From Actinomycetota bacterium (GTDB lineage: Bacteria; Actinomycetota; Geothermincolia; Geothermincolales; RBG-13-55-18), in contig JACIXD010000003.1 in the NCBI GenBank assembly GCA_014360645.1, forward strand, positions 186,001 to 250,000: DNA of 64,000 nucleotides, given 5' to 3'. The notes under the pieces are model-generated. The model searched no databases, had not been told where the DNA came from, and saw nothing but the letters and a program-made list of their open reading frames with translations. Of this stretch, positions 1 through 64,000 are shown one piece after another (position 1 is the stretch's first letter; every line of letters starts with the position of its first letter). A program made the position numbers and the translations under genes.

Positions 1-1
1 G

Positions 2-379
2 GCGGAGAGGGGGGTGGTGGTGGACCAGTCCACGGTCTCGAGGGACCTGCGGGACCTCGGGGTGGTGAGGGTGCCGGGCCCGGGTGGGCGCCGCGTCTAC
101 GGGTTCGCCGCGGAAGGGCGGGGGACGGCGGCGGTGGACGAGGAGGGGCTCAGGCGGGGATTGAGGGAGTTCCTGGTGGGGATGGAGGTGAGCGGGAACC
201 TGCTGGTGCTGCGCACGGGGCCCGGAAACGCGCATGCCCTTGCCGCGCTGCTGGACCGCAACGGCAGGGAGGAGGTGGCGGGGACGGTGGCCGGCGACGA
301 CACCATCCTGGTGGTGGTGCGCGAGGGCTACGAGGCGCGCGATCTGGCGCGGGTCCTCCGGGAGATGGCCGGGCTTTGA
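2..379 (+). CDS. argR: Arginine repressor ArgR, 5'-truncated by the window edge
   Basis: The frame is open from base 2 and ends at TGA 377-379. The visible part holds the end of the winged-helix DNA-binding domain (VDQSTVSRDLRDLG, the ArgR recognition helix) and the C-terminal arginine-binding oligomerisation domain, with the GTVAGDDTILVVVR core near its end. ArgR is a hexameric repressor that uses L-arginine as corepressor. About 125 residues are visible of a usual 150, so roughly the first 25-30 lie upstream. A GTG at 14 is internal, not a start. It precedes argG and argH, which fits control of this cluster; no ARG box was identified here. Confidence 0.9.
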   Translation, partial: AERGVVVDQSTVSRDLRDLGVVRVPGPGGRRVYGFAAEGRGTAAVDEEGLRRGLREFLVGMEVSGNLLVLRTGPGNAHALAALLDRNGREEVAGTVAGDDTILVVVREGYEARDLARVLREMAGL

Positions 380-655
380 AGGGGCGGCCACGGGCGCTGT
401 GGTGCCGGCACGATGCTGGGGCGGGCAGGACGCGGCGTGATACCATGAAGGGAAGCGGCGCACGCGCGGCGGCGCGTTCACCGGGCAAGGCGGGCGCGGG
501 AAAAACGGGGACGGAGGAAAAGGGATAATGGGCTTCGCCCGCTCCGGGCGGTGGTTCATCCATCGGCGGCGGACGGCAGGACGGCGGGCACGATCTGCGG
601 ACGGCCCCTGAGCGTGGCGGCAAACAGGGTTACGGAGCGAAAAGGGAGACGGAGC

Positions 656-1855
656 ATGAAGGAAACGGTGATCCTCGCCTACTCCGGGGGCTTAGACACC
701 TCGGTGGCCATCAAGTGGCTGGAGGACAGGTACGGCATGCAGGTGGTGGCGCTGGCGGCGGACCTTGGCCAGCCCGGCGACCTGGAATCCCTGCGGGAGA
801 AGGCCCTTTCCATAGGGGCCGCGGACGCCGTGACCCTGGACCTCAAGGAGGATTTCGCGCGCGACTACGTGCTCCCGGCCCTCAAGGCCAACGCGCTCTA
901 CGAAGGGAAGTATCCCCTGGCCACCTCCCTCGCCAGGCCCCTGATCGCGGCGGCCATGGTGGAGGAGGCGCGCCGGAGGGGAGCCTCCGCCGTGGCCCAC
1001 GGCTGCACGGGGAAGGGCAACGACCAGGTGCGCTTCGACCTCACTACCATGGCCCTGGGCCCGGACCTGAGGATCATCGCGCCCCTGCGGGAGTGGAACA
1101 TGTCGCGCGAGGAGGAGATCGCCTATGCCAGGGAGCACGGCATACCCGTTCCCGTGACCCTGGAAAGCCCCTACTCCGTGGACGAGAACCTGTGGGGGAG
1201 GAGCTGTGAGGCGGGCGTGCTGGAGGATCCCATGGCGGAGCCGCCCGAGGATGCCTACGCCTGGACGGCGTCTCCCCGCGAGGCGCCCGACGAGCCGCGT
1301 TACCTGGAGGTGGCCTTCGACGCCGGCCGGCCCACCGCCCTCGACGGCGAGGAGCTGGGCTTGGTGGAGTTGATAACCCGCCTCAACGCCCTGGGCGGCG
1401 AACACGGGGTGGGACGCATAGACATGGTGGAGAACCGCCTGGTGGGGATAAAGTCGCGCGAGGTCTACGAGGCGCCCGCCGCCACCATCCTCATCGAGGC
1501 CCACCGCGCCCTGGAGGCCCTCACCCTCACCAGGGAGACGCTGCATTTCAAGCCGGTGCTGGAGGCGAAGTTCGCGGAGCTGGTCTATTACGGGCTCTGG
1601 CACGATCCCCTACGGGAATCCCTGCAGGCGGCGGTGGAGTCCACCCAACGGAGGGTGAGCGGGCGGGTGCGCCTGAAGCTGTTCAAGGGGAACTGCACGG
1701 TGGTGGGCAGGGAATCCCCCCATTCCCTTTACGATTATTCCCTGGCCACCTACGACCGGGCGGACGAGTTCAGCCACCGTTCCAGCGAGGGCTTCATCGC
1801 CCTCTGGGGCCTTCCCCTCAAGGTGTGGGGGAGCAGGGGCGGGGAGCGGGAGTAG
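656..1855 (+). CDS. argG: Argininosuccinate synthase
   Basis: ArgG condenses citrulline and aspartate, with ATP going to AMP and PPi, to give argininosuccinate in the cytosol. The 399-residue length matches the family. The N-terminal AYSGGLDTSVAIKWL carries the N-type ATP pyrophosphatase P-loop (SGGLDTS). GCTGKGNDQVRFD, the aspartate/citrulline-binding region, follows near residue 120. ATG 656 is chosen because the family begins with this P-loop strand and a GGGAGACGGAG ribosome site lies just upstream; the frame is open further 5' but that extension is not family-like. It stands 30 nt upstream of argH and probably forms an operon with it. Confidence 0.97.
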   Translation: MKETVILAYSGGLDTSVAIKWLEDRYGMQVVALAADLGQPGDLESLREKALSIGAADAVTLDLKEDFARDYVLPALKANALYEGKYPLATSLARPLIAAAMVEEARRRGASAVAHGCTGKGNDQVRFDLTTMALGPDLRIIAPLREWNMSREEEIAYAREHGIPVPVTLESPYSVDENLWGRSCEAGVLEDPMAEPPEDAYAWTASPREAPDEPRYLEVAFDAGRPTALDGEELGLVELITRLNALGGEHGVGRIDMVENRLVGIKSREVYEAPAATILIEAHRALEALTLTRETLHFKPVLEAKFAELVYYGLWHDPLRESLQAAVESTQRRVSGRVRLKLFKGNCTVVGRESPHSLYDYSLATYDRADEFSHRSSEGFIALWGLPLKVWGSRGGERE

Positions 1856-1885
1856 ACGTCCCATGGCGGAGGGAGGCGCGGAGAG

Positions 1886-3271
1886 ATGAAGCTGTGGGGA
1901 GGCAGGTTCGAGAAGGAGACCGAGGCGCTGGTGCATGCCTTCAGCTCCTCGCTGCCCTACGACCGCCGCCTGGCGCCCCATGACCTCCGGGTCAGCGCGG
2001 TCCACGCCCAGGCCCTGGAGGAGTGCGGGGTCATCAGCGCCGCCGAGAGGGAGGCCATCCTCGCCGCCCTGGGCGAGCTGCGCGCGGAGATGGAGAGGGG
2101 CGATTTCGCATACGCCGACGAGGAGGACATCCATACCGCCGTGGAACGGGCGCTGGTGGAGCGCCTGGGGGAGAGCGGCGCCAAGCTGCGGGCGGGGCGC
2201 AGCCGCAACGACCAGGTGGCGGCGGACATGCGCCTCTTCGTGAAGGAGGAATGCCGCCGCATCACCGGCCTCCTTCTGGAGCTCATGGAGGTGGTCCTGG
2301 AGCGCGCGCGCGAGCAGCTGGGGGTGGTGATGCCCGGCTTCACCCATCTCCAGCCGGCGCAGCCCGTGCTCCTCTCCCATCACCTCATGGCCTACTTCGA
2401 GATGTTCAAGCGGGACGCGGAGCGGCTGGCGGAGGCGGGGGCGCGCGCCGACGTTTGTCCCCTGGGCAGCGGCGCCCTGGCCGGGGTGACCTTTCCCCTC
2501 GACCGCGGGATGATGGCGGACGAGCTGGGGTTCGGAGGCATCTCCGCCAACTCCCTGGACGCGGTGTCCGACCGCGATTTCGTGGCCGACCTCCTCTACG
2601 CCCTGTGCATGCTCGCCGTCCACTTGAGCCGCATGGCGGAGGAGATGGTGTTGTGGTCCACGCCGCGCTTCGGCTTCATGGTTCTGGACGAGGCCTATGC
2701 CACCGGCTCGTCCATCATGCCCCAGAAGGCCAATCCGGACCTGGCGGAGCTGGTGCGGGGAAAGACGGGCCGCATGCTGGGCCACCTGGCCTCCCTCCTG
2801 GTGGTGCTCAAGGGGCTGCCCCTGGCCTACAACCGCGATTTGCAGGAGGACAAGGAAGCCCTCTTCGACGCCGTGGACCAGGCGGCGGCGATGCTGCGGG
2901 TGATGGCGGGAGCTCTGGCCACCGCGAGCTTCGATGCCGCGGCGATGGCCGTGGCGGCCATGGAAGGATATACCAACGCCACCGACCTCGCCGATTACCT
3001 GGTGCGCAGGGGCCTGCCCTTCCTGGAGGCGCACGCCGCCGCCGGGAAGCTGGTGCGGGTCTGCCTGGAGAGCGGGAAGAGGCTGGAGGACCTGGAGCTG
3101 GAGGAGTTCCGGGCCGTGGAGCCGCGGGTGGGAGAGGACGTGTACGACCACCTCTCCGTGAAGTCCTGCGTGGAGGCGAGAGACCTTCCCGGGGGCACGG
3201 CCACCGCGAGGGTGGAGGAGGCCATGGCGGCGGCGGCGGAGTGGCTGGAGGCGCGCAGGATGCGCCCGTGA
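1886..3271 (+). CDS. argH: Argininosuccinate lyase
   Basis: ArgH splits argininosuccinate into arginine and fumarate, the last step of arginine synthesis. It is a homotetramer of the fumarase/aspartase superfamily. At 461 residues it has the usual length. It begins with the typical KLWGGRFEKETE. AGRSRNDQVAADMRLF and PGFTHLQPAQPV (conserved regions 1 and 2) are present, and the signature loop reads GSSIMPQKANPD. The residue after the conserved QK is Ala, where many homologues have Lys or Arg, but the catalytic loop Ser-Ser and Lys are kept. ATG 1886 follows GGCGCGGAGAG. It shares an operon with argG. Confidence 0.97.
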   Translation: MKLWGGRFEKETEALVHAFSSSLPYDRRLAPHDLRVSAVHAQALEECGVISAAEREAILAALGELRAEMERGDFAYADEEDIHTAVERALVERLGESGAKLRAGRSRNDQVAADMRLFVKEECRRITGLLLELMEVVLERAREQLGVVMPGFTHLQPAQPVLLSHHLMAYFEMFKRDAERLAEAGARADVCPLGSGALAGVTFPLDRGMMADELGFGGISANSLDAVSDRDFVADLLYALCMLAVHLSRMAEEMVLWSTPRFGFMVLDEAYATGSSIMPQKANPDLAELVRGKTGRMLGHLASLLVVLKGLPLAYNRDLQEDKEALFDAVDQAAAMLRVMAGALATASFDAAAMAVAAMEGYTNATDLADYLVRRGLPFLEAHAAAGKLVRVCLESGKRLEDLELEEFRAVEPRVGEDVYDHLSVKSCVEARDLPGGTATARVEEAMAAAAEWLEARRMRP

Positions 3272-3302
3272 GGCGGGAAAGCCCGCGTCGGCGGAGGGGG
3301 CC

Positions 3303-5045
3303 TTGTCCGTGAACAGGAGCGAGGAGCTCAGCCGGGCCTTCGAGGAGCTGGCGGAGCTCTCGGAGATCAAGGGCGAGGTGCGTTTCAAGGTCAACGCCTA
3401 CCATAAGGCGGCGGAGATCGCGCGCGCCCGCGGCGAGGAGCTCCTGGCCTTGGACGACGTCAAGGAGCTGCGCAGGTACCCGGGTATCGGCGAGGGCATC
3501 GCCAAGAAGATCCTGGAGTTCAAGCGCACCGGCACCATCTCCAAGCTGGAGGAGCTGAAAGAGGAGGTGCCGGTGGAGCTCCTCTCCCTCCTCCAGGTCC
3601 CCAACCTGGGACCGAAACGCGCCAAGCTCATCTATGACGAGCTGGGGGTGCGCACGCTGGAGGAGCTGCAGGCGGCGGCGGAGGAGCATCGGCTGGCCGA
3701 GCTCCATGGCCTGGGGCCCAAGGCGGAACAGAACATCCTGGAGGGCATTAGACACCTGCAGTCCACCTCGGGGCGGCTTCTGCTCCACACCGCACACCGC
3801 ATCCAGGAGGAGATCTCACGCGCCCTGGAGTCGGAGCTCCCCGGCCTGCGCATCAGCCCGGCCGGGAGCCTCAGACGCATGAAGGAGACCATCGGGGACA
3901 TCGATATCCTGGTGGCCTCCCGCGAGCCGGCGGCGGTCATGGAGTCCTTCTGTTCCCTGGAGATGGTGGAGAGGGTGCTGCTGCGGGGTGATACCAAGAG
4001 CTCGGTGGTCACCGCGGAGGGGCTCCAGGTGGACCTCAGGGTGGTGAAACCGGAGGAATACGGCGCGGCGCTGCAGTATTTCACCGGCTCGCAGGCGCAC
4101 AACGTTCACGTGAGGGAGATCGCCAAGAAGGCGGGCAAGAAGATCAACGAATACGGGGTCTTCCGCGTCAGGGACGACCGCAGGCTGGCGGGGGAGACGG
4201 AGGAAGAGGTCTACGCGGCGCTGGGCATGGCCTGCCCGCCCCCGGAGATAAGGGAGGACCGCGGGGAGGTGGAGGCCGCCCTGCGGGGCGAGCTGCCGGA
4301 GCTGGTGGAGCGTGGGGACATCCGGGGGGACCTGCACACCCACACCGACGCCAGCGACGGGGTAGCGGACCTGTTGGAGATGCGCAAGGCCGCGGAGAGG
4401 CTGGGGTACCGCTTTCTCGCGGTCACCGACCACGCGGCGGGCCTGAAGGTGGCGGGAGGGCTGTCCCGGGAGCGCCTGCTGCGGCAGGTGGAGGAGATCA
4501 GAAAGCTCAACGCCAGGGGGGATTCCCCCGTGGTCCTGCTGGCGGGAAGCGAGCTGAACATAGACGGCGAAGGGGGACTGGACTACGACGAAGAGGTCCT
4601 CTCCCTTCTGGACGTGGTGGTGGTATCGGTGCACGCGGGATTCCGTCAGGACCGCGAGGCGGTGACGCGGCGGGTGCTACGGGCCATACGCAACCCCCAC
4701 GTCAAGGTCTTCGCCCACCCTACGGGGAGGCTCATCGGTCAGAGGCCTCCCTACGACATCGATCTCGGCGCGGTGATGGAGGAGGCGCGCAGGACGGACA
4801 CCGCCCTGGAGCTGAACGCCTTCCCCGACCGCCTGGACCTGGGAGACGAGAACCTCATGCGGGCGTGTGCTCAAGGGGTGAAGGTGGCAATCGGCACCGA
4901 CGCCCACCGGCCGGAGCACCTCGACTTCATGTTCTTCGGGGTGGCCACGGCGAGGCGGGGCTGGCTCGCCCCCTCCCACCTCCTGAACGCCCTCGAGCCG
5001 GAAGAACTGCTGGCCTGGCTGTGGCGCGGCCGCGACAGGCACTGA
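3303..5045 (+). CDS. polX: DNA polymerase/3'-5' exonuclease PolX (family X with PHP domain)
   Basis: This is a 580-residue bacterial family X polymerase, a repair enzyme for gaps and abasic sites. In order: N-terminal helical 8-kDa-type domain with two helix-hairpin-helix motifs (YPGIGEGIAKKI, VPNLGPKRAKLIY); a nucleotidyltransferase palm with GSLRRMKETIGDIDILVAS, the GDID aspartates near residue 200 being catalytic; and a C-terminal PHP domain from about residue 340 with metal ligands in DLHTHTDASDG, VTDHA, FAHPTG and IGTDAH. The TTG start at 3303 follows GGAGGGGG; GTG 3309 is an alternative. Its last 74 bases belong to the first unit of a 119-bp tandem repeat, so copies of the C-terminal codons follow the stop. 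Confidence 0.95.
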   Translation: MSVNRSEELSRAFEELAELSEIKGEVRFKVNAYHKAAEIARARGEELLALDDVKELRRYPGIGEGIAKKILEFKRTGTISKLEELKEEVPVELLSLLQVPNLGPKRAKLIYDELGVRTLEELQAAAEEHRLAELHGLGPKAEQNILEGIRHLQSTSGRLLLHTAHRIQEEISRALESELPGLRISPAGSLRRMKETIGDIDILVASREPAAVMESFCSLEMVERVLLRGDTKSSVVTAEGLQVDLRVVKPEEYGAALQYFTGSQAHNVHVREIAKKAGKKINEYGVFRVRDDRRLAGETEEEVYAALGMACPPPEIREDRGEVEAALRGELPELVERGDIRGDLHTHTDASDGVADLLEMRKAAERLGYRFLAVTDHAAGLKVAGGLSRERLLRQVEEIRKLNARGDSPVVLLAGSELNIDGEGGLDYDEEVLSLLDVVVVSVHAGFRQDREAVTRRVLRAIRNPHVKVFAHPTGRLIGQRPPYDIDLGAVMEEARRTDTALELNAFPDRLDLGDENLMRACAQGVKVAIGTDAHRPEHLDFMFFGVATARRGWLAPSHLLNALEPEELLAWLWRGRDRH

Positions 5046-5269
5046 GGGGCAGGTTACCGGGCACGGTCGAAGATGAGTGCAACCTGCACGCCTCCCACCT
5101 CCTGAACGCCCTCGAGCCGGAAGAACTGCTGGCCTGGCTGTGGCGCGGCCGCGACAGGCACTGAGGGGCAGGTTACCGGGCACGGTCGAAGATGAGTGCA
5201 ACCTGCACGCCTCCCACCTCCTGAACGCCCTCGAGCCGGAAGAACTGCTGGCCTGGCTGTGGCGCGGCC
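4972..5269 (+). repeat. 119-bp tandem repeat over the polX 3' end (two full copies plus 60 bp)
   Basis: Direct units begin at 4972, 5091 and 5210, each with CCTCCCACCTCCTGAACGCC. Units one and two appear identical. The third is cut after 60 bp at GGCGCGGCC, where the sequence diverges. Unit one contains the last 24 codons and stop of polX plus 45 bp downstream. Because 119 is not a multiple of three, later copies shift frame relative to the gene. They occupy most of the 349 bp between polX and the next gene, and no gene was seen in that gap. Confidence 0.97.
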
Positions 5270-5331
5270 TTACCAGATGCCGGACGCGGGGCCGCGTGAC
5301 TCCCGCGCTACCCCCGGGGGCGCCGACCCCA

Positions 5332-5337
5332 TATAAT
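5332..5337 (+). promoter_or_regulatory. -10 element TATAAT
   Basis: A perfect TATAAT lies 63 nt after the polX repeat array and 58 nt before the next start codon. No convincing -35 hexamer is seen 16-18 bp upstream. It is a likely promoter for the downstream 132-residue gene. Confidence 0.5.
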
Positions 5338-5394
5338 AGGGCTGGATGAAGCGGCGTGGGCGAGGCCCCGGGGAAGACGCGGGAGGGGTGGAAG

Positions 5395-5793
5395 ATGGAG
5401 ATAAGGCGCAACGAGATCATCCCCCTGGGATATGGGAAATATTTCCGTTCGGACAAGATCGTGGGCCTGGAGCCCATAGGTGACAGCCGCGGCCCTGCCC
5501 GCAGGACCTACGTCTACGTGGAGGGACGCCCGGAGCCCGTGGTGGCCTCGCGCGCCGAGGGCACCATACTCAGGGACCTGGTGATGTCGCGCGAGGAGGT
5601 GGAGGCCTCGGTGGCCTTCGACCTCCTGGACCGCGTGCTGCACGAACTGGAGCGGGTGGGCCCCATACTCCGCAGGTCCATCCGAGAGGAGACTGGACTG
5701 GACATCGACGACCTGGTGGTGCGCATCCGGCGCGTGCTTACGCGCGAGGACGAGGAGGAGGAATACGACCAGGGCTCGCTCTTCTCCACCTGA
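5395..5793 (+). CDS. Small conserved protein, possibly RemA-like (DUF370-type fold)
   Basis: A 132-residue soluble protein with no signal peptide or membrane segment. The N-terminal half, IPLGYGKYFRSDKIVGLEPI followed by RTYVYVEGRPEP, resembles the RemA/DUF370 pattern (a GFGNxVxADRI strand, then short beta strands). RemA is a small DNA-binding matrix and osmotic regulator of Gram-positive bacteria. The C-terminal half, with acidic and basic helices up to the acidic EDEEEEYDQGS tail, does not match RemA, which is only about 90 residues. ATG 5395 follows GGGAGGGGTGG. It may be co-transcribed with the NIF3 gene 59 nt downstream. The assignment is tentative. Confidence 0.45.
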   Translation: MEIRRNEIIPLGYGKYFRSDKIVGLEPIGDSRGPARRTYVYVEGRPEPVVASRAEGTILRDLVMSREEVEASVAFDLLDRVLHELERVGPILRRSIREETGLDIDDLVVRIRRVLTREDEEEEYDQGSLFST

Positions 5794-5852
5794 GCCCGGG
5801 AGAGGGTGAGCCCGCGGTGCGGCAGGGGTAACGGAAAGAGGAGGAAGGTACT

Positions 5853-6848
5853 TTGAAGCTCGCCGAGATCCACAAGCTTGCGGTGAAGATGGGGATGGAG
5901 AAAGACCCCCGCGGCAGGGAGGAGATAAAGCGCCTGCTGGAGCGCAACCGCGAGAAATACGAGAAGCTCCCGGACAAGGAGAAGGAGTTCTTCGACCTCG
6001 ACAGCCTGGAGAACCCCTTCCCCGACTCCCGCATCCTGGTGGGCGATCCCGATACCGAGGTGCGCTCGGCCCTGGTGGGTATCGATATGGAGGTCCCGGA
6101 GGTGCTGCTGGCCGACCGCCTGCGGGAGAGGGGCGAGCCCGTGGACCTCATCATCAGCCACCACCCGGAGGGCCAGGCGCTGGTGAACCTGGACAAGGTC
6201 ATGGCCCTGCAGGCCGACGAATGGTACCGGCACGGGGTCCCCATCAACGTGGGGGAGGCCCTCATCGGCCCGCGCATGAAGGAGATCTACCGCGCCTTCT
6301 TGCCCCGCAACCACGAGCGTGCGCTGGACGCGGCGCGCCTGCTGGGTATCCCCTTCATGAGCATGCACACCGTGGCCGACAACCAGGTCCACGCCTTCCT
6401 CAACGACCACTTCGCGCGCCGGAAGCCCCGCACCGTGGGAGAGGTGGTGGACTGCCTTCTGGAGCTGCCCGAATACCGCGCCTCGGCGCGCATGCAGGCC
6501 GGCCCGGCCGTCATCGTGGGCAGCAAGGAGAACCGTTGCGGCAACATCATGGTGGACATGACGGGGGGGACGGAGGGTCCCCGCGAGGTGCTGGAAAAAC
6601 TTTCCGCGGCGGGGGTGGGAACCATCGTGGCCATGCACTATTCCGAGAAACACAAGGAGGAGGCGGAAAAGCAGCGCATCAACGTGGTCATCGCGGGCCA
6701 CGTGGTCTCTGATTCCCTGGGCATGAACCTCATCCTCGACCGCTTGGAGGAGAAGGGGGTGGCGATCATACCCGTCTCCGGGCTGGTAAGGGTGTCGCGC
6801 GCGCGGAAGAAAGCGACGGCGTCGGGAGGCTCTCGAGGGCGCACCTGA
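5853..6848 (+). CDS. NIF3-family dinuclear metal-binding protein
   Basis: A 331-residue protein of the NIF3/YbgI family, cytosolic toroidal hexamers with a dinuclear metal site; the family's function is poorly defined (some members are labelled GTP cyclohydrolase I type 2). The first metal motif is seen in DLIISHHPEG (double His). The C-terminal motif is INVVIAGHVVSDSLGMN, where family members usually have GHxxTE; here Asp replaces the Glu ligand, a conservative change. An N-terminal extension of about 70 charged residues (EEIKRLLERNREKYEKLPDK) precedes the core. TTG 5853 follows AGGAAGG. The gene lies between a RemA-like gene and a TPR gene on the same strand. Confidence 0.75.
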   Translation: MKLAEIHKLAVKMGMEKDPRGREEIKRLLERNREKYEKLPDKEKEFFDLDSLENPFPDSRILVGDPDTEVRSALVGIDMEVPEVLLADRLRERGEPVDLIISHHPEGQALVNLDKVMALQADEWYRHGVPINVGEALIGPRMKEIYRAFLPRNHERALDAARLLGIPFMSMHTVADNQVHAFLNDHFARRKPRTVGEVVDCLLELPEYRASARMQAGPAVIVGSKENRCGNIMVDMTGGTEGPREVLEKLSAAGVGTIVAMHYSEKHKEEAEKQRINVVIAGHVVSDSLGMNLILDRLEEKGVAIIPVSGLVRVSRARKKATASGGSRGRT

Positions 6849-6959
6849 GGCGCATTCTCGCAAGGCTTGCTTGAAAAAAGTGAGCGCATGGCTTATGGCA
6901 GAGATAGAGAAAACCGCCCGCGGTCTCGAAGCCGCGGGGCCCGAGGCACGGAGGAGAGG

Positions 6960-8075
6960 ATGAGCGAGGGATTCAACCTCCTTGAGCAGGGAGAACGGCT
7001 GCTGGCCGAGAACCGCCTGGAGGAGGCCATAGAGCGCTTCCGGCGCTACCTGGACGATTATCCCGAGGACGTTGACGGGCAGTACCAGCTGGGCATAGCC
7101 CTTTACGAGAAAGGGGAGCTCGAGGAGGCGGTGCTGCGCTTCGAGAGGGTGAGGGACCTGAACCCGGAGGACCCCCGCGGCTATGACGGCCTGGCCCTGG
7201 TGATGATGGAGCGCGGCGACTACGGGGCGGCGGCAGAGCTCTACCGCCGAGCGCTGGAGATGGACCCGGAGAACGTGGATCTCCTCAACGAGCTGGGCAT
7301 CGCCTACCACGAGCTTGGCGAGGAGGAGATGGCCCTGGAGGCCTACGAGAAGGCCATCCAGCTCGAGCCCAACTTCGGCTATCCCTACTACAACAAGGCG
7401 AGGCTGCTGGCGGGAAGGGGATACCATGAAGAGGCCATCCACAACCTGGAGACCGCCATAAGCCTGTACAAGGGGGAGCGCGAGAAGCTCATCGACGTCC
7501 TCTTCGAGCTGGCGGCGGTCTACGAGGACATCCTCGACGACGAGAGAGCCACCCAGACCTACAGCGAGATCCTCCTCCTGGACCCCGAGAACCTGGAGGC
7601 CCTGGGCTGCCTGGGCTCCATCCATCTCGACAACTGCGACTACGAGAAGGCGGCGGCCTACTTCGACCGCCTCATCCGCCTCGACCCTCAGAACGACAAC
7701 GCCTACCTCGAGAAGGGCTATGCCGTGGGCTGCATGGGGGACGTGGAGGCGGAGCTCCAGTACCTGGACAAGTGCCTGGCCATAAACCCCCGCAACAAGT
7801 ACGCCCTCAGCAACAAGGGGGCGGCGCTCATGGAGCGGGGCATGCTCGAGGAGGCGGAGCGCTTTCTGCGCGCGGCGGTGGAGGTGGATCCCGGGTACTC
7901 CTGGCCGTACTACAACCTCGCCTGCCTCTATGCCCTGAGGGGGGACAAGGAGCGGAGCCTGGACCACCTCAGGCGGGCCCTGGACCTCGACCCCGAGCTC
8001 AAGGAGGACGCCCTGAGGGACTCCTGCCTGGAGGGCCTCCGGCATCACAAGTCGTTCCGGGAACTGCTCGAGTAG
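6960..8075 (+). CDS. Tetratricopeptide repeat protein
   Basis: A 371-residue protein built almost entirely of about ten TPR units (for example YDGLALVMMERGDYGAAAEL, and units ending in ALEMDPEN, AIQLEPN, LLLDPEN, LAINPRN and ALDLDPEL). No signal peptide, membrane segment or enzymatic domain is visible, so it is probably a cytosolic protein-protein scaffold. ATG 6960 is chosen because GGAGGAGAGG lies immediately upstream and the repeats start within ten residues; an upstream in-frame ATG at 6888 would add an Arg/Ser-rich stretch. It is the last plus-strand gene before the convergent PBP gene. The partner is unknown. Confidence 0.85.
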   Translation: MSEGFNLLEQGERLLAENRLEEAIERFRRYLDDYPEDVDGQYQLGIALYEKGELEEAVLRFERVRDLNPEDPRGYDGLALVMMERGDYGAAAELYRRALEMDPENVDLLNELGIAYHELGEEEMALEAYEKAIQLEPNFGYPYYNKARLLAGRGYHEEAIHNLETAISLYKGEREKLIDVLFELAAVYEDILDDERATQTYSEILLLDPENLEALGCLGSIHLDNCDYEKAAAYFDRLIRLDPQNDNAYLEKGYAVGCMGDVEAELQYLDKCLAINPRNKYALSNKGAALMERGMLEEAERFLRAAVEVDPGYSWPYYNLACLYALRGDKERSLDHLRRALDLDPELKEDALRDSCLEGLRHHKSFRELLE

Positions 8076-8118
8076 GGGCCCCTCCCTAGCGGCGGAAGCC
8101 GCGTCATCACCCCTGACG

Positions 8119-8143
8119 GTCCGGGGAGCGGCGAACCCCGGAC
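8119..8143. terminator. GC-rich hairpin between convergent genes
   Basis: A perfect 8-bp stem (GTCCGGGG / CCCCGGAC) with a 9-nt loop lies between the ends of the TPR and penicillin-binding protein genes. There is no T-run on either strand, so it would be the tailless type of terminator proposed for high-GC Gram-positive bacteria. The position supports this; function is inferred. Confidence 0.5.
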
Positions 8144-8197
8144 AGCAGCGCCTATTACCTGCACAGCATATGGTATCCGCGAGAGGCGTTTTGCGCC

Positions 8198-10645
8198 TCA
8201 GGTCTTTCCCACGGTGATGATGACCTGCGCTCCGGGGCTCGCGGACGCCCCGGCGCCCGGGAACTGGCTGATGACCGTGCCCGCCAGGGAGGGATCCGAG
8301 GGACTGTAGACCACCTTGTAGGTGAAGCCGGCGCCCGTCAGGGCCTCCTTGGCCGCGGTCTCGCTCATGCCCACCACGCCGGGCACCCTGGACTGAGGCG
8401 AAGGCCCCTGGCTCACGGTTATGGAGACGTGGGAGCCCGCGCTGACGGTGGTGCCCGCCAGGGGGGACTGGCCGATCACCGTGCCCTTGGGGGCGGTGTC
8501 CGAGTAGGCGTAGTTGACCACCGGATTGAGTCCCACGCCGCGTATGGCCGCCACCGCGCCGCTCTCGGACATCCCCGTCACCCCCGGCACGTTGACGCGC
8601 TGGTTCTGAGGGTTGTGGATGGTGCACTGCTGGGTGGGCTCCTCGCCGCGCCGGAAGGTGCGCGACTCGGTATGAGGACACAGGGAGGTCGCCAGGAGCC
8701 CGCTCTCGGTGCAGATGGTCACGGTGACCCACTCCGATTCCTCCTCTTCGTCTCCGTACCCGAACTCCGCCCGGGGGAACTCGCTGGCCGGCACGTCCTT
8801 CAGGGCCTTCTCCATGAACTTCTTCCAGATCTGGGCGGGGAAGGTGCCCCCATAGACGGTGATGCCGTGCACGCTGCGCATGGGGACCAGGCCCTGGGGG
8901 TACCCCACCCATACCGCCGCCGAGAGGTCGGGGGTGTAGCCGCAGAACCAGGCGTCGGCATAGTTGTCGGTGGTGCCCGTCTTGCCCGCCTGGGGGCGGT
9001 CGATGCGAGCGGCGCGGCCCGTGCCGTGGCGCACCGCGTCCTGGAGGATGGAGTTGACCACCGCCGCCACGTCCTCGCGCACCACCCGCTTACCCTTGGG
9101 GGCATGCTCGTAGAGGACCTCTCCGCCGGCGTCGGTGATCCTCAGCACGCAGGTAGGGGGGACGTAGACGCCGTTGTAGGCCAGGGTCCCGAAGGCGCTG
9201 GCCATCTCCAGGGGATTGACCTCGCAGCTCCCTAGGGCGATGGAGGGGTAGGGAGGGATGTTGGATTTGATGCCCATGGCCTGGGCCATCTGCGCCACCC
9301 TCTGGGGGCCGACGTCGCGGATCAGCCGCGCGTATACCACGTTGACGGAGCGCACGGTGGCGGCATAAAGGTTTATGGTCCCGTAGCTCGAGCCCTCGGC
9401 ATTGCCCACCTTCCACTTGGTGCCGTCGGGGAACTCCAGGGTGGTGGGGGAGGAGTCGTAGGTCTTGTAGGGGGAGATGCCGTTGCTTATGGCCGTGGTG
9501 AGCACGAAGACCTTGAAGGCGGAGCCCGGCTGACGCCCCCCCTGGGCGGCGATGTTGTACTGCTGTTCGCTGTAATCCTTTCCCCCCACCATGGCCTTGA
9601 TCTCCCCCGTACGGGGGTCCACCGCGCACAGGGCTGCGGCGGGGTCTCCGGGCCGGTCCAGGGTGGAGGCGATGGCCTCCTCGGCGTAGCGTTGCATATC
9701 CAGGTCGAGGGTGGTGTAAACGCGCAGCCCTCCGCGGAAGATGATGTCGTCGGGGGATAGGTCGCCGAAACGCGCCCGCAGGTCCTGGTCGCCCGCGAAG
9801 AGGTTGTAGAGGTACTTCTTCACGTACTCTACGAAGTAGGGGGCGACGGTGCTGGGGCTCTCCTCGGGTATCGGTTTCACCATCTTGTCCTCGCCCACCT
9901 CCACCCGCTGCGCCTTGGCCTCCGCGGCCTCCGAGGCGGTGATGTAACCCAGGTCCCTCATCTTGTCCAGGACCAGGTTTCGCCGCGCCTCGGCGGCGCC
10001 GGGGTTGAGATACGGCGAATAGTAGTTGGGGATGCGGATGACCGCCGCCAGCAGCGCCGCCTCGCCGAGGGTGAGCTCCGAGGGCTGCTTGTGGAAGAAG
10101 ACCTCGCAGGCCTTCTTAACCCCGTAGCAACCCTGCCCGAAATAGACGTCGTTGAGATACATCTCCAGGATCTTGTCCTTGGAGTATCTGCGCTCGAGCT
10201 GGAAGGCCAGGCTGGCCTCCTCCACCTTCCTCCAGTAGGTCCTCTCCTTGCCGGTAAGGGTGTTCTTCACGTACTGCTGGGTGATGGTGGAGGCGCCCTG
10301 CACCACCTGGCCCTGCACCACGTTGGTCCAGAAGGCGCGGGCGATGGCCCTCCAGTCCACTCCACCGTGCTGGTAGAAGCGCTCGTCCTCGATGGCGATG
10401 ACCGCTTCCCGCAGGTTCTCGCAGATCTGGTCCAGGGTGACGTTCTCGCGGTTCTGCTCCCCGTGCAGCTCCGCGATGACCGTGCCGTCGGCGGCGATGA
10501 TCTTGGAGGTCTGGTCCAGGCGCAGCTTGCCCAGGCTATCCAGACGGGGAAGCCCTATGCCGGTGTAGAACCAGAAGAGGAAGCCGCCCGTCATCAGCGC
10601 CAGGCAGAGGAAAACGATCAGGCCGATCCTGAGCATCACGCGCAT
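8198..10645 (-). CDS. Class A penicillin-binding protein (transglycosylase/transpeptidase) with two PASTA domains
   Basis: An 815-residue bifunctional peptidoglycan synthase. Residues 7-28 form a signal anchor. The GT51 transglycosylase follows, with catalytic EDERFYQHGGVDW (Glu86) and GASTITQQYVKN. The transpeptidase has SxxK at Ser375-Lys378 (GSAFK), SVN at 433-435 and KTGTT at 555-559. Two C-terminal PASTA domains (about 685-750 and 752-815) each begin with VPGV and would sense muropeptides or beta-lactams outside the cell. This matches PonA-type enzymes of Gram-positive bacteria and implies a PASTA-type cell wall. It begins ATG at 10645 and is divergent from tyrS. Confidence 0.96.
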   Translation of the reverse strand: MRVMLRIGLIVFLCLALMTGGFLFWFYTGIGLPRLDSLGKLRLDQTSKIIAADGTVIAELHGEQNRENVTLDQICENLREAVIAIEDERFYQHGGVDWRAIARAFWTNVVQGQVVQGASTITQQYVKNTLTGKERTYWRKVEEASLAFQLERRYSKDKILEMYLNDVYFGQGCYGVKKACEVFFHKQPSELTLGEAALLAAVIRIPNYYSPYLNPGAAEARRNLVLDKMRDLGYITASEAAEAKAQRVEVGEDKMVKPIPEESPSTVAPYFVEYVKKYLYNLFAGDQDLRARFGDLSPDDIIFRGGLRVYTTLDLDMQRYAEEAIASTLDRPGDPAAALCAVDPRTGEIKAMVGGKDYSEQQYNIAAQGGRQPGSAFKVFVLTTAISNGISPYKTYDSSPTTLEFPDGTKWKVGNAEGSSYGTINLYAATVRSVNVVYARLIRDVGPQRVAQMAQAMGIKSNIPPYPSIALGSCEVNPLEMASAFGTLAYNGVYVPPTCVLRITDAGGEVLYEHAPKGKRVVREDVAAVVNSILQDAVRHGTGRAARIDRPQAGKTGTTDNYADAWFCGYTPDLSAAVWVGYPQGLVPMRSVHGITVYGGTFPAQIWKKFMEKALKDVPASEFPRAEFGYGDEEEESEWVTVTICTESGLLATSLCPHTESRTFRRGEEPTQQCTIHNPQNQRVNVPGVTGMSESGAVAAIRGVGLNPVVNYAYSDTAPKGTVIGQSPLAGTTVSAGSHVSITVSQGPSPQSRVPGVVGMSETAAKEALTGAGFTYKVVYSPSDPSLAGTVISQFPGAGASASPGAQVIITVGKT

Positions 10646-10812
10646 TTCCGGACCCCTTTACGCGCAAAGGCCGTCAACAGGAATTGTACCTATAATTAGA
10701 TTTCGTTTGTAGGGGCACGGTTCCTCTCGCCGCTTCAAAATGCCCGGCGCGGCGGCTCTGGGCGCGGACGGGAGCGCTTTACCGGCCGGGGTGCTTGCGG
10801 TATCCTTTTTTA

Positions 10813-11008
10813 GACATCGCGGAGGAGAGGCCGTGGCGCTGGTGAAGGACCCGGAATACCAGATGAAGGTGATCCTCTCGGGCGCGGCGGAGTGCCTGCC
10901 CGAGAAAAGCCCGTTGGACATCGCGTAGGAGAGGCCGTGGCGCTGGTGAAGGACCCGGAATACCAGATGAAGGTGATCCTCTCGGGCGCGGCGGAGTGCC
11001 TGCCCGAG
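10813..11008 (+). repeat. 104-bp tandem duplication of the tyrS 5' end
   Basis: Bases 10813-10904 recur at 10917-11008 with a single mismatch (10822 G, 10926 T). Twelve unique bases, AAAAGCCCGTTG, separate the copies. Each copy contains the ribosome binding site GGAGAGG, a GTG start and the first 24 codons of tyrS. The 104-bp period is not a multiple of three, so only the second copy reads into the full gene. Confidence 0.97.
10833..10928 (+). other. Putative leader ORF made from the duplicated tyrS start
   Basis: GTG 10833 behind GGAGGAGAGG opens 31 codons. The first 24 equal the TyrS N-terminus (VALVKDPEYQ...), followed by KSPLDIA and stop TAG 10926-10928. The stop uses the only base that differs between the two repeat copies (GAG to TAG). 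It ends 8 nt before the tyrS GTG at 10937, a spacing that would allow translational coupling. Whether it is translated, or simply a by-product of the duplication, cannot be told from sequence. Confidence 0.4.
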
Positions 11009-12190
11009 GGAGACCTCGCGGCCAAGGTGGAGAGGGCCATTGCGGAGGAGCGGCCCCTGAGGGTAAAGCTGGGGGTGGACCCCACCCGACCCGACCTCCA
11101 CCTCGGGCACGCCGTGCCCCTGCGCAAGCTGCGGCAGTTCCAGGACCTCGGCCACACCGCCATCCTCCTCATCGGTGACTTCACCGCCCTGGTGGGAGAC
11201 CCCTCCGCGCGCGACGTCACCCGTCCCCAGCTCACTCCGGAAGAGGTCAGGGCCAATGCCGCCACCTACGCCGAGCAGGCCTTCCGCATCCTGGACAGGG
11301 AAAGGACGGTGCTGGAATACAACAGCCGCTGGCTGGCGCCCCTGACCTTCGCCGAGCTCCTGCGGCTCACCGCCCATTTCACCGTGGCCCGCCTGCTGGA
11401 ACGCGACGATTTCGCGAGGCGCTACGCCTCCAACCTCTCCATCGGCCTGCACGAGTTCCTCTACCCGGTGATGCAGGCCTACGACTCGGTGGCCCTGGAG
11501 GCGGACGTGGAGATCGGGGGCACGGACCAAATCTTCAACCTCCTGGCGGGAAGGGAGCTGCAGCGCGACCTCGGACAGGAGCCCCAGAGCGTCCTCACCC
11601 TACCCATCCTGGTGGGCCTGGACGGGGAGAAGAAGATGTCCAAGAGCCTGGGCAACTACGTGGGCCTCACCGATCCCCCCGAGGAGATGTTCGGTAAGCT
11701 CATGTCCCTCTCCGACGAGCTCATGCCGGATTATTTCCGCCTCACCACCCCCCTGGAACCGGGGGAGGTGGACGCCCTACTTGCGGATCTGGAATCGGGA
11801 GCCATCCACCCCATGCGCGCCAAAAGGCGCTTGGCCGCGGAGGTGGTGGGCCTTTACTGGGGACCGGAGGCCGCGGAGGAGGCGGAGCGTGCCTTCGACC
11901 GCGTGCACGTGGAGAGGGAGGCGCCGGAGGAGATCCCGGTGGCGGAGATAGACCCACGGGAGCTCGCGGGCGGAGCCATCTGGCTTCCCCGCCTTCTGGC
12001 GCTGGCCGGGCTGGCCTCTTCCAGCAGCGAGGGAAAGCGACTGGTGGCCCAGGGGGGGATAAGACTGGGCGACCGCGTGGTGGACGACGTGGACCTGGAG
12101 CTCACGCGCGAGGAGCTGGAGGGCCTGCTCATCCAGAAGGGAAAACGGCACTTCCGCCTCATCAGGCTCGGGGAGGGGGACGGGAGTTGA
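10937..12190 (+). CDS. tyrS: Tyrosyl-tRNA synthetase
   Basis: A class I aminoacyl-tRNA synthetase of 417 residues that charges tRNA-Tyr. The HIGH-type motif is HLGH (55-58). VEIGGTDQIFNLL is the tyrosine/ATP-site region. The KMSKS loop is exact at 233-237, as in TyrZ-type enzymes, rather than the KFGKT of the E. coli enzyme. A C-terminal S4-like RNA-binding domain (SSSEGKRLVAQGGIRLGDR) occupies about residues 350-415. GTG 10937 with AGGAGAGG upstream is chosen; in-frame extension to 10892 would run into the duplicated segment. No T-box specifier or AGGGTGG-type motif is visible in the leader. Confidence 0.95.
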   Translation: MALVKDPEYQMKVILSGAAECLPEGDLAAKVERAIAEERPLRVKLGVDPTRPDLHLGHAVPLRKLRQFQDLGHTAILLIGDFTALVGDPSARDVTRPQLTPEEVRANAATYAEQAFRILDRERTVLEYNSRWLAPLTFAELLRLTAHFTVARLLERDDFARRYASNLSIGLHEFLYPVMQAYDSVALEADVEIGGTDQIFNLLAGRELQRDLGQEPQSVLTLPILVGLDGEKKMSKSLGNYVGLTDPPEEMFGKLMSLSDELMPDYFRLTTPLEPGEVDALLADLESGAIHPMRAKRRLAAEVVGLYWGPEAAEEAERAFDRVHVEREAPEEIPVAEIDPRELAGGAIWLPRLLALAGLASSSSEGKRLVAQGGIRLGDRVVDDVDLELTREELEGLLIQKGKRHFRLIRLGEGDGS

Positions 12191-12438
12191 GGCAACCCCC
12201 CGATGCTCCGCTCACCGCGAGACAGCGGGCGGGGACGCCGGCCTCCCCGTGGCCTCTCATGGCCCGTAGGTGACAACGCCCGGGTGCGGCGTGGCGGTGA
12301 CGGTCGCTGCCGCCTTCTCTCGCGCGGCGGGAGGCGAAGGCGAGCGGGGGCGGTTCACCGATGGCCGCTGCATGTCGGACCTGCCCGCAGGCGGCGGTGT
12401 CCGCGCCGGATACGAGGCGGCAGCGGCAGATACACCCT

Positions 12439-12467
12439 TTGACATGCCCTTTTGATGGTGTTATCAT
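12439..12467 (+). promoter_or_regulatory. rRNA promoter P1 (TTGACA-N17-TATCAT)
   Basis: A perfect -35 TTGACA (12439-12444), 17-bp spacer and -10 TATCAT (12462-12467) with an upstream TG (12459-12460), so it is also an extended -10 promoter. It is the strongest consensus promoter in the window. It lies 330 bp before the 16S gene, with the predicted start near 12474. The rest of the gap from 12191 to 12438 shows no gene. Confidence 0.8.
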
Positions 12468-12563
12468 AAAATTTGCGGCAAGCCCGCCGGGTTTTATCCC
12501 GATTGATAAAAAGGAGGCGGTATTCCGGATACTTTTGGAAACACTTCAAGGGTTATACGGGAT

Positions 12564-12586
12564 GCCGCTGGAGAAGCGGCGTTTTT
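12564..12586 (+). terminator. Hairpin plus T-run inside the 16S leader (possible attenuator)
   Basis: Stem GCCGCT / AGCGGC (12564-12569, 12575-12580) with a 5-nt loop is followed directly by GTTTTTG. It lies after promoter P1 and just before a second TTGACA, so it could partly terminate P1 transcripts or insulate P2. The stem is only 6 bp, hence weak. Confidence 0.5.
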
Positions 12587-12598
12587 GATGCCGTGACG

Positions 12599-12627
12599 TT
12601 GACAGGGTATGCTGCGCGTGCTACTTT
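12599..12627 (+). promoter_or_regulatory. rRNA promoter P2 (TTGACA-N17-TACTTT)
   Basis: A perfect TTGACA at 12599-12604 is followed at 17 bp by TACTTT, a weak -10. It lies downstream of the leader hairpin and 35 bp before the 16S processing stem. A two-promoter rRNA leader is common in bacteria. Confidence 0.5.
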
Positions 12628-12661
12628 GTAGCCTTGTTGGATTCGGCGCTTGAGCCGTGTT

Positions 12662-12697
12662 CCTTGAAAACTAAACAGCGTAAAAGACAGAGAGAGT
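12662..12697 (+). promoter_or_regulatory. 16S leader: boxA-like element and 5' arm of processing stem
   Basis: The leader CCTTGAAAACTAAACAGCG and the following 15 bases pair with the 16S trailer at 14390-14420 (CGCTGTTTAGTTTTGAAGG and preceding bases). This would form the long RNase III-type stem enclosing 16S. The preceding TGTTCCTTGAAAAC also resembles the boxA antitermination element of Gram-positive rRNA leaders. Similar CTTTGAAAAC/CCTTGAAAAC elements precede 23S and 5S. Confidence 0.75.
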
Positions 12698-12796
12698 AGA
12701 GCTCCAATCAATTCCGTTCCGATCCGCCCCTGGGTGGATCGCGGCCGGTAGGGAGCCCGGATACGCTCCAAGTATGTAAGTCCGCAAGGACTGCAT

Positions 12797-14346
<1,550 letters not shown>

Positions 14347-14389
14347 GGGAAAAGCCGCATGGCATGCGGCGACCAACAAACGCATCCGT

Positions 14390-14420
14390 CTCTCGTCTTT
14401 GCGCTGTTTAGTTTTGAAGG
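14390..14420 (+). other. 16S trailer, 3' arm of processing stem
   Basis: Complementary to the leader at 12662-12697 (core CGCTGTTTAGTTTT). It lies immediately before the terminator hairpin at 14423, so the precursor ends right after its own processing site. Confidence 0.75.
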
Positions 14421-14422
14421 AA

Positions 14423-14451
14423 TCGGCGCCACGGCGCCGAATCCTTTTTTT
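14423..14451 (+). terminator. Rho-independent terminator directly after 16S
   Basis: Stem TCGGCGCC / GGCGCCGA (14423-14430, 14433-14440) is followed by ATCC and seven Ts (14445-14451). It is a textbook intrinsic terminator placed about 80 nt after the 16S 3' end and before the 23S gene. From 14452 to 14692 nothing further is recognised. Confidence 0.85.
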
Positions 14452-14692
14452 CGGAAAGGTTGCTACGGAGTGCCGCCGTAACCGGTCCGCGTGGCGACGG
14501 GATACCGGGAGTGGAAGCACGCTTTCCCTCACCGGGAGGTGGAGGGCGGGCTTCAGGAGAGGAGCGTCCCGCGGGTCCGCCGGTAGCGCGGATGGGAGGA
14601 GTCGGCGGGTGCGTTTCTCCGCTGCGGGAGCAGATGCTCGGGACGGCGCGGATGGCGGTGGCGAAGATGTTCGATGAGGCTGCTCTTGATTG

Positions 14693-14701
14693 TGCTATAG
14701 T
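14693..14701 (+). promoter_or_regulatory. Extended -10 promoter TGCTATAGT
   Basis: TG-C-TATAGT without a good -35, giving a predicted start near 14708. It is about 160 nt upstream of the membrane-protein gene between 16S and 23S. Two copies of TATCCGCGAC (near 14729 and 14760) lie in the resulting leader. Confidence 0.55.
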
Positions 14702-14866
14702 TTTAGAGTATTCATGCTGGGGAAGAATATCCGCGACAGGCGAAGCGGGGAGGCAACGGTATCCGCGACGGGAAAGAGGTATTTCGGGGCGCACGAAAAA
14801 TAATATAGGAGGAAAGGCGAAGGCGTCTTGCCCGAAACGGGCGTAGAGGGAAGAAAGGAGCGTGTG

Positions 14867-15391
14867 ATGGTACAGCAACCGCCAGGACCCCCGCCGGGAG
14901 GCATGCAGCCACCGCCCCCGCCACCGGGACAGCCGCCGCAGGCTCCCATGGGTCCGCCGAAGGTCCAGCTCGACACCTCGAAGCTGCCCATACCCGACCT
15001 GGTGGTGGCAGGAGGGGCTCTGCTCTGCTGGATCTTCGCGCTGCTGGGATGGTACAAGGCGAGCGTCGAGTTCTTTGGCTCCGCGACCGGCAAGGGCGGT
15101 TACCAGTGGTGGCCGTGGACCATCTACTTCCTGCTCTTCCTCTTCGCGGGGTTCATGATCGCCAACGAGATGGGCAACTTCATGTCCCTGAGCCTCCCCA
15201 CGGGCTTGATCTACCTGGGATGGGGCGCGGCGGGGACCCTGTTCACCCTGCTCGGCTTCCTCTTCAAGCCCAGCGTGGGGTTCGGCATCGGGGTGAAGAT
15301 GGGCATGAACTGGCCGGTTTGGATCATCATGATCCTCCTTTCCCTGGTGCCCATCGCCGGCGGCTTCATGAAGTTCAAGGAGGCGAAGTAG
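14867..15391 (+). CDS. Four-TM membrane protein with Pro-rich N-terminus, between 16S and 23S
   Basis: 174 residues. The first 40 or so are Pro/Gly/Gln-rich (PPGPPPGGMQPPPPPPGQPP), followed by four hydrophobic segments (starting near LVVAGGALLCWIF, TIYFLLFLFAGFMI, LIYLGWGAAGTLFTLLGF and WIIMILLSLVPIAGG). Such disordered-tail plus small-TM proteins are common in Actinobacteria and have no assigned function. ATG 14867 follows GAAAGGAG at good spacing. It has its own extended -10 promoter and sits after a terminator that ends the 16S transcript, so it is a real gene inserted in what would normally be the 16S-23S spacer. It may read through into 23S. Confidence 0.8.
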   Translation: MVQQPPGPPPGGMQPPPPPPGQPPQAPMGPPKVQLDTSKLPIPDLVVAGGALLCWIFALLGWYKASVEFFGSATGKGGYQWWPWTIYFLLFLFAGFMIANEMGNFMSLSLPTGLIYLGWGAAGTLFTLLGFLFKPSVGFGIGVKMGMNWPVWIIMILLSLVPIAGGFMKFKEAK

Positions 15392-15421
15392 AAAAAACTC
15401 GAGGGTCACCTGGATGACCTA

Positions 15422-15449
15422 TTGACCGCGGGCTTATAATTATTATAGG
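15422..15449 (+). promoter_or_regulatory. Candidate 23S promoter region (AT-rich)
   Basis: TTGACC (15422-15427), 16 bp, TATAGG (15444-15449), with a perfect TATAAT also at 15435-15440, in an otherwise GC-rich context. It lies between the membrane-protein stop and the 23S leader. A hairpin (GAGCGCA / TGCGCTC, 15462-15484) follows. Which -10 is used cannot be decided from sequence. Confidence 0.5.
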
Positions 15450-15500
15450 ATTCGTTTTTGTGAGCGCATCTTCGGGGTGCGCTCTTGATTCGGGATCGTA

Positions 15501-15529
15501 CCTTGAAAACTGCACAGTGATCGAAGAGG
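15501..15529 (+). promoter_or_regulatory. 23S leader: boxA-like element and 5' processing arm
   Basis: CCTTGAAAACTGCACAG and following bases pair with the 23S trailer at 18565-18593 (CTGTGCAGTTTTGAAGG). This gives the 23S processing stem, separate from that of 16S. Confidence 0.75.
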
Positions 15530-15534
15530 TTGTT

Positions 15535-18564
<3,030 letters not shown>

Positions 18565-18593
18565 CCTCGGAGATCGCTGTGCAGTTTTGAAGG
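18565..18593 (+). other. 23S trailer, 3' processing arm
   Basis: Complement of the 23S leader (15501-15529). A third CTTTGAAAAC boxA-like element follows at about 18609, ahead of 5S. Confidence 0.7.
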
Positions 18594-18629
18594 CACGTGA
18601 GGCGAGAGCTTTGAAAACCGAATACAAAT

Positions 18630-18749
<120 letters not shown>

Positions 18750-18755
18750 ACTTTT

Positions 18756-18783
18756 AAAGGGCCGGGAGACCGGCCCTTTTAAT
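18756..18783 (+). terminator. Rho-independent terminator after 5S
   Basis: AAAGGGCCGG-GAGA-CCGGCCCTTTT: a 10-bp stem with a GAGA tetraloop-like loop and a T-tail. It ends the 23S-5S unit. Confidence 0.9.
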
Positions 18784-18844
18784 TTCCACTCCGCGAAACG
18801 TCGGGTGTGCCGTCCGGAAAACCCCCTATCCTGTGAGTGCTCAC

Positions 18845-18870
18845 AAAGGGCCGGGAGACCGGCCCTTTCC
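18845..18870 (+). terminator. Second copy of the same terminator hairpin
   Basis: The same 24-base stem-loop is repeated exactly 89 bp downstream, now followed by TTTCCTGTG. The spacer between the two copies shows no gene. It is either a duplicated or back-up terminator for the rRNA unit. Confidence 0.85.
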
Positions 18871-18943
18871 TGTGTGCCGATGGGGCGGGTGAGGCGGCCG
18901 GGGCGGGGCTGCTTCCCCGGCTTCTCCTCGTTCCCGGGCCGCC

Positions 18944-19147
18944 TTAGATTGGCTTGCCCACGGTATTGACCTTCAGGAGCTGGTAGAGGGGGCAGTAGCC
19001 GGAGGCCACCGAGGAGATGAGCAACCCGGCATTGAGGGCCGCTATCACCGCCGGCTTACCCGGCCTGTTCCACGCCAGCGAGAGGAGGCCCAATGCCAGG
19101 GCCGCCCTTGCCAACCTGTCGAGGGTGCCCACGTTCTGCTGCATCAC
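18944..19147 (-). CDS. DUF2892 small membrane protein
   Basis: 67 residues. NVGTLDRLARAALALGLLSLA at the N-terminus and ending GYCPLYQLLKVNT, with two membrane helices between, is the DUF2892 pattern (as in the YgaP membrane part: NVGxxDRxxR...CPxYxxxGxNT). Function is unknown; some homologues are fused to rhodanese. The start at 19147 is chosen because GGAGGT is 7 nt upstream of that ATG, whereas an ATG two codons earlier is too close. The 430 bp upstream hold only the divergent promoter at 19455. Confidence 0.8.
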   Translation of the reverse strand: MMQQNVGTLDRLARAALALGLLSLAWNRPGKPAVIAALNAGLLISSVASGYCPLYQLLKVNTVGKPI

Positions 19148-19454
19148 CATCACCTCCGAGAGAAGATCTCCGCGCCCCTCGCCGGGGGCGCACGGCGCCG
19201 CGAACAGCTATGGCTCGAGGGTAACGCCGTGTCCCCGGGAGGTCAACGACCCGGAGACACTTGCCCCGCGTCGATGCGGCTCCGCCCGCCCTGTGCCGAT
19301 GGGAGGTTACAATATCCGCCTTCCCCGCACCGCCGCGGTGCGGCGGCCAGTGTTCCCGCGCAGCGATGAGCGGCGGGATCCGGGGCCGCCGAGTTGCAGG
19401 GAGCATCCCGTGCGCGGCCTCGACCCCAGGGCCTGCGGACGGCCGCCGCCCGTC

Positions 19455-19463
19455 TGCTAGAAT
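19455..19463 (+). promoter_or_regulatory. Extended -10 promoter TGCTAGAAT
   Basis: TG-C-TAGAAT with no -35 consensus. The predicted start near 19470 gives a leader of about 110 nt before the TPR gene at 19578. Confidence 0.5.
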
Positions 19464-19577
19464 GGGGGAGAAGGCGAGTCGGGATGTGACCCGTGACCCT
19501 CGCGCCGTCCAAGCAGGGAAAGAGGCCGCGGTATCTCTTAGGGGGCAGTCGGGTCACGGTGCGGGAGATGAGGTGCG

Positions 19578-20786
19578 ATGCGGGAGGGTATAAAGTCTTC
19601 GGAAGGGCGGATGAGGGCGGCCCTCTTCCAGTTCGCCACCAACGCCACGGGCAAGGTCGCAGCGGTCTTCGAGCACCTCCTCGCGCTGTACCTCATGCAC
19701 GGCCTGGAGCATGCGGCACATATGCAGGTGATCGACCTGCTCCCTCCCGCCCGCGAGGGGGAGGTCCTCTCCCTGGTCGGCGCGCATCGCGTCGAGGAGG
19801 TGAGGGAGGCGGCGCGGAGGGTCTCCGCCGATATCTGCCTCTGGGGGGAGCTGCGCTTCGGCCCGGAGGGCAGGCCCCGGGTGAACGAGGTGAGGGTCAC
19901 CCTCATGATGGCCGCGTCGGGCGATGACGGCGAGGCACGGAGCGCCGGCTTTCATTATTCCGGCCTGCGCGGGGACGTGAGGAGCGGAGAGCTGGAGCTC
20001 GACCTCCCCGCCCTGGAGGATCTGGTGGAGGAGATGATCCGTGAGGTGGCCGGTTTCGCGGGCCTGGAAGAGGACTGCCTGGACCCGGCCAGGATAGGGG
20101 AGGGCCTGCCCCGCTCGGACGGCGCGGCGGTGTATTTCATCTACGCCCTGCGCATGGTCACCGACCCCGCCATGAAGTTGAGGCTCTACCTCAAGGCCAT
20201 CGCCGCGGATCCCTATTTCCCCCTCGCCTATACCAATGCCGCCCAGCTCCTCCTGGGAGAGGGGAGGCACGGGGAGGCGCTCAAGCTGCTCCTCAGGGCG
20301 GAGTCGCGCCTCAAGGGCAGCGAGTTCGAGCCGGACGTCCTCAACCTCGCCGGCGTGGCCACCCTGCACATGGGCATGTGGGAAGACGCGGTGAAGCTTT
20401 GGCTGAAGGCCCTGGAGCTGTGTCCGGACCACGTGGAGACGCTCTGCAACCTCGCCGCCGCTTATGCCATGCGCGAGCTCTACGATGAGGCCGAGGGGTG
20501 CTACCGCGCCGCCCTCTCCTGGAGAGAGGATTATCCCCTGGCATGGTTCTCGCTGGGAAGGCTGCAGGCCCGCCGGGGCATGCACGAGGAGGCGGAGGCC
20601 TCCATGCGCCGCTACATCGAGCTCTGCCCCGGAGACCCCTGGGCTTATTACGTCCTCGGGACCAGCCTATCCCGGCAGGGGCGCGAGGCGGAGGCGGAGT
20701 TCTCCCTGGCGAAGGCGGCGCAGCTCGACCCCGACGGGGAGGCCGGCGCCCTGGCCAGGCGGGAACTTGACGAGCTCAGGCGCTGA
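19578..20786 (+). CDS. TPR protein with unassigned N-terminal domain
   Basis: 402 residues. About residues 1-180 form a globular alpha/beta region with no motif I recognise; it contains ADICLWGELRFGPEG and VNEVRVTLMMAAS, a pattern reminiscent of the strand-rich domains that precede TPRs in some adenylate-cyclase-type or TolB-like proteins. Residues 200-395 contain five or six TPR units (FPLAYTNAAQLLLGEGRHGE, DVLNLAGVATLHMGMWEDAV and others). No signal peptide. ATG 19578 has only a weak GGAGATGAGG site. It is convergent with the crotonase gene. A scaffold role is probable; specificity is unknown. Confidence 0.75.
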   Translation: MREGIKSSEGRMRAALFQFATNATGKVAAVFEHLLALYLMHGLEHAAHMQVIDLLPPAREGEVLSLVGAHRVEEVREAARRVSADICLWGELRFGPEGRPRVNEVRVTLMMAASGDDGEARSAGFHYSGLRGDVRSGELELDLPALEDLVEEMIREVAGFAGLEEDCLDPARIGEGLPRSDGAAVYFIYALRMVTDPAMKLRLYLKAIAADPYFPLAYTNAAQLLLGEGRHGEALKLLLRAESRLKGSEFEPDVLNLAGVATLHMGMWEDAVKLWLKALELCPDHVETLCNLAAAYAMRELYDEAEGCYRAALSWREDYPLAWFSLGRLQARRGMHEEAEASMRRYIELCPGDPWAYYVLGTSLSRQGREAEAEFSLAKAAQLDPDGEAGALARRELDELRR

Positions 20787-20837
20787 CGCCGCATCACCCG
20801 CCCGGGCGAGGGGGAGCTACCCGCGGCCACCCCGCGC

Positions 20838-21626
20838 TCAACGGCCCTTGAAACGCGGAGGGCGTTTTTCCGCCAGCGCCTGGATGGCCTCCCGGTGGTC
20901 CTCCGACACCAGGCACAGGGTCTGGGCGATGGCCTCGAACTCCAGGGCCGTCTCCGGATCCGAGTCCCAGCAGCGGTTAATGACCTGCTTGGCCAGGGCG
21001 ATGCCGAGGATGGGCCCCTCCGCCAGCCGGCGGGCGAGCTTCAGCGCCTCCGGGAGCACCTGCTCCTTGGGGTACACGTGCTCCACCATGCCGATGCGGT
21101 AGGCCTCCGCGGCGTCTATGGTGTCGCCGGTGAGGATGAGCTCCTTGGCGTAGCCGTTGCCCACCAGCCGCGCCAGGCGCTTGCAGGCGCCGAGGTCCGG
21201 GATGATGCCGAACTTGATCTCCATGAGGTTGAACTTGGCATCCTCGGAGGCGATGCGGATGTCGCAGGCCAGCATGATCTCCATGGCCCCCCCGAAGGCG
21301 AGGCCGTTGACGGCGGCGATGACGGGCTTGTCCATCATCTCGTAGGCGAGGTAGGTGCCCTGGACCTCCTTGAGGAAGGAGTGTATCTGCAGGGCTGAGA
21401 GCTGCATGAGTCCCATGAAGCTCCCCAGGTCCAGCCCGCTGGAGAAGGACTTGCCCGCTCCGGTCAACACCACCGCCCGCACCTCGGGGTCGTTCTGCAG
21501 CTCCTTGGCGGCCACCCCCAGCTCCGCGAACATGGTCTGGTTCATGGCGTTGTGGGTCTCGGGCCGGTTCAGGGTGAGGACGGCCACGCCGTCCTCTTTC
21601 TCGATCTTTATCGCCTCGTAATCCAT
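20838..21626 (-). CDS. Enoyl-CoA hydratase/isomerase (crotonase) family protein
   Basis: A 262-residue cytosolic crotonase fold. The oxyanion-hole elements are SSGLDLGSF and NGLAFGGAMEIMLACDIRIA. Both acidic positions of enoyl-CoA hydratase are present (Glu115 and Glu136), and IPDLGACKRL carries Asp144 where many hydratases have Gly-Ala-Gly. That Asp is seen in some isomerases, so an isomerase or dienoyl-isomerase role is possible. It is monocistronic, with a candidate minus-strand -10 GATAAT at 21743-21738. The substrate cannot be determined; fatty-acid or aromatic degradation is likely. Confidence 0.9.
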   Translation of the reverse strand: MDYEAIKIEKEDGVAVLTLNRPETHNAMNQTMFAELGVAAKELQNDPEVRAVVLTGAGKSFSSGLDLGSFMGLMQLSALQIHSFLKEVQGTYLAYEMMDKPVIAAVNGLAFGGAMEIMLACDIRIASEDAKFNLMEIKFGIIPDLGACKRLARLVGNGYAKELILTGDTIDAAEAYRIGMVEHVYPKEQVLPEALKLARRLAEGPILGIALAKQVINRCWDSDPETALEFEAIAQTLCLVSEDHREAIQALAEKRPPRFKGR

Positions 21627-22018
21627 GCAAGCCCTCCCTCTTTCTCAAGGCCGGCTCCCTTTGGCGGCCCCGCCTTCCCGGAACGGATCGCCCCCGTTTT
21701 TCTGAGCGGCTCATGGGGCGATGTCGGTCACCAGTAGATTATCCCACCGCTACCGGGATTCGGCAAAGCAGGCTGCCTGGTTCGCGAGGACCCTGCCCAC
21801 CCGCCTCCAAGCGTTCTTCCTGCGCGCTCTCCAGTGTTTACCGCCGCCCGTCACGTGCACCCGCCCCCAACGGCTCTTGCGGCAACCCGTCCTCCAGGGT
21901 ATCGGATACCTCGTCTTCCTCCGCCGACCTCTGGAAGGGCCGGGTGGTCGTGGCGCGGAGATCGCCCCTGGAGGAGGCGAGTCCGCCGGCGCTTTGCCGG
22001 AACGCGTGCTCCCGCGCT

Positions 22019-22027
22019 TGCTATAAT
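22019..22027 (+). promoter_or_regulatory. Extended -10 promoter TGCTATAAT
   Basis: A perfect TATAAT with TGC in front, 22 nt before the start of the zinc-ribbon gene. No -35 at 17 bp. The rest of the 422-bp divergent gap (21627-22018) shows only a candidate minus-strand -10 for the crotonase gene. Confidence 0.65.
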
Positions 22028-22048
22028 GATGTAACGGAGGTGAGCGAT

Positions 22049-22312
22049 TTGCCCGTTTACGAGTACAGGTGCACGGGATGCGGATGCAGCTTCGACCTCA
22101 TCCAGCCCGTGGACGCGGAGCGCGTGGCCGACTGTGAGCGCTGCGGGGCGCAGGCCAAGAGGGTTTTCAGCCCGCGCATTGCCATCCGCTACGAGGGCTG
22201 GGGATTCAACGCCACCGATAAGCTCCTGCCAGAGAGCAGCCGTGTGAAGAGGGACTTCAAGCAGCTGCGCGAGAAGGCGGAGCAGATCATGGACGAGGAC
22301 TTCACGCCCTGA
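22049..22312 (+). CDS. FmdB-family zinc-ribbon protein
   Basis: 87 residues starting MPVYEYRCTGCG (TTG start at 22049). Two CxxC pairs (CTGC and CERC), separated by about 20 residues, form the zinc ribbon. The FmdB/CxxC_CxxC_SSSS family consists of small putative regulatory proteins originally linked to formamidase expression; the molecular role is unknown. GGAGGTGAG lies 8 nt upstream. The C-terminal 35 residues are charged and helical (SSRVKRDFKQLREKAEQIM). It is monocistronic and followed by the 208-bp repeat region. Confidence 0.88.
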   Translation: MPVYEYRCTGCGCSFDLIQPVDAERVADCERCGAQAKRVFSPRIAIRYEGWGFNATDKLLPESSRVKRDFKQLREKAEQIMDEDFTP

Positions 22313-22420
22313 AAGCCGGCCTCCCGCGGTCAAAGAGGCGAACGAGGGGGAGAACATGCCCCAGCGGCCTACATCCTCTCCGGGCCGCGGCTCCGTGACC
22401 TCGGACGGACTGTGGCTGTA

Positions 22421-22896
22421 TCCATCCCATGAGGATGCGGAGGAGGTCGAAGCGGCGGGACCTGCTCCCCGTCACCGGCCGGGCGTCTTCGTCGGCATCG
22501 GCCGAGGCCTCGAATCCGCGGACCTGGAGGAACGCCGTCTTTCCTGCGGGAGCTGGGTTTTACAGGGCTCTTTGGCGGAGGAAAAGCCCGTGCGCCTTCT
22601 GAGTGACCTCACATGGGCAGGTCTTATATCCATCCCATGAGGATGCGGAGGAGGTCGAAGCGGCGGGACCTGCTCCCCGTCACCGGCCGGGCGTCTTCGT
22701 CGGCATCGGCCGAGGCCTCGAATCCGCGGACCTGGAGGAACGCCGTCTTTCCTGCGGGAGCTGGGTTTTACAGGGCTCTTTGGCGGAGGAAAAGCCCGTG
22801 CGCCTTCTGAGTGACCTCACACGGGCAGGTCTTATATCCATCCCATGAGGATGCGGAGGAGGTTGAAGCGGCGGAACCTGCTCCCCGTCACCGGCC
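22421..22896 (-). repeat. 208-bp tandem repeat over the 3' end of a radical SAM gene (two full copies plus 60 bp)
   Basis: Units start at 22421, 22629 and 22837 (each TCCATCCCATGAGGATGCGG). The third, 60-bp partial unit is the true 3' end of the minus-strand radical SAM gene and has two mismatches to the others. Read on the minus strand, each full unit still encodes a near-identical tail, PVTGSRSRRFDLLRILMGWI, against PVTGSRFRRFNLLRILMGWI in the gene. A one-base difference (ACATGGG or ACACGGG) separates the full copies. The array fills most of the 519-bp gap after the FmdB gene. Confidence 0.96.
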
Positions 22897-24547
22897 AGGT
22901 GAGCTCCTCCTTGGGGAGACGCAGTTCCCGGAATAGCTTCCCGGCCTCGCGCCGGAGCTTCTCCAGCTCCGCACGGCGCAGGGCGGCGTCCTCGATGGCC
23001 AGCACGTCGTCCACCAGCTTGAGCAGGGAGATGGTATCGCGGATGCGTCGGTCGTTGCGCGCGGCGAAGGAGGGCGACACGAGCCCGTTGTTCTCCTTGA
23101 TGGCGTTGAGGGTAAGGAGGGCTTCGTAGGTGACGTCCACGATCTCCTGCCGCGACATCCACCGCGTCTCGTATCCCAGCATGTCTCGCCAGTGCGGGGA
23201 GAGGGAGGCATGGGCGAATTCCTCCAGTGTGCGGTGGATGATGCGGTAACCGTAACGCTCCGGATGGCGGTGGTAGGCGCATTCGGGGTCGATGAAGGGG
23301 GCGAGGGGGCCGATGCAGGGATTGACGCGGGGTCCGAAGCGGCGCAGGAGCTCCCCGCAGTATTCCACCGTCTCCATCACCGAGTCGCGGTCCTGGCCGG
23401 GAAGCCCGATCATGAAGAAGACGTCGAACTTGTCGCACCCTCCCTCCAGGGCCCAGGTGATACAGCGCTCCAGCTCCTCGTTGCCGTAGGGTTTGCCGAT
23501 GACCTCGCGAATATCCTCGTCGTGGGTCTCTGGGGAGATCTGGAAGTCGAAGTTGTCGAAGCTAGAGGCCACGCGCTCGAAGTAGTCCCGGGGCGCGGGG
23601 GAGAAGAGCTCCAGCACGAGGTGGTTCCTGAGATCCACGTGGCTTAGCAGCTCCAGGGTCCGCAGGGCGTATTCGGTCCCCCCCTGCAGGAGGTCCCCGA
23701 CCACGAAGATGGGTGCGGTGGTGAACCTGCTTATCAGCTCCACGTCGTAGGCGATGCGCTCCGGCGAGCGGAAGGCGGGACGCTCCCTGCCGCAGAGGCG
23801 GAGGAGCGCGCTGCGCGAGCCGCCGCAGAAGGCGCATTCACGCGTGCAGCCGCGGCAGGTCAGCACCATGGTGACGGGATAGCGCCACCAGTTCCAGAAG
23901 GCGCGCAGGCTCTTCCAGTCGCCGTATTTCAGCGCCGACCTGATCATGTACCGGTAGTTGTCTCCCAGATATTCGAGGCTGGCGGGAAGGTAGGAGAGAG
24001 GGTTCTCGATAACCGTTCCTCCCGGGCCCCGGAAGGTGAGATTGGGGATATCCGATACCGTGCCCCCTCCCTTGATGGCCTCCATGAGGCGAAGGAGAGG
24101 CTCTTCGGTGGAATCGCCCCTGAGCACGTAGTCCACGAAGGGATAGGAGACGAGCTCGCGGTGAAAATAGGTCGCGGAGTACCCGCCCATGATCACCGGT
24201 CTGGAGGGGTGGATCTCCTTGACCAGGCGAGCGACCTCCAGCGCTCCCTGGGAGTGGGTTAGCCAGTGCAGGTCTATGCCGAAGGCGGCGGGCTCGAGGC
24301 GCGAGAGGAAGCGCGGCACGTCGAAGCGGTGGTCCTCGAGCATGCGCTGCGCGAGGTTGACCACCCGCACGTTGATGCCGCGGCGCTCGAGATATTCTCC
24401 CAGATAGGTGAACCCTATGGGGTAGAGCTCGAAGACCGGCGTGGAGGGGACGAGGTCGCTGATGGGTCCGGGGACGATGGTGAGGCGGCGGAAGTCGTAC
24501 ACGCTGGGGGGATGCAGGAGAACGAGATCCGGCCTGGAAAAGAGCAT
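22832..24547 (-). CDS. B12-binding/radical SAM protein
   Basis: 571 residues. About residues 1-165 form a cobalamin-binding Rossmann domain (PIGFTYLGEYLERRGINVRVV, PVIMGGYSATYF). Residues 225-450 are the radical SAM core with CTRECAFC (Cys234, 238, 241) and an extra Cys231 just before. A helical C-terminal region follows to residue 571. The overall plan resembles the archaeal/bacterial Ta0216-type B12-radical SAM family, which is not functionally defined. IPVF-type cobalamin His is not in a DxHxxG motif, so base-off binding is uncertain. The gene ends TAA at 22834-22832, inside the partial repeat copy. The substrate is unknown. Confidence 0.85.
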   Translation of the reverse strand: MLFSRPDLVLLHPPSVYDFRRLTIVPGPISDLVPSTPVFELYPIGFTYLGEYLERRGINVRVVNLAQRMLEDHRFDVPRFLSRLEPAAFGIDLHWLTHSQGALEVARLVKEIHPSRPVIMGGYSATYFHRELVSYPFVDYVLRGDSTEEPLLRLMEAIKGGGTVSDIPNLTFRGPGGTVIENPLSYLPASLEYLGDNYRYMIRSALKYGDWKSLRAFWNWWRYPVTMVLTCRGCTRECAFCGGSRSALLRLCGRERPAFRSPERIAYDVELISRFTTAPIFVVGDLLQGGTEYALRTLELLSHVDLRNHLVLELFSPAPRDYFERVASSFDNFDFQISPETHDEDIREVIGKPYGNEELERCITWALEGGCDKFDVFFMIGLPGQDRDSVMETVEYCGELLRRFGPRVNPCIGPLAPFIDPECAYHRHPERYGYRIIHRTLEEFAHASLSPHWRDMLGYETRWMSRQEIVDVTYEALLTLNAIKENNGLVSPSFAARNDRRIRDTISLLKLVDDVLAIEDAALRRAELEKLRREAGKLFRELRLPKEELTWPVTGSRFRRFNLLRILMGWI

Positions 24548-24669
24548 CGTCCCACCTCGGTCCCACCTCGCCTGTCATGACGGTCAAGGAGAATGATAGA
24601 CGCCGGGCTCCCCGCAGGCAAGGCGGGAACCCGGGCACGGACTGGGGCCGCCAGTCATGCGAGATGCTT

Positions 24670-24684
24670 GCCTTGACGCAAGGC
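24670..24684 (-). terminator. Short GC hairpin after the MerR gene
   Basis: GCCTTG-ACG-CAAGGC, a perfect 6-bp stem, lies between the MerR stop and the radical SAM start (both minus strand). It has no T-run. It may be a terminator for MerR or a leader element for the radical SAM gene. Confidence 0.3.
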
Positions 24685-24743
24685 GCCGCGACGGCGGCGC
24701 GACGCGTAGCGGCGCGGGGAAGAGTCGGCCCGCACCCGCGCCC

Positions 24744-25196
24744 TCAGGCCATGAGCCGGCAGAGAAAGTCCTCGCGGTCCCTGGCCATCTCCAGCAGGCG
24801 TGCGGAGAGCTCCTCGGCGATCCCGTCCACCGCGATGCAGAAGGCCACCTGCCCTCTGCGCAGGGTGTCCAGGATGCTGGATGCATCCTCGCAGATCTCG
24901 AAGATGGTGGATCCGTCCGTCACCAGCTTACACCCGGCGAGGGGACGCGAGCAGTCGGTGTGCTCGCGCAGGTATTGGAGGGTCTTGCGTATCTTCTGCA
25001 GCGATATGCCCCTCTGCTGCATGGCGACGATGGTCCGGAGCTCCACCAGGTTGCGGAAGTCGTAACGGTCTCTCCTGGCTCCTCCGGGAGAGAACTCCAC
25101 CTCCGCAGGCTGCATGATCCCGGTCTTCTTCCAATAGCGCAACTGTCGCCGGGAACATCCGGACAGGCAGGCGGCCTGCTCCGAGTTAAAGGTCAT
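24744..25196 (-). CDS. MerR-type transcriptional regulator
   Basis: 150 residues. The N-terminal MerR winged helix is visible as FNSEQAACLSGCSRRQLRYW followed by KKTGIMQP and RYDFRNLVELRTI, MQQRGISLQKIRKTL. The C-terminal 60 residues (TDGSTIFEICEDASSILDTL) lack the metal-binding Cys signature of MerR/ZntR and are probably a small effector or dimerisation region. The ATG at 25196 follows GGGGAGG; in-frame extension upstream is low-complexity and rejected. It is divergent from the DUF1015 gene. The target is unknown. Confidence 0.82.
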   Translation of the reverse strand: MTFNSEQAACLSGCSRRQLRYWKKTGIMQPAEVEFSPGGARRDRYDFRNLVELRTIVAMQQRGISLQKIRKTLQYLREHTDCSRPLAGCKLVTDGSTIFEICEDASSILDTLRRGQVAFCIAVDGIAEELSARLLEMARDREDFLCRLMA

Positions 25197-25519
25197 GCGG
25201 GCCTCCCCAGGGCGTAAGATCGTGCAGTGAACACCGAGTGGTACGAGGATTTGCTCCGCTATCGGCAGGTCTATTTTTATAACAACCCGGCGCGTGCCGC
25301 AAGGGCATGACGAAAAAAAGTCGCGCTCGATTCCAGACACCCGCTCCGGGGTCGACACGGCGGCCTCGCCCCCGTGGGGCCGCCCTCGCGGGGAGCGGCG
25401 TTCAGCGCACCGATCGTGGCGCGGACATGCGGCGGCGGGCGCCACGCTGCCGCATCGGGAGGCCGGGGTGATGGCGGTGAAAAGTTGCGCAGGCGAGAAT
25501 GGCAGTGCCGCGCCGCGCG

Positions 25520-25548
25520 TATACAAGGGGTCGCGCTTTGGATATAAT
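25520..25548 (+). promoter_or_regulatory. Promoter of the DUF1015 gene (TATACA-N17-TATAAT)
   Basis: -35 TATACA (25520-25525, 4 of 6), 17-bp spacer and a perfect -10 TATAAT (25543-25548), giving a predicted start near 25555. The remaining divergent gap (25197-25519) carries a possible minus-strand TATAAA for merR near 25281 and no gene. Confidence 0.65.
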
Positions 25549-25603
25549 GTTCAGACAAATAAGAGCTCCCTCACCTCATATGGTAGATTATGGGAGGTAA
25601 GGT

Positions 25604-26920
25604 TTGTCGTTTGACAGCATCAGGCCGCTGCGCGGGACCCTTTACCGGCGCGAGGTGGTGGGCGACATGGCGCGGGTCATCGCCCCCCCTTATGACGTCA
25701 TCGGCGAGGAGGAGCAGAAGGTCCTGCTCGCGCGCTCTCCTTACAACATCGTCAGGCTGATCCTTCCCCTGCCGGGAGGGGCACCGGAATTCTGGGACCA
25801 GGCCGCCGCCCTCTTCTCCAGCTGGAAGCGGGAGGGGGTGCTCGGTTTGGACGATGGTCCGGGCGTATATGTCTACCGTCAGACCTTCGCGCATCCCGCC
25901 TCGGGGACTTTGAGCCGTACCGGCCTGCTTGCCGCCGTGAGGTGCACGGACCTGGAGAGCGGGATGGTCCTTCCCCACGAAAGGACCTTTCCGCGCACCC
26001 GCTCGCAGCGTCTTAGCCTGCTGCGCGCGTGCAGGGCGAACTTCAGCCAGGTGTTCATGGTCTTCCGCGACCCCGCTGGGGAGGTCCTGGAGCTCATCGA
26101 ACGGGCGGTCTCCGCCGAGCCATTTCTCGCGTTCCGCGACTGCGAGGGGATGGAACATGAGCTTTGGAGGATGGGGTACGGCGCGGGCGCGGAGGAGATC
26201 TGCCGCCGCCTGGAGGGAAGAAGGCTGATCATCGCGGACGGACACCATCGCTACGAGACCGCCCTCGCCTACGCACGCGAGGACTCCGCGGCTTACGCGG
26301 CCGGGCACCCACGCGCATTCGTCTCCGCGGTGCTCTTCCGTTCCGAGGACCCCGGATTGCTCATCCTGCCGGTGCACAGGGTGCTGAGGCGCCTGCCCCT
26401 TCCCGCCCGGGAGACGGTCCGCAGACTCGACGGGATGTTCGAGGTGGAGAGGGTCGACGACGGAGAATGGAGGACGGGGAAAGGGATGCCGGGCGGCGCA
26501 GGTGCCGAGACGGAGGGCGGCAGGCCTGTCTTTCATATGCTCACGCGGGAGGGAGCATGGAGGCTGGTGCTCCGGGAGGGGGTGGAGGCGGCCGCGCGGC
26601 CGGAAGAGGGCAGCAGCGCCAGATGGAGGCGCCTGGATGTCAGCCTCCTGCATTCTCTGGTGTTCGGGGAGGCCCTGGGCATGGAGGCGGGGGAGCTGGC
26701 CGAAAAAGGAGAGCTCTTCTTCACCCCCTGGGAGGAGGAGGTGGCCGCCGCCCTGGAGGGGGGCGCGGCGGAGGCGGCATTCATGCTGCGCGCCACCAGC
26801 ATGGAGGAGATCTGGGAGATCGCGGAGGGCGGGGAGCGCATGCCCCACAAGAGCTCCTATTTTCACCCCAAGCTGCCCTCGGGGCTGGTGGTCTACGACC
26901 ACGAGACGGCCTTCCCTTGA
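25604..26920 (+). CDS. DUF1015 family protein
   Basis: 438 residues. Hallmarks of DUF1015 are APPYDVI near residue 27, YVYRQTFAHPASG, VLPHERTFPRTRSQRLSLL, IADGHHRYETAL near residue 207, and the C-terminal PHKSSYFHPKLPSGLVVY. The family is widespread, soluble and uncharacterised, and often lies near amino-acid or serine-metabolism genes. Two conserved His-rich motifs suggest an enzyme. TTG 25604 follows GGGAGGTAAGG. It is monocistronic; the gap to 27092 contains only the regulator promoter. The length is typical, and no domain loss is seen. Confidence 0.9.
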   Translation: MSFDSIRPLRGTLYRREVVGDMARVIAPPYDVIGEEEQKVLLARSPYNIVRLILPLPGGAPEFWDQAAALFSSWKREGVLGLDDGPGVYVYRQTFAHPASGTLSRTGLLAAVRCTDLESGMVLPHERTFPRTRSQRLSLLRACRANFSQVFMVFRDPAGEVLELIERAVSAEPFLAFRDCEGMEHELWRMGYGAGAEEICRRLEGRRLIIADGHHRYETALAYAREDSAAYAAGHPRAFVSAVLFRSEDPGLLILPVHRVLRRLPLPARETVRRLDGMFEVERVDDGEWRTGKGMPGGAGAETEGGRPVFHMLTREGAWRLVLREGVEAAARPEEGSSARWRRLDVSLLHSLVFGEALGMEAGELAEKGELFFTPWEEEVAAALEGGAAEAAFMLRATSMEEIWEIAEGGERMPHKSSYFHPKLPSGLVVYDHETAFP

Positions 26921-27072
26921 GGAAAGCCCAAGGGGCCGCAGGCCGTGAACGGAGGCCCTCGGGCGCGATTTCGGAGACGGGGGTCCCGGGACGCGGATAC
27001 CGCTGCAGACCGGGGGCGGCACATCTTGGGCAGGCGAAGGCAGTGGGATCGGCGTATTCCTTTTCCACTAGT

Positions 27073-27089
27073 GTTAACCTATACTTAAC
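27073..27089 (+). promoter_or_regulatory. Inverted repeat/-10 region directly before a MerR-TetR gene
   Basis: GTTAA-CCTATAC-TTAAC spans 27073-27089, with imperfect outward extension to 27067-27095 (8 of 11 pairs). A TATACT -10 (27080-27085) lies inside it. Transcription would begin at about 27092, the ATG itself. It is a candidate autoregulatory operator and leaderless promoter. Confidence 0.5.
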
Positions 27090-27091
27090 AT

Positions 27092-28021
27092 ATGTCTGAG
27101 AAGCCGGGAGGGAGAAGAGCGAAGAAAAGGGGGCCCGCGAGGGGAAACCTGCTGAAGGTCTCCCAGGTGGCGCGGGCCACCGGGGTCTCCACCTCTGCGA
27201 TCAACTATTACGTGCGCATCGGGCTGCTGCCTCCGCCGGTGAAAACACATAAGAACATGGCCTACTACGACCCCTCCTATATCCAGATGATCAACTACAT
27301 CCGGCGCCTGCAGGTGCAGAGACATCTTCCGCTGGAGAAGATCAGGGAGATAATGGCCGCCAAGGTGAAGATCTGGCGCGAGGTGGGCGCGGAGCCGGGG
27401 CGTCTGGTGGGAGAGATGTTCGGCGATGAAAGAGGAGAGCAGGAAGGTGGGGTCGAGGACGCGCGCCGCAGGATCATGCGCGCCGCGAGCAGGCTCTTCT
27501 CCGGCAAGGGATACTACGATACCACCCAGGAGGACATCATCGACCTGGCGGGGGTATCCCTGGGGGAGTTTCACCAGCATTACTCGGGCAAGGAAGACCT
27601 CCTGCTGGACCTGGCGGAGGAGGGAGTGCGCGAATTCCGCAAGCGGGTCTCGGAGGAGATAGCGGCGGTCCCGGACATGCTGGAGCGCATACGCATCGCC
27701 ATCCCCGTGGCCTTCCAGGTTATCGTGGAGAACCGCGAGATATACACCCTCTATCTCGAGGATTCCGTGCTCTCCGATACCCCCTACGAGCGCAAGCTCT
27801 CCCAGATCATGACCCTCATCACCAATGACCTGAGGGTCACCCTCAGCCGGGGGATCAAGGAGGGTTCCATCAGGAAGCTGCACCCGGACATCGTGGCCTA
27901 TGCCATCATCGGGCAACTGGTGAGGCTGGCGAACTACTGGATGGAAGACCCTCTGAAGCACAACATGGAGGAGATAACCAGGGAGGCGGTGGAGTTCGTC
28001 ACCCGCGCGCTTAAGCCGTGA
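27092..28021 (+). CDS. MerR-TetR fusion transcriptional regulator
   Basis: 309 residues carrying two DNA-binding domains. Residues 20-95 are a MerR winged helix (LLKVSQVARATGVSTSAINY, then MAYYDPSYIQMINYIRRLQ and LPLEKIREIM). Residues 124-170 are a TetR helix-turn-helix (RIMRAASRLFSGKGYYDTTQ, DLAGVSLGEFHQHYSGKEDL), followed by a TetR-like helical ligand-binding domain to residue 309. The basic residues 1-18 precede the first domain. No Shine-Dalgarno lies before ATG 27092, and the promoter suggests a leaderless mRNA; an internal start near residue 20 is possible. Neither domain shows a lost key segment, so this is a true fusion rather than a frameshift artefact. Confidence 0.85.
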   Translation: MSEKPGGRRAKKRGPARGNLLKVSQVARATGVSTSAINYYVRIGLLPPPVKTHKNMAYYDPSYIQMINYIRRLQVQRHLPLEKIREIMAAKVKIWREVGAEPGRLVGEMFGDERGEQEGGVEDARRRIMRAASRLFSGKGYYDTTQEDIIDLAGVSLGEFHQHYSGKEDLLLDLAEEGVREFRKRVSEEIAAVPDMLERIRIAIPVAFQVIVENREIYTLYLEDSVLSDTPYERKLSQIMTLITNDLRVTLSRGIKEGSIRKLHPDIVAYAIIGQLVRLANYWMEDPLKHNMEEITREAVEFVTRALKP

Positions 28022-28308
28022 CCTACTGTCTCTGTAACCCCGGCCACCGGATCGCCCTGCCTGCATGGATCGCATGGTCCTCGTACGCCGCGCCGCCCGG
28101 CCAGGCCCGCTCAGGGGTCATCCCTACACGGTCAGAGGAACGGCGGGAAGCCCCCGGTCCTTTTATGTGATATGGCGCCCGCTTCCCGCGCGGGCATGGG
28201 CCGGAAGACGCGGCTGCCTGCCCGTACACAGCGGTCCTCACGGCGGGACAGGGTGATGCGTGATGCCGGTGTAAAGAGAGGGAAAAGCCCGCCGGGCATG
28301 GTGAGGGA

Positions 28309-28803
28309 TCAGGAAAGGCGGCGTATCACCCACTCGCAGTGACCGTCTCCGCGCGGCAGCGAACGCGTGATCTCGAAACCCAGGCTCGGGTCCACCGCCT
28401 GCAGCCAGTCGCGGAAGATGGTGTTGTCCACGAACTCGCAGGGGACGTGCTTCTCGCGGCCGGAACGCGAGAGGTTGTCCCACCAGGAGCATCTGCGCAC
28501 GCGGAAGACTATGGATTCCCCGTCCAACTCCCCCTCGCACTCCGTTCCGTCCACGCGGCACAAGGTCTCCATGAGGAAGTTGACCGTCGCGAGGTCCACG
28601 GGCCCGCCATCCCCTATGGCCAGACCCTTCATGCGCGCCAGTCTCTTCATGAGCACCCTGCCGTAGGCCTTCCACACCTCGAGGTCGAGCTCCAGGGCCG
28701 CCTGGAACCCGTAACGCTTCTCGACCTCCATGAACCACAGACCGTCTATGGCGGTCAGGGCGCCCAGGCGCAGCTTCTCTAGCTCCTCCCCATCTATCTC
28801 CAC
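28309..28803 (-). CDS. DUF6125/ATC-hydrolase-like protein
   Basis: 164 residues. TAIDGLWFMEVEKRYGFQAALELD plus LDLEVWKAYGRVLMKRLARM and a later RCSWWDNLSRSGREKHVPCEFVDN resemble the small family annotated as DUF6125 or L-2-amino-thiazoline-4-carboxylate-hydrolase-like. Such proteins recur in uncultured actinobacteria and anaerobes. Activity is unproven. Two Cys (RRCSWW and VPCEF) and a C-terminal GDGHCEWVI could be functional. The start ATG 28803 is preceded by a candidate TGCTATCAT promoter. It is convergent with the MerR-TetR gene across a 287-bp gap. Confidence 0.6.
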   Translation of the reverse strand: MEIDGEELEKLRLGALTAIDGLWFMEVEKRYGFQAALELDLEVWKAYGRVLMKRLARMKGLAIGDGGPVDLATVNFLMETLCRVDGTECEGELDGESIVFRVRRCSWWDNLSRSGREKHVPCEFVDNTIFRDWLQAVDPSLGFEITRSLPRGDGHCEWVIRRLS

Positions 28804-28880
28804 CGTTTACCTCCCGCGGACTTGAGGGCCGAGGACAGCCCGCGTCCCCGGCACCATACGCTTTTCCTTCCTACGGGGAC

Positions 28881-28889
28881 ATGATAGCA
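28881..28889 (-). promoter_or_regulatory. Extended -10 promoter TGCTATCAT (minus strand)
   Basis: TG-C-TATCAT on the minus strand. The predicted start is near 28874, about 70 nt before the DUF6125-like gene. The other half of this 363-bp divergent gap has a plus-strand TATAAT at 29061-29066, 100 nt before the iron-sulfur operon. Confidence 0.55.
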
Positions 28890-29166
28890 CTCCTCTCCGC
28901 CGCGCGGGCGGAGAGGGCGGGAGCGGCGTTTTGACATGGGGCGTTGTGCTCAGCGCCTCTTCCGTGGATCGGCGGTGTTGCCCGGGGTAAGGAGGGTCGC
29001 GGGAACGGCGAGAGAGCAGGGAAGGCGGGGCGACGCGTCCGTGCCGCACCGCGCCGGGTTTATAATAATTACGGCGCGGACCCCGAGCCGCGCCGCGGCG
29101 GATGGTTCACCGCGTGGCGGGACCGCGGGCAGGTCGTATCATCCTCGGGTGAGCGGGAAGAAGGAG

Positions 29167-29499
29167 ATGAGGAACGAGGCGAGCTTCGGCGCGGGCAGGG
29201 TCGGACATCACCCGGTGCTGGAGACATTCAGCGGAGGACGCGAGGTGGTCATCTTCCTTGACGGTGAGCCGGTGGCGGCGAGGGAGGGCGAGCCGGTGGC
29301 AGCGGCCCTCTACGCCGCGGGCATGCGGACGATGCGCCGCGCGAGGCGCGGAGGCGAGCCCCGGGGTCCCTTCTGCATGATCGGCCGCTGCACGGAATGC
29401 TGCATGACCGTGGACGGGGTCTCCAACGTGCGCACCTGCCGCACCCCGGTGAGGGAGGGCATGCGCGTCGAGACGCAACGGGGGGAGCCAAGGAGTTGA
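29167..29499 (+). CDS. [2Fe-2S]-binding subunit, HcnA/SoxA-N-terminal-like
   Basis: 110 residues. Plant-type-like [2Fe-2S] Cys pattern FCMIGRCTECCMTVDGVSNV followed by RTC, as in HcnA of hydrogen cyanide synthase and the N-terminal domain of heterotetrameric sarcosine oxidase alpha or archaeal proline dehydrogenase alpha. VVIFLDGEPVAAREGEPVAA is the beta-grasp start. ATG 29167 follows AAGAAGGAG. Its TGA overlaps the next gene's TTG (29496-29499), so it is the first gene of a four-gene operon. It should pass electrons between the flavin subunits and an acceptor. Confidence 0.82.
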   Translation: MRNEASFGAGRVGHHPVLETFSGGREVVIFLDGEPVAAREGEPVAAALYAAGMRTMRRARRGGEPRGPFCMIGRCTECCMTVDGVSNVRTCRTPVREGMRVETQRGEPRS

Positions 29500-30569
29500 G
29501 CCTGCCCGTGGAGGAACGGGAGATGGCGGTGGTGGGGTGCGGGCCCGCGGGCATGTGCGCCGCCTCGGTGGCTGCCGCAGCGGGTGTGGAGGTGGTGCTG
29601 CTGGACGAGAACGACCGCCCCGGAGGGCAGCTCACCAAGCAGATACACCGTTTCTTCGGCTCTCGGCGGCACGGAGCCGGGAGACGCGGCTTCGAGATCG
29701 CCGCGGAGCTGGCCCGGGAGTGCGAGGAGGCGGGGGTGGAGATGCGGCTGTCCTCCACCGTCCTGGGATTCTTTCCCAGCGGAGACCTGATGGTGGAGGG
29801 AGGCGAGGGGGTGTACCTGATGCGGGCTCGCGCCGTGGTGGTGGCCACGGGCGCCTCGGAGAAGAGTCTGGCCTTCCCCGGGTGGACCCTCCCGGGGGTG
29901 ATGGGGGCGGGAGCGGCGCAGACCCTGGTCAACCTCCACGGCGTCCTTCCGGGCGGGAGGGTGCTCATGGTGGGAGCGGGCAACGTCGGCCTCATCGTGA
30001 GCTACCAGTTGCTGCAGGCGGGCGCGGAGGTGGTGGGGATACTCGACGTATCCGAGCGTGCGGGAGGATACGAGGTACACCAGCGGCGCGTGCGCAGGGA
30101 AGGGGTGCCTTTCTACCTCGGACACAGGGTGCTCGAGGCTCGGGGCGAGGAGGGTGTGGAGGAGGTGTTGTTCGAGAAGGTGGGGGGAGGGGGAAGGAAG
30201 ACGGTAAGGGCGGACGCCGTCTGCCTTGCGGTGGGCCTCTCTCCCCTGGTGGAGCTGGCGGCGATGCGCGGATGCGGGATGGATTACCGCCGGGAGCTGG
30301 GCGGTTTCTTGCCCCGGCACGACGGGGACATGCGCACCGACCAGCGCGGCGTGTACGTCGCAGGCGACGCGGCGGGGGTGGAGGAGGCCTCCGTGGCCAT
30401 GGAGGAGGGAAGGATGGCCGGGATCTCCGCCGCCGAGGACCTCGGCAGGCTGGATAGCGATGAGGCGGAGAAGGCCAGGGAAGAGGTACGCCGCTACCTG
30501 CGGGCCCTGCGGGGCGGCAGGTACGGAGAGGCGAAGCGAGCGGCGAAGGAGGACATGCATTGCGCGTGA
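29496..30569 (+). CDS. FAD/NAD(P)-dependent pyridine-nucleotide-disulfide-type oxidoreductase (HcnB-like)
   Basis: 357 residues. The N-terminal Rossmann FAD motif AVVGCGPAGMCAASVAAAAG starts near residue 10, and a second nucleotide motif VLMVGAGNVGLIVSYQLLQAG lies near residue 150. The C-terminal GVYVAGDAAGVEEA binds the FAD ribityl part. This is the alpha-type subunit of heteromeric amine or imino-acid dehydrogenases (HcnB, proline dehydrogenase alpha, octopine/nopaline oxidase A). The TTG at 29496 overlaps the upstream stop; ATG 29523 with GAGGAA upstream is an alternative. It is translationally coupled to both neighbours. Confidence 0.88.
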   Translation: MSLPVEEREMAVVGCGPAGMCAASVAAAAGVEVVLLDENDRPGGQLTKQIHRFFGSRRHGAGRRGFEIAAELARECEEAGVEMRLSSTVLGFFPSGDLMVEGGEGVYLMRARAVVVATGASEKSLAFPGWTLPGVMGAGAAQTLVNLHGVLPGGRVLMVGAGNVGLIVSYQLLQAGAEVVGILDVSERAGGYEVHQRRVRREGVPFYLGHRVLEARGEEGVEEVLFEKVGGGGRKTVRADAVCLAVGLSPLVELAAMRGCGMDYRRELGGFLPRHDGDMRTDQRGVYVAGDAAGVEEASVAMEEGRMAGISAAEDLGRLDSDEAEKAREEVRRYLRALRGGRYGEAKRAAKEDMHCA

Positions 30570-31345
30570 GCGGGATGTCGCCCGGCGGGGACGACGCCTG
30601 GTCGCTCTCCTGGGAGAGGGCGGCCTCGGGGCCGGTGGCGGTGGTGGACTGCCGCGAGGAGATCCCCTGCGATCCCTGCGAGGAGGCATGCGCCAGGGGG
30701 GCCATCATGGTGGGCGAGGAGATATGCGCGCCCCCGCGTTTCGATCCCCGGCGCTGTGACGGATGCGGCAGGTGCGTGGCCCTGTGCCCGGGCATGGCCA
30801 TCTTCCTCCTCGACCGTTCCGGGGGGGACGGGCGGGCGAGGGTCACCGTCCCCTACGAGATGGGCGGGGAGATAGGCGCGGGCCGCGAGATGTGGGCCGT
30901 GGACGGGGATGGGAATCCCCTCGGGAGGTGCGAGGTGGTGGGCGTGCGAAGGGTGGGCGGCCGCACGGGGACCTCCCTGGTCACGGTGGAGGTGGAGGAA
31001 GGCCGGGCGCTAAAGGTCAGGGGCGTGAGAGACCGACTAATCCCATGGGAGGCGCGGCCTGCGCCGGACGAGGAGCCGCGGGGAGGCGAATGTCTCCTCT
31101 GCCGCTGCGAGGAGGTGAGCGGCTCACGCGTGCGGGAGGAGGCGTCATGGCTCGCCTCTCTGCGTTCCCTGCGGCGCCTTACGCGCGCGGGACTGGGGTA
31201 CTGCCAGGGCAGGTTCTGCCAGGACCTGGTGCGGGAGGAGCTGTCCCGGGCGCGGGGGTTCGATGAGGGCGCCGCGGGGACCTTCCGGTCGCGGCCGCCG
31301 GTGAGGCCGGTGAAGCTGGGAAAATTAGGGGGAGAAGATGCCTGA
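30560..31345 (+). CDS. Iron-sulfur protein: two [4Fe-4S]-type clusters plus BFD-type [2Fe-2S] domain
   Basis: 261 residues. CREEIPCDPCEEAC and CDGCGRCVALC (residues about 31-75) are ferredoxin-type Cys sets. A beta-rich segment follows, then CLLCRCEEVS ... GYCQGRFCQDLV, a BFD-like [2Fe-2S] domain, near the C-terminus. The same domain pair is found as separate gamma/delta subunits, or in the C-terminal part of HcnB/OoxA, in amine oxidoreductases; here they are joined in one chain. TTG 30560 overlaps the previous stop by 10 nt. The protein probably wires electrons from the FAD subunits to a ferredoxin or NAD site. Confidence 0.82.
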   Translation: MRVSGMSPGGDDAWSLSWERAASGPVAVVDCREEIPCDPCEEACARGAIMVGEEICAPPRFDPRRCDGCGRCVALCPGMAIFLLDRSGGDGRARVTVPYEMGGEIGAGREMWAVDGDGNPLGRCEVVGVRRVGGRTGTSLVTVEVEEGRALKVRGVRDRLIPWEARPAPDEEPRGGECLLCRCEEVSGSRVREEASWLASLRSLRRLTRAGLGYCQGRFCQDLVREELSRARGFDEGAAGTFRSRPPVRPVKLGKLGGEDA

Positions 31346-32510
31346 GGTGATGAGCTCGGAAGTGGTGGTCATCGGAGGCGGGGTGATCGGCGCCGCCATA
31401 GCCTATTACCTGTGCAAGGAAGGCGCCGAGGTGATGATCGTGGAGGAGGAGGACCTGGCGAGCGGGGCCTCCGGCGCCTGCGACGGGTTCGTCTCCCTGC
31501 AGACCAAGCAGCCGGGCGCGCACCTGGAGCTGGCGCGCGAGAGCGCGGCGCTCTTCTCGTACCTGGCCGAGGATCTCGACGACGACATCGAATACAATCC
31601 CTGCGGGGGCATGATGCTGGCGACCACGCAGGAACAGCTGAAGGAGCTGAAGGCGAGGGCCAAGAAACTGCAGGCCGCGGGGCTGGAGGTGGAGATGCTC
31701 ACCCCCTCGGACCTGAAGTCGCGTCTTCCGGAGGTGGGCGGGGACATAAAGGGGGCCTCCTACTGCGCCCAGGACGCCCAGGTGAACCCCATAGCCCTCA
31801 CCCTGGGGCTCGCGCGCAAGGCCCAGGAGATGGGGGCCACCATCCTCCAGGGCACGAGGGTGGAGAACATCGTGGTCACCAACAACCGCGTGCGCGAGGT
31901 GCACACCAGCCGCGGGAGCATCCACTCCCGGCGCGTGGTCTGCGCGGCGGGGAGGGGTTCCAACCAGATCGGGAAGATGATCATCGTGGACATCCCGGTG
32001 ATGCCGCAGCGCGGCCAGATACTGGTGACCGAGGCCAGGGAGCGCATGCTGGACGTGATCCTCTACGGGGCGGAATATCTCGGGACCAAGGGGAACATCG
32101 CCGAGCTCATGCCCCGGGACGAGGAGGCGGTGAAGCTGGGTCTGGGCTTCACGGCGGAGCAGACCGCCAGCGGCAACTTCCTCCTGGGAAGCACGCGCGA
32201 GTTCGCGGGTGCGGACGCCAGCACCACCCCTGAGGCCATGAACGCCATCGCCAGGAACGCCATGTACTACCTACCCTGGATAAAGGAGCTGGACGTCATC
32301 CGCTCCTTCGCCGGGCTGCGACCGTATTCTCCCGACGGCCTTCCCATCCTGGGGACGGTGAAGGGAGTGCGGGGGTTCTTCATCGCCACGGGGCACTCCG
32401 GGGACGGCATCTGCCTGGCTCCCGTAACCGGCAAGCTCCTCAGCGAGCTGGTGCTGGACGGCGAGACCAGCCTGGATATCGAGCCCTTCTCCCTCTACCG
32501 CTTCAAGTGA
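31338..32510 (+). CDS. FAD-dependent amine/amino-acid oxidoreductase (DAO family, HcnC-like)
   Basis: 390 residues. SEVVVIGGGVIGAAIAYYLC is the FAD Rossmann motif, followed by the DAO signature EDLASGASGACDGFVSLQT and the C-terminal GLRPYSPDGLPILG and ATGHSGDGICLAPVTG. This is the beta-type catalytic subunit of sarcosine oxidase, proline dehydrogenase and HcnC. It would oxidise an amine or imino acid and reduce the other subunits. ATG 31338 overlaps the upstream stop by 8 nt. The substrate cannot be assigned: glycine (HCN synthase), proline, sarcosine or an opine are all possible. Confidence 0.88.
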   Translation: MPEVMSSEVVVIGGGVIGAAIAYYLCKEGAEVMIVEEEDLASGASGACDGFVSLQTKQPGAHLELARESAALFSYLAEDLDDDIEYNPCGGMMLATTQEQLKELKARAKKLQAAGLEVEMLTPSDLKSRLPEVGGDIKGASYCAQDAQVNPIALTLGLARKAQEMGATILQGTRVENIVVTNNRVREVHTSRGSIHSRRVVCAAGRGSNQIGKMIIVDIPVMPQRGQILVTEARERMLDVILYGAEYLGTKGNIAELMPRDEEAVKLGLGFTAEQTASGNFLLGSTREFAGADASTTPEAMNAIARNAMYYLPWIKELDVIRSFAGLRPYSPDGLPILGTVKGVRGFFIATGHSGDGICLAPVTGKLLSELVLDGETSLDIEPFSLYRFK

Positions 32511-32642
32511 GCGAAGCGGCCAGGATCACCTGCTGTCATGGTGAAGCGGCCCGGTCGGCCCGGGCCTGAGGGAAAAGATACCGGGGCATTTCCCTTTAAA
32601 CCGGTAAGGTCTGCGGTTATGGTTGCGTCGCCGGGGGTCATC

Positions 32643-32648
32643 TATAAT
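32643..32648 (+). promoter_or_regulatory. -10 element TATAAT before the second radical SAM gene
   Basis: A perfect TATAAT 33 nt before TTG 32681, which itself follows GGAGGGAGG. No clear -35. It marks the end of the preceding operon. Confidence 0.5.
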
Positions 32649-32680
32649 CGTAATAAACACCGACCCGCGAGGAGGGAGGC

Positions 32681-34195
32681 TTGAAGGTACTGTTCGTCTA
32701 TCCCGATTACAAGGTGAACGTGGATCCCCATGACGGACGCATGCTGGGGGTGGAGGAGGGCGGCTGGTACATGGAGGGTATCGCCAGCCTCTCCGCGGTC
32801 CTCAAGCGGGCCGGGCACGAGGTCTCCCTCTATCACCTCACCGCTCCCGCGGCCAGGGAGACCTTCCAGGCGGAGCTGCGGCGCGAGGCGCCGGACCTGC
32901 TGGGGTTCGTGACCATGACCCGCGAGTACCCGCAGGTGAAGGAGTACGTGCTGTGGGCCAGGGACGCCGTGGAGGCCCCGGTGATCTGCGGCAGCTACCA
33001 TCCCACCACCCTCCCCGAGGAGGTCATCGCCACCGAGGGGGTGGACATGTTGTGTCGGGGCGAGGGAGAGGCGGCGGTCCTGGAGCTGGTGCGGAGGATG
33101 GACGCGGGCGAGGACTACCGGGACGTGGAGAGCATCTGGGTGCGTGACGGCGGGACCGTGCACCGCAACCCCGTTCGGCCCCTCATCGAGGATATCGACA
33201 CCCTCCCCCTGCCCGACTTCGGGGTGTTCGATTTCCGCAAGCTGCTGTCCACGCGGATCAACACCGGCGTGGTCATCCTCTCCCGCGGGTGCCCATACAG
33301 CTGCACCTACTGCTCCAACAAGAGGATGCGCGACATATATCCCAACAAGAACCGCTATTCCCGCTTCCACAGCCCCGAGTACAGCATCGAATACCTGAAG
33401 AAGCTGCTGGCCACCTACCCCCGCATCGAGTACCTGAACTTCCGCGACGATATCCTGCCCTGGAAGGGGGGTTGGCTGGAGCGCTTCACCGAGCTCTACC
33501 GCAGGGAGATAGCCCTTCCCTTCATCTGCAACTACCGCGCCAACCTGGTCACGCCGGAGATCGTGCGCATGCTGCGCCGCGCGGGGTGCTACCAGATGTT
33601 CTTCGGGGTGGAGAGCGGAAACGACTATATCCGCAACCAGGTGCTGAACCGCCACATGAGCCGGGAGAAGATAGAGCAGGCCTTCGAGGCCTGCAGGGAG
33701 GCGGGGATCAAGACCGTGGCCTACAACATGGTGGGGCTTCCCTACGAGGACAAGTCCCGGATCCTGGACACCATCAAGCTCAACGCCCGCATAAAGGCGG
33801 ACCATTCCCTGAGCCCGGTCTATTATCCCTACCCCGACACCCCCCTTTTCGAAACCGCGGTGCGCGAGGGGTGGGTGCCGCCGGCGTACGACTACCGCGA
33901 GGACCGCTTCGTAGACCAGCCCACTCTCCCGCGGGAACAGCTCTACTTCGCTCGCTACTACTTCCGCCCCTTCGTGAGAATCTACCGCGGGCTGGAGCGG
34001 CTGCCCGCCTTCCTGGGGCGGAGGTTGGAGAAGGCGGTGGACGCGCTGTTCGTGAGCCCCCGCCTCCCCCACCGGACCCTGGTGAGGGCGGCGAGGGCGA
34101 GCGAGAGGGCGCGGGAGGGCGCAAAGGAGTTCCTGCGCCGGCGCTTCCCGGACCTCTTCCTCTGGATAAGGGACCACGTGCGGGGAGTGAGGTGA
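32681..34195 (+). CDS. Cobalamin-binding/radical SAM protein (BchE/P-methylase-like)
   Basis: 504 residues. N-terminal B12-binding domain (KVLFVYPDYKVNVDP ... GSYHPTTLPEEVI, LCRGEGE), then a radical SAM core with SRGCPYSCTYCSN (Cys204, 208, 211), the GVESG motif (MFFGVESGNDYIRNQVLNR) and a long basic C-terminal tail (about residues 430-504). Such enzymes methylate unactivated carbon or rearrange rings. The arrangement is class B methyltransferase/BchE-like, with no transmembrane segment. TTG 32681 follows GGAGGGAGG. The next gene begins 84 nt downstream and may be co-transcribed. The substrate is unknown. Confidence 0.87.
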   Translation: MKVLFVYPDYKVNVDPHDGRMLGVEEGGWYMEGIASLSAVLKRAGHEVSLYHLTAPAARETFQAELRREAPDLLGFVTMTREYPQVKEYVLWARDAVEAPVICGSYHPTTLPEEVIATEGVDMLCRGEGEAAVLELVRRMDAGEDYRDVESIWVRDGGTVHRNPVRPLIEDIDTLPLPDFGVFDFRKLLSTRINTGVVILSRGCPYSCTYCSNKRMRDIYPNKNRYSRFHSPEYSIEYLKKLLATYPRIEYLNFRDDILPWKGGWLERFTELYRREIALPFICNYRANLVTPEIVRMLRRAGCYQMFFGVESGNDYIRNQVLNRHMSREKIEQAFEACREAGIKTVAYNMVGLPYEDKSRILDTIKLNARIKADHSLSPVYYPYPDTPLFETAVREGWVPPAYDYREDRFVDQPTLPREQLYFARYYFRPFVRIYRGLERLPAFLGRRLEKAVDALFVSPRLPHRTLVRAARASERAREGAKEFLRRRFPDLFLWIRDHVRGVR

Positions 34196-34279
34196 GGATG
34201 ACGGAGGCCCGGCCGGCGTTGGCGGGACGCGCGAGGAAAGAGGCGCCGCAGGCCGCTGAAGGGCGGCGGAGAGGCTCCG

Positions 34280-35422
34280 ATGGGAGCGGGGGGGCGAGGG
34301 ATGGCGGAATGCGTTAGCTGCGGAAGGGAGATCCCCCAGGGCAGGCTGTTCTGCGACCAGTGTTACGCCCGCATGAAGGGAAGGATGGGTCCGCGCAGGA
34401 AAGGCGAGGTCCCGCCCGAGGCGGGGGCCGCGGCGAGCCCCCACTACCGTTCCTCCGCATCCGCGCCGGGGGGAGAGGCGGCGCCGGATAACATCTCCGT
34501 GCTGGGGGAAGGCAGAGCGTCCGGGTCGGCGGGGGCGAGGGCCGTTCTCACCCCACCCGCGCAGAAAAAGGTGGTATCCATGCGACCGCTGGCGGAAAAG
34601 GGAGCCGGGGAGAAGGGTAGAGCCGCGAAGAAGTTCACCATCACCATCACCTTCAGCGAAAAGACCTACGAGCGCATCTCGCGCATGAAGCGCAGGCTGA
34701 AGGGGGAGGGCAGAAAAAAAGGGAAGGAGAAGCCCTCGGGGACGGCGGTGACGCCCATGCCCCGGGAGGGAAGAAAACGGGGAAAGAGGGGCCCCTACGG
34801 AAGGCCGGCGCTGCGGGCGGTGGACGGCACGGGCGTGCCGGGCGGCGGGGGGCGAAAAGGCCCGGCGGGCATGCTCCTCCACCGCGCGCGTCCCTGGGAC
34901 TGGGGAGACCGCTTCGCCGTGGCCACTGCCACCTGCGGGGCGGCTGCGGTGGCGGTCTTTTCCTTCCTGGCTTGGGTAAGGGTGAGATGGGTCTCCCAGG
35001 GGGGAGGCGCCCTTCAGGAGGTGGGGGTGAGGGGCGTGGACCTGGGAGGGCCGGTGTATGCGGCGATGGCGCTGGCGGTCCTGGCGTGGTGCTTTATGGC
35101 CGCCGCCCTCATCCTGGGAGGAGAGAGGCTTAAGGTGGATTTCGGGGTGGTGCTGCTGCTGGCGGGCCTGGTGATCATCCCCCTGGTGTTCGTGGCCCTG
35201 TCCGGAAACAGCGGCGTATACAACGCTGCCATGAAGGCGGCGTGGAGGAAAAACCTGGCAATACCCGCGGAGGCGGCCGGGTACGAGAGGCACGCCGTCT
35301 GGCCTTCCTATCTCATGGTCTTGGGCGGCCTCGCCGTGTCCTTCGCGGGCCTGGTCCGGCTCTCGGAGCGCGGACCGAAAGCGGCGGACAGAGGGGCCGC
35401 CGGAGGCGAAGGGGGGTCTTGA
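34280..35422 (+). CDS. Zinc-ribbon protein with C-terminal four-TM domain
   Basis: 380 residues. An N-terminal zinc ribbon (ECVSCGREIPQGRLFCDQCY) leads into about 190 residues of low-complexity, charged Gly/Arg/Lys-rich linker. Four hydrophobic segments follow (AVATATCGAAAVAVFSFLAW, YAAMALAVLAWCFMAAALIL, FGVVLLLAGLVIIPLVFVAL, SYLMVLGGLAVSFAGLV). This plan of ribbon, disordered linker and small TM domain is common in uncultured actinobacteria and has no known role. ATG 34280 follows GGAGAGG; ATG 34301 (MAECVSCG) is an alternative. It overlaps the next gene by one base, indicating an operon. Confidence 0.7.
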   Translation: MGAGGRGMAECVSCGREIPQGRLFCDQCYARMKGRMGPRRKGEVPPEAGAAASPHYRSSASAPGGEAAPDNISVLGEGRASGSAGARAVLTPPAQKKVVSMRPLAEKGAGEKGRAAKKFTITITFSEKTYERISRMKRRLKGEGRKKGKEKPSGTAVTPMPREGRKRGKRGPYGRPALRAVDGTGVPGGGGRKGPAGMLLHRARPWDWGDRFAVATATCGAAAVAVFSFLAWVRVRWVSQGGGALQEVGVRGVDLGGPVYAAMALAVLAWCFMAAALILGGERLKVDFGVVLLLAGLVIIPLVFVALSGNSGVYNAAMKAAWRKNLAIPAEAAGYERHAVWPSYLMVLGGLAVSFAGLVRLSERGPKAADRGAAGGEGGS

Positions 35423-35832
35423 TGGAAGAGGCGTATCGCCTGCTCTCCGAGGCGAGGGCCATGCTGGATGAGCACAGACACCTGGACGCCGCCCCCCTGC
35501 TGGAGAGGGCGAAAGCACTGGAGCCCGGCAGGGGGTCCATCGTGGAGGCGCTGGGAATCGCCTACTACAACAGCGGGCGCCACGAGCTGGCCATGCGGGA
35601 GTTCGAGGAGGCCCTGGAGATCGATCCCACCAACCATTTCGCACGCTACGGGCTGAGCCGCTGCCTGAGCAGCGCGGGCCGGCTGCAGCATGCCATCGGC
35701 CAGGTTAAGCTGGCCATGGCCATGGCCCCGGAGGTGGAGCTGTACGGCAGCGCCCTCGCCCGCTACCAGCGGGAGCTGGGACGTCAGGCCCGTGGCCGGG
35801 AAGAGGAGCGGGGGACGGGGTGGCGGCCATAG
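35422..35832 (+). CDS. Small TPR protein
   Basis: 136 residues with about three TPR units (EARAMLDEHRHLDAAPLLER, ALGIAYYNSGRHELAMREFE, YGLSRCLSSAGRLQHAIGQV). It starts ATG 35422, sharing its A with the upstream TGA (TGATG), and its stop overlaps the HAD gene start by 13 nt. It is therefore the middle member of a tightly coupled run of genes (34280-37327). No signal peptide. Probably an interaction module; partners are unknown. Confidence 0.78.
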   Translation: MEEAYRLLSEARAMLDEHRHLDAAPLLERAKALEPGRGSIVEALGIAYYNSGRHELAMREFEEALEIDPTNHFARYGLSRCLSSAGRLQHAIGQVKLAMAMAPEVELYGSALARYQRELGRQARGREEERGTGWRP

Positions 35833-36608
35833 AACCTTACCGGGCCATATTCATGGACATGGACGGCGTGGTGTACCTAGACCGCGAGCCCATCCCCGAC
35901 GCCGTGGAGTTCATAGCCGCGGCGCGTGCCGCGGGAAAGCGCCTGCTCTTCCTAACCAACAACTCCCGCCTCTCCCGCCGCCAGTACCGCGACAAGCTGG
36001 CCGGGATGGGTATAGCGGCAGAGGAGGATGAGATCCTCACCTCCGCCACCGCCACGGCGGATTTTCTCGCCGAGAACTACCGCATGGAGGGAAAGAGCGC
36101 ATATTTCCTAGGTGGTCCGGGGCTGCAGGAGGAGCTAGGCCGGACCGGGCTCGCCCTGCCGACGGGGGAGGAGGGCAGGCACGCCGACTTCGTGGTGGTG
36201 GGATGGGACACGGAGCTCACCTATGACAAGCTGCGCATCGCCTGCCTAGCGCTGCACGCCGGAGCCGTCTTCGTGGGCACCAACGCAGATGCCACCTATC
36301 CCGCCCCGGACGGTCTCTGGCCCGGCGCGGGCTCCATCCTGGCGGCGCTGGAGAGGGCGGCGGGAAGAGAGGCCTTGGTGGTGGGCAAGCCCAACCCCTT
36401 TATGATGGAGATGGCCCTGGGACGGGCGGGGAGCCGCGCGGACGAGACCCTCATCATCGGGGACCGCCTGGAGACGGACGTGCTGGGCGGGTGGAGGGCG
36501 GGCCTCGACACCTGCCTGGTGCTCACGGGGGTGTCCAGGAGAGAGGACCTGGAGGGCTTCACCCCCCGGCCGGACATGGTGGTGGAGAGCCTGCGGGAGC
36601 TGTTGTGA
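35820..36608 (+). CDS. HAD-IIA hydrolase (NagD-like phosphatase)
   Basis: 262 residues. Motif I FMDMDGVVY (nucleophile Asp13, acid Asp15), motif II LFLTNNS, motif III Lys in VVGKPNPFM and motif IV GDRLETDVLGG are all intact. The C2a cap with GTNADATYPAPDG is typical of NagD/PLP-phosphatase-like enzymes that hydrolyse sugar, nucleotide or other phosphomonoesters. GTG 35820 overlaps the TPR gene; its own TGA overlaps the methyltransferase start. The substrate is not deducible. Confidence 0.9.
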   Translation: MAAIEPYRAIFMDMDGVVYLDREPIPDAVEFIAAARAAGKRLLFLTNNSRLSRRQYRDKLAGMGIAAEEDEILTSATATADFLAENYRMEGKSAYFLGGPGLQEELGRTGLALPTGEEGRHADFVVVGWDTELTYDKLRIACLALHAGAVFVGTNADATYPAPDGLWPGAGSILAALERAAGREALVVGKPNPFMMEMALGRAGSRADETLIIGDRLETDVLGGWRAGLDTCLVLTGVSRREDLEGFTPRPDMVVESLRELL

Positions 36609-37327
36609 GACGCGAGGGGGCGCGGGAGTGGACGCGGGGGCTCTACCGCCGGTGGCTGCCGCCGGGCCCCGATGCCCATACCACCTACCTGCATCTGGCC
36701 CGCGTGCACTGTCCCCTCGGGGGACGGGTGGTGGACCTGGGATGTGGGGAGGAGGACTATCTGGCGGAGCTGGAGGAGGTGGCGGGCGAGCTCGTGGGTG
36801 TGGATGCGAGGCCGGTGGCAGGCCGTTACGGGCGCTATCTCCAGGCGGACCTGGAGGGCGAGCTGCCCCTGGAGCCGGGAAGCGTGGACCTGGCGGCCTG
36901 CAAGTTCCTCCTCGAGCACCTGGAGGACCCCGTGCGGTTCATGCGCGCCGTGCGCGAGGCGCTGGTCCCCGGGGGGAGGTTACTCGTCCTCACCGCCAAC
37001 GTCCTCTATTATCCCTACGCCGCGAACTTCGTCCTCTCCAGGCTGCTGTCCCAGGAGGCGCGCATGCGCCTGGTGGGGCGCGTGAGCGGGAGGCGGCCCG
37101 GGGAGATATTCCCGGTACGCTACCGCTGCAACACGCCCGGAGCCCTGCGCGCGGCCATGGAGGGTGCGGGGTACGAGGTGCAGCACCTGCGCACCTATCC
37201 GGATTACCTGGTGAGCGCGGTGAACCGTCCCCTGGGGGCGATGGCGGTGGCCTACGAGAAGGCCGTCGCGCTGCTCGGCCTGGAGGGGGCGGGAGGTTTC
37301 ATGGTGGCCATGGGAGGCCGGCGGTGA
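36605..37327 (+). CDS. SAM-dependent methyltransferase (class I)
   Basis: 240 residues. The SAM-binding motif VVDLGCGEEDYLAEL and acidic loop VGVDARP, then ACKFLLEHLEDPVRFMRAVR and EALVPGGRLLVLTANVLYYP, are motifs I to IV of methyltransferase type 11. GTG 36605 overlaps the HAD stop (36606-36608). The C-terminal 70 residues (GYEVQHLRTYPDYLVSAVNR) give no specific family. The gene ends 17 bp before the rhomboid gene. The substrate is unknown; the acceptor may be a small metabolite or lipid. Confidence 0.85.
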   Translation: MRREGAREWTRGLYRRWLPPGPDAHTTYLHLARVHCPLGGRVVDLGCGEEDYLAELEEVAGELVGVDARPVAGRYGRYLQADLEGELPLEPGSVDLAACKFLLEHLEDPVRFMRAVREALVPGGRLLVLTANVLYYPYAANFVLSRLLSQEARMRLVGRVSGRRPGEIFPVRYRCNTPGALRAAMEGAGYEVQHLRTYPDYLVSAVNRPLGAMAVAYEKAVALLGLEGAGGFMVAMGGRR

Positions 37328-37343
37328 GGGGGGGCGATAGGTG

Positions 37344-38129
37344 ATGCTCCCCCTCTTTGACCGCAATCCCACCCGCAGGGTGCCGGGGGTCACCCTGGCC
37401 CTCATCCTCGCCAACTTCGCCGTCTTCCTGTTCGCTCTCACCCTCTCGCCCTCCCGCTACGACGCCTTCCTCTATCGCTATTCCGTGGTGCCTTGGGAGA
37501 TCGTGCACGCCGCGCCCCTGCCCTATCCCGCGCTGCAGCAGCTCTTCTCGGGACCCGTGCCCGAGGTCTCCGGGAAGATCGTCTACCTCACCCTGCTCAC
37601 CTCGCTCTTCCTGCACGAGGGATGGCTGCATATCCTGGGGAACATGCTCTTCCTCTGGATATTCGGCAACAACGTAGAGGACGTCATGGGCCACCTCGGC
37701 TTCGCGGCCTTCTATCTCCTGTGCGGGCTCTTCGGAACCCTGGCCCACGTGGCCGTCTATCCCCAGAGCTTCAGCCTCCTCCTGGGGGCGAGCGGGGCCA
37801 TCTCCGGGGTCATGGGGGCATACCTGATCCTCTACCCGCGGGCCTGGATCTTCACCTGGGTGGCCTTCTTCATCCTTCCCGTGCCCGCCTTCGTGGTCAT
37901 CGGGATATGGATCGCTTTGCAGGTCGTTCAAGGCCTGACCTCGGTGGGGATGAGCGCGGGGGGCACCGCCTGGTTCGCACATCTCGGGGGGGTGGCCATG
38001 GGACTCACGGTAACCGCGGCGTTCTACCCCGTGCTGCGACGGAGGCGGGACGAGCTCGCCCTGATGCCGGAGGCGCACTGGTGGCAGCGGGGAGGAACGG
38101 GCGGCGGGACGGACACGGGGCCCTTCTGA
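37344..38129 (+). CDS. Rhomboid family intramembrane serine protease
   Basis: 261 residues with six or so membrane segments. The catalytic dyad is Ser150 in GASGAISGVMGAY and His213 in FAHLGGVAMG. The HEGWLHILGNMLFLWIFG loop 1/TM2 signature is exact. It cleaves substrates within or near the membrane. ATG 37344 is chosen over GTG 37341; GGGGGG lies upstream. It follows the methyltransferase gene by 16 nt. It is convergent with the M23 gene. The substrate is unknown. Confidence 0.93.
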   Translation: MLPLFDRNPTRRVPGVTLALILANFAVFLFALTLSPSRYDAFLYRYSVVPWEIVHAAPLPYPALQQLFSGPVPEVSGKIVYLTLLTSLFLHEGWLHILGNMLFLWIFGNNVEDVMGHLGFAAFYLLCGLFGTLAHVAVYPQSFSLLLGASGAISGVMGAYLILYPRAWIFTWVAFFILPVPAFVVIGIWIALQVVQGLTSVGMSAGGTAWFAHLGGVAMGLTVTAAFYPVLRRRRDELALMPEAHWWQRGGTGGGTDTGPF

Positions 38130-38205
38130 CCGCGGCCGCGCCCGAAGGCATCTGCGCCCTGAAGTCAAGCGGTGGTCCGCATGGAGGAGCGGCATGCGGA
38201 AGGCG

Positions 38206-39237
38206 TTACTTGTCGGCGGCCAGGAGGATGGGATAGGGGTTGATGGCCGCGCCCCCTCCGGGATGGATCTCGAAGTGCAGGTGCGGAGGGCCGCCCACCG
38301 CATTCCCGGTATCCCCCACGTAACCGATCACCGTGCCCGCGGCCACGTGCCCCGTGGCTCCGAAGCGCTGCAGGTGCATGTAGTAGTAGACGTTGCCGTC
38401 ATCCCCCGCCAGGCGTACGTAGAGACCCGCGTTCTTGCCCTCCCCCTGGTTGACGGTGCCCGAGACGCAGGCCACGCAGGGAGTGCCCATGGCCGCGAAG
38501 ACGTCGCATCCCTGGTGGAGGTGGCCTCGCCGGGGGGCGTGCCAGTCGTTGGTGAAGGAATGGGGGCCGTTCACGGGGAAGATGAAATTGCCTATGGGGG
38601 TCATCCTCGGGGTTCCGCCCCCGCCCCGCTGGGCGAGGAGCTCGAGGATCTCCTTGTTCACCGCCTCGAGGTATTTCTGCTGCTCCTGCAGGGAAGCCTC
38701 CATGGCCTGGCGCTTGGCGTTCACCGATCCCACCAACTGCATCTGCCGGGCCTCCTGCTCCTCCAGGGACCTCTGCCGCTGCCCGATCTCCTCGCGCAGG
38801 CGCTTCATCTCCCGGAAGATCTCCGCGTCCCGGTTCCCGATATAGGAGAAGAAGTCGTAGCGGGAGAAGAGGTCCTCGAGACTGGTGGCCTCGATGAGCA
38901 CCTCCAGGGAGGTCACCTCTCCCGACTTGTAGATGGAGCGCAGGCGCTCGTTGAGGATGGTGCGCGCTCGTTTGTAGTCCGCCTGGGCCTTCTCCAGCGC
39001 CAGCCGGTTCTCCTCAACCTGGGAGCGGATGAGTTCGTACTCGTTGACCGCGAGGGTGTATTCCTGGGCGAGCCTCTGGGACTCCGCCTTCATGCTCTCG
39101 ATCTGGCGGCGCACGCGCTCCGCCTCCGCCTGCTTCTCCTCCAGGGTCGCGGCGCCGGCGTGGAGGGGGATCACGCACATCATCAACAGGCACGCCAGCG
39201 CCAGCACCCCCGAGCGCACAGACCTGGCCGCGGTCAA
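38206..39237 (-). CDS. Murein hydrolase activator/M23 metallopeptidase with coiled coil
   Basis: 343 residues. An N-terminal signal peptide (VLALACLLMMCVIPLHAGAA) is followed by about 180 residues of coiled coil (KQAEAERVRRQIESMKAESQ and on) in the style of EnvC/PcsB, and then a LytM/M23 domain. The zinc ligands HxxxD (HQGCDVF) and HLHFE are present, so it may be an active endopeptidase rather than a degenerate EnvC activator. It acts outside the membrane on peptidoglycan at division. TTG 39237 follows GGGAGG. FtsE/FtsX genes are not in the window. Confidence 0.88.
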   Translation of the reverse strand: MTAARSVRSGVLALACLLMMCVIPLHAGAATLEEKQAEAERVRRQIESMKAESQRLAQEYTLAVNEYELIRSQVEENRLALEKAQADYKRARTILNERLRSIYKSGEVTSLEVLIEATSLEDLFSRYDFFSYIGNRDAEIFREMKRLREEIGQRQRSLEEQEARQMQLVGSVNAKRQAMEASLQEQQKYLEAVNKEILELLAQRGGGGTPRMTPIGNFIFPVNGPHSFTNDWHAPRRGHLHQGCDVFAAMGTPCVACVSGTVNQGEGKNAGLYVRLAGDDGNVYYYMHLQRFGATGHVAAGTVIGYVGDTGNAVGGPPHLHFEIHPGGGAAINPYPILLAADK

Positions 39238-39298
39238 GACGCCTCCCTTTATATATGCCTTTCGTGGGGACCGTCATCCCCCGCTTTCCTACAGGGAC

Positions 39299-39307
39299 AA
39301 TATAGCA
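39299..39307 (-). promoter_or_regulatory. Extended -10 promoter TGCTATATT (minus strand)
   Basis: TG-C-TATATT on the minus strand, 62 nt before the M23 gene start, with no -35. Confidence 0.55.
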
Positions 39308-39478
39308 TACGTCGGTGTCCCTTGACCGCATCGCGGTCGCCGGCACGCCGTGCGCTTGTCCCGGGGTCGCGAGGCCGCTCACCTCCGGGCCTCGCGCGTC
39401 CGTGGTCGATGCCGGCCGGGGTCCTTCTTTACCCGGGCTGCGGAGGCCCTCCCCCATGTGGGTTATCGGCAACTCCGT

Positions 39479-39545
39479 GGTTTGATATAACCATTGTTAT
39501 TAGATCATGCTGTTGTTATTGATGTCATGTAAAGTAAATTACGGA
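39479..39545 (+). other. AT-rich island with two imperfect direct repeats
   Basis: About 67 bp of AT-rich sequence in a GC-rich gap. TTGTTATTAGATCATG (39494-39509) recurs as TTGTTATTGATGTCATG (39513-39529), 19 bp apart. It lies in the 490-bp divergent region upstream of the ABC transporter promoter (39569). It could be a tandem regulator-binding site; the rest of the gap shows no gene. Confidence 0.4.
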
Positions 39546-39568
39546 TACGAGTCGAGCCTCCGGGCGTC

Positions 39569-39577
39569 TGCTACAAT
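39569..39577 (+). promoter_or_regulatory. Extended -10 promoter TGCTACAAT
   Basis: TG-C-TACAAT without -35, giving a predicted start near 39584, about 145 nt before GTG 39728 of the ABC ATPase. Confidence 0.55.
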
Positions 39578-39727
39578 CGAGGGCGTGGCCCGGCGACGGC
39601 GGGGGGCCGTTGCCTGACCGCCGCGCCGGCGGCGGGCGCGGGCGCGGATCCTCCTTCCTCGACATCGGTAGGAGTCGGGAGGAGCTGGGGCCCGGAGCGG
39701 CGGGATGAAGGTCGAGGGAGACTGGCC

Positions 39728-40639
39728 GTGCTGTCACTGCTGGAGGTGGAGAAGGAATACGACGGGATGATGGCCCTGGCGGGGGTGAGCATATCCATTC
39801 CGGCCGGGGAGACCTTCGGGCTCATCGGGCCCAACGGGGCGGGCAAGACCACCCTCATCCGCATCCTCTCCGGGCAGACGGCTCCCACGCGCGGCGAGAT
39901 ACGCTTTCAGGGTCGCAGGGTGGATGCCCGGGAGCGGGATTACCGTTCCCGCATCGGCCTCGTGCCCCAGGAACCCGCCTTCTACGGGCGCCTGACGGCG
40001 CGGGAGAACCTCGCCCTGGTGGGGAGGCTGTACGGGCTGGGAAAGAGCGAGACCGCCTCCAGGGTCGGGGAGCTGCTGGCCTGGTCGGGCCTGGAGGAGC
40101 ATGCCGACCGGCAGGCGCGCCTGTTCTCCCGCGGCATGCTGCAGCGCCTCAGCCTGGCCATGGGGTTGGTGCACTCCCCGGAGATGGTGTTTATGGACGA
40201 GCCCACCTCGGGGCTGGATCCGGAGGCGCGCAGCGCCCTGTTGGAGCTCATCTCCCGCCTCTCCGCGGAGGGCAGGACGGTCCTGGTCACCACCCACAAC
40301 ATGGAGGAGGCGGACCACGTCTGCTCGCGCATCGCCATCCTGGTGAAGGGCCGCGTCAGGGAGGTGGGGACTCCGCGCGAGATAAAGGGCCTGCTGGGAG
40401 CGGACAGGCTGGAGCTGCGGCTGCAAGAGGGAGGCGAAGGCCCGCTCTCCCAGGTCTGCGGGCGTCTGGGCCTCGTCTGGAAGAGGGAGGGCGAGCTGTT
40501 CGTGATCACCGGCGAGGACATCCCCGGCAAGCTGCCCGAGATCGTCTCGGGGCTCTCCGGATGGCTGCGCGACCTCCGCTACCGCGAGGTGACGCTGGAG
40601 GACGCCTTTCTCCGCTTCATGCGGGAGGTGGAGGAATGA
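39728..40639 (+). CDS. ABC transporter ATP-binding protein
   Basis: 303 residues. Walker A GPNGAGKTTL, Q-loop LVPQEP, ABC signature FSRGMLQRL (a divergent LSGGQ), Walker B MVFMDEPTSGLD and the H-loop TTHNMEEAD. The C-terminal 90 residues are the accessory domain of the ABC-2/Nod/CcmA-type subfamily. GTG 39728 is behind CGAGGGAG. It overlaps the permease start by 4 nt (ATGA). It is an exporter half; substrate unknown (drug, lipid or polysaccharide). Confidence 0.93.
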   Translation: MLSLLEVEKEYDGMMALAGVSISIPAGETFGLIGPNGAGKTTLIRILSGQTAPTRGEIRFQGRRVDARERDYRSRIGLVPQEPAFYGRLTARENLALVGRLYGLGKSETASRVGELLAWSGLEEHADRQARLFSRGMLQRLSLAMGLVHSPEMVFMDEPTSGLDPEARSALLELISRLSAEGRTVLVTTHNMEEADHVCSRIAILVKGRVREVGTPREIKGLLGADRLELRLQEGGEGPLSQVCGRLGLVWKREGELFVITGEDIPGKLPEIVSGLSGWLRDLRYREVTLEDAFLRFMREVEE

Positions 40640-42330
40640 GAGGGTGGCGGTACCTCCTCATCAAGGACGGGAAGCTCATCCTGCGCAACCGGCTGCTGCT
40701 GGTGGTGCTGGTGGTCTACCCCTTCCTCATCATGGGGATCATGGGGGCGGCCTTCTACGACGCGGGGCGCCCCGTTCCCCTAGGCCTGGTCAACCTGGAC
40801 CGCGCGGACGCGGGGGAGATCGCATGGGTGGGAGTGGCGACGGATGCCGCGGCCTCCCTGGAGAGGCGTTTCCGGCGCAGGGCGGTGCGGGTGACGCAGT
40901 TCCAGGGTCGGGAGGAAGCCGAGGAAGCCCTGCTCTCCGGTCGGGTAAGCATGCTCTTCGTCTCCCTTCAGGAAGGAGAGCCGTCATCCTGGCTGGGCGC
41001 CGACCTCACCGCTGAAGGCGTGGAGTTGACCCTGGAGGACGCGGAGAGCACCGCCTCGACGCGAGACTACGCCACCTGCGAGGAGGCCCTGAGGCCGCGC
41101 GGGGGCGAGGGCAACGACCTCCTGCTGGCCCTGCGCGAGGAGGACTTTCCGCACCTCGGGGAGAGCATCTGGCTCGACCGCGAGAGCTACGATGCCGCGG
41201 CCTTGATAAGCCGTTTTTCCTCCGGGGTTGCCGAGGTGACGGAGTACGGCAGCGAGGAAGAGGCCCGCGAGGCTCTGGCACGGGGCGGCGTCGACGCGGC
41301 CATCGTGCTTCCCCGCGCCTTCGTCTACCGCCTGAAGACGCTCAACGAGACGGCGCGGGTGCCGGTGGTCATCGACCAGTCCAACCTGGTGAAGGCGGAG
41401 TTCGCGGAGACGAGCATCCGGGGCTTCCTCTCGCACGTCAAGGACGGGGTGGCGGAGGAGAAGATGCGGGCGGTGGTGGCCGGCCTCTACGTGCTGGTGA
41501 GCGGGGGAGATTTTTTCGGCACCGAGGTGGTGGGCCTGGCCCAGATCAGGGAGAACCTGGAAACCATCAAGGAGGCCCTCGCCGACCGTCCCGAACTGGC
41601 GGGGCTGGTGGAGGGGGGCATCGACCTCGCGACCACGGTGGTGGAGGACATCGAGGAAGCGGCGGACTACCTCAAGGGCACCGCGCTCCCCATAGAGCTG
41701 GACATCTCCTCCACGGCGGGCAGACCGCTCTCGGCGCGGGACGCCGCGGTGCCCGCCCTCATCGCCCTCTCCATCCTCTGGACGGGGGTACTCTGCGGCG
41801 CCATCCTCATGGTCCTCGAGGACGAGGAGGGCATGCGGGCGAGGATAGCCCTCACCGAGACCGGCCCCCTGGCGCTGGTGGGCTCCAAACTGCTGCTGGC
41901 CACCGCCGTGGTCTTCGCGCAGTCGGCGGTGATGTTGGCCATCGCGGTCACCGTCTTCGGCGTATTCGCCTCCAACGCCCTCCTGGCCCTGCTGGTGATC
42001 GCGGCGGCCTCTTTTTCCTGTATCGGTATCGGGCTGGTCATCGCCGCCTTCGCCCGCCAGGTGGCGGGGGCGGTGATCATGAGCGTGCTGGTGAGTTTCC
42101 CCCTCATCTTCATGACCGGGGCGGTCTACCCCCTGTCGCAGATGCCCTCCTTCATGCAGTGGGCAGCGCACGCCGTGCCCCTCACCTATGCCATCGACGC
42201 CCTCTCCGGGGTCATGCTCAGAGGGGAGGGCGCGGCGGAGGTGGCGGGGCGGCTGGGCATCCTTTTGGCCTTCGGCGCGGTACTGCTGGCGGCGGGATCG
42301 CTCCTGGCGCGGCGGCGGGACGGCGGATGA
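40636..42330 (+). CDS. ABC-2 type permease with large extracellular domain
   Basis: 564 residues. TM1 at about 17-37 (LLLVVLVVYPFLIMGIMGA), then roughly 330 residues outside, followed by five TM segments from residue 375 on (ALIALSILWTGVLCGAILMV to LLAFGAVLLAAGSLLA). This is the YhgE/DrrB-like ABC-2 layout. ATG 40636 overlaps the ATPase stop. The long external domain contains two similar copies of a short YxxxEEAxxAL motif (EAEEALLSGR, EAREALARGG), suggesting an internal repeat. Substrate unknown. Confidence 0.9.
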   Translation: MRGWRYLLIKDGKLILRNRLLLVVLVVYPFLIMGIMGAAFYDAGRPVPLGLVNLDRADAGEIAWVGVATDAAASLERRFRRRAVRVTQFQGREEAEEALLSGRVSMLFVSLQEGEPSSWLGADLTAEGVELTLEDAESTASTRDYATCEEALRPRGGEGNDLLLALREEDFPHLGESIWLDRESYDAAALISRFSSGVAEVTEYGSEEEAREALARGGVDAAIVLPRAFVYRLKTLNETARVPVVIDQSNLVKAEFAETSIRGFLSHVKDGVAEEKMRAVVAGLYVLVSGGDFFGTEVVGLAQIRENLETIKEALADRPELAGLVEGGIDLATTVVEDIEEAADYLKGTALPIELDISSTAGRPLSARDAAVPALIALSILWTGVLCGAILMVLEDEEGMRARIALTETGPLALVGSKLLLATAVVFAQSAVMLAIAVTVFGVFASNALLALLVIAAASFSCIGIGLVIAAFARQVAGAVIMSVLVSFPLIFMTGAVYPLSQMPSFMQWAAHAVPLTYAIDALSGVMLRGEGAAEVAGRLGILLAFGAVLLAAGSLLARRRDGG

Positions 42331-42374
42331 GGGCGGCACGGCCGGTGGCGCCGGGCGGCGGCGACACCTCCATA

Positions 42375-42383
42375 TGTTAAAAT
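42375..42383 (+). promoter_or_regulatory. Extended -10 promoter TGTTAAAAT
   Basis: TG-T-TAAAAT, 37 nt before the CoA ligase start; a short 5' leader is predicted. Confidence 0.5.
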
Positions 42384-42419
42384 TACCCTGAGTTCAGGCG
42401 GCGGAAAGAGGGGAGAGCC

Positions 42420-43718
42420 ATGGATTATTTCAACCCGGTGGAGATACTGGAACGGGGCGAGCTCGAGGAACTGAAACTGCGCAGGCTGCGGGAGACGGTG
42501 GAACGGCTGTATCGCCAGGTGCCCTTCTACCGGCGCAGGCTGGAGGAGGCCGGCTTCGAGCCGGGGGACCTGCGCACCCTCGAGGACCTGGAAAGACTTC
42601 CCTTCACCACCAAGGACGACTTGCGCGACAACTATCCCTTCGGGCTCTTCGCGGTGCCCATGCGCGACATCGTGAGGATCCACGCCTCCAGCGGGACCAC
42701 CGGGAAGCCCACGGTGGTGGGATACACCGCCTCCGATATCCGGACATGGGCGGATCTGGTGGCGCGCACCATCGTCGCCGCGGGCGGCACGCCCGACGAC
42801 ATCGTGCACGTGGCCTACGGCTACGGCCTCTTCACCGGGGGGCTGGGGCTGCACTACGGGGCGGAGATGCTCGGCGCCACCGCCCTGCCCATGTCCGGAG
42901 GCAACACCAAGCGGCAAGTAAGGCTCATGGTAGATTTTGGCAGCACCATCCTGTGCTGCACGCCGTCCTACGCCCTCAACATAGCCGAGGTGATGCGCGA
43001 GATGGGCATCTCCCGGGAGCAGGTGAAGCTGAAGTCGGCCATCCTGGGGGCCGAGCCCTGGTCTGACGAGATGCGGCGCCAGATAGAGCAGGAACTCTCC
43101 CTCTCCGCCCACGACATCTACGGGCTCTCCGAGGTGGTGGGCCCGGGGGTGTCCATCGAATGCGGCGAGAAGAAAGGCCTGCACGTCTTCGAGGACTGCT
43201 TCATACCGGAGATCATCGATCCCGCCACCGGCAGGGTGCTGCCGCCGGGAGAGAAAGGGGAGTTGGTCTTCACCAACATCAACAAGGAAGGGCTGGCGCT
43301 GCTGCGCTACCGCACCCGCGACATCTCCCGCCTCCTGGTGGAGGAGTGCCCATGCGGGCGCACCCACGTGCGCATGGAGCGCATCACGGGCCGCACCGAC
43401 GACATGCTCATCATCCGCGGCGTTAACGTCTTCCCCTCACAGGTGGAGATGGTGCTCATGCAGATCCCCGGGCTCAGCCCCCATTACCAGCTGGTGGTGG
43501 ACCGGGTGGACAACCTCGACGTGCTGGAGGTGCAGGTGGAGGTGTCCCCGCAGGTGTTCTCCGACGAGATCAAGAGGCTGGAAGAGCTGGAGAGGAGGAT
43601 ACGCGACGAGGTGCAGAGTTACCTAGGGGTGGGGGTGAAGGTGCGGCTCATGGAGCCGCGTTCCATCCAGCGCAGCGAGGGCAAGGCGGTGAGGGTCATC
43701 GACAGGCGGAAGATCTAG
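42420..43718 (+). CDS. Phenylacetate-CoA ligase family protein
   Basis: 432 residues of the adenylate-forming PaaK family. The phosphate-binding loop [12 protein letters not shown] (89-100) and the core motif [10 protein letters not shown] (Asp of A7) are intact, and [20 protein letters not shown] carries the hinge/A8 and A9 elements. The AMP-binding [12 protein letters not shown] is present. It activates arylacetic acids to their CoA thioesters. It precedes an ACT-domain protein and a YjbQ gene, a combination also seen with indolepyruvate or aromatic amino-acid catabolism. ATG 42420 lies 12 nt after the end of a GGGGAGAG site. Phenylacetate itself is inferred. Confidence 0.92.
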
Positions 43719-43730
43719 GAGGTAGGGGAG

Positions 43731-44162
43731 TTGAAGGTAAGGCAGGTCTCCATATTCCTGGAGAACAAATCGGGGCGCCTCTACGAGGTGTGCAAATGCC
43801 TGGCGGACGCGGGGGTGAACATCAGGGCCCTCTCCGTGGCGGAGACCGCCGATTACGGCGTGCTGCGCCTCATCGTCAACGATCCCGACGCCGCCATGCG
43901 GGCGGTGAGCGAGAGCGGGTTCACGGTCAGCGAGACGGAGGTCATCGCCGTGGAGGTGCCGGACGAGCCGGGCGGGCTGGCCGGCGTGCTGGCGCCTCTC
44001 TACGACGCCAACGTGAACATCGAGTATATCTACTGCTTCGTGGAGAAGAGCGGCAGCAGCGCCATCGTGGTCTTTCGCGTGGAGCAGCTCGACGCCGCCA
44101 TCAGGGCGCTGCAGGGCGGCGGCTACAAAGTGATGCGCGAGGAGGACGTGTACCGCATCTGA
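43731..44162 (+). CDS. Tandem ACT-domain protein
   Basis: 143 residues with two ACT folds (VSIFLENKSGRLYEVCKCLA at 6-25 and IAVEVPDEPGGLAGVLAPLY at about 72-91). ACT domains bind amino acids and regulate neighbouring enzymes. TTG 43731 follows GGAGGTAGGGGAG. A free-standing ACT protein next to PaaK-like ligases is a recurring gene pair, so it probably senses an aromatic amino acid or thioester-linked ligand. It is one gene of an operon with the ligase. Confidence 0.9.
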   Translation: MKVRQVSIFLENKSGRLYEVCKCLADAGVNIRALSVAETADYGVLRLIVNDPDAAMRAVSESGFTVSETEVIAVEVPDEPGGLAGVLAPLYDANVNIEYIYCFVEKSGSSAIVVFRVEQLDAAIRALQGGGYKVMREEDVYRI

Positions 44163-44183
44163 GACCGCGAAAGGGGGAGGAGA

Positions 44184-44603
44184 TTGCCCGTCTACACCAC
44201 CACCCTGGAGCTCTCCACGCAGGGAGACAGCGAGATAGTCGATATCACCGCGCGCGTTCAGGAGGAGGTCTCCCGCACGCCGCTCACCAACGGCCTGGTG
44301 ACGGTGTTCGTCCCCGGCTCCACCGGAGGGGTGATCACCCTGGAATACGAGCCGGGACTGGTGCGCGATCTCAAGGACGCCTTCGAGCGCCTGGTGCCCC
44401 GCGACCTGCCTTACCGGCACGACCGCGCTTGGCGCGACGGCAACGGGCACTCCCACGTCCGCGCTTCCCTCGTGGGCCCCTCCCTCTCCGTCCCCCTGCG
44501 CGAGGGACGGCTGGCGCTGGGCACCTGGCAGCAGATAGCCTTCGTGGATTTCGACAACCGCTCCCGGCGCAGGGTACTGATCGTGCAGGTGATGGGAGAC
44601 TGA
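44184..44603 (+). CDS. YjbQ/UPF0047 family protein
   Basis: 139 residues. GNGHSHVRASLVGPSLSVPL is the family signature (His residues); YjbQ family members have weak thiamine-phosphate synthase activity but their real role is unknown. TTSTG-type strands (TTTLELSTQGDSEIVDIT) start the protein. TTG 44184 follows AAAGGGGGAGGAG. It shares the operon with ACT and CoA-ligase genes. The length is normal. Confidence 0.9.
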   Translation: MPVYTTTLELSTQGDSEIVDITARVQEEVSRTPLTNGLVTVFVPGSTGGVITLEYEPGLVRDLKDAFERLVPRDLPYRHDRAWRDGNGHSHVRASLVGPSLSVPLREGRLALGTWQQIAFVDFDNRSRRRVLIVQVMGD

Positions 44604-44619
44604 GGGGGGAGAGGTAGAG

Positions 44620-45165
44620 ATAGTCAGAGAAGCGGAGCGGAGAAGAGGGGCGAGAAGGCTTCGCGCCGCGGGCGAGGTCAGGCGGTTCCGGTCACGGTCA
44701 TATTTCTGGGCATGGACCATCCCCTACTACGTCTGCGCGGTGCTCCTCTATCGCTTTCTTCTTCACTCCTACGTAGACGATTTCCTGCGCCGCCAGCTGA
44801 TGGGCCTTTCCCGCACCCTGGGCACGGCTTCGGCGCTGGTCGCCTACCTGGCTGCGCTATGCCTGCCTCCTTTCCTGCTGGGAAGGCGAGATCCCCATCA
44901 TCCCGTATGGGGCGGCCTGGAATGCCTGTCGGTGTACGCGGTGGTGGCGGTTTCGGTGGGATGGCTGTGCGTGGCCTTCGCCAATGACGGGTGGAGGATC
45001 CTGGGCGCGCTGGTGGCGGGAGGCGAGGCATGGGCGGCTGCGGGCTCCGCCCTTCTGCTGGCGGGAGCTTTTCTGGGAGCCGGAGTGGCCGGGAGCAAGG
45101 GGGCCTCGGCACGGGGCATGGTGTCCCAACGGAGGAATAAGATCGCGGGACGGGAGGGGAACTGA
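44620..45165 (+). CDS. Four-TM membrane protein with no canonical start codon (probable ATA start)
   Basis: The frame is closed by TGA 44590-44592, then stays open to 45165. The first ATG/GTG/TTG is GTG 44740, but it has no ribosome site and would remove the first membrane helix (SYFWAWTIPYYVCAVLLYRF). GGAGAGG (44608-44614) stands 5 nt before ATA 44620 at ideal spacing, so I infer a start at ATA (181 residues), or a mutated ATG. Four TM segments, no recognised family. ATA/AUA initiation is rare; a sequence error is possible. It follows YjbQ by 16 nt. Confidence 0.55.
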   Translation: MVREAERRRGARRLRAAGEVRRFRSRSYFWAWTIPYYVCAVLLYRFLLHSYVDDFLRRQLMGLSRTLGTASALVAYLAALCLPPFLLGRRDPHHPVWGGLECLSVYAVVAVSVGWLCVAFANDGWRILGALVAGGEAWAAAGSALLLAGAFLGAGVAGSKGASARGMVSQRRNKIAGREGN

Positions 45166-45387
45166 CGCGCGGCGGACCTGTGGCATGGCCTCCGGCGGTA
45201 CGACGGATCCCCTGCCGTCATCACGGGTCGGCCGTCATTCCGGGGAGGCGGAACCGTGGCGTGACCACAGCGTTGCGCGGAGGCCCGCTGGGCGGGCGGG
45301 AGCAGGGGCGCAACATCAATGGCCCGGGCACTCCTCGCATATGGACGTCTCCACGCTCGGCAGGGAGCGCCCAGTAAGGGTGGGGGT

Positions 45388-46635
45388 TCAGTCCAGCCCG
45401 CCGCGGTCGATGGCGTCTATTACCGCGATGACGAAATCCATGGCCGTTCTCATGGAGCGGGGATCGACGTTGTCAAGGTCATCCTTGCCCCACCTCCAGT
45501 AACGCGGGACGCGCGCATCCTCCCAGCAGCGCACGGTCACGGCACGGTGCCCGCGGGAGAGGAGCTGGAACCCCTCGCCAAGGTAGAGCCTGTTGTTCAT
45601 GAGCCCGGAGCCGTGATGCACGTGGGTCTCGCAGACCCGTTTTATCACCGCGGTGAGGCGGCGGTTGGCGCGGAATCTCAAGAGCCTGCCCTCGCGTTTG
45701 AAACAGACGGGAAAACCCCTTCCCACGCCCTCCACCACGATGAAGTATGCTCCCCGTAGCTCGCGACGGTGCTTCTGCACCAGGCGGCGCGCTCCCAGCC
45801 CGCCGGCATCCGAGGCGCCGGTGGCCGCCAACCACAGCTCCACGTGGTGCGGCTTGCGGCGGGAGTAGATGCGGGAGGCCTCCACGAGCACGGCTAGGCC
45901 GGAGGCGTTGTCGTTGCCGCCAGGGGTGGGCCGGCCCGCCATCGCCTTGGTGAAGAGCGATAGGCCGGCCAGGAATGGAAGCACGGCGAGGGCCAGCCCC
46001 AGGTGCCAGAAAAGGGCGAGTAGGTCGCGGTCCATGCGCAGCAGGTGACCCCCGTAGGCCACGGTGAAGAGCATGAAGATGGCGGCATGGCAGAGGAAGA
46101 CGACCATCAGGGCGGCGCGGTATAAGCCCATGAGGGAGGGGCGGTAATAGAAGGTGGAGCGAGGGGAGTCGAGGTGGGCCAAGATCACCACCTTGTGACG
46201 CGGTTCTCGCAGGGGTTCGACGCGGGCGGTGAGGTTCATAGACGGTCGGCGCGGCAGCAGCAGGGCCAGGGGGCTACGTCCGAACTCCTCGCAGAGGTAG
46301 AGGAGGAACCCCGTCACCACCAGAAGGTAGGAAAGGTGGCCTGAGGCCGGGAAGAGCGCGACGCCCGCCGCGGTCATGAGGTGGGGGACCATCTTGCTCC
46401 ATGCGCAGGTCTCCGGCGTCCGGAAATCCATGCTCTGCACGGAGAGCCCCGCGGCCTCGATCTCCCTCTGCACGAAACGGGCGGCGGCGCGCTCCCCCTT
46501 GCTGCCGGGAGCGCGGGGTCCGATGTCCTTTGCCAGGTGCCTCACCATCCGGGAGAGGCCGCCCCTGGCGGTCTTCGCGTCGGTGTCCCTGCTCGCGCTT
46601 ATGGTGTGGAAGAGTACGGGCTCTTTTCCGTCCAA
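45388..46635 (-). CDS. M28-type peptidase homologue with membrane segments and lost metal ligands
   Basis: 415 residues from the TTG at 46635, chosen because GGAG lies 7 nt upstream; an in-frame ATG at 46734 lacks a ribosome site. The M28 aminopeptidase pattern is clear (GPRAPGSKGERAAARFVQRE, AHLDSP, GGNDNASGLAVLVE), with three or four hydrophobic segments between about residues 82 and 225. The usual TGAEE pair (catalytic base and zinc ligand) is TGASD here, and the C-terminal His ligand before DDLDNVDP is replaced by Trp/Gly. It is therefore likely inactive or altered. It is divergent from the xseB-dxs cluster. Confidence 0.75.
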   Translation of the reverse strand: MDGKEPVLFHTISASRDTDAKTARGGLSRMVRHLAKDIGPRAPGSKGERAAARFVQREIEAAGLSVQSMDFRTPETCAWSKMVPHLMTAAGVALFPASGHLSYLLVVTGFLLYLCEEFGRSPLALLLPRRPSMNLTARVEPLREPRHKVVILAHLDSPRSTFYYRPSLMGLYRAALMVVFLCHAAIFMLFTVAYGGHLLRMDRDLLALFWHLGLALAVLPFLAGLSLFTKAMAGRPTPGGNDNASGLAVLVEASRIYSRRKPHHVELWLAATGASDAGGLGARRLVQKHRRELRGAYFIVVEGVGRGFPVCFKREGRLLRFRANRRLTAVIKRVCETHVHHGSGLMNNRLYLGEGFQLLSRGHRAVTVRCWEDARVPRYWRWGKDDLDNVDPRSMRTAMDFVIAVIDAIDRGGLD

Positions 46636-46752
46636 ATCATCTCCGTCTTCGTGCCGCCGGGGACCTGCTGGTGCCGGAAAGACCCGCAGCGTACCGCCCG
46701 TCCGGGCGTCACCGTCGCAGGCCGAGAACATCATATAATACTTTCAACGCCC

Positions 46753-46769
46753 GCAGGTCATTTACCTGC
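46753..46769. promoter_or_regulatory. Inverted repeat GCAGGT-N5-ACCTGC between divergent genes
   Basis: A perfect 6-bp dyad in the gap between the M28-like gene and xseB, next to a minus-strand TATTAT (46740-46735). It is a candidate operator or hairpin. The rest of the gap holds no gene. Confidence 0.35.
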
Positions 46770-46919
46770 CCCCGGGCGACCGGGGTACGAGCGCCCTTGT
46801 GGGCGGAGGAAGGGGTCGGATAGAATCGCCTTATGGTGGAAGAACGGGCCGCAATGGCGAAGGCGGAGGCCCCGCCACCCTTGTTTGTTTTTTAAGGCTT
46901 CCAGTCACGGAGGGTGAGC

Positions 46920-47093
46920 ATGAAGAACGGGGGAGCGCCGGGACGGGGCGGAGGCGAAGAGGATCTTGCGGCGGCGGAGTTGGTGCTGGAGGAGCTGCGC
47001 GCGGACCCAGACGGAGAGGCGGCCCTTGACCTCCTGGAGGAGGCGGTGAGGAGGCTGGAGGAGGCCGGGGGAAGGCTGGAGGAGGAGCGTTGA
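46920..47093 (+). CDS. xseB: Small XseB-like protein (exodeoxyribonuclease VII small-subunit-like)
   Basis: 57 residues: MKNGGAPGRGGG, then AELVLEELRADPDGEAALDL and LLEEAVRRLEEAGGRLEEER. The acidic, Leu/Glu heptad-rich two-helix pattern resembles the small subunit of exodeoxyribonuclease VII, normally 60-90 residues. It stands where xseB belongs, directly before dxs in the conserved xseA-xseB-ispA-dxs-tlyA-nadK-recN order, although xseA and ispA are absent here. GGAGGGTG is 3 nt upstream. Its TGA overlaps the dxs TTG. It could be a degenerate remnant. Confidence 0.55.
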   Translation: MKNGGAPGRGGGEEDLAAAELVLEELRADPDGEAALDLLEEAVRRLEEAGGRLEEER

Positions 47094-48973
47094 GCGGTAC
47101 TCCGCTGCTGGATTCCCTCGCCGGCCCCGCGGACCTCCGCGCCTTGGACCACGGAGACCTCGCCCGCCTCGCGGAGGAGCTGCGCCGGGTGATCGTGGAG
47201 ACCACCGCCCGCTGCGGGGGGCATCTCTCCCCCAGCCTGGGGGTGGTGGAGCTGACCATCGCCCTGCACCGCGTCTTCGACAGCCCCCGGGACCGCATCG
47301 TCTGGGACGTAGGCCACCAGGCATACGCCCACAAACTGCTCACCGGGAGGAGGGAGGAGTTCAGGCGCCTGCGCTGCTCCGACGGGTGCAGCGGCTTTCC
47401 CCGTCGCGAGGAGAGCCCCCATGACGTCAACAACGCCGGGCACTCCAGCACCTCCATAAGCTACGCCCTGGGGCTGGCCATCGCCCGCGACCTGCGCAGG
47501 GAGGACCACCACGTGGTCGCCGTGGTGGGAGACGGGGCGCTCACCGGAGGCCTGGCCTTCGAGGCCCTGAACCAGGCGGGGCACCTGAAAAAGAGGCTCA
47601 TCATCGTGCTCAACGACAACGGCATGTCCATATCGCGCAACGTGGGCGCCCTCTCCACTTACCTCACCCAGCTAAGGCTCAACCCCAGGTATACGAAGGT
47701 AAAGGACGAGGTGAAGGAGATCATCGAGAGCGTGCCGGTGCTGGGTGCCCCCACCGACCGCCTTATCCGCTCCTTCAAGGAGCGACTCAAGAACTTCCTC
47801 ATCCCGGAGTTCATCTTCGAGGAGCTCGGCATCCAGTACGTGGGGCCGGTGGACGGGCACGACATCGCGGCCATGGAGCGCGACCTCGCGCTGGCGAAGG
47901 CGGCGGAGGAGCCCGTGCTCATCCACGTGCTCACCACCAAGGGCAAGGGTTATCCGCCCGCCGAGAGGGACCCCGATCTTTACCACGGCGTGGGGCCCTT
48001 CGACCCCGAGACAGGAAGGGTGCACGGCGGCGGCAGGCCGTCCTATACCGACACCTTCGGGAGGGTGATGTGCGAGATGGCGCGCGCGGAGCCCCGCCTG
48101 GTGGCCATCACCGCGGCCATGCGGCTGGGGACGGGCCTGGACGATTTCGCCCGCCTCTTTCCCCGGCGTTTTTACGACGTGGGCATAGCGGAGCAGCACG
48201 CCGTTACCCTGGCGGCGGGACTGGCGCTGGGAGGCTTCCGTCCGGTGGTCTCCATCTATTCCACCTTCCTCCAGAGGGCGATCGACCAGCTCTCCCAGGA
48301 GATCTGCCTCCAGAACCTCCCGGTCATCTTCACCCTCGACCGCGCCGGGCTGGTGGGGGAGGACGGCCCCACCCACCACGGAGCCTTCGACCTCACTTAC
48401 CTGCGCATGCTCCCCAACATGACCGTCATGGCCCCCGCCGACCAGGAGGAGCTGCGGGATATGCTGTGGGCCTCCCTGGCTCTCAAGGGTCCGGTGGCCA
48501 TACGGTATCCGAGGGGAGCGGGGCCGTCCCGGACGGTGGACATCGAGCCCCGTGACCTGGAGCCGGGAAGAGCGGCGATGTTGCGCGAGGGGGATGACGC
48601 GTGCCTGCTGGCGGTGGGCAGGATGGTGGACGTGGCCCTGGAGGCGGCGGAGATGCTGGCGGCCATGGGCGTGGAGGCCGCGGTGATCAACGCCCGCAGC
48701 GTGAAGCCCCTGGACGAGGAGGCGGTGCAGGAGTGGGGGTGTCGCTGTCCCCTGCTGGTCACCCTGGAGGAGAACGTGCTGGCGGGAGGCTTCGGAGAGG
48801 GCGTGGCCTCCCTGGCGCAGAGGCTCGCTCTCCCCTGCCGGGTGATGAGCATCGGGCTCCCCGATGCCTACGTGGGCCACGGCAAGGTAGAGGAGCTCTT
48901 CCGCCGCCACGACATGGACGCCTCCTCGGTGGCGGGGAGGATCGCGGAGATGCTCGAGGGGAGCGGGGGCTGA
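47090..48973 (+). CDS. dxs: 1-Deoxy-D-xylulose-5-phosphate synthase
   Basis: 627 residues. DXS condenses pyruvate and glyceraldehyde-3-phosphate with thiamine diphosphate, the first step of the MEP isoprenoid pathway. Features: GGHLSPSLGVVELTIALH, the ThDP-binding GDGALTGGLAFEALNQAG with NDNGMSIS, and the central AAM-containing transketolase pyrimidine domain with catalytic Glu in GIAEQHAVTLAAG. The C-terminal domain follows normally. TTG 47090 overlaps the xseB stop (TTGA). It is one of the longest open frames of the recN cluster. Confidence 0.97.
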   Translation: MSGTPLLDSLAGPADLRALDHGDLARLAEELRRVIVETTARCGGHLSPSLGVVELTIALHRVFDSPRDRIVWDVGHQAYAHKLLTGRREEFRRLRCSDGCSGFPRREESPHDVNNAGHSSTSISYALGLAIARDLRREDHHVVAVVGDGALTGGLAFEALNQAGHLKKRLIIVLNDNGMSISRNVGALSTYLTQLRLNPRYTKVKDEVKEIIESVPVLGAPTDRLIRSFKERLKNFLIPEFIFEELGIQYVGPVDGHDIAAMERDLALAKAAEEPVLIHVLTTKGKGYPPAERDPDLYHGVGPFDPETGRVHGGGRPSYTDTFGRVMCEMARAEPRLVAITAAMRLGTGLDDFARLFPRRFYDVGIAEQHAVTLAAGLALGGFRPVVSIYSTFLQRAIDQLSQEICLQNLPVIFTLDRAGLVGEDGPTHHGAFDLTYLRMLPNMTVMAPADQEELRDMLWASLALKGPVAIRYPRGAGPSRTVDIEPRDLEPGRAAMLREGDDACLLAVGRMVDVALEAAEMLAAMGVEAAVINARSVKPLDEEAVQEWGCRCPLLVTLEENVLAGGFGEGVASLAQRLALPCRVMSIGLPDAYVGHGKVEELFRRHDMDASSVAGRIAEMLEGSGG

Positions 48974-49054
48974 TCCCGGGCCCGCCGTGACCGCGGCGCC
49001 CAGCCCGCGCTGTAAGCGTATTTTGCCATGTAAAATCCTCCGCGGGTGTTAAAT

Positions 49055-49858
49055 ATGAAACGACTCGACCAGTGGCTGGTGGACGAAGGTCATTTCCCGT
49101 CCCGCGAGCGAGCCAGGCTCGCCATCATGGCGGGCGAGGTGAGCGTGGAGGGGAGGGGGAATGATCTCAAGGCCGGGACGAGGGTGAGACCGGGCGACCG
49201 CGTGACCGTCTCCCCAAGGCCACGCTTCGTGTCACGGGGCGGTGATAAACTCGAGGGAGTGTTGGAGCGCTGGGGGATAGAGGTGGCGGGCCGCCTGGCG
49301 CTGGATGTGGGCGCGTCCACGGGCGGGTTCACCCACTGCCTCTTGGAGAGAGGGGCGGCGAGGGTGATCTGCCTAGACGTCGGGAGGGGTCAGCTGCACT
49401 GGGAGCTGCGCAACCACCCCGGGGTGACGGTGATGGAGAGGACCAACGTACGCCACGTGCGCCCCGAGGACCTTCCCTTCGAGCCCGAGCTGGTTGTGGC
49501 GGACCTCTCCTTCATCTCCCTGCGCCTGGTGTTCCCGGTGCTGGGGAGGCTTATGGTCGGCGGCGGCGAGCTGATCGCCCTCATCAAGCCCCAGTTCGAG
49601 GCGGGCAGGGGCAAGGTGGGCAAGAAAGGGGTGGTCAGGGACCCCGACGTCCACCGGGAGGTGCTGGAGGCGGTGGCGGCGGCGGCGGCCGGTTGCGGGT
49701 TCGAGCTCCTCGACCTGGTGCCCTCGCCGCTGCGGGGAGCGGAGGGTAACATAGAATATTTTGGATGGTGGCGGAGGAACGAAGAAGCGCCGCCCGCCTC
49801 GCCGGGGGCGGTGGAGAAGGCGGTGCGAGAGGCATGGGAAAGATCTTCCGGAACATAG
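49055..49858 (+). CDS. tlyA: TlyA family rRNA (cytidine-2'-O)-methyltransferase/hemolysin-like
   Basis: 267 residues. An N-terminal S4 RNA-binding domain (RLDQWLVDEGHFPSRERARL) and an FtsJ-type methyltransferase (ALDVGASTGGFTHCLLERGA, ICLDVGRGQLHW, LVVADLSFISLR and ALIKPQFEAGRGKVGKKGVV) match TlyA, which methylates 16S C1409 and 23S C1920 in mycobacteria. The catalytic K-D-K-E set is plausible. ATG 49055 has no Shine-Dalgarno and follows TAAAAT (49031-49036), so a near-leaderless mRNA is possible. Its last 25 bases overlap nadK. Confidence 0.93.
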   Translation: MKRLDQWLVDEGHFPSRERARLAIMAGEVSVEGRGNDLKAGTRVRPGDRVTVSPRPRFVSRGGDKLEGVLERWGIEVAGRLALDVGASTGGFTHCLLERGAARVICLDVGRGQLHWELRNHPGVTVMERTNVRHVRPEDLPFEPELVVADLSFISLRLVFPVLGRLMVGGGELIALIKPQFEAGRGKVGKKGVVRDPDVHREVLEAVAAAAAGCGFELLDLVPSPLRGAEGNIEYFGWWRRNEEAPPASPGAVEKAVREAWERSSGT

Positions 49859-50709
49859 CTCTGCTTCCCCACGTGCAAAAGGAGGAGGCGGTGCGGGCAG
49901 CACGGGAGCTGGCGCGCTGGCTCGAGGACGCGGGCAGGTCGGTGCGCATGCTCAGCGAGGACGCCGTATGCGCGGGCATGGGGCTCGCGGGCATGGACCT
50001 AGAGGAGCTGGTGCGTGGACTGGACCTGGTGGTCTCCCTGGGAGGGGACGGCTCCATGCTGCGCGCCGCGGCGGTGGCCTATGCGGCCGACGTCCCGGTG
50101 GTGGGGGTGAACCTGGGCAAGAAAGGTTTCCTCACCGCCGTGGACGCGGGGGAGATGTTCGAGGGGATGGAGGACATCCTCGCCGGGCGCTACCTGCTCC
50201 AGGAACGCATGATGCTGGAGTGCTCCCTGCCCGGAGACGACGCGCGCCATTTCGCCCTCAACGAGGTGGTGGTGGGCAAGAGGGAGCTGCAGAGGATGAT
50301 CCGCCTGGAGGTGGACATCGATGGCTGCTATTACCATTACTATTCCGGGGACGGCATCATCTTCTCCACCCCCACGGGTTCCACCGCCTACTCCCTCTCC
50401 TCCGGCGGCCCCATCGTGGATCCCCTGCTGGACTGCATCGTCCTCACCCCCATATGCAGCCACTCCCTGGTGGACCGCTCCGTGGTCGTTTCCCCGCGGA
50501 GCGAGATAGAGGTGCGGGTGGAGGCGGGAAGGGTCATGCCCTCCGTGTCCCTGGACGGCAGGGAGGAGGTAAGTCTGCCCGGAGGAGGAAAGATGGTGGT
50601 AAGGCGGGCGCAGCGGCGCCTGAAGATGATCAAGCAGAGGGGCTACTCTTTCTACGCCCTCCTGCGGGAGAAGTTCGATTTCCCGCCCGGAGAATCACGG
50701 TCGTATTGA
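49834..50709 (+). CDS. nadK: NAD kinase
   Basis: 291 residues. It phosphorylates NAD to NADP in the cytosol. The GGDG motif (SLGGDGSMLRAA) and NExxxxR-type LNEVVVGKREL are present, followed by DGIIFSTPTGSTAYSLSSGG. GCGAGAGG precedes ATG 49834, which lies inside the end of tlyA. The position between tlyA and recN is conserved in many Gram-positive bacteria. Confidence 0.96.
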   Translation: MGKIFRNIALLPHVQKEEAVRAARELARWLEDAGRSVRMLSEDAVCAGMGLAGMDLEELVRGLDLVVSLGGDGSMLRAAAVAYAADVPVVGVNLGKKGFLTAVDAGEMFEGMEDILAGRYLLQERMMLECSLPGDDARHFALNEVVVGKRELQRMIRLEVDIDGCYYHYYSGDGIIFSTPTGSTAYSLSSGGPIVDPLLDCIVLTPICSHSLVDRSVVVSPRSEIEVRVEAGRVMPSVSLDGREEVSLPGGGKMVVRRAQRRLKMIKQRGYSFYALLREKFDFPPGESRSY

Positions 50710-50728
50710 ACGATTCGGAAGGCAGGCG

Positions 50729-52417
50729 ATGATAAGGGAACTGCGCGTGCGGAACCTCGCACTTTTGGAGGAGGCGAGCCTGGAGTTCGGCCCCGGCTTG
50801 AACGTGCTCACGGGGGAGACGGGCGCGGGCAAGACGGTGCTCGTGGAGGCGCTGTCCCTGCTCCTGGGGGGGCGGGGAGACAGCGGCATGGTCAGGGATG
50901 GCGCGGAGAGGTTGGAGCTGGAGGCCGCCTTCGATGTGAGCGGCCACCGGCGCCTACGCGAGCTCTTGGAGGCCGAGGACCTGGCGGCCGATGAAGGCGA
51001 GGAATTGATCCTGCGCCGCGTCATCGGCGCGGACGGGAAGAGCAGGTGCTACGTCAACGGGAGGCTGAGCACCGTGGGCACCCTCTCGCGCCTCGGCGAT
51101 CAACTGGTGGACATCCACGGCCAGCACGAGCACCAGCGGCTGCTGCGTCCGGCGAGCCACCTCGAGTACCTGGACGAGTACGGCGGCCCCCAGCACCTGG
51201 AGCTCCTGCGCTCCTACCGCCGCCTCTATCTTGCCTGGCGGGAGGCGGAGCGGGCCCGGGAGGAGGCGGACATGGACGAGGCGGAGAGGCTGCGGGAGAT
51301 GGATCTCCTGCGTTTCCAGGTCAGGGAGATAGAGGCGGTGCGTCCCGCCGAGGGGGAGATGGAGGAGCTGCTGCGGGAAAGAAAGCGCATGCAGAACCGC
51401 GAGGAGCTCTTCTCGGCCGCATGCCTAGCTCACGACCTGCTGGCGGGCGACGGGGGAGAGGGTGCCATCGACCGCCTGGGGGAGGCGGAGGCCGCTCTGC
51501 TCAAGGCCTCCTCCCTGGACGAGGAGGCGGCATCATGGTGCGGACGCCTGAGGGAGGCGCAGGAGACGCTGGCTGAGCTGGCCCGTGCCATGCACGACTT
51601 CGCCGAGGGCCTGGAGTTCGAGCCGGGGCGCCTCGAGGAGGTGGAGGCCCGCCTGCACGCCCTGACCGACCTAGCGCGCAAATACGGGGGAGACACGGCG
51701 GCGATACTGGAGCACCTGGAGCGCTCGCGCAGGAGGCTGGAGGAGCTGGAGAACCTGGACGAGCGGAGGGAGGATCTGTGGCGGGAGGCCGGCGCCGCCA
51801 GGGCGGCGGCGCGGGAGGCGGCGGAAAGGCTCAGCTCGTCGCGGCAGGAGCTGGCGCGCAGGCTGACGCAGGAGACCGGCCGCGAGATGGAGGAGCTGAA
51901 CATGGCGGGCATGCGCTTCCGGGTGCACTGGGAGCGGGAGACGGAGCTGGGACCCACGGGCTGGGACCGTGTGGAGTTCCAGGTCACTCCGGGAAAAGGG
52001 CTTCCCTACCGCTCCCTCTCCCGCATCGCCTCGGGAGGAGAGCTCTCGCGCATCACCCTGGCCCTGAAGCTGGCGCTGGCGCGCGCCGATTCCGTCCCCA
52101 CCCTGGTCTTCGACGAGGTGGACGCGGGGATCGGGGGGACGACCGCGGACGTCCTGGCGGAGAAGCTCGCCCGCATCTCCGCCTACCACCAGGTGTTCTC
52201 CATAACCCACCTGCCGCAGATCGCCGCCCGCTCCCATACGCACCTCGCGGTGAGCAAGCGGCAGACCGGTAAGGGCATCATCACCGAGGTGAGGAGGCTG
52301 GGGGCGGAGGAGCGCCTGGAGGAGCTGGTGCGCATGCTGGGAGGGGAGGAGTCCACCGCGCGGCGCCACGCCCGAGCGCTGTTGAAGGCGGGTGCGGCTC
52401 GGCAGCCGGAAGGTTGA
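50729..52417 (+). CDS. recN: DNA repair protein RecN
   Basis: 562 residues of SMC-like double-strand-break repair ATPase. N-terminal Walker A (VLTGETGAGKTVLVEAL), a coiled-coil middle (about residues 155-400), the ABC signature SGGELSRITLALKLAL and Walker B TLVFDEVDAGIGG near residue 460. Length matches the family. ATG 50729 is 19 nt after nadK; the AAGGCAGG site is weak. It ends the recN cluster. Confidence 0.96.
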   Translation: MIRELRVRNLALLEEASLEFGPGLNVLTGETGAGKTVLVEALSLLLGGRGDSGMVRDGAERLELEAAFDVSGHRRLRELLEAEDLAADEGEELILRRVIGADGKSRCYVNGRLSTVGTLSRLGDQLVDIHGQHEHQRLLRPASHLEYLDEYGGPQHLELLRSYRRLYLAWREAERAREEADMDEAERLREMDLLRFQVREIEAVRPAEGEMEELLRERKRMQNREELFSAACLAHDLLAGDGGEGAIDRLGEAEAALLKASSLDEEAASWCGRLREAQETLAELARAMHDFAEGLEFEPGRLEEVEARLHALTDLARKYGGDTAAILEHLERSRRRLEELENLDERREDLWREAGAARAAAREAAERLSSSRQELARRLTQETGREMEELNMAGMRFRVHWERETELGPTGWDRVEFQVTPGKGLPYRSLSRIASGGELSRITLALKLALARADSVPTLVFDEVDAGIGGTTADVLAEKLARISAYHQVFSITHLPQIAARSHTHLAVSKRQTGKGIITEVRRLGAEERLEELVRMLGGEESTARRHARALLKAGAARQPEG

Positions 52418-52497
52418 TCGCTCCCTGCGGTGAGAACGGCGGAGGGAGAGGAAAACGGGGGAGAGAGGGAAAAGAAGGACACGCGTGGGAGGTGGCG

Positions 52498-53604
52498 ATG
52501 ATCACGGTACGTAGCGGATCGGTAGCGGCAGTGACCGCCTGCATATGTGCCGCCGCATTGGCGGCGGCGGCGCTTTCGTCCGCGACCTGCGTGACGGGAT
52601 GCGGAGGCGGAGAGAACGGGACGGGAAAGGTGAAGGTGGCGGCGGACATCATGCCCCTCGCCTATCTCTGCAGGGAGGTGGGCGGGGATATGGTTGAGGT
52701 CGAGGTGCTTGTGCCCCCGGGATCGAGCCCCCATACCTTCGAGCTCACGGGGGGGCAGATGAAGTTCCTATCCGATGCCGACCTGCTGGTCACCGTGGGC
52801 CTCGGGCTCACTCCCTGGGCGGAGGAGGTTTTCGGGCGGGTTGATAACCCCCGTATGGAGAAGCTGACGGTGGGGGATCTCCTGCCCGTGGGCGAGCTGA
52901 TACCGGCCTCCGAGGCGATAGCCCTCGAGGATGGCGATCATGCGCACGGGGAGGGCGGGGAGCAAGGTCCCGAGGCGGCCGCGGACGATCACGGACAAGG
53001 GGAGGGGGATGAAGACCGCGAGAGCGATGGCGAGAAGGCCGGACCCGGGGAAGAGTATCCCCATGACCATGAACACGCCCACGGCCTCTACGATCCCCAC
53101 GTATGGTTGGACCCACTCCTCTGCGAGGGCGTGGTTTTGGAGCTGGCGGAGGCCCTCTCGCGCGCGGATCCCGATCACGCCTCCTATTACCGGGAGAGGG
53201 CGGAGGAGAGCGTGGAAAAGCTGCGTATCCTCGACGCCGAGGTGGAGGAGATCCTCGCGGGGGTGGCCTCGCGCCGCTTTCTCTCCTTTCATTCCTCCCT
53301 CACCTATTTCGCGCGCCGCTATGGGCTGGAGCAGGTGGGGGTGATCGAGGAGCTCCCGGGGAAGGAGCCCTCGGCGGGCGAGGTAGCGGAGCTGGTGGAC
53401 CTGGTGAGGGAGCTGGGGGTGAAGGCCGTCTTCGCCGAGCGCCAGTTCAGCCCCCGCGCTGCGCAGGCCATAGCCGAGTCCGCGGGTGGGGGGGTGGTGG
53501 TGGCGACCATCGACCCCTTGGCGGATCCCGGTGATCCCGAGGGGGGCAGCTATGAGGGGATGCTGCGTGAGCTGGCGGGAGAGGTGGCGGAGGCATTGAG
53601 GTGA
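52498..53604 (+). CDS. Zinc/manganese ABC transporter substrate-binding protein (ZnuA-like)
   Basis: 368 residues. An N-terminal hydrophobic export segment ends CVTGCGGG, so it may be a lipoprotein. Cluster A-1 fold: ligands appear in SPHTFELT, DPHVWLDP, FHSSLTYFARRYGL and IDPLADP. A long acidic/His-rich loop (about residues 140-200, HDHEHAHG and HAHGEGG) is typical of zinc-binding ZnuA. ATG 52498 follows GGGAGGTGG. It is followed by the ATPase gene after 241 bp. No Zur/Fur-type inverted repeat was recognised. Confidence 0.92.
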   Translation: MITVRSGSVAAVTACICAAALAAAALSSATCVTGCGGGENGTGKVKVAADIMPLAYLCREVGGDMVEVEVLVPPGSSPHTFELTGGQMKFLSDADLLVTVGLGLTPWAEEVFGRVDNPRMEKLTVGDLLPVGELIPASEAIALEDGDHAHGEGGEQGPEAAADDHGQGEGDEDRESDGEKAGPGEEYPHDHEHAHGLYDPHVWLDPLLCEGVVLELAEALSRADPDHASYYRERAEESVEKLRILDAEVEEILAGVASRRFLSFHSSLTYFARRYGLEQVGVIEELPGKEPSAGEVAELVDLVRELGVKAVFAERQFSPRAAQAIAESAGGGVVVATIDPLADPGDPEGGSYEGMLRELAGEVAEALR

Positions 53605-53845
53605 CCGTGCCCGCGTACGCCGCGAGGCGGCGGGAGATGTCGCGCCGGCGCCGGGGAATACCTGACGGCGAGGGTCCCGGAAGGGCGGCCCTTACGACCG
53701 GCCGGCCGGGGCTAGGCGGGTCGGCGGCGGCAGGGAACGGACTCGGCGGCATCGGCGCGGGAGACGGAGGGGCGCTTTTCGGATCACGTCTCTTTTCGAC
53801 CGGCCTTTCGGGCAAGATAGGCGGCATGGGAGGAGGGAGTGCGGG

Positions 53846-54649
53846 ATGAAGGGTTGCCGGGTGGCGGAATTCTTCTCCGCGCGGCGTGCCGGCGAGCCGG
53901 TTATCGAGCTCGCCGGGGTGTGGGCCGAACTGGACGGTCGCACGGTGCTGGAGGACATCAGTTTCTCCCTCCCCGCAGGCACCTTCCTAGGCCTCATCGG
54001 CCCCAACGGCGCCGGGAAGACCACCCTTATAAGAGTCATGCTGGGCCTGGTGAGGCCCTCCCGGGGCAGGGTTAAGGTGATGGGCATGGACCCGCGCGAG
54101 CTCCGGCACGAGCTGCACCATATCGGCTACCTGCCCCAGCAGGTGCTCTTCGATCCCTACTTCCCGGTGTCCGTATACGACGTGGTGATGATGGGGCGCA
54201 CCTGCTGCATAGGGACCCTGCGCTTCCCGCGGCGGAAGGACAGGGAGGCGGTGATGGAGAGCATCTCGGCGGTGGGCCTGGAGGGGCTGGAAAAAAGACC
54301 CATCGGAGAGCTCTCGGGAGGGCAGCAGAAGAAGGCCTTCCTGGCCAGGGCGCTGTGCCTGGAGACGCGCATCCTCTTCCTCGACGAGCCCACTTCCGGC
54401 CTGGACTTCGAGGCCCAGGAGAGCTTCATGGACCTCCTGGCGCGGCTCCGGGAGGAGCGGGGGCTGTCGGTGATGTTCGTATCCCACGACGTGAGCGTGC
54501 TGGCGCGTTTCGCCGACGAGATCGTGTGCATCAACCGCACCATGCACATGCACGGCAGGCCATCGGAGGTGCTGGGAAGCGAGAGGCTCAAGGAGGCGTA
54601 CCGGTGCGAGTTCGATTTCCTGGCCGCGGGGGAGGGAGGCGAGGGCTGA
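53846..54649 (+). CDS. Zinc/manganese ABC transporter ATP-binding protein (ZnuC-like)
   Basis: 267 residues. Walker A GPNGAGKTTLIRVML, LSGGQQKKAFLARAL, Walker B ILFLDEPTSGLD and the H-loop SHD are all present. HHIGYLPQQVLFDPYFPVSV is the Q-loop region of the metal family. ATG 53846 starts 6 nt after GAGTGCGG; the purine-rich GGGAGGAGGGAG just before provides the ribosome site. It is the middle gene of a three-gene importer with long gaps (241 and 178 bp), in which nothing else was recognised. Confidence 0.92.
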   Translation: MKGCRVAEFFSARRAGEPVIELAGVWAELDGRTVLEDISFSLPAGTFLGLIGPNGAGKTTLIRVMLGLVRPSRGRVKVMGMDPRELRHELHHIGYLPQQVLFDPYFPVSVYDVVMMGRTCCIGTLRFPRRKDREAVMESISAVGLEGLEKRPIGELSGGQQKKAFLARALCLETRILFLDEPTSGLDFEAQESFMDLLARLREERGLSVMFVSHDVSVLARFADEIVCINRTMHMHGRPSEVLGSERLKEAYRCEFDFLAAGEGGEG

Positions 54650-54827
54650 CGCACCCGCCTTCCGCGGCGTCATCCCGGGTGACGCGCGGCGTGGCCCGGG
54701 CCGCCCGCGTCCTCTCCGCGTGGGGGCGTGAAAGGCGCGCGGCTCCCCGGAGCTCGCGTGCCGCCTGCCGGGTGAGGCCGGCAGGTGACCGTCTGCCCGG
54801 CGAGATGAGCCGGAAGGGGGACAGAGG

Positions 54828-55658
54828 ATGCTAACCTACGGCTTCGCGCAGCGCGCGCTGGCGGGCGGGGTGCTCATCGCCGTGGTGTGCTCCCTCCTCT
54901 CTTTCTTCGTGGTGGTTAGGAGGCTGGCCTTCGTGGGCATGGGCATATCCCACGCCGCCTTCGGCGGGGTGGGTCTGGGGCTGGCGGCGGGAATCGACCC
55001 CGTGCTCACCGCGGGGTTCTTCTGCGCCGCCCTATCCCTGGGCATCGGCTGGTTCAGCCGCAGGGGACGCGTGCACGAGGACACCGCCATCGGCATCCTC
55101 TTCGCGGCCGCCATGGCCCTCGGGGTCCTGCTGGTGCGTATGGCGAAGGCCTACAACCTGGACCTCATGAGCTATCTCTTCGGTAGCATTCTCGCCCTGG
55201 GCTGGGGGGACGTGGCGACCATAGCGGCGGTCGCCGTGCTGGTCTCCGCCTTCGTCCTGCTCTTCTTCAAGGAGCTGATCTTCGTGTCCTTCGACGAGGA
55301 GACGGCCACGGCCAGCGGCCTGCCGGTGAGGTCCGTGTATTACGGGCTGCTGTTGGCCATGGCCGTCACCATCGTGGTCTCCATAAAGCTGGTGGGCATC
55401 GTGCTCGTCTCCGCGCTGCTGGTGATACCGGGGGCGGCGGGGATGCAGCTGGCCCGCAACTACCGCGGCGTTCTGGCGGTATCGCTCACGGTGGGAACGG
55501 GGTGCGTGGTGGCGGGACTTTACCTCTCCTTCTGGCTGGACGTCGCCTCCGGCGCCGCCATCGTCCTCACCCTCTTCGCCGCCTTCCTGTTGTGCATGCT
55601 CCTCTCCCCCCGGCGTTCCTATCTGCGGCGCCTGCGGGGCGGAGCCGGGAAGGCTTGA
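54828..55658 (+). CDS. Zinc/manganese ABC transporter permease (ZnuB-like)
   Basis: 276 residues with eight or nine TM segments in the ZnuB/MntB family pattern (GMGISHAAFGGVGLGLAAGI, AIGILFAAAMALGVLLV, LLMSYLFGSILAL-type, SALLVIPGAAGMQLARNY). It completes the importer with the ZnuA- and ZnuC-like genes. ATG 54828 follows GGGGGACAGAGG. Metal specificity is inferred from the His-rich binding protein. Nothing gene-like lies between 55659 and the pyrG promoter. Confidence 0.9.
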   Translation: MLTYGFAQRALAGGVLIAVVCSLLSFFVVVRRLAFVGMGISHAAFGGVGLGLAAGIDPVLTAGFFCAALSLGIGWFSRRGRVHEDTAIGILFAAAMALGVLLVRMAKAYNLDLMSYLFGSILALGWGDVATIAAVAVLVSAFVLLFFKELIFVSFDEETATASGLPVRSVYYGLLLAMAVTIVVSIKLVGIVLVSALLVIPGAAGMQLARNYRGVLAVSLTVGTGCVVAGLYLSFWLDVASGAAIVLTLFAAFLLCMLLSPRRSYLRRLRGGAGKA

Positions 55659-55905
55659 GCGCGGGATCGGGGCACGCGCCTGACGCCGGGTCCGCTCCGC
55701 CACGGGATACGCCGCCGGCCGGGGGACAGGGGAACCGCGCCTGCGTATTGTCTCATCAGCCGCCTTATAGCTCAGGGACTTCGAGAGACCACTCCGGCGT
55801 TCCGGCGTACCGGGCAGGTTCGCGGGGGGGGCGAACTCCCCGATGTTCGAAGCGGGGATCGCGGCGCCATGGCCGGTCTCCGTGGCGAAAGGTTGCCCGC
55901 CCTTG

Positions 55906-55935
55906 TTGATACCGCGGCGCGACCTGCACTATACT
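55906..55935 (+). promoter_or_regulatory. pyrG promoter (TTGATA-N18-TATACT)
   Basis: -35 TTGATA (55906-55911), 18-bp spacer and -10 TATACT (55930-55935). The transcript would start near 55942, giving a 295-nt leader that includes the terminator at 56021. The 55659-55905 stretch is otherwise empty of recognisable features. Confidence 0.65.
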
Positions 55936-56020
55936 GGTTCCGTAGGCCGACGACGGTAAAGATGATGGCGGGAGGTGACCGGCTATAGACGGGCCGGATG
56001 AATCCCGGGAAAAAGCACAC

Positions 56021-56053
56021 GGAATCCCTGACCGGTAGGGATTCCGTCTCTTT
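56021..56053 (+). terminator. Intrinsic terminator in the pyrG leader (attenuator candidate)
   Basis: GGAATCCCT (56021-56029) and AGGGATTCC (56037-56045) form a 9-bp stem followed by GTCTCTTTTT. An upstream GAATCCC (56000-56006) could compete for the same 3' arm GGGATTC (56038-56044). The terminator lies after the pyrG promoter and before its ATG, so it fits attenuation; CTP-dependent pyrG attenuation is known in Gram-positive bacteria. Confidence 0.7.
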
Positions 56054-56235
56054 TTAGAGAATACAGGTTAAGCGAGGCACGCCGTCGGCGAGGGTCCGGG
56101 CGCCTCGGGAGCTCGCGACCAACGGGAAGCGCCGTGGCGGGCGGGCGCGCCGGCGGCGGGAGGTCGGTAATAGGGAAGGCGGCCCTGAGGGAGCCCAGAA
56201 AACAAGGTGAGCATGGAAAGGGGAGGTATGCAGAG

Positions 56236-57876
56236 ATGCCGGTAAAATACATCTTCGTGACCGGGGGCGTGTCGTCCTCGCTGGGCAAGGGGATCACCGC
56301 GGCATCCATCGGTAGGCTCCTCAAGGCGCGCGGCCTGAAGGTGACCATGCAGAAGATGGACCCCTACATCAACGTGGACCCGGGCACCATGAACCCCTTC
56401 CAGCACGGTGAGGTCTTCGTGACCGACGACGGCACCGAGACCGACCTCGACCTGGGCCATTACGAGCGTTTCGTGGACGAGCACCTGGGAAGGGAGAACA
56501 ACGTCACCACCGGCAGCGTGTACTGGTCCATAATCTCCCGCGAGCGCAAGGGAGAGTTCCTGGGGGGCACGGTGCAGGTCATCCCGCACGTGACCAACGA
56601 GATAAAGGAACGCATCCTACGCCTCACGCGCTCCAGCGAGGTTGACGTGGTGATCACCGAGATCGGGGGCACGGTAGGGGACATCGAGAGCCTGCCCTAC
56701 CTGGAGGCCATCCGCCAGTTCAAGAAGGACGTGGGTCCGGAGAACGTCATGTACATCCACGTCAGCCTGGTCCCGTACCTGGAGACCACCAGGGAGATGA
56801 AGACCAAGCCCACCCAGCACAGCGTGAAGGAGCTCCGCTCCATGGGCATCCAGCCCGACGCCATCGTGTGCCGCTCCAAGGAGCCCATCGGCATGGACCT
56901 CAAGGACAAGATATCCCTCCTCTGCGACATCGACATCGAGGGCGTGATCTCCGCGCCCACCGCCGACTGCATCTACGAGGTGCCGCTCCTGCTGCAGGCG
57001 GAGGGACTGGGGGATTACGTGGCCAGGCACCTGGGCCTGGAGGGGCACGAGGAGGACCTCACGGAGTGGCAGGAGATGGTGCGCCGGATAAAGTCCGCCA
57101 CCGAGAGGGTGAGGATCGGGGTGGTGGGGAAATACGTGGACCTCTCCGACGCCTACCTCTCCATCATCGAGAGCTTGCAGCACGGCGGCTACGCCCACGG
57201 CGCCAGGGTGGACATCGCCTGGATCGCCTCCGACGACATCTCGCGCGAGAACGTTGACGGGCTGCTGGCGGACCTTGACGGCATCCTCATCCCCGGGGGC
57301 TTCGGGGTGCGCGGCGTGGACGGCAAGGTGGAGGCCATACGTTACGCGCGGGAGAACAAGGTGCCCTTCCTGGGCATCTGCCTGGGGCTGCAGTGCGCGG
57401 TCATCGAGGCGGCAAGGAACCTGTGCGGCCTGGAGAAGGCCAACAGCTCGGAGTTCGACCCCGCCACCCCCCACCCGGTCATCGACCTCCTCCCCAGCCA
57501 GCGCGACGTGGACGAGATGGGGGGGACCATGCGCCTGGGACTCTATCCCTGCAAGCTGGAGGAGGGCACCCTGGCGCACTCCTGCTACGGCGAGGAGGTC
57601 ATCTACGAGCGTCACCGCCACCGCTACGAGGTCAACAACCATTACCGCAGCCAGCTCCAGGAGGCAGGGGTCGTCTTCTCCGGCCTCTCTCCAGACGGCA
57701 GGCTGGTGGAGATCATCGAGCGCCGGGATCACCCCTGGTTCCTGGCCGGGCAGTTCCACCCCGAGTTCAAGTCCCGCCCCAACCGGCCTCACCCCCTTTT
57801 CAGGGACTTCGTGGGGGCTGCCCTGGGGCGAAGGTCAGCGGCGGAGGAGACCCCCAACCTTAAGGTGGTGGGATGA
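56236..57876 (+). CDS. pyrG: CTP synthase
   Basis: 546 residues. It converts UTP to CTP with ATP and glutamine. The N-terminal amidoligase domain begins [19 protein letters not shown], and [20 protein letters not shown] follows. The C-terminal glutamine amidotransferase has the catalytic Cys in [11 protein letters not shown] and the His/Glu in [12 protein letters not shown] 56236 lies 6 nt after GGGAGGTATG; an in-frame extension upstream is not family-like. It follows a promoter and a terminator-type leader. It is the first gene of a plus-strand run to xer. Confidence 0.97.
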
Positions 57877-58081
57877 TCCGCGCCGGGCGGGAGACAGGCA
57901 GCGTCGGAGGGGAAAGAGACCGGGTTTTCACGGGGAAGGCTGGCTTGGGGAGGTTGATACCGGCCAAAGGCGGCCGTGAGGACCGTTCACCCCGGACCGA
58001 TGGGGATATCCGGGTATGGACACCTTTTTTCCTGGCACAAAGACCAGGTGAGATCGCAGGGGACAAAGGGAGGCAGGGGAC

Positions 58082-59203
58082 ATGGAAAGGGCGCTGAAGA
58101 CCTTCCTGGAGTTGGCGGCCATCGACAGCGAGACCTACCACGAGGGGGAACTGGCGGCGTACGTGATGCGCACGGCGCGCGAGGCCGGCTTCGAGCCCTA
58201 TATGGACAACGCGGGCAAGGCGGTGGGGGGCGAGGCGGGCAATCTCTATATAAACCTGCCGTCGCGAGGCGTGGAGGCGCCGCCGGTCATCTTCTGCGCC
58301 CACATGGATACCGTGTCGCCGGGGAAGGGAGTGCGGCCGGTGCTCAAAGAGGAAAGGGTCATCTCCGGCGGTAACACCATCCTGGGGGCGGACTGCAAGG
58401 CGGGGGTGGCCGCCATCCTGGAGCTCATGCTCCTGTCGGCGGAGGGCAGGCTGCGGCATGGACCTCTGGAACTGGTGCTCACGGTGGCGGAGGAGAAGCA
58501 GCTGCAGGGGGTGCGGCACCTGGAATGGGAGCGGCTGAAGTCGCGCCACGCCTTCGTGCTCGACGGCGAGGGGGGCGTGGGTAGCATCATCAACGCCTCT
58601 CCCACCCAGGACAACCTGGAGTTCGTCTTCCACGGCAGGGCGGCGCACGCGGGAGTGGAGCCGGAGAAGGGGAAGAACGCCATCTTCGGGGCGGCGTGGG
58701 CCATAAGCCTCATGCGCCTGGGGCGCTTAGACAGCGAGACCACCGCCAACATCGGCATCATCCGGGGCGGACGGGCGGTGAACATCGTCCCCGACCGAGT
58801 GGTGGCGGAGGGAGAGGTGCGCTCCCACGACCTGGGGAAGCTGGACGAGCAGAGGAAGTCCATGGTGCGGGCGGCGCTGGAGGCGGAGGGAGCGGTGGGC
58901 GTCGGCGTGGAGGTCAAGGTGGAGCGCGCCTACGACGGCTACCGCATCGACGCAGACGACCCCCTGGTGCTGCTGGCCAAAGAGGCGGGAAAAGCCATGG
59001 GGATGAGGATGGAGCTCAGGCCCTCCGGCGGCGGCAGCGACGCCAACTTCCTCAATGCCGCGGGTATCAGGGCGCTGGTACTGGGCATGGGCGCGAGGGA
59101 GCCGCATACCACCCATGAATACCTGGAGACGCGCGACCTCTCCAGGCTGGTGAGGCTGTGCTCGGAGATAGCGGCCGCGGCCGGCAGGTTGAGGACGGCA
59201 TGA
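58082..59203 (+). CDS. M20-family peptidase (PepT-like aminopeptidase)
   Basis: 373 residues. Zinc ligands and catalytic residues are seen in FCAHMDTVSPG (His/Asp), LGADCKAGVAAILEL (Asp) and VAEEKQLQG (catalytic Glu and ligand). The dimerisation domain occupies about residues 175-290 and the C-terminal PHTTHEYLE ends the active site. The family removes N-terminal residues from small peptides (tripeptide aminopeptidase PepT type). ATG 58082 follows AAAGGGAGGCAGGGG. The 204-bp gap from pyrG contains no gene. Substrate range is inferred. Confidence 0.9.
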   Translation: MERALKTFLELAAIDSETYHEGELAAYVMRTAREAGFEPYMDNAGKAVGGEAGNLYINLPSRGVEAPPVIFCAHMDTVSPGKGVRPVLKEERVISGGNTILGADCKAGVAAILELMLLSAEGRLRHGPLELVLTVAEEKQLQGVRHLEWERLKSRHAFVLDGEGGVGSIINASPTQDNLEFVFHGRAAHAGVEPEKGKNAIFGAAWAISLMRLGRLDSETTANIGIIRGGRAVNIVPDRVVAEGEVRSHDLGKLDEQRKSMVRAALEAEGAVGVGVEVKVERAYDGYRIDADDPLVLLAKEAGKAMGMRMELRPSGGGSDANFLNAAGIRALVLGMGAREPHTTHEYLETRDLSRLVRLCSEIAAAAGRLRTA

Positions 59204-59219
59204 AGAGGGATGGGCGGGG

Positions 59220-59804
59220 ATGAAAGAGGCGCGCGAGGAGACCCTGGAGAGAAGGACCGTCTTCGAGGGGAAGGTGGTCAGGTTGTACCTGGACCGCGTG
59301 CTGCTGCCGGACGGCAGAGAGGCGGAGCGGGAGGTGGTGCTGCACCGCGGGGCGGTGGGCATGGTGGCGCTGGACGGCGAGGGTCACGTGTTCCTGGTGA
59401 GGCAGTACCGGCACGCTCCCGGGGAGCACCTGGTGGAGATACCCGCCGGCAAGCTCGACGCGGGGGAGGATCCCCTGGAATGCGCACGGCGGGAGCTGCA
59501 GGAGGAAGTGGGGTGCGCGGCGGAGAGCTGGCATCTGCTGGCGTCCTTTTACACCTCGCCGGGATTCAGCGACGAGGTGCTGCATCTCTACCTGGCGCGC
59601 GGGCTGACCCGCGGGGAGGCGGCGCCGGACGAGGACGAGTTTCTGGAGGTCATGCGCGTCCCCCTGGAGGACGCCCTGGCCATGGTGGCGAGGGGAGAGA
59701 TAAGGGACTCCAAGACGGTCGCGGGAATCGCGCTGGCCTCCCTGTATCTGGCCGGTTCATATCCTCCGGGCGGCGAGGGGGACGAAGGAGGTGAGGGAGC
59801 GTGA
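59220..59804 (+). CDS. NUDIX hydrolase (ADP-ribose pyrophosphatase-like)
   Basis: 194 residues. The NUDIX box GKLDAGEDPLECARRELQEEVGC (residues 77-99, only part quoted) contains the RELQEEVG core. The N-terminal strand swap (EETLERRTVFEGKVVRLYLD) and RQYRHAPGEHLVEIPAG are those of ADP-ribose pyrophosphatases (NudF/YqkG type). It hydrolyses ADP-ribose to AMP and ribose-5-phosphate. ATG 59220 is 17 nt after the peptidase gene, and its TGA overlaps the ald start. Confidence 0.92.
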   Translation: MKEAREETLERRTVFEGKVVRLYLDRVLLPDGREAEREVVLHRGAVGMVALDGEGHVFLVRQYRHAPGEHLVEIPAGKLDAGEDPLECARRELQEEVGCAAESWHLLASFYTSPGFSDEVLHLYLARGLTRGEAAPDEDEFLEVMRVPLEDALAMVARGEIRDSKTVAGIALASLYLAGSYPPGGEGDEGGEGA

Positions 59805-60949
59805 TCGTCGGGGTGCCACGGGAGATCCTGGACCAGGAATATCGCGTGGCCCTCACCCCCCAGGGAGCACACGAGCTCTGTGCCGAGGGTCACCGGGTAC
59901 TGGTGGAGGAGGGGGCCGGGGAGGGCTCGAGCATCTCCGACCAGGATTACCGGCGGGCGGGAGCGGTGCTGGTGCCGGGAGCGGAGGACGTCTACGGGGA
60001 GAGCGAGCTCATCCTCAAGGTCAAGGAACCCCAGCCGCACGAATATCCCCTCTTGAAGGAGGGGCTCATCATCTTCACCTTCCTCCACCTGGCGGCCCAC
60101 CGCGAGCTCACCGAGGAACTCATGCGCCGGAGGGTGGCCGCCGTGGCCTACGAGACGGTGCAACGCCCTGACGGCAGCCTGCCGCTGCTGGCCCCCATGA
60201 GCGAGGTGGCGGGACGCATGGCGCCCCAGGTGGGGGCGCATTACTTGGAGAAGATGAACGGAGGCCGGGGCCTGCTGCTGGGAGGGGCCACGGGGGTCCC
60301 CCCGGCGAACGTGGTCATCCTGGGGGCGGGCATCGTGGGCTCGCATTCCGCCATCCTGGCCACGGGCATGGACGCCCACGTCATCGTCATGGACAAGGCC
60401 CTCGACCGCCTGAGGTACCTGGAGCATATCCTGCACGGCCGCATAACCACCATGGTCTCCAACAAGATGAACGTGAGGGAGATGGTCCGCGACGCCGACC
60501 TGGTCATCGGGGCGGTGCTCATCCCCGGCGCCCGCGTACCGGTGCTGGTGGACGAGGAGACGGTGAAGGACATGCGCCCGGGGTCGGTGGTGGTGGACAT
60601 CGACATCGACCAGGGAGGGTGCATCACCACCGCGCGACCCACCACCCATTCCAGCCCGGTATACGAGGAATACGGGGTGCTGCACTACTGCGTGGGGAAC
60701 ATCCCGGGCATCGTTCCCCGCACCTCCACCTTCGCCCTCACCAACGTCACCTTACCCTACGTGCAGGAGATCGCGGGCCTGGGGCTCACGGAGGCGGCGA
60801 GGCGGGATCCCAGCCTGGCCGCGGGCATCAACGTCATCGAGGGGAGGGTGACATCGAGGCCGGTGGCGGAAGCCCACGGGATGGAATACGAGAGGCTGGA
60901 GCACGTCCTGCCCATCGGGCTGCCGGGGGAACGCTTCTTCGGCGTGTGA
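59801..60949 (+). CDS. ald: Alanine dehydrogenase
   Basis: 382 residues. It interconverts alanine and pyruvate plus ammonia with NAD(H). VGVPREILDQEYRVALTPQG begins the family, LKVKEPQPHEYPLL contains the substrate Lys region, the NAD motif is VVILGAGIVGSHSAILATG, and VVVDIDIDQGGCITTARPTT with HYCVGNIPGIVPRTSTFALT are the signature end. Length is about 10 residues longer than most. GTG 59801 overlaps the NUDIX stop by 4 nt. It shares an operon with the peptidase and NUDIX genes, suggesting peptide and amino-acid catabolism. Confidence 0.95.
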   Translation: MIVGVPREILDQEYRVALTPQGAHELCAEGHRVLVEEGAGEGSSISDQDYRRAGAVLVPGAEDVYGESELILKVKEPQPHEYPLLKEGLIIFTFLHLAAHRELTEELMRRRVAAVAYETVQRPDGSLPLLAPMSEVAGRMAPQVGAHYLEKMNGGRGLLLGGATGVPPANVVILGAGIVGSHSAILATGMDAHVIVMDKALDRLRYLEHILHGRITTMVSNKMNVREMVRDADLVIGAVLIPGARVPVLVDEETVKDMRPGSVVVDIDIDQGGCITTARPTTHSSPVYEEYGVLHYCVGNIPGIVPRTSTFALTNVTLPYVQEIAGLGLTEAARRDPSLAAGINVIEGRVTSRPVAEAHGMEYERLEHVLPIGLPGERFFGV

Positions 60950-60954
60950 GGGCC

Positions 60955-61899
60955 ATGGACGACCGGCATCCGCGGGAGGGGGAAGGCGGAGCCGCGCACG
61001 GAGGCTCCTGGGAATCGCTGCTCTCGGAATACCTGGTCTTCATCGGGGTGGAGCGCGGCCTGTCGCCTCGCACCGTGGAGGCATACCGCAGGGACCTGGA
61101 GAGGTGGATCGCCTTCGCGTCCGCCAGGGGCAGGGGCTCGCCGGGGGAGGTGGAGAGGGAGGACATCACCGCCTTCCTGGAGACCCTGCACGCGCGAGGG
61201 CTCTCTGCGCGGTCGGTGGCGAGGGCGGTGGCGAGCCTGCGGGGCTTCCAGCGCTTTCTGCTCGAGGAAGGGGAGGCACCGGGATATCCCGCGGCCGCGG
61301 ATCTCGAGGCGCCCAGGCATGTCCGCCCCCTGCCCCGGGTGCTGACGCGCGAGGAGGCCGCCAGGCTCCTTGAACAGCCCATCCCCCGCGACCCCGCGGG
61401 CTTGCGCGACAGGGCCATCCTGGAGACCCTCTACGGCACCGGCATCCGCGTATCCGAGCTCACCGGCCTGGATCTTGAGGACCTAGACCTGGGGGAGAGG
61501 GAGATGCGCGTCCTGGGCAAGGGGGCGCGGGAGCGGGTGGTGCCGGTGGGGGAGTCCGCCGCCGCCGCCATCCGGGATTACCTCGCGCACGGGCGCCCCA
61601 GGCTTTCGCGCCGCCCCGGACAGCGGGCGTTGTTCCTGAACGCAAGGGGGGGAAGGCTGACGCGGCAGGGCGCCTGGGGGGTGGTGAGGAAATACGCCGC
61701 CCGGGTGGGCCTGGCGGAGCGCATGACCCCGCATACCCTGCGCCACAGCTACGCCACCCACCTGCTGGAGAGCGGGGCCGACCTAAGGCATATCCAGGAG
61801 CTCCTGGGACACGCCAGCGTGAGTACCACCCAGGTGTATACCCATGTCAGCAGGGCCAGGCTGCGGGAGGTCTATCTGAGGTCACACCCCCGCGCCTGA
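60955..61899 (+). CDS. Tyrosine recombinase XerC/XerD
   Basis: 314 residues. N-terminal SAM-like core-binding domain (about 18-105) and catalytic domain with Arg165 (GTGIRVSELTGLD), Lys189 (LGKGARERVVP), His260-Arg263 (HTLRHSYATHLL), His286 (GHASVSTTQ) and Tyr295. All active-site residues are present. XerC and XerD cannot be separated by sequence here. It resolves chromosome dimers at dif sites. ATG 60955 lies 5 nt after the ald stop; GTG 60946 is an alternative. It is the last gene of the ald run. Confidence 0.94.
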   Translation: MDDRHPREGEGGAAHGGSWESLLSEYLVFIGVERGLSPRTVEAYRRDLERWIAFASARGRGSPGEVEREDITAFLETLHARGLSARSVARAVASLRGFQRFLLEEGEAPGYPAAADLEAPRHVRPLPRVLTREEAARLLEQPIPRDPAGLRDRAILETLYGTGIRVSELTGLDLEDLDLGEREMRVLGKGARERVVPVGESAAAAIRDYLAHGRPRLSRRPGQRALFLNARGGRLTRQGAWGVVRKYAARVGLAERMTPHTLRHSYATHLLESGADLRHIQELLGHASVSTTQVYTHVSRARLREVYLRSHPRA

Positions 61900-62364
61900 G
61901 CCGCCGCCGTACCGCGTCCCGCGTTTCGGGCATCGATGGTCGTCGGGATTCCGTTCCGCGGCGCCCGCGGCGATCATCCCGGAGGCACGTGTTCGGCATT
62001 TTGGCGCTCCATATGTTATGAATATATGCGTGCGCAAGGAGAGCGAGGCGGCCGGCGAGCCCGAAGCCGGCGAGGGGATCCGAGGTTAGGGCACGAAGGA
62101 TTATGGGAATATTGCGAGTAAGCTATAGAAGGATACCGTCAGTTCCGAGGCCGTGAGGGCATGCGGCCTTATCAGCGACGAGCGTGAGGCGGAAAGGGAA
62201 GGAGACACCGGGTAGCGGCTACGGGAGGAGGCTCCTTTGACGGCGGCGCCGAAAACGGCCCCGCGGTATGATATGACCGGAAAAGAGAGACGGGTTTTGA
62301 TGATCGGGGAGGTGATGCGAGAAAAAAAGAAGTTGCGAAACCAAAAGGAAAGGAGGTGAAAGCG
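61900..62364 (+). other. 465-bp leader/intergenic region before the radical SAM gene
   Basis: A candidate promoter TTGGCG (62001-62006)-N16-TATATG (62023-62028) would give a leader of over 300 nt. The sequence contains GGCCGTGAGGGCATGCGGCC, a hairpin-capable stretch near 62150, and a purine-rich AAGGAAAGGAGGTG ribosome site directly before ATG 62365. No riboswitch class was recognised, and no CDS is supported. Confidence 0.4.
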
Positions 62365-63717
62365 ATGCCGGACGTGTCCGTGATCAGGGATTACGCGATC
62401 AAGAAGACCATCAACGGCTTAATCTTCGTTCTTCCCAACATCCCCGACGACAAACTGCTCTCCTTCGCGGAGAAATTCCTGGGGACGGTAAAATGGCCCG
62501 ACGGACAGGAGTTCCTGCGCTCGCTCATCCTGCAGGTGAAGAACCGCCTGCCGGAGCTGCACCGGAACGTGCGCCGGGGGGCCATCAACTTCCTCACCGA
62601 CGCCCTTTTCTATAAGGCGAGGGTGAGGGAGGCATACGAGAAGGAGCATGGATACAGCCCGCCCCTTTTGCTGGTCATCAGCCCCACCATGCGCTGCAAC
62701 CTCAAGTGCGTGGGCTGCTACGCGGGCATGTACTCCAAAAAGGACGACCTGCCGGTGCAGGTACTCGATCGCGTGCTCACCGAGGCCAAGGAGATGGGTA
62801 TATACTTCATCGTCATCTCGGGAGGCGAGCCCTTCTCCTATAAGCCACTGATGAGCATGTTCGAGAAGCACCGCGATGTCACTTTCCAGGTCTACACCAA
62901 CGGCACCCTCATAGACCGCGAGCTGGCGGGAAAGATCGCCGACCTGGGCAACGTCATCCCCTGCATATCCGTGGAGGGCTATGGGGAGGAGACGGACGCC
63001 AGGAGGGGCAAGGGAGTATACGACAAGGTGCTGCAGGCCATGGATAACCTGAAGGAGGCGAGGGCCCTTTACGGCTTCTCGGCCACCGTCACACGCTTCA
63101 ATTCCGACCTGCTCACCAGCGAGGACTTCGTGGACTACTACATGGAGGAGAAGGGCTGCTTCATCGGTTGGTACTTCCAGTACATGCCCATCGGCACCCG
63201 CCCCTCCCTGGAGCTCATGACCACCCCGGAGCAGCGCATCCAGCGCCTGGAGCGCGTCACGCGCATGCGCAAGGAGAAGCGGGCGCTCATCTCCGATTTC
63301 TGGTGCGACGGGCCTCTCGTGGGGGGGTGCCTGGCGGCGGGTCGCCAGTACCTGCATATCAACCAGAACGGGGACGTGGAGCCCTGCGTCTTCGTGCATT
63401 TCGCGGTGGACAACATCAAGGAGAAATCCCTCTCCGAGGTGTTGGAGTCGGATTTCTTCCGCTCCATCCGCGAGCGCGCTCCCTACCATCCCAACCTCCT
63501 GCGCCCCTGTATGGTCATAGACCATCCCTACGTGCTCAGGGAATGCGTGGAGAGGTGCGGAGCCCGTCCCACCCATCCCGAGGCGGAGGGCATCATCACC
63601 GATCTCGCACCCGACCTCGACCGCTATGGGGAGGAGTACGGGCGCCTCGCTGACCCCATCTGGGAGGAGCGCTACCAGGAGACGGCGGTGGAGGTGAGGC
63701 GCCTCCATACCGCGTGA
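62365..63717 (+). CDS. Radical SAM protein with SPASM-like C-terminal cysteines
   Basis: 450 residues. The cluster motif CNLKCVGCYA (Cys111, 115, 118) is followed by VISGGEPFSYKPLM and QVYTNGTLIDREL. C-terminal Cys (WCDGPLVGGC, VEPCVFVHF, LLRPCMVIDHP, LRECVERCG) form a SPASM/twitch-like auxiliary cluster region. An N-terminal helical extension of about 95 residues precedes the core (FAEKFLGTVKWPDGQEFLRS), as in some uncharacterised B12-independent enzymes. ATG 62365 is at ideal distance from GGAGGTG, making GTG 62356 unlikely. A rho-independent terminator follows at 63738. No peptide substrate gene was seen nearby. Confidence 0.88.
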   Translation: MPDVSVIRDYAIKKTINGLIFVLPNIPDDKLLSFAEKFLGTVKWPDGQEFLRSLILQVKNRLPELHRNVRRGAINFLTDALFYKARVREAYEKEHGYSPPLLLVISPTMRCNLKCVGCYAGMYSKKDDLPVQVLDRVLTEAKEMGIYFIVISGGEPFSYKPLMSMFEKHRDVTFQVYTNGTLIDRELAGKIADLGNVIPCISVEGYGEETDARRGKGVYDKVLQAMDNLKEARALYGFSATVTRFNSDLLTSEDFVDYYMEEKGCFIGWYFQYMPIGTRPSLELMTTPEQRIQRLERVTRMRKEKRALISDFWCDGPLVGGCLAAGRQYLHINQNGDVEPCVFVHFAVDNIKEKSLSEVLESDFFRSIRERAPYHPNLLRPCMVIDHPYVLRECVERCGARPTHPEAEGIITDLAPDLDRYGEEYGRLADPIWEERYQETAVEVRRLHTA

Positions 63718-63737
63718 AGAGGAAGCAGAGACATGAA

Positions 63738-63768
63738 AAGGAGGTCGCCTGCGGGCGGCCTTCTTTTT
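63738..63768 (+). terminator. Rho-independent terminator after the radical SAM gene
   Basis: AAGGAGGTCGCC-TGCG-GGCGGCCTTCTTTTT: an imperfect 9-10-bp stem followed by five Ts. It ends the transcript 20-50 nt after the stop. Confidence 0.8.
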
Positions 63769-63886
63769 GGGGTCAGGTCTTCGATCCATCATGCGCCGCG
63801 CCCCAAGAGCCCGGCCCCGAAGACCGGCAAGGAGCAGAGTATTCTCCGGGCAGGGGGAAGCCTGCAACCGCGTCCCCGGGAGCGCC

Positions 63887-64000
63887 CCGTCCTTTCTCGC
63901 CCCGACCGCGGAGCCGGGCTCGAGCCGAAGATGAGGGTTAAGGTCATCACTTCAATTGCGGCCGTCCGTTCTCGCCCCGACCATGGAGCCGGGCTCGAGC
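63887..64000 (+). repeat. Start of a 75-bp tandem repeat, cut by the window edge
   Basis: The stretch CCGTCC...TTCTCGCCCCGACC(GC/AT)GGAGCCGGGCTCGAGC at 63887-63926 recurs at 63962-64000, a period of 75 bp with a few mismatches. It continues beyond the window. The intervening 35 bases hold no gene. The rest of 63769-63886 is featureless. Confidence 0.7.

Follow-up and report, generated by a model that had tools for sequence, protein, structure and literature searches.

A recent tandem duplication as the probable origin of the leader ORF ahead of tyrS in an actinobacterial genome

The start of tyrS in an actinobacterial genome is present twice in tandem, and the first copy opens a short out-of-frame ORF that ends just ahead of the gene. 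Is this leader a switch that evolved to set the level of TyrRS, or is it the scar of a duplication? In the window (i.e. the whole stretch of 64,000 nucleotides of DNA that was analysed), the locus is made up as follows:

10778-10806, plus strand: candidate promoter of tyrS (TTTACC-N17-TATCCT), which some of the family share; here it lies 159 nt before the tyrS start
10813-10904, plus strand: repeat copy 1, with the native leader, a GGAGGAG ribosome site, GTG and tyrS codons 1-24
10833-10928, plus strand: leader ORF of 31 codons, from GTG 10833 through VALVKDPEYQMKVILSGAAECLPEKSPLDIA to the stop TAG 10926-10928
10905-10916, plus strand: junction filler AAAAGCCCGTTG, the 12 nt that separate the copies
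10917-11008, plus strand: repeat copy 2, with ribosome site TAGGAG, the working tyrS start and the first 24 codons
10926-10928, plus strand: TAG stop of the leader ORF, arising from a G-to-T difference, its AG belonging to the second AGGAG
10937-12190, plus strand: tyrS, tyrosine--tRNA ligase, 417 codons

Compared position by position, 10813-10904 recurs as 10917-11008 with a period of 104 and one mismatch in 92 nt, a match which cannot be due to chance. The tandem duplication of the ribosome site, start and 24 codons that a sequence-only reading of this DNA had described was therefore confirmed in the assembled sequence. The single mismatch that it reported holds for copies taken from 10813, but not for the longer direct repeat (10810-10904 and 10914-11008, spacing 104, 98% identity), as copies that begin at 10810 differ at two positions, 10812/10916 (A/G) and 10822/10926 (G/T). 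Such near-identity of adjacent copies is what marks a recent short tandem duplication. The filler is absent from both outer flanks, its last 3 bases partly matching the flank of copy 1.

The protein encoded downstream matches the NCBIfam family tyrS (TIGR00234) with 349 bits against a cut-off of 114, and its first residue, read from GTG 10937, aligns with the start codon of the family members; on the strength of this alignment, the GTG of copy 2 is the true start of tyrS. The gene is neighboured by a divergent PBP1A-type gene and by a 16S-23S rRNA locus.

The ancestral state was read from relatives, namely Candidatus Solincola and other Actinomycetota contigs together with whole-genome relatives. 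The search for the 104-bp duplication in related genomes, which the earlier reading had proposed as a check, showed that it is absent from all the members of the same family in which the tyrS start is covered: a single start was found in 11 of 11, as is expected if the duplication is recent. The same-genus genome G001 gave no match to a tyrS ortholog and is uninformative for this comparison. A motif of the form TTTRCC-N17/18-TATYCT lies at -53 to -57 in five relatives (L003, L004, L005, L011 and L013), and the same pattern is found at -42 in L014 and at -159 in the window. The pattern is rare: both strands of 1.6 Mb of the genome contain it just 5 times. The leader of G002, a genome of the same genus, runs TTTACC-N17-TATCCT-TTTTTCGACATGGAGGAGGAAGGGTA-ATG, and that in the window, up to the start of copy 1, TTTACC-N17-TATCCT-TTTTTAGACATCGCGGAGGAGAGGCC-GTG. 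The displacement of the motif from -53 to -57 in relatives to -159 here indicates that a 104-bp segment was inserted in the lineage of the window, and that copy 1 retains the native leader, while copy 2 continues into the native gene. The motif-to-start distance was used for this purpose instead of the MAFFT alignment of the leaders, which smeared the gap and gave no clean 104-bp insertion. A scan for the sigma-70 consensus found no promoter; the conservation of the motif makes it a candidate tyrS promoter. Because it stands just ahead of copy 1, ribosomes on the mRNA would reach the leader ORF first.

The leader ORF stops 8 nt before GTG 10937. A stop-to-start distance of -8 to +10 nt has been taken as predictive of coupling, which in reporter work occurred at short distances, with a loss of 40-80% once the distance was +14 nt in E. 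coli; where two genes are +9 to +12 nt apart, the second mostly possesses a ribosome site of its own and may start independently (PMC10666635). The distance at tyrS falls within the predictive range, and the geometry is indeed favourable for termination-reinitiation, as had been suggested. Since tyrS at +8 nt also has its own AGGAG, its initiation could be either independent or coupled. The predicted pairing with the anti-SD sequence is -11.2 kcal/mol for the GGAGGAG of copy 1 and -8.0 kcal/mol for the TAGGAG of copy 2, the weaker site, the G-to-T change being responsible for the drop.

The same change creates the stop. Relatives read GGAGGAGG at this site, and the T of copy 2 is thus the derived base. 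The sequence-only reading was right that the mismatch makes the TAG that closes a 31-codon ORF, but not that the ORF ends before the second ribosome site, as the TAG runs into it (T-AGGAG). It had also considered that this mutation looks selected, a view which the present data do not sustain. The copies differ at only two positions, and that one of these makes the stop is suggestive, but without statistical weight for selection; among the 126 possible single changes in 10905-10946, 8 shorten the leader ORF; and if G is restored at 10926 in silico, the ORF still stops 13 nt inside tyrS (38 codons, TGA 10947-10949). In addition, another gene of the same genome reaches a like geometry without any such mutation (see below).

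Signals of known kinds of control were also sought. An Rfam scan of 8000-16500 returned only rRNA, with no T-box or other known RNA family. The 31 leader codons include a single Tyr, and no terminator was found in or just after the leader ORF, the only terminator-like site lying upstream, at 10788-10806, on the promoter motif. A stable leader structure that would hide the second ribosome site was considered and rejected, the fold being no better than that of shuffled sequences (z -0.92 and -1.50).

How unusual such a duplication is in this genome was judged from near-identical tandem arrays (matches of 94% or more, period of 60 or more) called with Tandem Repeats Finder. In a partial census of 1.6 Mb of this genome (G000), 48 arrays were found in 1,595,357 bases, i.e. 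3.0 per 100 kb, and the tyrS repeat would, by extrapolation, be one of roughly a hundred of its kind. Repeats of this type being common here, its presence is not in itself remarkable. In the same genus, 7 arrays were found in 160 kb of G001 (4.4 per 100 kb) and none in 155 kb of G002; 480 kb from three other genera yielded 2 (0-1 per 100 kb), against 14.4 expected at the G000 rate, and these differences may partly be a matter of assembly quality, since fragmented short-read assemblies collapse repeats. The periods in G000 are mostly 83-167, and junction fillers (copy number below 2.0) are frequent. By a simple codon-based gene finder, whose calls are approximate (one of the five start calls is a mis-call), 23 of the 48 arrays are intergenic, 10 overlap gene ends or stops, 5 were called at starts and 10 lie inside genes. 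All ten in-gene arrays have a period divisible by 3. This placement is what real duplications give, that is, mutation filtered by purifying selection. Two further arrays lie in the window, separate from tyrS and products of the same process:

4972-5269, plus strand: 119 bp x 2.5, 100%; the array takes in the 3' end of a gene for a PolX/PHP-type DNA polymerase, whose stop codon and tail are thereby repeated
22419-22896, no strand assigned: 208 bp x 2.3, 98%, reaching into a minus-strand gene at its 3' end

As a separate observation, several arrays hold similar dispersed motifs that resemble REP-type repeats, GGGGTCACATCTTCGATC in G000 (C4 4885-5083 and 12255-12575) and AAGCAAAGCGAGGAAAAATTCAAGATACGACCCC in G001 (C1 and C3).

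Besides tyrS, three genes with duplicated starts were found in the sampled part of G000:

C5:106024: 473-codon gene with no Pfam match; array L229:5988-6312 (C5:105988-106312 of G000), three perfect 107-bp copies
C5:191698: DUF2229 gene, related to 2-hydroxyglutaryl-CoA dehydratase; 7-codon leader ORFs that stop 124 nt short of the next start
C5:176976: MazG-like gene; leader ORF overlapping the gene by 31 nt

The repeat unit at C5:106024 comprises a ribosome site, ATG and 12 codons, and gives two identical 33-codon leader ORFs whose TGA lies within the ribosome site, 5 nt before the next ATG. The gaps of 5, 124 and -31 nt show that the geometry is not constant across duplicated starts, and the arrangement seen at tyrS is one outcome among several, which arises with no special mutation. 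A leader ORF ends 5-8 nt before the next start in two of the four duplicated starts, tyrS included, and these two leaders might conceivably have a function. A further candidate, C3:7146-7671, was dropped, as it looks like a mis-called frame lying antisense to what reads as the 3' end of a galT-like gene. A search of the literature for gene-start tandem duplications and for papers on the genus found nothing direct.

A selected regulator, in which the leader ORF tunes TyrRS either through termination-reinitiation or by acting as a decoy start, and the G-to-T change owes its fixation to this role, would agree with the 8-nt gap and with a leader ORF that is first on the mRNA and has the stronger ribosome site. 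We nevertheless regard it as quite unlikely, since the duplication occurs in none of the relatives compared, a similar geometry exists at an unrelated gene without the mutation, and the leader has one Tyr codon, no terminator in or just after the ORF, no Rfam match and an ordinary fold (z -0.92). Frequent gain and loss of copies of about 100 bp at gene starts might also amount to reversible tuning across the genus, with tyrS caught in one setting and every added copy placing one more leader ORF ahead of a gene and so resetting its translation; this appears very unlikely. Hardly credible is a longer TyrRS, with its N-terminus duplicated or extended. The tyrS frame is open from 10814 and contains a GTG at 10892, and a -1 shift from the frame of the leader ORF leads into tyrS; however, ribosome pairing at 10892 is weak (-5.0 kcal/mol), no canonical X XXY YYZ slippery heptamer is seen on reading the sequence, and relatives start at the position of 10937.

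The repeat might, on the other hand, be an assembly artefact, produced from a single copy in the cell by the tandem joining of contig ends that overlap or of variants from different strains. The assembly is a draft of 34 contigs, and the mismatches lie together close to one edge of copy 2, a pattern that contig ends of poor quality would produce. Assembly errors should not respect the reading frame, however, and its preservation in the ten in-gene arrays (chance about 1.7e-5), or in six of six if four 300-315-bp repeats of large repetitive proteins are set aside (about 0.0014), argues that the arrays are real DNA. Moreover, many arrays have 2.5 to 7 copies, beyond what simple overlap errors give, and the independent assembly of G001 has the same array density. 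In principle, the reality of most arrays would not prevent the tyrS copy from being an error, but an artefact seems unlikely.

The explanation that we consider probable is a recent and nearly neutral tandem duplication, which would incidentally have coupled translation of TyrRS in part to a leader ORF; most likely, then, the leader is a scar left by chance and not a switch that evolved. According to this explanation, a tandem duplication with a short junction filler would have doubled the leader of tyrS together with its ribosome site and codons 1-24, and would have been tolerated because copy 2 still supplies a complete ribosome site and an in-frame start for the full-length enzyme. A single native promoter would drive the mRNA, on which the first, stronger ribosome site would open the out-of-frame leader ORF; translation of TyrRS would begin independently at the weaker site of copy 2, which overlaps the leader stop, and would probably be helped by ribosomes that finish the leader ORF just upstream.

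Taken alone, the tyrS case matters little. It suggests that duplication of a start region is tolerable because the copy carries its own ribosome site and start, and that a leader ORF close to a gene can arise without selection; the excess of arrays warns against taking such leaders for regulatory elements. This wider pattern deserves study, as the presence of dozens of fresh short tandem duplications in one actinobacterial genus may point to unusual replication slippage or repair.

Compared with known systems, the locus shares with T-box and leader-peptide control of aminoacyl-tRNA synthetases a leader element before a synthetase gene, but not the T-box match, the run of Tyr codons or a terminator between ORF and gene. 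As in termination-reinitiation coupling (PMC10666635, PMC6728339), the stop of an upstream ORF lies no more than about 10 nt from the next start, whose ribosome site the ORF overlaps; here, however, that ORF is itself derived from the downstream gene as a truncated copy, tyrS has its own ribosome site, and the coupling is putative. Bacterial genomes also contain short tandem duplications and VNTR-type minisatellites, in which near-identical units of about 80-200 bp follow one another head to tail, mostly between genes and in some cases in frame within them, and from which the present arrays differ in their density (about 3 per 100 kb, above most of the family members sampled) and in that several of them duplicate a ribosome site together with a start.
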